Origin: an uncultured Erysipelotrichaceae bacterium
GTDB taxonomy: Bacteria > Bacillota_I > Bacilli_A > Erysipelotrichales > Coprobacillaceae
Assembly (NCBI GenBank): GCA_945981915.1
Contig: CAMFRJ010000012.1
Coordinates: forward strand, 1 to 13,596
DNA: 13,596 nt
Direction of reading: 5' to 3'
This document shows, piece by piece, positions 1 through 13,596 of the stretch (its first letter is position 1; each line of letters begins with the position of its first letter). The translations under genes were made by a program, and so were the position numbers. The notes below the pieces were generated by a model. It worked only from the letters and a program-made list of their open reading frames with translations. It searched no databases and was not told the origin of the DNA.

Positions 1-480
1 ATCAACCTTTTCTTTTTGAAGTAAATAAACTTTTTTCTCTATACCTCCCGCATAACCTGTCAAATTCCCATTTTTACCGACAACACGATGACAAGGAACG
101 ATAATACCAATTGGATTATGAGCAACTGCTTGGCCAATCGCTTGCGGACATTTCTTTTTTCCAGTGATCCTTGCTATCTCTATTGCCAGCTCATCATAAG
201 AAATCGTATGACCATAAGGAATCTCTAATAACTTTTGCCAGACCATGGTTTGAAATGGTGTTCCTTGAAAAGACAAAGAGAAAGTGAATGGACATATATT
301 TCCTTGGAAATACTTTTTTAACCATTCTTCGACCAAATCAAATATTTTCAAATCTTGCTGGTAACCATGATCATCTATAGAATATTTTTGTTTTTCAAAA
401 TAAAGACCTGTTAAATTTTGACCATCACTCGTTAAGGTGATCTTTCCTAACGGTGAATCAATCATTTTAAAATATGTCAT
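1..480 (-). CDS. ogt: Methylated-DNA--protein-cysteine methyltransferase (partial, 3' end off window)
   Basis: Suicide DNA-repair enzyme that moves the alkyl group from O6-alkylguanine (and O4-alkylthymine) in DNA onto its own cysteine. Reading the minus strand from ATG at 478-480 gives 160 open codons up to the window edge. The active-site motif PCHRV lies at residues 129-133 (acceptor Cys130), preceded by the conserved HNPIGIIV stretch, and followed by the family's GYAGG (residues 142-146). The helix-turn-helix DNA-binding part (about 76-120) shows typical FQxxVWQxLxxIPYG and AIGQAVAxNP features. Family members are usually about 160-175 residues, so only a few residues should be missing. 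An AAGGGG Shine-Dalgarno lies 8 nt before the start. A TATAAT at 498-503 may be its -10, but no convincing -35 is seen. It follows the trp operon on the same strand, separated by the trp terminator, so it is probably transcribed separately. Confident at family level; ogt rather than adaB is by length and lack of other domains. Confidence 0.93.
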   Translation of the reverse strand, partial: MTYFKMIDSPLGKITLTSDGQNLTGLYFEKQKYSIDDHGYQQDLKIFDLVEEWLKKYFQGNICPFTFSLSFQGTPFQTMVWQKLLEIPYGHTISYDELAIEIARITGKKKCPQAIGQAVAHNPIGIIVPCHRVVGKNGNLTGYAGGIEKKVYLLQKEKVD

Positions 481-513
481 TAAGCTCACCCCTTTTGATT
501 ATACTTCATTTTC

Positions 514-541
514 AAAAGAAAAAGCAGAAAAATCTGCTTTT
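514..541 (-). terminator. Intrinsic terminator of the trp operon
   Basis: A perfect 9-bp stem (520-528 with 533-541, AAAAGCAGA / TCTGCTTTT) with a 4-nt loop starts two bases after the trpA stop codon. On the minus strand it is followed by a T-rich tail (TCTTTT, 519-514). It ends the trpEGDCFBA transcript and lies just before the methyltransferase gene. Confidence 0.85.
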
Positions 542-542
542 A

Positions 543-1313
543 TCATACTTTTGTTAAAGAACTGACATATTGTTTTAATGCTTCATCCCCTTGATCACCA
601 TATTCTTTAATGATATTGACAATAGCACTACCAACAATAACACCATCAGCATATTGTTGAAAAGTTTTGACTTGTTGTGCATCTTTAATACCAAAACCAA
701 TCGCTACAGGTGTATCAGTTACAGATTTGATATATTGGATGATCTCATCTAAGTTTGAAGCAAAGCTCTCATTATCTCTTGTTCCTGTAACGCCCATAGA
801 AGAGACCAGATAAATAAATCCTTCGGCTTCTTTTGCAATCATGGCGACACGATCTTTACTTGTTGGCGCAATCATAGAAATCAATGTCACTCCATATTGC
901 TTACAGACATCTTTCACTTCATGGCTTTCTTCATATGGCAAGTCAGGTAAAATGATACCATCAATACCAATTTCTTGACATTTTTGAAAGAATCTCTCAT
1001 AACCGTAATGAAAGACAACATTGAGATAAGTCATAAAACATAAAGGGATCTGACTTTTAAGACGAACTTTTTTGACCATCTCAAAAACATCATCAGTTGT
1101 CACCTTATTTTTCAAAGCACGCACATTGGCTTCTTGAATCGTTGGTCCTTCAGCAATGGGATCAGAAAAAGGAATCCCAATTTCAATCAAGCTGGCACCA
1201 GCTTCTTCTAGATCCAAAATATAATCGACTGTTTTATCTAAATAAGGATCACCTGCTGTTAAAAATCCGATAAAAGCTTTTTGATGATCAAATGCCTGTT
1301 GAATTCTATTCAT
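543..1313 (-). CDS. trpA: Tryptophan synthase alpha chain
   Basis: Cleaves indole-3-glycerol phosphate to indole and glyceraldehyde-3-phosphate; the indole is channelled to TrpB in the alpha2beta2 complex. It is a TIM barrel of 256 residues, close to the usual 255-270. The catalytic glutamate is Glu44 in the motif EIGIPFSDP. The second catalytic acid, usually Asp (Asp60 of the Salmonella enzyme), is Glu55 here (AEGP). The phosphate-binding loops appear as SSMGVTGTR and IGFGI, then [10 protein letters not shown]. The start was set at ATG 1311-1313 because a strong GGGGGAG site sits 8 nt upstream; an in-frame ATG 39 bases earlier (1352) lies well inside trpB and has no such site. It overlaps the trpB stop by 8 nt, so translation is probably coupled. 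Last gene of the operon, directly before the terminator. Confidence 0.97.
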
Positions 1314-2487
1314 GAATATCTCTCCCCCTATATCTGGCAATTGCTGCCACATCTTTATCTCCTCTTCCTGATAAACAGATAATCAAAATATCATCTTTTG
1401 CCATCGTTGGTGCTAACTTGATAGCATGAGCAACAGCATGTGCACTTTCAATCGCACAAATAATACCCTCTGTTTTTGCGATATATTCAAAAGCACTAAC
1501 AGCTTCATCATCACTAACAGGCACATATTGTGCTCTTCCAATATCATGTAAATAAGCATGTTCCGGACCAATTCCAGGATAATCCAAACCTGCAGAAATA
1601 GAGTAAACAGGTGCAATCTGTCCATATTCATCTTGGCAAAAATATGATTTCATTCCATGAAAGACTCCTAAACTGCCAGTGGCAATCGTCGCTGCTGTTA
1701 AAGCTGTATCAACCCCTTTACCAGCGGCTTCACAGCCAATAAGTTTGACATCTTTATCATTGATGAAATGATAGAACATCCCCATGGCATTGCTGCCACC
1801 ACCGACACAAGCCATGACTGCAGTCGGTAATTTTCCTTCATATTCTAAGATCTGTTCTCTGGCTTCTTTAGAAATCACACTTTGGAAATCTCTCACCATC
1901 ATTGGAAAAGGATGTGGTCCCATGACAGAACCTAAAACATACATCGTATCATCCACACGTTTTGTCCATTCTCTCATCGCTTCATTGACCGCATCTTTAA
2001 GGGTCATCGTACCAGTTGTAACAGGATGAACCTTAGCTCCTAACAATTCCATGCGATAGACATTTAATGCTTGCCTATCAGTATCTTCTTTCCCCATAAA
2101 GATTTCACATTCCATTGACAAAAGAGCCGCTGCTGTCGCTGTAGCAACACCATGTTGACCAGCACCTGTTTCCGCAATGACTCTTGTCTTCCCCATCTTT
2201 TTAGCCATCAAGACCTGTCCTAAAACATTATTGATCTTATGAGATCCGGTATGATTTAAATCTTCTCTTTTTAAATATATCTTCGCTCCACCTAGATCTT
2301 CACTCATCTTTTTTGCATAGTACAATAAAGAAGGTCTTCCTGCATATTCTTTTAATAATGTATTCAATTCATCATTAAAAGCTTGATCATTTTTATAAAA
2401 TTCATAAGCTTCTTCAATCTTATGAATTTCATTCATCAATGTTTCTGGAACATATTGTCCTCCATGAATACCATATCTACCTTTCAT
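1306..2487 (-). CDS. trpB: Tryptophan synthase beta chain
   Basis: PLP enzyme that condenses indole with L-serine to give L-tryptophan, the last step of the pathway. At 393 residues it is the usual length of the TrpB1 type that works with TrpA. Visible features: N-terminal [12 protein letters not shown] (about 5-17), the PLP-binding lysine Lys84 in HTGSHKINN, the catalytic glutamate in ETGAGQHG (Glu106), the phosphate-binding GGGSN loop at 229-233, the substrate-domain aspartate in SAGLDYPG (Asp302), and the C-terminal CLSGRGDKD. The start ATG at 2485-2487 has AGGAGAG just upstream. It begins inside the end of trpF (11-nt overlap) and its TAG stop overlaps the trpA start by 8 nt. No sign of damage or unusual residues. 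Confidence 0.98.
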
Positions 2488-3067
2488 CTCTAACTCTCCT
2501 TACGATTTCCTCTATTTTTTTGACATCTTTGAAACCATTCGTTTCAACTCCTGAACTGATATCTAATGCATAAACATCTTGTTTTAATGCTTCATCAATA
2601 TTATCCAAGTTGATACCACCAGCTAAAAAAACTGGTTTTTCTAATTTTTGAATGCAAGACCAATCAAAACATTGACCACTTCCTGCAACTTGATTATCTA
2701 ACAGATAATAATCAACATCATATCTTTGATTAAATGATGTTTCATCTACCACTTTTATTGCTTTGATAATGGGAACATCAATCAATTGTTTTAATCTTTG
2801 AATATATTGGTGATCTTCATGTCCATGTAATTGCACCATATCAATGATATGATCATTGACTAAAGAGACAATATGCGACATATCTTCATCAACAAAAACA
2901 CCAACTGCTTTGATACTTGCAAGAAGATTTTGTTTAAGCAGCTTAGCTTGTTGAAAAGAAATCTTTCTTTTCTTTCCTGCAAAAACAAAACCAATATAAT
3001 CAGGAAGAAAGGTATTGACATAATCAATATCTTCCAACCTTTTTAAACCACATATTTTAATTTTCAT
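2477..3067 (-). CDS. trpF: Phosphoribosylanthranilate isomerase
   Basis: Converts N-(5'-phosphoribosyl)anthranilate to the CdRP ketose by Amadori rearrangement, the third pathway step. A single (beta/alpha)8 barrel of 196 residues, about the usual 200. The general base Cys6 lies in KIKICGL and the general acid Asp135 in GSGQCFDW. The barrel motifs [13 protein letters not shown] (25-37), VQLHG, LAGGIN and DISSGVE follow in the expected order. It is a separate gene, not fused to trpC as in enterobacteria. The ribosome site is poor: only an AAAGAAG next to the ATG, lying within the end of trpC, which it overlaps by 11 nt. Its translation therefore probably depends on ribosomes finishing trpC. 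It overlaps trpB by a further 11 nt. Confidence 0.96.
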
Positions 3068-3854
3068 CTTCTTTAACTAGACCTTTTAACACTTCTAAAG
3101 TATGGCGTTTTTGTTGACTTTTCATCATTGTTTCTCCAATCAAAACACCTTGAACATGATTATTTTCTAATAACTCAATATCTTTTCTTGTACGAATCCC
3201 GCTTTCTGAAACAAAGATCACATCATCACTCACCAATTGTCTTAAAGCCACAGTATTATGAATATCAACACTAAAATCTCTTAAATCCCTATTATTGACA
3301 CCAATGATCTTAGCTCCTACTCTTAATGCTTTTTTAATTTGTAAAGAACTGTGAGCTTCAACCAAAGCAGACATTCCTAAATTATGAGCTAAATTGATAC
3401 ATCGCATCAATGTAATTTCATCTAAGATTCCTGTAATCAATAAAATAGCATCAGCTCCTAATAGTTTGGCTTCATAAACCATATATTCATCCACAACAAA
3501 ATCTTTTCTTAAAACAGGAATCTTCACTATCTTTTTGATTTCTTTTAAGAAATCATCATCACCTTTAAAATAATCCGGTTCTGTCACCACAGAAATAGCA
3601 TCTGCCCCAATCATTTCATATTCTTTGGCAATTTCTTTAAAATCAAAACGAGACACAATCTGTCCTTTAGAAGGGGAATGTCTTTTCACTTCTAAAATAT
3701 AAGACATTCCTTCTTTTTCTAATGCTTTTTGAAAAGAAAAAGATTGATCAATAGGCATTTGAAATGCCTTTTCCTTTAATTCATAAATTGAACGATATTT
3801 TTTATTCTTTTCTACTCTTTCTTTTGTGCTTTCCACAATATCTTCTAATATCAT
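3057..3854 (-). CDS. trpC: Indole-3-glycerol phosphate synthase
   Basis: Closes and decarboxylates the CdRP ring to form indole-3-glycerol phosphate. TIM barrel of 265 residues with the family's N-terminal extension (MILEDIVESTKERVE). The catalytic residues can be placed: Glu55 and Lys57 in ILEVKRHSPSKG, Lys117 in LRKDFVVDEYMVYEA, Glu166 in LVEAHS, Asn188 in GVNNRDL and Glu217-Ser218 in VSESGI; IGETMM near the end holds the phosphate. The substrate loop has His at the place where Ala is common (EVKRHSPSKG), which does not touch the catalytic residues. ATG 3852-3854 has a strong AGGAGGG about 7 nt upstream, and an 11-nt gap separates it from trpD. It overlaps trpF by 11 nt. Monofunctional. Confidence 0.97.
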   Translation of the reverse strand: MILEDIVESTKERVEKNKKYRSIYELKEKAFQMPIDQSFSFQKALEKEGMSYILEVKRHSPSKGQIVSRFDFKEIAKEYEMIGADAISVVTEPDYFKGDDDFLKEIKKIVKIPVLRKDFVVDEYMVYEAKLLGADAILLITGILDEITLMRCINLAHNLGMSALVEAHSSLQIKKALRVGAKIIGVNNRDLRDFSVDIHNTVALRQLVSDDVIFVSESGIRTRKDIELLENNHVQGVLIGETMMKSQQKRHTLEVLKGLVKEDEN

Positions 3855-3865
3855 AAAAATCCCTC

Positions 3866-4873
3866 CTATTGATTAGATTCTCTAATAAATACTTCTAATT
3901 GTTTCAAAGCGCTCTGATCATCAATCAATGAAGCAGCTAAGTCAATTCCTTCTTTTAAAGTTCTCGCTTTTCCTCCGATATATAATCCTGCCCCTGCATT
4001 CATCAAGACAGCAGTTCTTGGTCCCCCTTGTTGACCATTTAAAACATCTCTGGTGATTTGTGCATTGTCTTCAGGTGTGCCACCAATCAATTCTTCTTTT
4101 TGACATCTTGTTAAACCAAATTGTTCAGGTGTGATGATATATTTTTGATAACTGTTATTTTTGATTTCACAAACAAAGGTTTCACTTGATGCTGAGATTT
4201 CATCAAGACCATCACGACCATAAACAACCATTCCTCTTTTCACTCCTAAATTACTAAGAACTCTCGCAAGTGGTTCTACCAATGCTTCATCATAAACCCC
4301 CATGACTTGTAAAGTGGCTCCTGCAGGATTAGTAAGTGGCCCTAAAATATTAAATATCGTACGAATTCCGAGCTCTTTTCTTACTGGTGCTACATATTTC
4401 ATAGCCAAATGATAATTTTGAGCAAATAAGAAACAGATATTGATACGCTCCAACAAAGCCTTGCTTTGTTTTTCATCAATTTTAATATTAACGCCTAATG
4501 CTTCTAAACAATCGGCTGCGCCACTTTTAGAACTGGCTGCACGATTGCCATGTTTAGCCACTTTTACACCACCACTTGCGATAACAAGTGAAGAGGTTGT
4601 GGAAATATTAAATGAATGAGAACCATCTCCCCCTGTTCCAACAATTTCCAGCACATCTTCATCATTTAATAATTTCACACAATGTTCTCTCATTGCCTTG
4701 GCGCTGGCTGTAATTTCTTCGATGGTTTCTCCTTTTAAAGATAAAGCTGTTAAATAAGCTGCTTTTTGAATATCACTAGCAACACCATCCATGATCTCAT
4801 TCATACAAGCATAAGCTTGTTCATATGTGAGATCTTCTTTCTTAGATAATTGAATAATCGCTTCTTTAATCAT
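3866..4873 (-). CDS. trpD: Anthranilate phosphoribosyltransferase
   Basis: Transfers the phosphoribosyl group of PRPP to anthranilate, the second pathway step. 335 residues, normal for the monofunctional enzyme (not fused to a glutamine amidotransferase). The small helical N-terminal domain (1 to about 70) is followed by the PRPP-binding GTGGD at 79-83, the NIST motif at 89-92 and KHGNRAASS at 107-115. The Mg-binding Asp-Glu pair is in DGLDEIS. The start at 4871-4873 is supported by an AAGGGGG site 8 nt upstream. It overlaps the trpG stop by 8 nt. The conserved anthranilate-site arginine appears in [11 protein letters not shown]. Confidence 0.98.
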
Positions 4874-5441
4874 TTTTTATCCCCCTTATAAAATTCTTTA
4901 ATATTGTCATCCCATACTCACTTAAAATAGATTCTGGATGAAACTGCAGTCCATAGACTGGATACTGACGATGTCTGACTGCCATAATTTCTCCATCTTC
5001 ACTTTCCGCTAATATTTTTAAACATGCTGGTAGAGTTTCTTTTTGACCAGCTAAACTATGATATCTGGCTACTCGACTTTGACGAGGCATCCCTGCAAAA
5101 AGTGGATCAGCCACCGTTTCAATGAGTGAAGCTTTTCCATGCATCACCTTTTTTGCATAAACAATATCGCCTCCAAAAGCTTCAATGATAGCCTGATGTC
5201 CTAGACACACTCCTAAAATAGGAATAGTCTGATAATAACGTAAGATCACCTCTTCAATAATACCGGCTTCACTAGGTCTACCAGGTCCCGGTGAAATGAT
5301 GATGCATTCAGGTGCAAGTGTCTTGATTTCATCAACTGTGATACCATCATTTCTAACGACTTGAATATCGTTATCAATTGAGCCAATCAATTGATATAAG
5401 TTATAAGCAAAACTATCATAATTGTCAATTAATAATATCAT
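4866..5441 (-). CDS. trpG: Anthranilate synthase component II (glutamine amidotransferase)
   Basis: Class I glutamine amidotransferase that hydrolyses glutamine and passes ammonia to TrpE for anthranilate formation. 191 residues, the normal stand-alone length. The catalytic triad is clear: Cys79 in ILGVCLGHQ, His168 and Glu170 in LQFHPES. The N-terminal [11 protein letters not shown] and oxyanion motif SPGPGRP are also typical. The ATG shares one base with the trpE stop (TGATG) and has a GGAGGG site 10 nt upstream. Enzymes of this type often also serve PabB in folate synthesis; no pab gene is in the window, so whether this one is shared cannot be judged. Confidence 0.97.
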
Positions 5442-6898
5442 CAGTCAATCCCTCCATCAGCCATCTTTAATGCTTCAATGATGGCACCTGCTTTATTGAT
5501 ACATTCCTGGTATTCATTTTCTGGAACACTATCATAAACAATGCCAGCCCCTGAACAGATTGAAACAATATCATTTCTTTTATATGCCAAACGAATACCA
5601 ATACAAGTATCCATATTCCCTGCAAAATCGAGATATCCAACACAACCTCCATAAATACCTCTTTTTCTTTGTTCAAGTTCACCGATGATCTGACTGGCTC
5701 TCATTTTAGGTGCCCCTGATAATGTCCCTGCTGGAAGCAAGGCATCTATAGCATCCAAAGCATCACAACCATCTTTAATTTCACTGCTAACCACACTGGC
5801 AATATGAATCACTTTGGAAAACTTCAAAATATTTTGATATTCATCGACATGAACCGTTTGAAACTTGGAAATCTTTCCCAAATCATTTCTTCCCAAATCT
5901 ACCAACATATTATGTTCCGCTAATTCTTTTTCATCTTTCAATAAATCATCAATCAATTTTTGATCTTCTTGCTCATTTTGTCCTCTTTTTCTCGTTCCTG
6001 CTATCGGAAAGGTCATCAGACGCTTTCCATCTAATTTGACCAATGTTTCTGGAGAAGCTCCTGCAACCTCTAAATTATCACTTGAAAAATAAAACATATA
6101 AGGCGATGGATTCGTTGTTCTTAAAACACGATACGTATCAAACAATGATCCTGTTGCCTTGACCTTGATTTGATTAGATAAAACAACTTGAAAAACATCT
6201 CCTTCTCGAATATATGTCTTTCCTTTATCAACCATTTGACAATATTCTTCTTGACTTAACACTGGTTGAAAATCACTGAAAAGATGTAACGGTTGTATAA
6301 GTGTTTTCTTATGTTTTTTAACAATCATTTCTAATTCATCAAGTTCTTTTAAAGCCTTTTGATAGTTTGCTTCAAGATCATTTGTTTCCATATTCACAAT
6401 CAAAATAATCTTTTGTCTAAAATGATCAAAACAGATGACTTTATCAAACAACATCAAATCAACATCATTAAAACCATTATCTTCTTTAACAACATCAACA
6501 GAAGGCTCACTGTATTTCAAATAATCAAAACTAAAATATCCAACTAAACCACCTGTAAAAGTTGGAAAACCTTCTAACTGTACACTTCGATATTGATTGA
6601 GAATCTTTTTGATATATTCTTTTGGATGTGATACTTCAAAGATCTGATCATCAACCTTCATCATCTTGTTGTAACACGTGATCTCACTTTGAGGAGCAAA
6701 TCCAAGAAAAGTATAACGTCCCCATTTCTGTCTATCTTCATGACTTTCTAACATGAACACATGTTTTGAATATTGTTTTAATTTTTTCAACAATTCAATA
6801 GGTGTGATCGTATCACTATACATTTCTTTTTTTATTGGTACAAAATGATATCCTGTCAAATCCATATCTAAAATATCTTCGTAAGTCGGATAATACAT
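5441..6898 (-). CDS. trpE: Anthranilate synthase component I
   Basis: Makes anthranilate from chorismate using ammonia from TrpG; the first committed step and usually the target of feedback inhibition by tryptophan. 485 residues, normal. The N-terminal domain keeps the Trp-binding LES element (50-52) followed by GRYTFLGF (60-67), so feedback control is probably intact. Chorismate-binding motifs: NPSPYMFYF (263-271), GASPETLVK, PIAGTRKRG (298-306; the PIAGTR form fits anthranilate synthase rather than PabB, which has PIKGTR), EHNMLVDLGRND (328-339), SGAPKMRA (394-401) and GGCVGYLDFAGNMDT. First gene of the operon; an AAGGAGG lies 7 nt before ATG 6896-6898. The T-box terminator ends only about 20 nt upstream of the gene start. 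Confidence 0.98.
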   Translation of the reverse strand: MYYPTYEDILDMDLTGYHFVPIKKEMYSDTITPIELLKKLKQYSKHVFMLESHEDRQKWGRYTFLGFAPQSEITCYNKMMKVDDQIFEVSHPKEYIKKILNQYRSVQLEGFPTFTGGLVGYFSFDYLKYSEPSVDVVKEDNGFNDVDLMLFDKVICFDHFRQKIILIVNMETNDLEANYQKALKELDELEMIVKKHKKTLIQPLHLFSDFQPVLSQEEYCQMVDKGKTYIREGDVFQVVLSNQIKVKATGSLFDTYRVLRTTNPSPYMFYFSSDNLEVAGASPETLVKLDGKRLMTFPIAGTRKRGQNEQEDQKLIDDLLKDEKELAEHNMLVDLGRNDLGKISKFQTVHVDEYQNILKFSKVIHIASVVSSEIKDGCDALDAIDALLPAGTLSGAPKMRASQIIGELEQRKRGIYGGCVGYLDFAGNMDTCIGIRLAYKRNDIVSICSGAGIVYDSVPENEYQECINKAGAIIEALKMADGGID

Positions 6899-6920
6899 GT
6901 CAATGCCTCCTTTTTGATAT

Positions 6921-7184
6921 AAAAAAAACCGTCTCGAAAGAAAAATCTTTCAAGGACGGATTGTTCCGCGGTGCCACCTTGATTCATGAAAAATCATGCA
7001 CTTGACTAGATGCTATCACATCTATGACTACTCACGTAAGCCTCACGTCAAAGAATACTTGGCAATTGCCTTTCACTTTGCCCTCAGTGGTCCATTTAAT
7101 AGGCTGCGTTCTGCTTGCTTCCACCATCCAAGCTCTCTGTAAGTGCACGATCTATTTTTATCTCCACATCAACGGTTTGTATAC
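6921..7184 (-). promoter_or_regulatory. T-box riboswitch (tRNA-Trp) in the trp operon leader
   Basis: A transcription-attenuating leader that senses uncharged tRNA-Trp. Stem I spans about 7145-7074 (base CACTT pairs AAGTG), with the AGAGAG and GGATGGTGGAAGC elements typical of its distal part. The specifier is UGG at 7094-7092, in the context AAA-UGG-ACCACUGAG. A stem III hairpin lies at about 7023-7008. The T-box core AAGGUGGCACCGCGG is at 6980-6966. Antiterminator: AAGG (6980-6977) pairs CCUU (6955-6952), GCGGA (6969-6965) pairs UCCGU (6960-6956), loop ACAA, leaving the 7-nt bulge UGGCACC whose UGGC would pair a GCCA tRNA end, as expected for tRNA-Trp with discriminator G. The competing terminator is 6959-6929, with an 8-T tail at 6928-6921. 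The parts seen are complete and mutually consistent. Confidence 0.96.
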
Positions 7185-7186
7185 AA
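7177..7186. promoter_or_regulatory. Palindromic operator-like site at the trp start
   Basis: Perfect 10-bp palindrome TTGTATACAA made of half-sites TTGTA and TACAA, placed on the predicted +1 of the trp promoter. The same 10-mer occurs at 7446-7455. The position fits a repressor site; GntR-type operators often have GTATAC-like centres, but the regulator is unknown and chance remains possible in AT-rich DNA. Confidence 0.4.
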
Positions 7187-7190
7187 TGCT

Positions 7191-7220
7191 ATTATATGTT
7201 CTTTTCAAAAATAATGTCAA
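7191..7220 (-). promoter_or_regulatory. trp operon promoter (sigma-A type)
   Basis: Perfect -35 TTGACA (7220-7215) and perfect -10 TATAAT (7196-7191) with an 18-bp spacer. The start should fall near 7184, matching the 5' edge of the T-box leader. A run of ten A (7245-7236 on the minus strand) upstream of the -35 may act as an UP element. The palindrome TTGTATACAA (7177-7186) lies on the predicted start. Confidence 0.9.
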
Positions 7221-7260
7221 TTATTTCATCAAATGTTTTTTTTTTAGTACAAAACACAGT

Positions 7261-7286
7261 AAAAAAAAAGACCTTGCGGTCTTTTT
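7261..7286 (-). terminator. Intrinsic terminator of the candidate small RNA
   Basis: A 9-bp stem, AAAAAGACC / GGTCTTTTT (7286-7278 with 7273-7265 on the minus strand), with a GCAA tetraloop of the stable GNRA kind and a run of nine T. The GCAA loop and the T run both favour minus-strand use, although the plus strand also has a short T run. Confidence 0.8.
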
Positions 7287-7296
7287 AACTTTTCCT

Positions 7297-7364
7297 ATGA
7301 AACAAATAAATGAAAGAATTAAAGTGTCAAAAAATATTTAAGGAAGGCCATTTATTTGTTTCAT
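7297..7364. repeat. Perfect 16-bp inverted repeat with 36-nt spacer
   Basis: Arms ATGAAACAAATAAATG (7297-7312) and its exact reverse complement (7349-7364). No matching flanking duplication is seen, which argues against a mobile-element remnant. Best read as the main stem of the candidate small RNA. Confidence 0.85.
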
Positions 7365-7379
7365 CTGTCTACGAAAATT

Positions 7380-7407
7380 ATTATATTTTTTTATTTTTCA
7401 TTTTCAA
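7380..7407 (-). promoter_or_regulatory. Promoter of the candidate small RNA
   Basis: TTGAAA (7407-7402), a 16-bp spacer and TATAAT (7385-7380) on the minus strand. The -35 lies within a 10-bp hairpin-forming sequence (TTTTCAACAT 7401-7410, ATGTTGAAAA 7414-7423). The predicted start is near 7373. Confidence 0.55.
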
Positions 7408-7429
7408 CATTTTATGTTGAAAAAAGTCA

Positions 7430-7457
7430 TTGTAAGTGTTTACAATTGTATACAATT
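7430..7457. promoter_or_regulatory. Cluster of overlapping palindromes, including a cre-like box
   Basis: Four half-sites in alternating orientation: TTGTA 7430-7434, TACAA 7441-7445, TTGTA 7446-7450 and TACAA 7451-7455. They give the 14-bp palindrome AATTGTATACAATT (7444-7457), the 10-bp palindrome TACAATTGTA (7441-7450) and the site TGTAAGTGTTTACA (7431-7444), which differs from the CcpA cre consensus TGWNANCGNTNNCA only at the central C. The cluster lies about 55-85 bp upstream of the predicted start of the candidate small RNA, a position where CcpA sites can activate. Binding proteins are inferred, not shown. Confidence 0.45.
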
Positions 7458-7515
7458 TATCAAAAACCGCTTTCTATCTCTTTTTTTAGGATATATAAAT
7501 AAAAAGTATGGTATT

Positions 7516-7542
7516 TATAAAAAAAGAGACTATTGTCTCTTT
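7516..7542 (-). terminator. Intrinsic terminator of malQ, overlapping its stop codon
   Basis: Perfect 8-bp stem (7542-7535 with 7530-7523, AAAGAGAC / GTCTCTTT), a 4-nt loop and a T run giving seven T in total. The TAG stop at 7532-7530 lies in the loop and the first stem base. Confidence 0.85.
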
Positions 7543-9002
7543 GTCTGTTTTAATAATTGTTGGATCATTGGCAGATGCTTTTGATAATCAGCTAACGTAT
7601 TGAGTTTATAAGACCAATTATGATTTCCTACTGTTCCTGGAAGGTTAATTCGCGCCTCTTTACCATAGCCTAAAAGATCTTGAACAGGTATGATGGAAAT
7701 CACACTGTCACAGCTTAATGTATAATGAAGAACCTGTTGAGGCACTGTTTCATCATCCATCTGTAATTTTTCCATGATATCTTGTAAACGTTTTTTATCT
7801 CCATAATCATCATACCATTCTACTAATGTTGCATTATCGTGAGTTCCGGTATAAACAACGCAATGTTCTGGCATCTGAAAATGATTTTTTTCTTCTGCTT
7901 CTCCAAAAGAGAATTCCATGACCCTCATTCCTAATAAATGATAGTGATCTCTTAATTCATGAACTTCTTCTCTCAATTCACCAAGATCTTCTACAATCAT
8001 TGTTAAATCAGGTAATTGTTCATAAACCGAATCAAAGAAATCATAAGCTGGTCCTTCAATCCATTGTCCATTGCGAGCTGTTTTATCTCCATAAGGAATA
8101 GACCAATATGTATCAAATGCTCTAAAATGGTCAATACGTAAGATATCAAATATTTCATTATTCCATTTTAATCTTTTGATCCAAAAATCATAATTTGTTT
8201 CTTTTAGATAATCCCAATTGTATAAAGGATGTCCCCATAATTGTCCATCTGCAGAAAAATAGTCTGGTGATGCTCCTGAGACAAAAAGAGGATAGTATTT
8301 GTTATCAAGTTGGAAACATTCTCTAAATTCATATACGTCAGCAGAATCATGACCGACATATAATGGAAGATCTCCCATGATGGAGATACCATAAAGATGT
8401 GCATGTATTTTTAATAAATTAAATTGTTTGATAAAGATAAATTGTAAAAACTTGATATATGCGATATCCTCTTCTAAACCTTCATTAGAACCTTGAATCT
8501 CCTGATCTTCATCATTCCAATCCACCCATGATAATCCTTCATTGGCTTCTTTTAAAGCCATATAACGGGCGTAACAATCTAACCAGAAAGCCCCTTTGAC
8601 AAATGTATGATATTCATCCAGCAATTCATGATCATCTTTTTGAAAGTTTTTGAAAGCTTCTCTTAAATATTTATTTTTGTACTTTCTTACTGCAACATAA
8701 TCCACTGTATTGGTTTCCTGTTGAAATGGGGGCACTTCTCCAATCAATCCCCATTTTGTTAACAGATCCAAAGAAATATAGATTTCATCGCCTGCAAAAG
8801 ATGAATAAGGTGTATAAGGTGAATTGCCTGCACTAGATGGATTCAATGGTAAGATCTGCCAAATTGAAAATCCAGCTGCTGCCGACATTTCAATAAAATC
8901 ATAAGCCTCTTGCCCCATATCACCGATTCCATGTTTTCCTGGAATACTAAAAAGTGGCAATAACACCCCCGCCTGTCTTTCATCTAAATTTTTTAATTCC
9001 AT
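7530..9002 (-). CDS. malQ: 4-alpha-glucanotransferase (amylomaltase, GH77)
   Basis: Cytoplasmic enzyme that moves alpha-1,4-glucan segments between maltodextrins, releasing glucose; used in maltose/maltodextrin or glycogen breakdown. 490 residues, the typical short bacterial GH77 form without an N-terminal extension. The three catalytic carboxylates sit almost exactly where the Thermus enzyme has them: nucleophile Asp291 in RIDHFR, acid/base Glu338 in IVEDLG, Asp389 in YTGTHDN. Other hallmarks: PYTPYSSFAGD (62-72), GDLPLYVGHDSADV and GASPDYFSADGQLWGHPLYNW. A GAGAGAGG site lies about 9 nt before ATG 9000-9002. It stands alone, with no glycogen phosphorylase, maltose transporter or amylase in the window, between its own terminator and that of the upstream peptidase gene. 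A clear promoter in the short upstream gap was not found. Confidence 0.96.
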   Translation of the reverse strand: MELKNLDERQAGVLLPLFSIPGKHGIGDMGQEAYDFIEMSAAAGFSIWQILPLNPSSAGNSPYTPYSSFAGDEIYISLDLLTKWGLIGEVPPFQQETNTVDYVAVRKYKNKYLREAFKNFQKDDHELLDEYHTFVKGAFWLDCYARYMALKEANEGLSWVDWNDEDQEIQGSNEGLEEDIAYIKFLQFIFIKQFNLLKIHAHLYGISIMGDLPLYVGHDSADVYEFRECFQLDNKYYPLFVSGASPDYFSADGQLWGHPLYNWDYLKETNYDFWIKRLKWNNEIFDILRIDHFRAFDTYWSIPYGDKTARNGQWIEGPAYDFFDSVYEQLPDLTMIVEDLGELREEVHELRDHYHLLGMRVMEFSFGEAEEKNHFQMPEHCVVYTGTHDNATLVEWYDDYGDKKRLQDIMEKLQMDDETVPQQVLHYTLSCDSVISIIPVQDLLGYGKEARINLPGTVGNHNWSYKLNTLADYQKHLPMIQQLLKQTKRQ

Positions 9003-9064
9003 AATCTTTTACCTCTCTCTTTTTAATATCCTAATCATAACATGTTTTAAAAAAACAAGAAAGT

Positions 9065-9087
9065 AAAAAAGCAGACATCGTCTGCTT
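9065..9087 (-). terminator. Intrinsic terminator of the M18 aminopeptidase gene
   Basis: Perfect 8-bp stem AAGCAGAC / GTCTGCTT (9087-9080 with 9076-9069), a 3-nt loop and a T run (six T including two from the stem). The TAA stop (9088-9086) overlaps the first stem bases. Confidence 0.85.
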
Positions 9088-10450
9088 AAGCATCTTTCAA
9101 AAAGACTTTATATGCCTGATATGTTTCATAGACATCAACTTTACTGACAATTTCCATTGGTGCATGCATATTTAATACAGCAATTCCTGCATCAATCACA
9201 TCCATACCATAGTTTCCTAAGATATAGGCAATGGTTCCGCCACCACCTTGATCAACTTTACCAAGTTCAGCAGTTTGAAAATAAATTCCAGCTTGATCCA
9301 TGATAGAACGTATATGTCCAACATATTCTCCACTAGCATCATTGCTGCCACTTTTTCCTCTGGCACCTGTATATTTATTAAACACAATTCCTCTTCCTAA
9401 ATAAGCAGCATTTTTCTTATCATAGGCACTTGCATATAAAGGATCAACTCCTGCTGATACATCACTCGATAACATCATCGAACGTGCCAAAGTTTCTCTT
9501 GTCTTTACAAAGCTATCGATTCCCATCTTCATCAATAATAAAGCGACTGTATTTTCAAAAAATAAAGATTGTGCTCCTGTGGCTCCTACAGACCCAATCT
9601 CTTCTTTATCTACCAAAATAGCACAACTTGTATAAGTTGACACATCACTATCTAAAATGGCTTTTAATGATGTATAGGCACACACTCTATCATCATGTCC
9701 ATAACCTGCAACCATTGATCTATCTAATCCATAATCTCTTGCTGGTCCACTAGGAACGACTTCTATTTCAGCTGATAAAAAGTCTTCTTCTTCCATATCA
9801 TATTTATCTTTAAGAAGTTTTAAGATATTTGCTTTAACAGCATCTTTGTCAGCTCCTTTTAAAGGCATTGACCCTACTGTAATATCTAGATTTTCACCTT
9901 CAATCACTTTTGCTGCCTTTTTATCAAGTTGTTCACCAGATAAATGAACCAATAGATCACTGACCCCAACAACAGGATCATTATCATCTTCACCAATAAC
10001 AACATCAATGACTGTACCATCTTTCTTAACAACAACTCCATATAATGATAGAGGAATTGTCACCCATTGATATTTCTTAATTCCACCATAATAATGTGTA
10101 TCTAATAAAGCAAAATCATCAGCTTCATATAATGGATTTTGTTTCAGATCCATTCTTGGTGAATCAATATGAGCTCCTAAGATTCTCATTCCTTCATATA
10201 AAGGCTTTTGTCCAATAATAAATAAAGCAATATTTTTTCCTCTATTATTCACATAGACCTTATCTCCTGTTTTTAACTCATCAAAACATGAAATATCTTG
10301 AAAGCCTGCATTTTTAGCCATTTCAATAGCGTCTTTTACACAAGCACGCTCTGTTTTATTTTGAGAAATAAATCTTTTATAATCTTCATTGAAAGACATG
10401 ACTTCATCGCTATGATCTTCATATTTTTTCCATGTATTTTTTGCGTACAT
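9086..10450 (-). CDS. M18 family zinc aminopeptidase
   Basis: Cytoplasmic metallo-aminopeptidase of the M18 (aspartyl aminopeptidase / aminopeptidase I) family, which removes N-terminal residues from peptides and forms large dodecameric shells in known members. 454 residues. Metal-binding and catalytic motifs: LGAHIDSPRMD (His94, Asp96), GYGHDDRV (Asp253/Asp254), VDKEEIGSVGA (Glu283/Glu284), SSDVSAG (Asp330) and LNMHAPMEI (His429). These are in the order and spacing of the family. Start ATG 10448-10450 has AGGAGG 8 nt upstream, and a promoter (-10 TATAAT, 10485-10480) lies 30 nt before it. Expressed as a single gene, with terminators on both sides. Substrate preference (acidic or neutral residues) cannot be read from the sequence, so no symbol is given; apeA/apeB are used for relatives. 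Confidence 0.93.
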   Translation of the reverse strand: MYAKNTWKKYEDHSDEVMSFNEDYKRFISQNKTERACVKDAIEMAKNAGFQDISCFDELKTGDKVYVNNRGKNIALFIIGQKPLYEGMRILGAHIDSPRMDLKQNPLYEADDFALLDTHYYGGIKKYQWVTIPLSLYGVVVKKDGTVIDVVIGEDDNDPVVGVSDLLVHLSGEQLDKKAAKVIEGENLDITVGSMPLKGADKDAVKANILKLLKDKYDMEEEDFLSAEIEVVPSGPARDYGLDRSMVAGYGHDDRVCAYTSLKAILDSDVSTYTSCAILVDKEEIGSVGATGAQSLFFENTVALLLMKMGIDSFVKTRETLARSMMLSSDVSAGVDPLYASAYDKKNAAYLGRGIVFNKYTGARGKSGSNDASGEYVGHIRSIMDQAGIYFQTAELGKVDQGGGGTIAYILGNYGMDVIDAGIAVLNMHAPMEIVSKVDVYETYQAYKVFLKDA

Positions 10451-10479
10451 ACTCTTGCCTCCTATCTCATTCTTTCCCT

Positions 10480-10509
10480 ATTATACACTTTTTATCATGG
10501 GATAGTCAT
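10480..10509 (-). promoter_or_regulatory. Promoter of the M18 aminopeptidase gene
   Basis: -10 TATAAT (10485-10480) with a weak -35 ATGACT (10509-10504), 18-bp spacer. It lies between the lipoprotein terminator and the ribosome site of the peptidase gene. Confidence 0.55.
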
Positions 10510-10517
10510 ATAATGAT

Positions 10518-10544
10518 AAAAAAAGAAGAACATTTGTTCTTCTT
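10518..10544 (-). terminator. Intrinsic terminator of the lipoprotein gene
   Basis: Stem AAGAAGAAC / GTTCTTCTT (10544-10536 with 10531-10523) with a 4-nt loop and a T-rich tail to 10518. The TAA stop (10545-10543) lies in the first stem bases. Confidence 0.85.
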
Positions 10545-11172
10545 AATCTGTTATTGCTGTAATGATCCATTGATCATCTTTCTTTTCTAAAGTAAATGTT
10601 CCTGTCAAATCAGTTGCATTGGCTTCTTTTAAAGCTTTTTTCATTTCTTCATAATATTTTGGAGCAACAGCATCATAGATCTTAATTTGATAAGCTTTCA
10701 TTCCTTCTTCACGATAAACTTTCAACAATTCATCTCTATTTTCATTAATAAATGTTTGTTGAAGATTTGTAATGACAGAAGTATCTAATTGAATAGAACT
10801 ATAGTCAAGATATTTTCCTGTAATCTTCACTGTCGCTTTATCTCCATCAACTTCAATATCTCCAATTTTGATATCTTGGAATAGATCTTCAAAAACTGCT
10901 TTTTTAAATGACTCAGTTTCTTCAACAAAAACCTTTCCATAAGTATCTGGATCATCATAACGACTTAATTGCGCTTCCATTTTTTCTAATCCTAATGAAC
11001 TTACTACCGAATCATCAGCTATTTCTTTTAATTTATCAAATTCACATTCTGATACATATTTAAAGAAATTTTCAACAACATTTTTTTGTTCATCTGTAGA
11101 ATTCCCACCTGAACATGCAGTAAATGAAACAACCATAAAAACTGCCAACAACAATTTTAACACTTTCTTCAT
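10543..11172 (-). CDS. Putative membrane-anchored lipoprotein, function unknown
   Basis: 209 residues beginning with a lipoprotein signal: MKK, a hydrophobic stretch (about 5-17) and the lipobox SFTAC, with lipidation expected on Cys20 followed by SGGNST. The mature part is soluble, rich in Lys/Glu/Asp, alpha-helical in the middle, and ends in strands like TGTFTLEKKDDQWIITAI. The early segment, a helix then FFKYVSECEFDKLKEIADDSV, and the closing W-containing strand resemble the NTF2-like DUF4878/DUF5105 type lipoproteins of Firmicutes; this is a resemblance of pattern, not a confirmed match. ATG 11170-11172 has GAGGAGG 8-9 nt upstream. The next gene upstream encodes an unknown membrane protein, with a terminator between them. 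Confidence 0.85.
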   Translation of the reverse strand: MKKVLKLLLAVFMVVSFTACSGGNSTDEQKNVVENFFKYVSECEFDKLKEIADDSVVSSLGLEKMEAQLSRYDDPDTYGKVFVEETESFKKAVFEDLFQDIKIGDIEVDGDKATVKITGKYLDYSSIQLDTSVITNLQQTFINENRDELLKVYREEGMKAYQIKIYDAVAPKYYEEMKKALKEANATDLTGTFTLEKKDDQWIITAITD

Positions 11173-11212
11173 TTTCTTATCCTCCTCATACCTATTCTAT
11201 CATCAAAAAAAT

Positions 11213-11240
11213 AAAAAAAGAAGACTATGTTCTTCTTTTT
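11213..11240 (-). terminator. Intrinsic terminator of the four-helix membrane protein gene
   Basis: Stem AAAAAGAAGA / TCTTCTTTTT (11240-11231 with 11224-11215), 6-nt loop, seven T in a row at the 3' side. The TAG stop (11227-11225) lies in the loop. It sits just before the lipoprotein gene. Confidence 0.8.
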
Positions 11241-12049
11241 AAATAAATATTGACAATATACCCTACAATTCCTACAACAATATAAACAAACCCACAAATA
11301 TACATATATCTTATTGAAGAAATCTGTAATGTCATTGTAGAAGGTGCTAAAGCACTTAAAACAAAGATAATCAATACTGCCATCAATAAAGAAAGAATCC
11401 CTGATAAAATATAAATCACCATCATACTGTTATAGAGAATATGTTCTTCTTTTAACGAACAGAAGATCAAATAAGCAGTTGTGATGATCAATAATGTCAA
11501 AGCAATATAAACATGTGGTGCATGATAAAATTGATAGATTTTCGTAACAACATCTTTTGTATCCTGATCTTGAGATAACTGTTGCGTCACATTATTGACA
11601 ACATTTTGATGAAATTGATCAAAATCAATTTGATCAACAGCCTGTTGATACTTTTGATCAAATTCAGTTTGACTCATTTGTGGTTTTAATATTTCATATG
11701 CGACATCTTTTTTATTTTCTAGAATCGCTAAAATATCTTGTTTATCAAAAGTGTTTTCTTGATAGATCACATCATTCAATAAAGTATTGACATAATCTTC
11801 TAATACTTCTTGTGTTTCAACATCGTTTTGTATCATTGTCATCAGCTGTTGTGTCTGTGTTCTATTCAACCCTACATTTTGTAAGGCTTGATCAGAAAAA
11901 TCTGTCAAAGCTGCCGTCACCGTTGATGATTGAATAACTGATGGAATCACATCTTTAACAACAAAACGACTCAAAAACAAAGATAGACTTAAATACAAAC
12001 AAGACAGGGCTAATAAAAAAGTTGCAGTTATTTTCATAAATGTTTTCAT
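11225..12049 (-). CDS. Four-helix integral membrane protein, function unknown
   Basis: 274 residues. One N-terminal membrane helix (about 7-27), then a long non-membrane region (28-178) rich in Gln, Asp and Asn and predicted helical, then three membrane helices (about 179-199, 209-234, 247-270) and a short basic tail KRRT. With one helix before it and three after, the large loop should be outside the cell. I recognise no catalytic motif or named family. The start was set at ATG 12047-12049 because AAAAGGAG lies 5 nt upstream; the in-frame ATG at 12073 lies in the spx terminator and lacks a ribosome site. It begins 20 nt after the spx stop, just beyond the spx terminator, so expression may come from read-through or from an unseen promoter inside spx. 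Confidence 0.85.
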   Translation of the reverse strand: MKTFMKITATFLLALSCLYLSLSLFLSRFVVKDVIPSVIQSSTVTAALTDFSDQALQNVGLNRTQTQQLMTMIQNDVETQEVLEDYVNTLLNDVIYQENTFDKQDILAILENKKDVAYEILKPQMSQTEFDQKYQQAVDQIDFDQFHQNVVNNVTQQLSQDQDTKDVVTKIYQFYHAPHVYIALTLLIITTAYLIFCSLKEEHILYNSMMVIYILSGILSLLMAVLIIFVLSALAPSTMTLQISSIRYMYICGFVYIVVGIVGYIVNIYLKRRT

Positions 12050-12062
12050 GATTGCTCCTTTT

Positions 12063-12091
12063 AAAAAAATCAAACTTCTGTTTGATTTTTT
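12063..12091 (-). terminator. Intrinsic terminator after spx
   Basis: Perfect 12-bp stem AAAAAATCAAAC / GTTTGATTTTTT (12091-12080 with 12075-12064), 4-nt loop, seven T at the 3' side. The TGA stop (12072-12070) is in the 3' arm of the stem. The ribosome site of the next gene follows at once (about 12061-12055). Confidence 0.85.
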
Positions 12092-12537
12092 TGATCATTT
12101 TGATAAGCTTCTTTAAAACTGAGATAATCTTTATCTTTAAATTGAGGACATCCGTCGATCTGATCACATTCAGCTAATTTTCTCAATTCTTTAGGAATAA
12201 ATACTCTGATTTCTTCTGCATTATATCCCACTTGAAATCTTCTTTCATCAATAATGATCGGTCTTTTTAAGATAGAAGGATTTTCTTGAATGAATTTGAT
12301 AAGATCATTCGTTGTCATTGCATCTATATCAATCTTATTTTCTTTAATGATCTTACTTCTTTTTGAAATAATATCATCTGTTCCATTTTCAGAACGTTCC
12401 AACAATTCCTTTAATTCTGATTCTCTTAAAAGAGTTGAAAAAATATTCTTTTCAATGAATGGAATACTATGTTCCTTTAACCATGCTTTGACCTTACGAC
12501 AAGAAGCACAGCTAGGTGCAGTATAAATACGAATCAT
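12070..12537 (-). CDS. spx: Transcriptional regulator Spx with extended C-terminus
   Basis: ArsC-fold regulator that binds the alpha C-terminal domain of RNA polymerase and redirects transcription under thiol/oxidative stress. Key residues fall at the same positions as in Bacillus subtilis Spx: redox pair Cys10-Ala-Ser-Cys13, Gly52 (needed for alpha-CTD contact) in ENGTDDIISKRSK, and Arg92 in KRPIIIDERR, then VGYNAEEIR and FIPKELRK. At 155 residues it is about 24 longer than the B. subtilis protein. The extra tail holds a second Cys pair (Cys124 and Cys130, CDQIDGC) and lacks the LAN-type end. Start ATG 12535-12537 was chosen for the AAGGGG site 8 nt upstream; the ATG at 12561 falls on the -10 box. 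Divergent from trpS. The residue matches make Spx much more likely than arsenate reductase. Confidence 0.94.
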   Translation of the reverse strand: MIRIYTAPSCASCRKVKAWLKEHSIPFIEKNIFSTLLRESELKELLERSENGTDDIISKRSKIIKENKIDIDAMTTNDLIKFIQENPSILKRPIIIDERRFQVGYNAEEIRVFIPKELRKLAECDQIDGCPQFKDKDYLSFKEAYQNDQKNQTEV

Positions 12538-12559
12538 GATATCAACCCCTTTATGACAC

Positions 12560-12565
12560 ATTATA
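12560..12565 (-). promoter_or_regulatory. -10 element of the spx promoter
   Basis: Perfect TATAAT (12565-12560) 22 nt before the spx start. No good -35 at 16-18 bp upstream (ATACAC is the best), so the promoter may be weak or need an activator. Confidence 0.5.
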
Positions 12566-12605
12566 CAACATTTTTAATCTTTGTGTATTCTTTTTTATGA
12601 TTATC

Positions 12606-12634
12606 TTGATTTTTCAAAGAGCTCTCTTTATAAT
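12606..12634 (+). promoter_or_regulatory. trpS promoter
   Basis: TTGATT (12606-12611), a 17-bp spacer and TATAAT (12629-12634). The start is predicted near 12641, at the 5' edge of the T-box leader. It is divergent from the spx promoter. Confidence 0.85.
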
Positions 12635-12640
12635 ACAAAT

Positions 12641-12838
12641 ATAAACGAAGAAGGAATATAAGTAAGTTATATAAATTGTTCAGAAAGCTTGTGGATGATG
12701 CAAACAAGTCTTTTATATAAGTGAAATTGGGATTCTGGAGTTATAAAAGGCATGAGTCTTTTATCGTTCATCGCGTTAAGATGGTTAACACATTTAAGGT
12801 GGCATAGCGTATCAACGTCCTTATGAGGACGTTTTTTT
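12641..12838 (+). promoter_or_regulatory. T-box riboswitch (tRNA-Trp) in the trpS leader
   Basis: Second tRNA-Trp-sensing leader. Stem I contains GGATGATGC in its distal part and the specifier UGG at 12728-12730 (AAAU-UGG-GAUUCUGGAG), with the same 5-nt distance to the following UG-GAG element as in the trp operon leader. Stem III is ATAAAAG/CTTTTAT (12743-12749 with 12758-12764). The core AAGGUGGCAUAGCGU (12796-12810) departs from the usual ACCGCG, but the antiterminator still forms: AAGG (12796-12799) with CCUU (12819-12822), GCGU (12807-12810) with ACGU (12815-12818), loop AUCA, 7-nt bulge UGGCAUA carrying UGGC for the tRNA end. The competing terminator is an 8-bp perfect stem (12814-12821 with 12826-12833) and a T run to 12838. 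Confidence 0.93.
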
Positions 12839-12856
12839 ATTGGAGGAGGATAACAT

Positions 12857-13596
12857 ATGAAAAGAATGCTAAGCGGTATCAAACCAACTGGAAGAGTGAC
12901 TTTAGGAAATTACATTGGAGCCATCAAACCTTTTGTTTCCTATCAAGATGAATATGAAATGATTGTCTTTGTCGCTAATCTTCATAGTATGACAATTTAT
13001 CAGGAACCTAAAGAATTAAGAAAAAATACAAAAGATCTGATTGCTTTATATTTAGCAGCCGGATTAGATCCTGAAAGAGTCACATTGTTTTTACAATCTG
13101 ATGTTTTAGAACATGCTCAACTTGGTTGGTATTTAGGTTGTATGGTATCAATGGGAGAATTGTCTCGTATGACTCAATATAAAGATAAAGCCAGCAAACT
13201 TGGTAAAAATGAATCTATTGGAGCTGGTATCTTTAACTATCCTTCATTAATGAATGCAGATATCTTATTGTATGATCCTGATTATGTACCAATTGGTGAA
13301 GATCAAAAACAACATTGTGAATTAGCAAGAGATATTGCCGAAAGATTTAATAGTCGTTATAGTGAAACATTTAAACTTCCTGAACCTTTAGTTCCTAAAG
13401 TAGGGGGAAGAATCATGGATCTTCAAGATCCAACAAAGAAGATGTCTAAATCTGAAGAAACAAGTAAAGGTTGCATTTATATTCTTGATGACATCAATAT
13501 TTCTAAAAAGAAGATCATGTCAGCTGTCACTGATAGTGATAATAAAATTATCTATGATGTTGAAAATAAACCAGGTATTTCCAACTTATTAACCAT
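12857..13596 (+). CDS. trpS: Tryptophanyl-tRNA synthetase (partial, 3' end off window)
   Basis: Charges tRNA-Trp with tryptophan using ATP. Class I synthetase; 246 codons are visible of about 330-340 expected. Motifs: N-terminal SGIKPTGRVTLGNYIGA (the HIGH-like site is in TGRVTLGNY, about 11-19), GEDQKQHCELARD (147-159), PKVGGRIMDLQDPTKKMSKS with KMSKS at 195-199. ATG 12857-12859 has a GGAGGAGG site about 6 nt upstream. Preceded by a Trp T-box and terminator, so expression should rise when uncharged tRNA-Trp builds up. It lies about 6 kb from the trp operon and is not part of it, but the shared signal ties charging to synthesis. Confidence 0.98.
   Translation, partial: MKRMLSGIKPTGRVTLGNYIGAIKPFVSYQDEYEMIVFVANLHSMTIYQEPKELRKNTKDLIALYLAAGLDPERVTLFLQSDVLEHAQLGWYLGCMVSMGELSRMTQYKDKASKLGKNESIGAGIFNYPSLMNADILLYDPDYVPIGEDQKQHCELARDIAERFNSRYSETFKLPEPLVPKVGGRIMDLQDPTKKMSKSEETSKGCIYILDDINISKKKIMSAVTDSDNKIIYDVENKPGISNLLT

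Follow-up and report, generated by a model that had tools for sequence, protein, structure and literature searches.

A candidate small RNA downstream of malQ in Faecalibacillus with a loop predicted to pair with the leader of a PTS EIIC mRNA

Genomic context and features of the locus

The window, that is, the whole stretch of 13,596 nucleotides that was analyzed, belongs to an assembly of the genus Faecalibacillus (Coprobacillaceae, Erysipelotrichales) with a size of 1.49 Mb and a completeness of 72.9%. A candidate small RNA (sRNA) is located on its minus strand between malQ and the T-box leader of the trp operon. The features of the locus are given below in the order of minus-strand reading.

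7530..9002, minus strand: malQ, 4-alpha-glucanotransferase (GH77), the upstream neighbour (profile/domain match)
7504..7515, strand not assigned: box AATACCATACTT (minus-strand reading), which resembles a box in the promoter of the predicted target
7402..7407, minus strand: -35 box TTGAAA (promoter scan)
7380..7385, minus strand: -10 box TATAAT, spacer of 16 (promoter scan)
7260..7373, minus strand: candidate small RNA of about 110 nt, its 5' end placed near 7373 from the -10 box
7349..7364, minus strand: 5' arm of the stem (exact self-match, fold and paired columns)
7324..7347, minus strand: 24-nt antisense segment of the loop, CCUUCCUUAAAUAUUUUUUGACAC (match to the EIIC leader)
7297..7312, minus strand: 3' arm of the stem (exact self-match, fold and paired columns)
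7261..7286, minus strand: Rho-independent terminator with T run (scan; stem-loop 7286..7265)
6949..7181, minus strand: T-box leader of the trp operon, the downstream neighbour (Rfam match; own promoter 7220..7191)

The promoter, the 16-bp stem and the Rho-independent terminator are real features of the window. An earlier note on this DNA had described a promoter TTGAAA-16-TATAAT and a terminator of the sRNA's own, and both were found by scanning, the former on the minus strand at 7407..7380 with 11 of 12 positions matching and the latter as the stem-loop 7286..7265 followed by T. The 1 kb covered by the scan contains five terminator-like sites versus 0.2 ± 0.5 in shuffled sequences; promoter-like sites numbered six versus 4.5 ± 2.0, a count that by itself is at the level of chance. 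The terminator of malQ was placed by the scan at 7542..7523, separate from that of the sRNA, as had been proposed. Exact self-matches returned the perfect inverted repeat of 16 bp (7349-7364 and 7297-7312) with its loop of 36 nt, also noted before. The region 7253-7373 folds with an energy of -27.8 kcal/mol versus -17.0 ± 2.9 kcal/mol for dinucleotide shuffles (z -3.7), and 0 of 200 shuffles were as low.

As for coding potential, a short frame starting in the stem reads ATG AAA CAA ATA AAT GGC CTT CCT TAA. Since this frame is not preceded by a ribosome site and its ATG is not kept in two related genomes (G001 and G005), a protein product is unlikely, which agrees with the earlier statement that no credible protein is encoded. 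A plus-strand frame of 105 codons (7024-7341), overlapping both T-box and sRNA, is in all likelihood spurious.

According to the analysis with Rfam 15, the T-box (6949-7181) alone reaches its gathering cut-off in the window, and the best sub-threshold sRNA match over 7200-7560 is STnc50 (21.4 of 55 bits). With no match to an Rfam family, the sRNA can still be called undescribed. The unit has the set of features used to recognize trans-acting base-pairing sRNAs, namely, its own promoter, a Rho-independent terminator, no ORF and a predicted structured RNA.

Conservation of the unit in Faecalibacillus

The sRNA unit was found downstream of malQ in all six Faecalibacillus genomes. In G004 (F. intestinalis), two copies of the unit are arranged in tandem, 263 bp apart (G004:C34:23038-23405, minus strand); the duplication covers the whole unit, including box, promoter, stem, antisense loop and terminator. 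In G003, it is not trp that follows the sRNA; by resemblance, we take the adjacent downstream gene to be a 6-phospho-beta-glucosidase-type glycoside hydrolase (L031 493-1974, minus strand). A covariance model built from the seven copies recovers these seven at E <= 7.4e-11, a match by construction, and its match in the window (7263-7373) is to a copy that is itself part of the model. The promoter with 16-nt spacing is present in 7/7 unit copies from six species.

The three most alike copies, those of the window, G005 and G001, have an identical 24-nt segment CCUUCCUUAAAUAUUUUUUGACAC and keep 13 of 13 aligned stem pairs (39/39 cells) in a hand alignment; the pairs were counted by hand because the MAFFT alignment A2 misaligns the stem arms on the 3' side. 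In four stem columns both partners have changed, and another column takes the forms A-U, G-U and G-C among the three copies. The covariance check in relatives suggested by the earlier note was, in these three copies, favourable to the sRNA, the stem being kept through compensating changes and the loop unchanged. The copies of G002, G003 and G004 have a different stem and a loop with one extra U. Folding relative to shuffled sequences is strong in G005 (z -6.6) and G001 (z -5.4) and weak in G004 (z -1.2) and G003 (z -1.9).

Two finer details of the earlier description did not hold across the genus. The GNRA loop of the terminator is not conserved, reading AATC in G004 and ATTT in G002 and G003. 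The pseudoknot between AGGAA after the stem and UUCCU is not conserved either and was dropped, AGGAA being absent from G005 and G001.

Predicted target of the loop

The loop core (21 nt, at most two mismatches) was searched against 43 genomes of the family, and in G001 and G005 one site each was found besides the sRNA. On the opposite strand, this site is a leader together with its ribosome site, in all GUGUCAAAAAAUAUUUAAGGGAGG, followed by AUG. The gene that it precedes is unlinked to the sRNA locus and encodes a lactose/cellobiose-family PTS EIIC (TIGR00410, 285.5 bits with a cut-off of 236; PF02378), whose sole solved relative by sequence is 3qnq. This long-match search, in line with the target prediction that had been recommended, points to the EIIC leader. 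Complementarity of this kind, directed at an unlinked mRNA's ribosome site and kept through evolution, is a second mark of trans-acting base-pairing sRNAs.

In G001 and G005, the predicted duplex of sRNA loop and EIIC leader comprises 24 bp, a single G-U among them, at -34.6 kcal/mol. The complementarity starts approximately 7 nt past the -10 box of the EIIC gene and extends through the Shine-Dalgarno (SD) sequence. Co-folding of the window sRNA with the G001 leader predicts that all 24 pairs form, with the sRNA stem partly opened, at an energy of -48.5 kcal/mol versus -29.4 kcal/mol for the two apart. The predicted openness of the loop segment in the free sRNA is 0.79, and the target site is partly open in the four mRNAs considered (0.56-0.70). 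The EIIC gene with its leader was not found in the window's own assembly (72.9% complete), so the target for the species of the window is deduced from G001 and G005, which have identical loops.

In G002, G003 and G004, the leader contains seven A's and the loop seven U's. The change of length is matched in 5/5 congeners, a loop with six U's accompanying a leader with six A's, and a loop with seven U's a leader with seven A's. The 7-base form of the pattern (at most three mismatches), searched in these three genomes, matched the EIIC leaders as well as the sRNAs, and G002 and G003 each gave a further match to a second sRNA. With the pattern reversed as a control, four matches were obtained in the six genomes. 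The third loop-like site in G002 and G003 was considered as a second target and rejected, as it is the second sRNA on the other strand. The sibling sRNAs of the genus, in each of which a separate stem and a terminator accompany an almost unchanged antisense loop, are as follows.

G002:C58:6252-6345, plus strand: second sRNA (sibling, stem GTCATTC/GAATGAC)
G003:C3:25682-25775, minus strand: second sRNA (sibling, stem GTCATTC/GAATGAC)
G004:C50:54442-54538, minus strand: second sRNA (sibling, stem GTCATTC/GAATGAC, a relative of those in G002 and G003)

The earlier proposal that the loop blocks ribosome sites can be sharpened by these results: the loop contains a putative 24-nt antisense to one mRNA leader, beyond a general match to ribosome sites. 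The interpretation of the loop as a mere anti-SD motif was rejected, since long-match searches point to one leader. Searches of viral contigs gave 48 stretches with an exact 17-mer, which were set aside, a word this short being expected there by chance.

Proposed mechanism

We estimate a probability of roughly 85% that the locus encodes a trans-acting sRNA of approximately 110 nt, the loop of which pairs with the 5' end and SD sequence of the EIIC mRNA and blocks its translation. In such a mechanism, the variable stem would display the 24-nt antisense loop, which would pair with the 5' end and SD sequence of the unlinked EIIC mRNA. The pairing would mask the ribosome site and block translation initiation of EIIC, and the long duplex could additionally attract double-strand cleavage. 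Transcription of the sRNA, its pairing in the cell and the repression of EIIC are what we infer from the sequence data.

The position of the duplex could also be read in the opposite sense. The complementarity beginning approximately 7 nt after the -10 box lies at the 5' end of the mRNA, where pairing might guard the EIIC message against 5'-end decay, and the sRNA would then be stabilizing or activating, with a positive or mixed effect. However, the SD sequence is covered in every pair drawn, and in lineage g18 the start codon is covered as well, which makes a stabilizing role quite unlikely.

Leaders and antisense candidates across the family

The leader before the EIIC start was read in 29 of the 43 family genomes, representing 15 of 20 genera, and has lineage-specific forms; in G063 it was identified by pattern match only. 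The leader pattern gave 48 matches versus nine for the reversed control. Antisense sRNA candidates were found in 18 of the 43 genomes (nine genera), with varying stems and locations; in genera other than Faecalibacillus, candidates having hairpins and terminators came from sRNA search patterns built family-wide and not per genome. Both partners are present in 14 genomes, and four genomes (G000, G012, G026 and G035) have an sRNA candidate with no leader found. For 15 of the 29 genomes with a leader, including all five of g17, these narrow patterns yielded no sRNA among the matches listed. The flanks of the EIIC genes in G036, G033, G009, G018, G034 and G065 likewise contained no convincing sRNA among the rows listed, and this flank scan yielded a candidate in G010.

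Two architectures of candidates were observed. The stem-loop form is found in G035, G027 (two) and G012 of lineage g8, in G026 (g6), in G011 (g7) and in G023 (two, g19); a similar stem-loop candidate of G010 (g6) gives -24.1 kcal/mol with its own leader. In the other form, a hairpin and the terminator flank the antisense (G015, g11; G020, two, g16; G030, two; and G022, two, g18), and the pairing in g18 extends over the start codon. In G061 (g4), the antisense CUCCCUAAAAUAUCUAUUGACAC fits the genome's own leader GUGUCAAUAGAUAUUUUAAGGGAGG.

According to a strict rule, a terminator is present within 95 nt of 21 of the 44 antisense candidates read versus 2.1% of 3000 random windows, a sample that also contains coding windows. 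This rule misses visible terminators in G005, G004, G061 and G011. A stem of at least 7 is uninformative alone, being present in 54% of random windows.

A number of pattern matches were not counted as sRNAs (L338, L340, L345-L350, L387-L390, L393-L396, L399 and L400); the simple terminator rule is satisfied by three of them (L346, L390 and L393). L331 of G023 is a good match that has no terminator and was omitted from the energy matrix, G023 being counted through L391 and L392.

In G036, a second gene, which presumably resembles an MFS transporter, has the same leader as EIIC (L294, G036:C1:1223224, plus strand); this MFS-like gene is a possible second target in g17. One may ask whether the EIIC leader acts mainly as a sponge for an sRNA that chiefly regulates other mRNAs, those whose ribosome sites resemble AAGGAAGG. 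The loop does start with CCUUCCUU, which fits many ribosome sites, and the shared leader of the MFS gene of G036 is in line with such a role. Against this, the full-length loop matches in the genus are the EIIC leaders, besides the sRNAs and one unrelated site with two mismatches in G003, and the probability of a sponge is in our estimate very low.

Co-variation of antisense segments and leaders

Duplex energies were calculated for every sRNA segment with every leader in the nine lineages having both partners, G010 being left out. Own-lineage pairs are the best in 7/9 lineages and second in g8 and g11, where the leader of another lineage binds slightly better. Arrangements as good or better number 6 of 362,880 with the observed one included, a count that is not a clean probability, since the candidates were found by leader likeness and the lineages share descent. 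Before the second sRNA of G020 was included, own pairs ranked first in 6/9 lineages, with 14 of 362,880 arrangements; for the six stem-loop lineages alone, the figure is 3/720. Shuffled segments reached the observed energy in 0/1000 cases for each of ten pairs. The unit, its conservation, the compensating stem changes, the complementarity and the co-variation with the target are all shown by the sequences themselves.

These data also bear on the supposition that there is no gene here and that the locus derives from an EIIC leader, as a mobile or inverted copy of it that has decayed beside malQ, with a chance promoter and terminator. An inverted duplication could yield an antisense segment, and the locations and stems do vary between genera. 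Decay is, however, at odds with the promoter spacing kept in 7/7 copies, the compensating stem changes that surround an unchanged loop, the co-variation with the target and the terminators at the antisense candidates, and we regard this origin as extremely improbable.

Promoter boxes and sugar-gene surroundings

The box AAGTACCATACTT was found 59-64 nt before the EIIC leader in 27/29 genomes as a raw count (either orientation; in some instances with one base of latitude). A similar box precedes the sRNA in 7/7 Faecalibacillus units, again as a raw count. A gene of a GntR-type regulator lies just upstream of EIIC in 3/3 genomes with ORFs listed (G001, G004 and G005), and GntR and UTRA domains were found in the regulator protein of G001. 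The box at 7504..7515 is possibly a putative site for such a regulator, which would act on the sRNA through the box common to the EIIC promoter.

In addition, words that look cre-like by eye (e.g., TGTAAACGCTTGTA in G005) occur in the sRNA units in the interval from the box to the -35 box; in the window they map to about 7415-7480 on the minus strand. The sRNAs of g6, g7, g8 and g19 (L332-L337, L391 and L392) have promoters of the type TTGT-16/17-TAAAAT or TAGAAT in common, and a AAATTATTCAAT-like word is located upstream of 7/8 of them. A similar word also precedes some EIIC paralogs of g8.

In G002, the second sRNA is located upstream of an EIIC paralog, at a distance of approximately 150 nt, and in G004 it sits beside an EIIC remnant. 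The sRNAs of g8 precede, by about 200-250 nt, an EIIC paralog that has a different leader, and in G061 and G010 the sRNA is downstream of an EIIC paralog, at approximately 0.2 kb and 1 kb, respectively. These surroundings in G002, G004, g8, G061 and G010 suggest that the sRNA may be governed by another sugar route.

A broader reading, which we put forward tentatively and hold to be somewhat less probable than an even chance, is that of a fast-moving switch throughout Coprobacillaceae. The sRNAs, alike in little beyond an antisense segment that follows the target, would be made together with other sugar genes next to them, either malQ or a second EIIC paralog, and would shut off the EIIC permease, the stem, place and architecture being repeatedly replaced while the antisense co-evolves with the leader. 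If so, activating one sugar route would shut off the EIIC permease.

Significance and comparison with known small RNAs

If the translation-blocking sRNA is confirmed, it would represent a new family of sRNAs whose target is specific and testable, in gut bacteria for which the open-access literature searched offered little on regulatory RNA. It would also be a case of an sRNA whose antisense segment follows the changes of its target from genus to genus as the remainder of the RNA is remodelled, a co-evolution that could be tested through exchange of loops and leaders. Moreover, it would explain the otherwise odd and highly conserved leader of EIIC. Judging by titles and abstract openings, none of the open-access publications listed names this RNA.

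SgrS of enterobacteria represses the mRNA of the PTS sugar permease ptsG by pairing at its ribosome site. The window sRNA is similar to SgrS in repression of a PTS permease through pairing at the ribosome site, here predicted from the sequence. It differs in coming from another phylum, in having a 24-nt gene-specific antisense in its loop and in giving no sign of a coded peptide, and with no Rfam match it is not assigned to SgrS.

RsaI of Staphylococcus aureus is a carbon-linked sRNA that represses the glucose-uptake mRNA glcU_2 by pairing with the SD sequence (PMC9266662). The likeness lies in a carbon-linked sRNA of a Gram-positive bacterium that would pair with the SD of a sugar-uptake mRNA. 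RsaI has several targets (PMC9266662). The window sRNA has no Rfam match.

The LhrC family of Listeria monocytogenes consists of sibling sRNAs with a CU-rich loop that pairs with SD regions of mRNAs (PMC5880928). Sibling sRNAs and predicted loop pairing at the SD region are common to both, but LhrC uses CU-rich stretches on several mRNAs (PMC5880928), whereas the window sRNA has one 24-nt segment and one co-changing leader. The absence of an Rfam match places the window sRNA outside the LhrC family too. What differs from these known sRNAs is a long, gene-specific predicted antisense that moves with its putative target while stem, place and architecture change.
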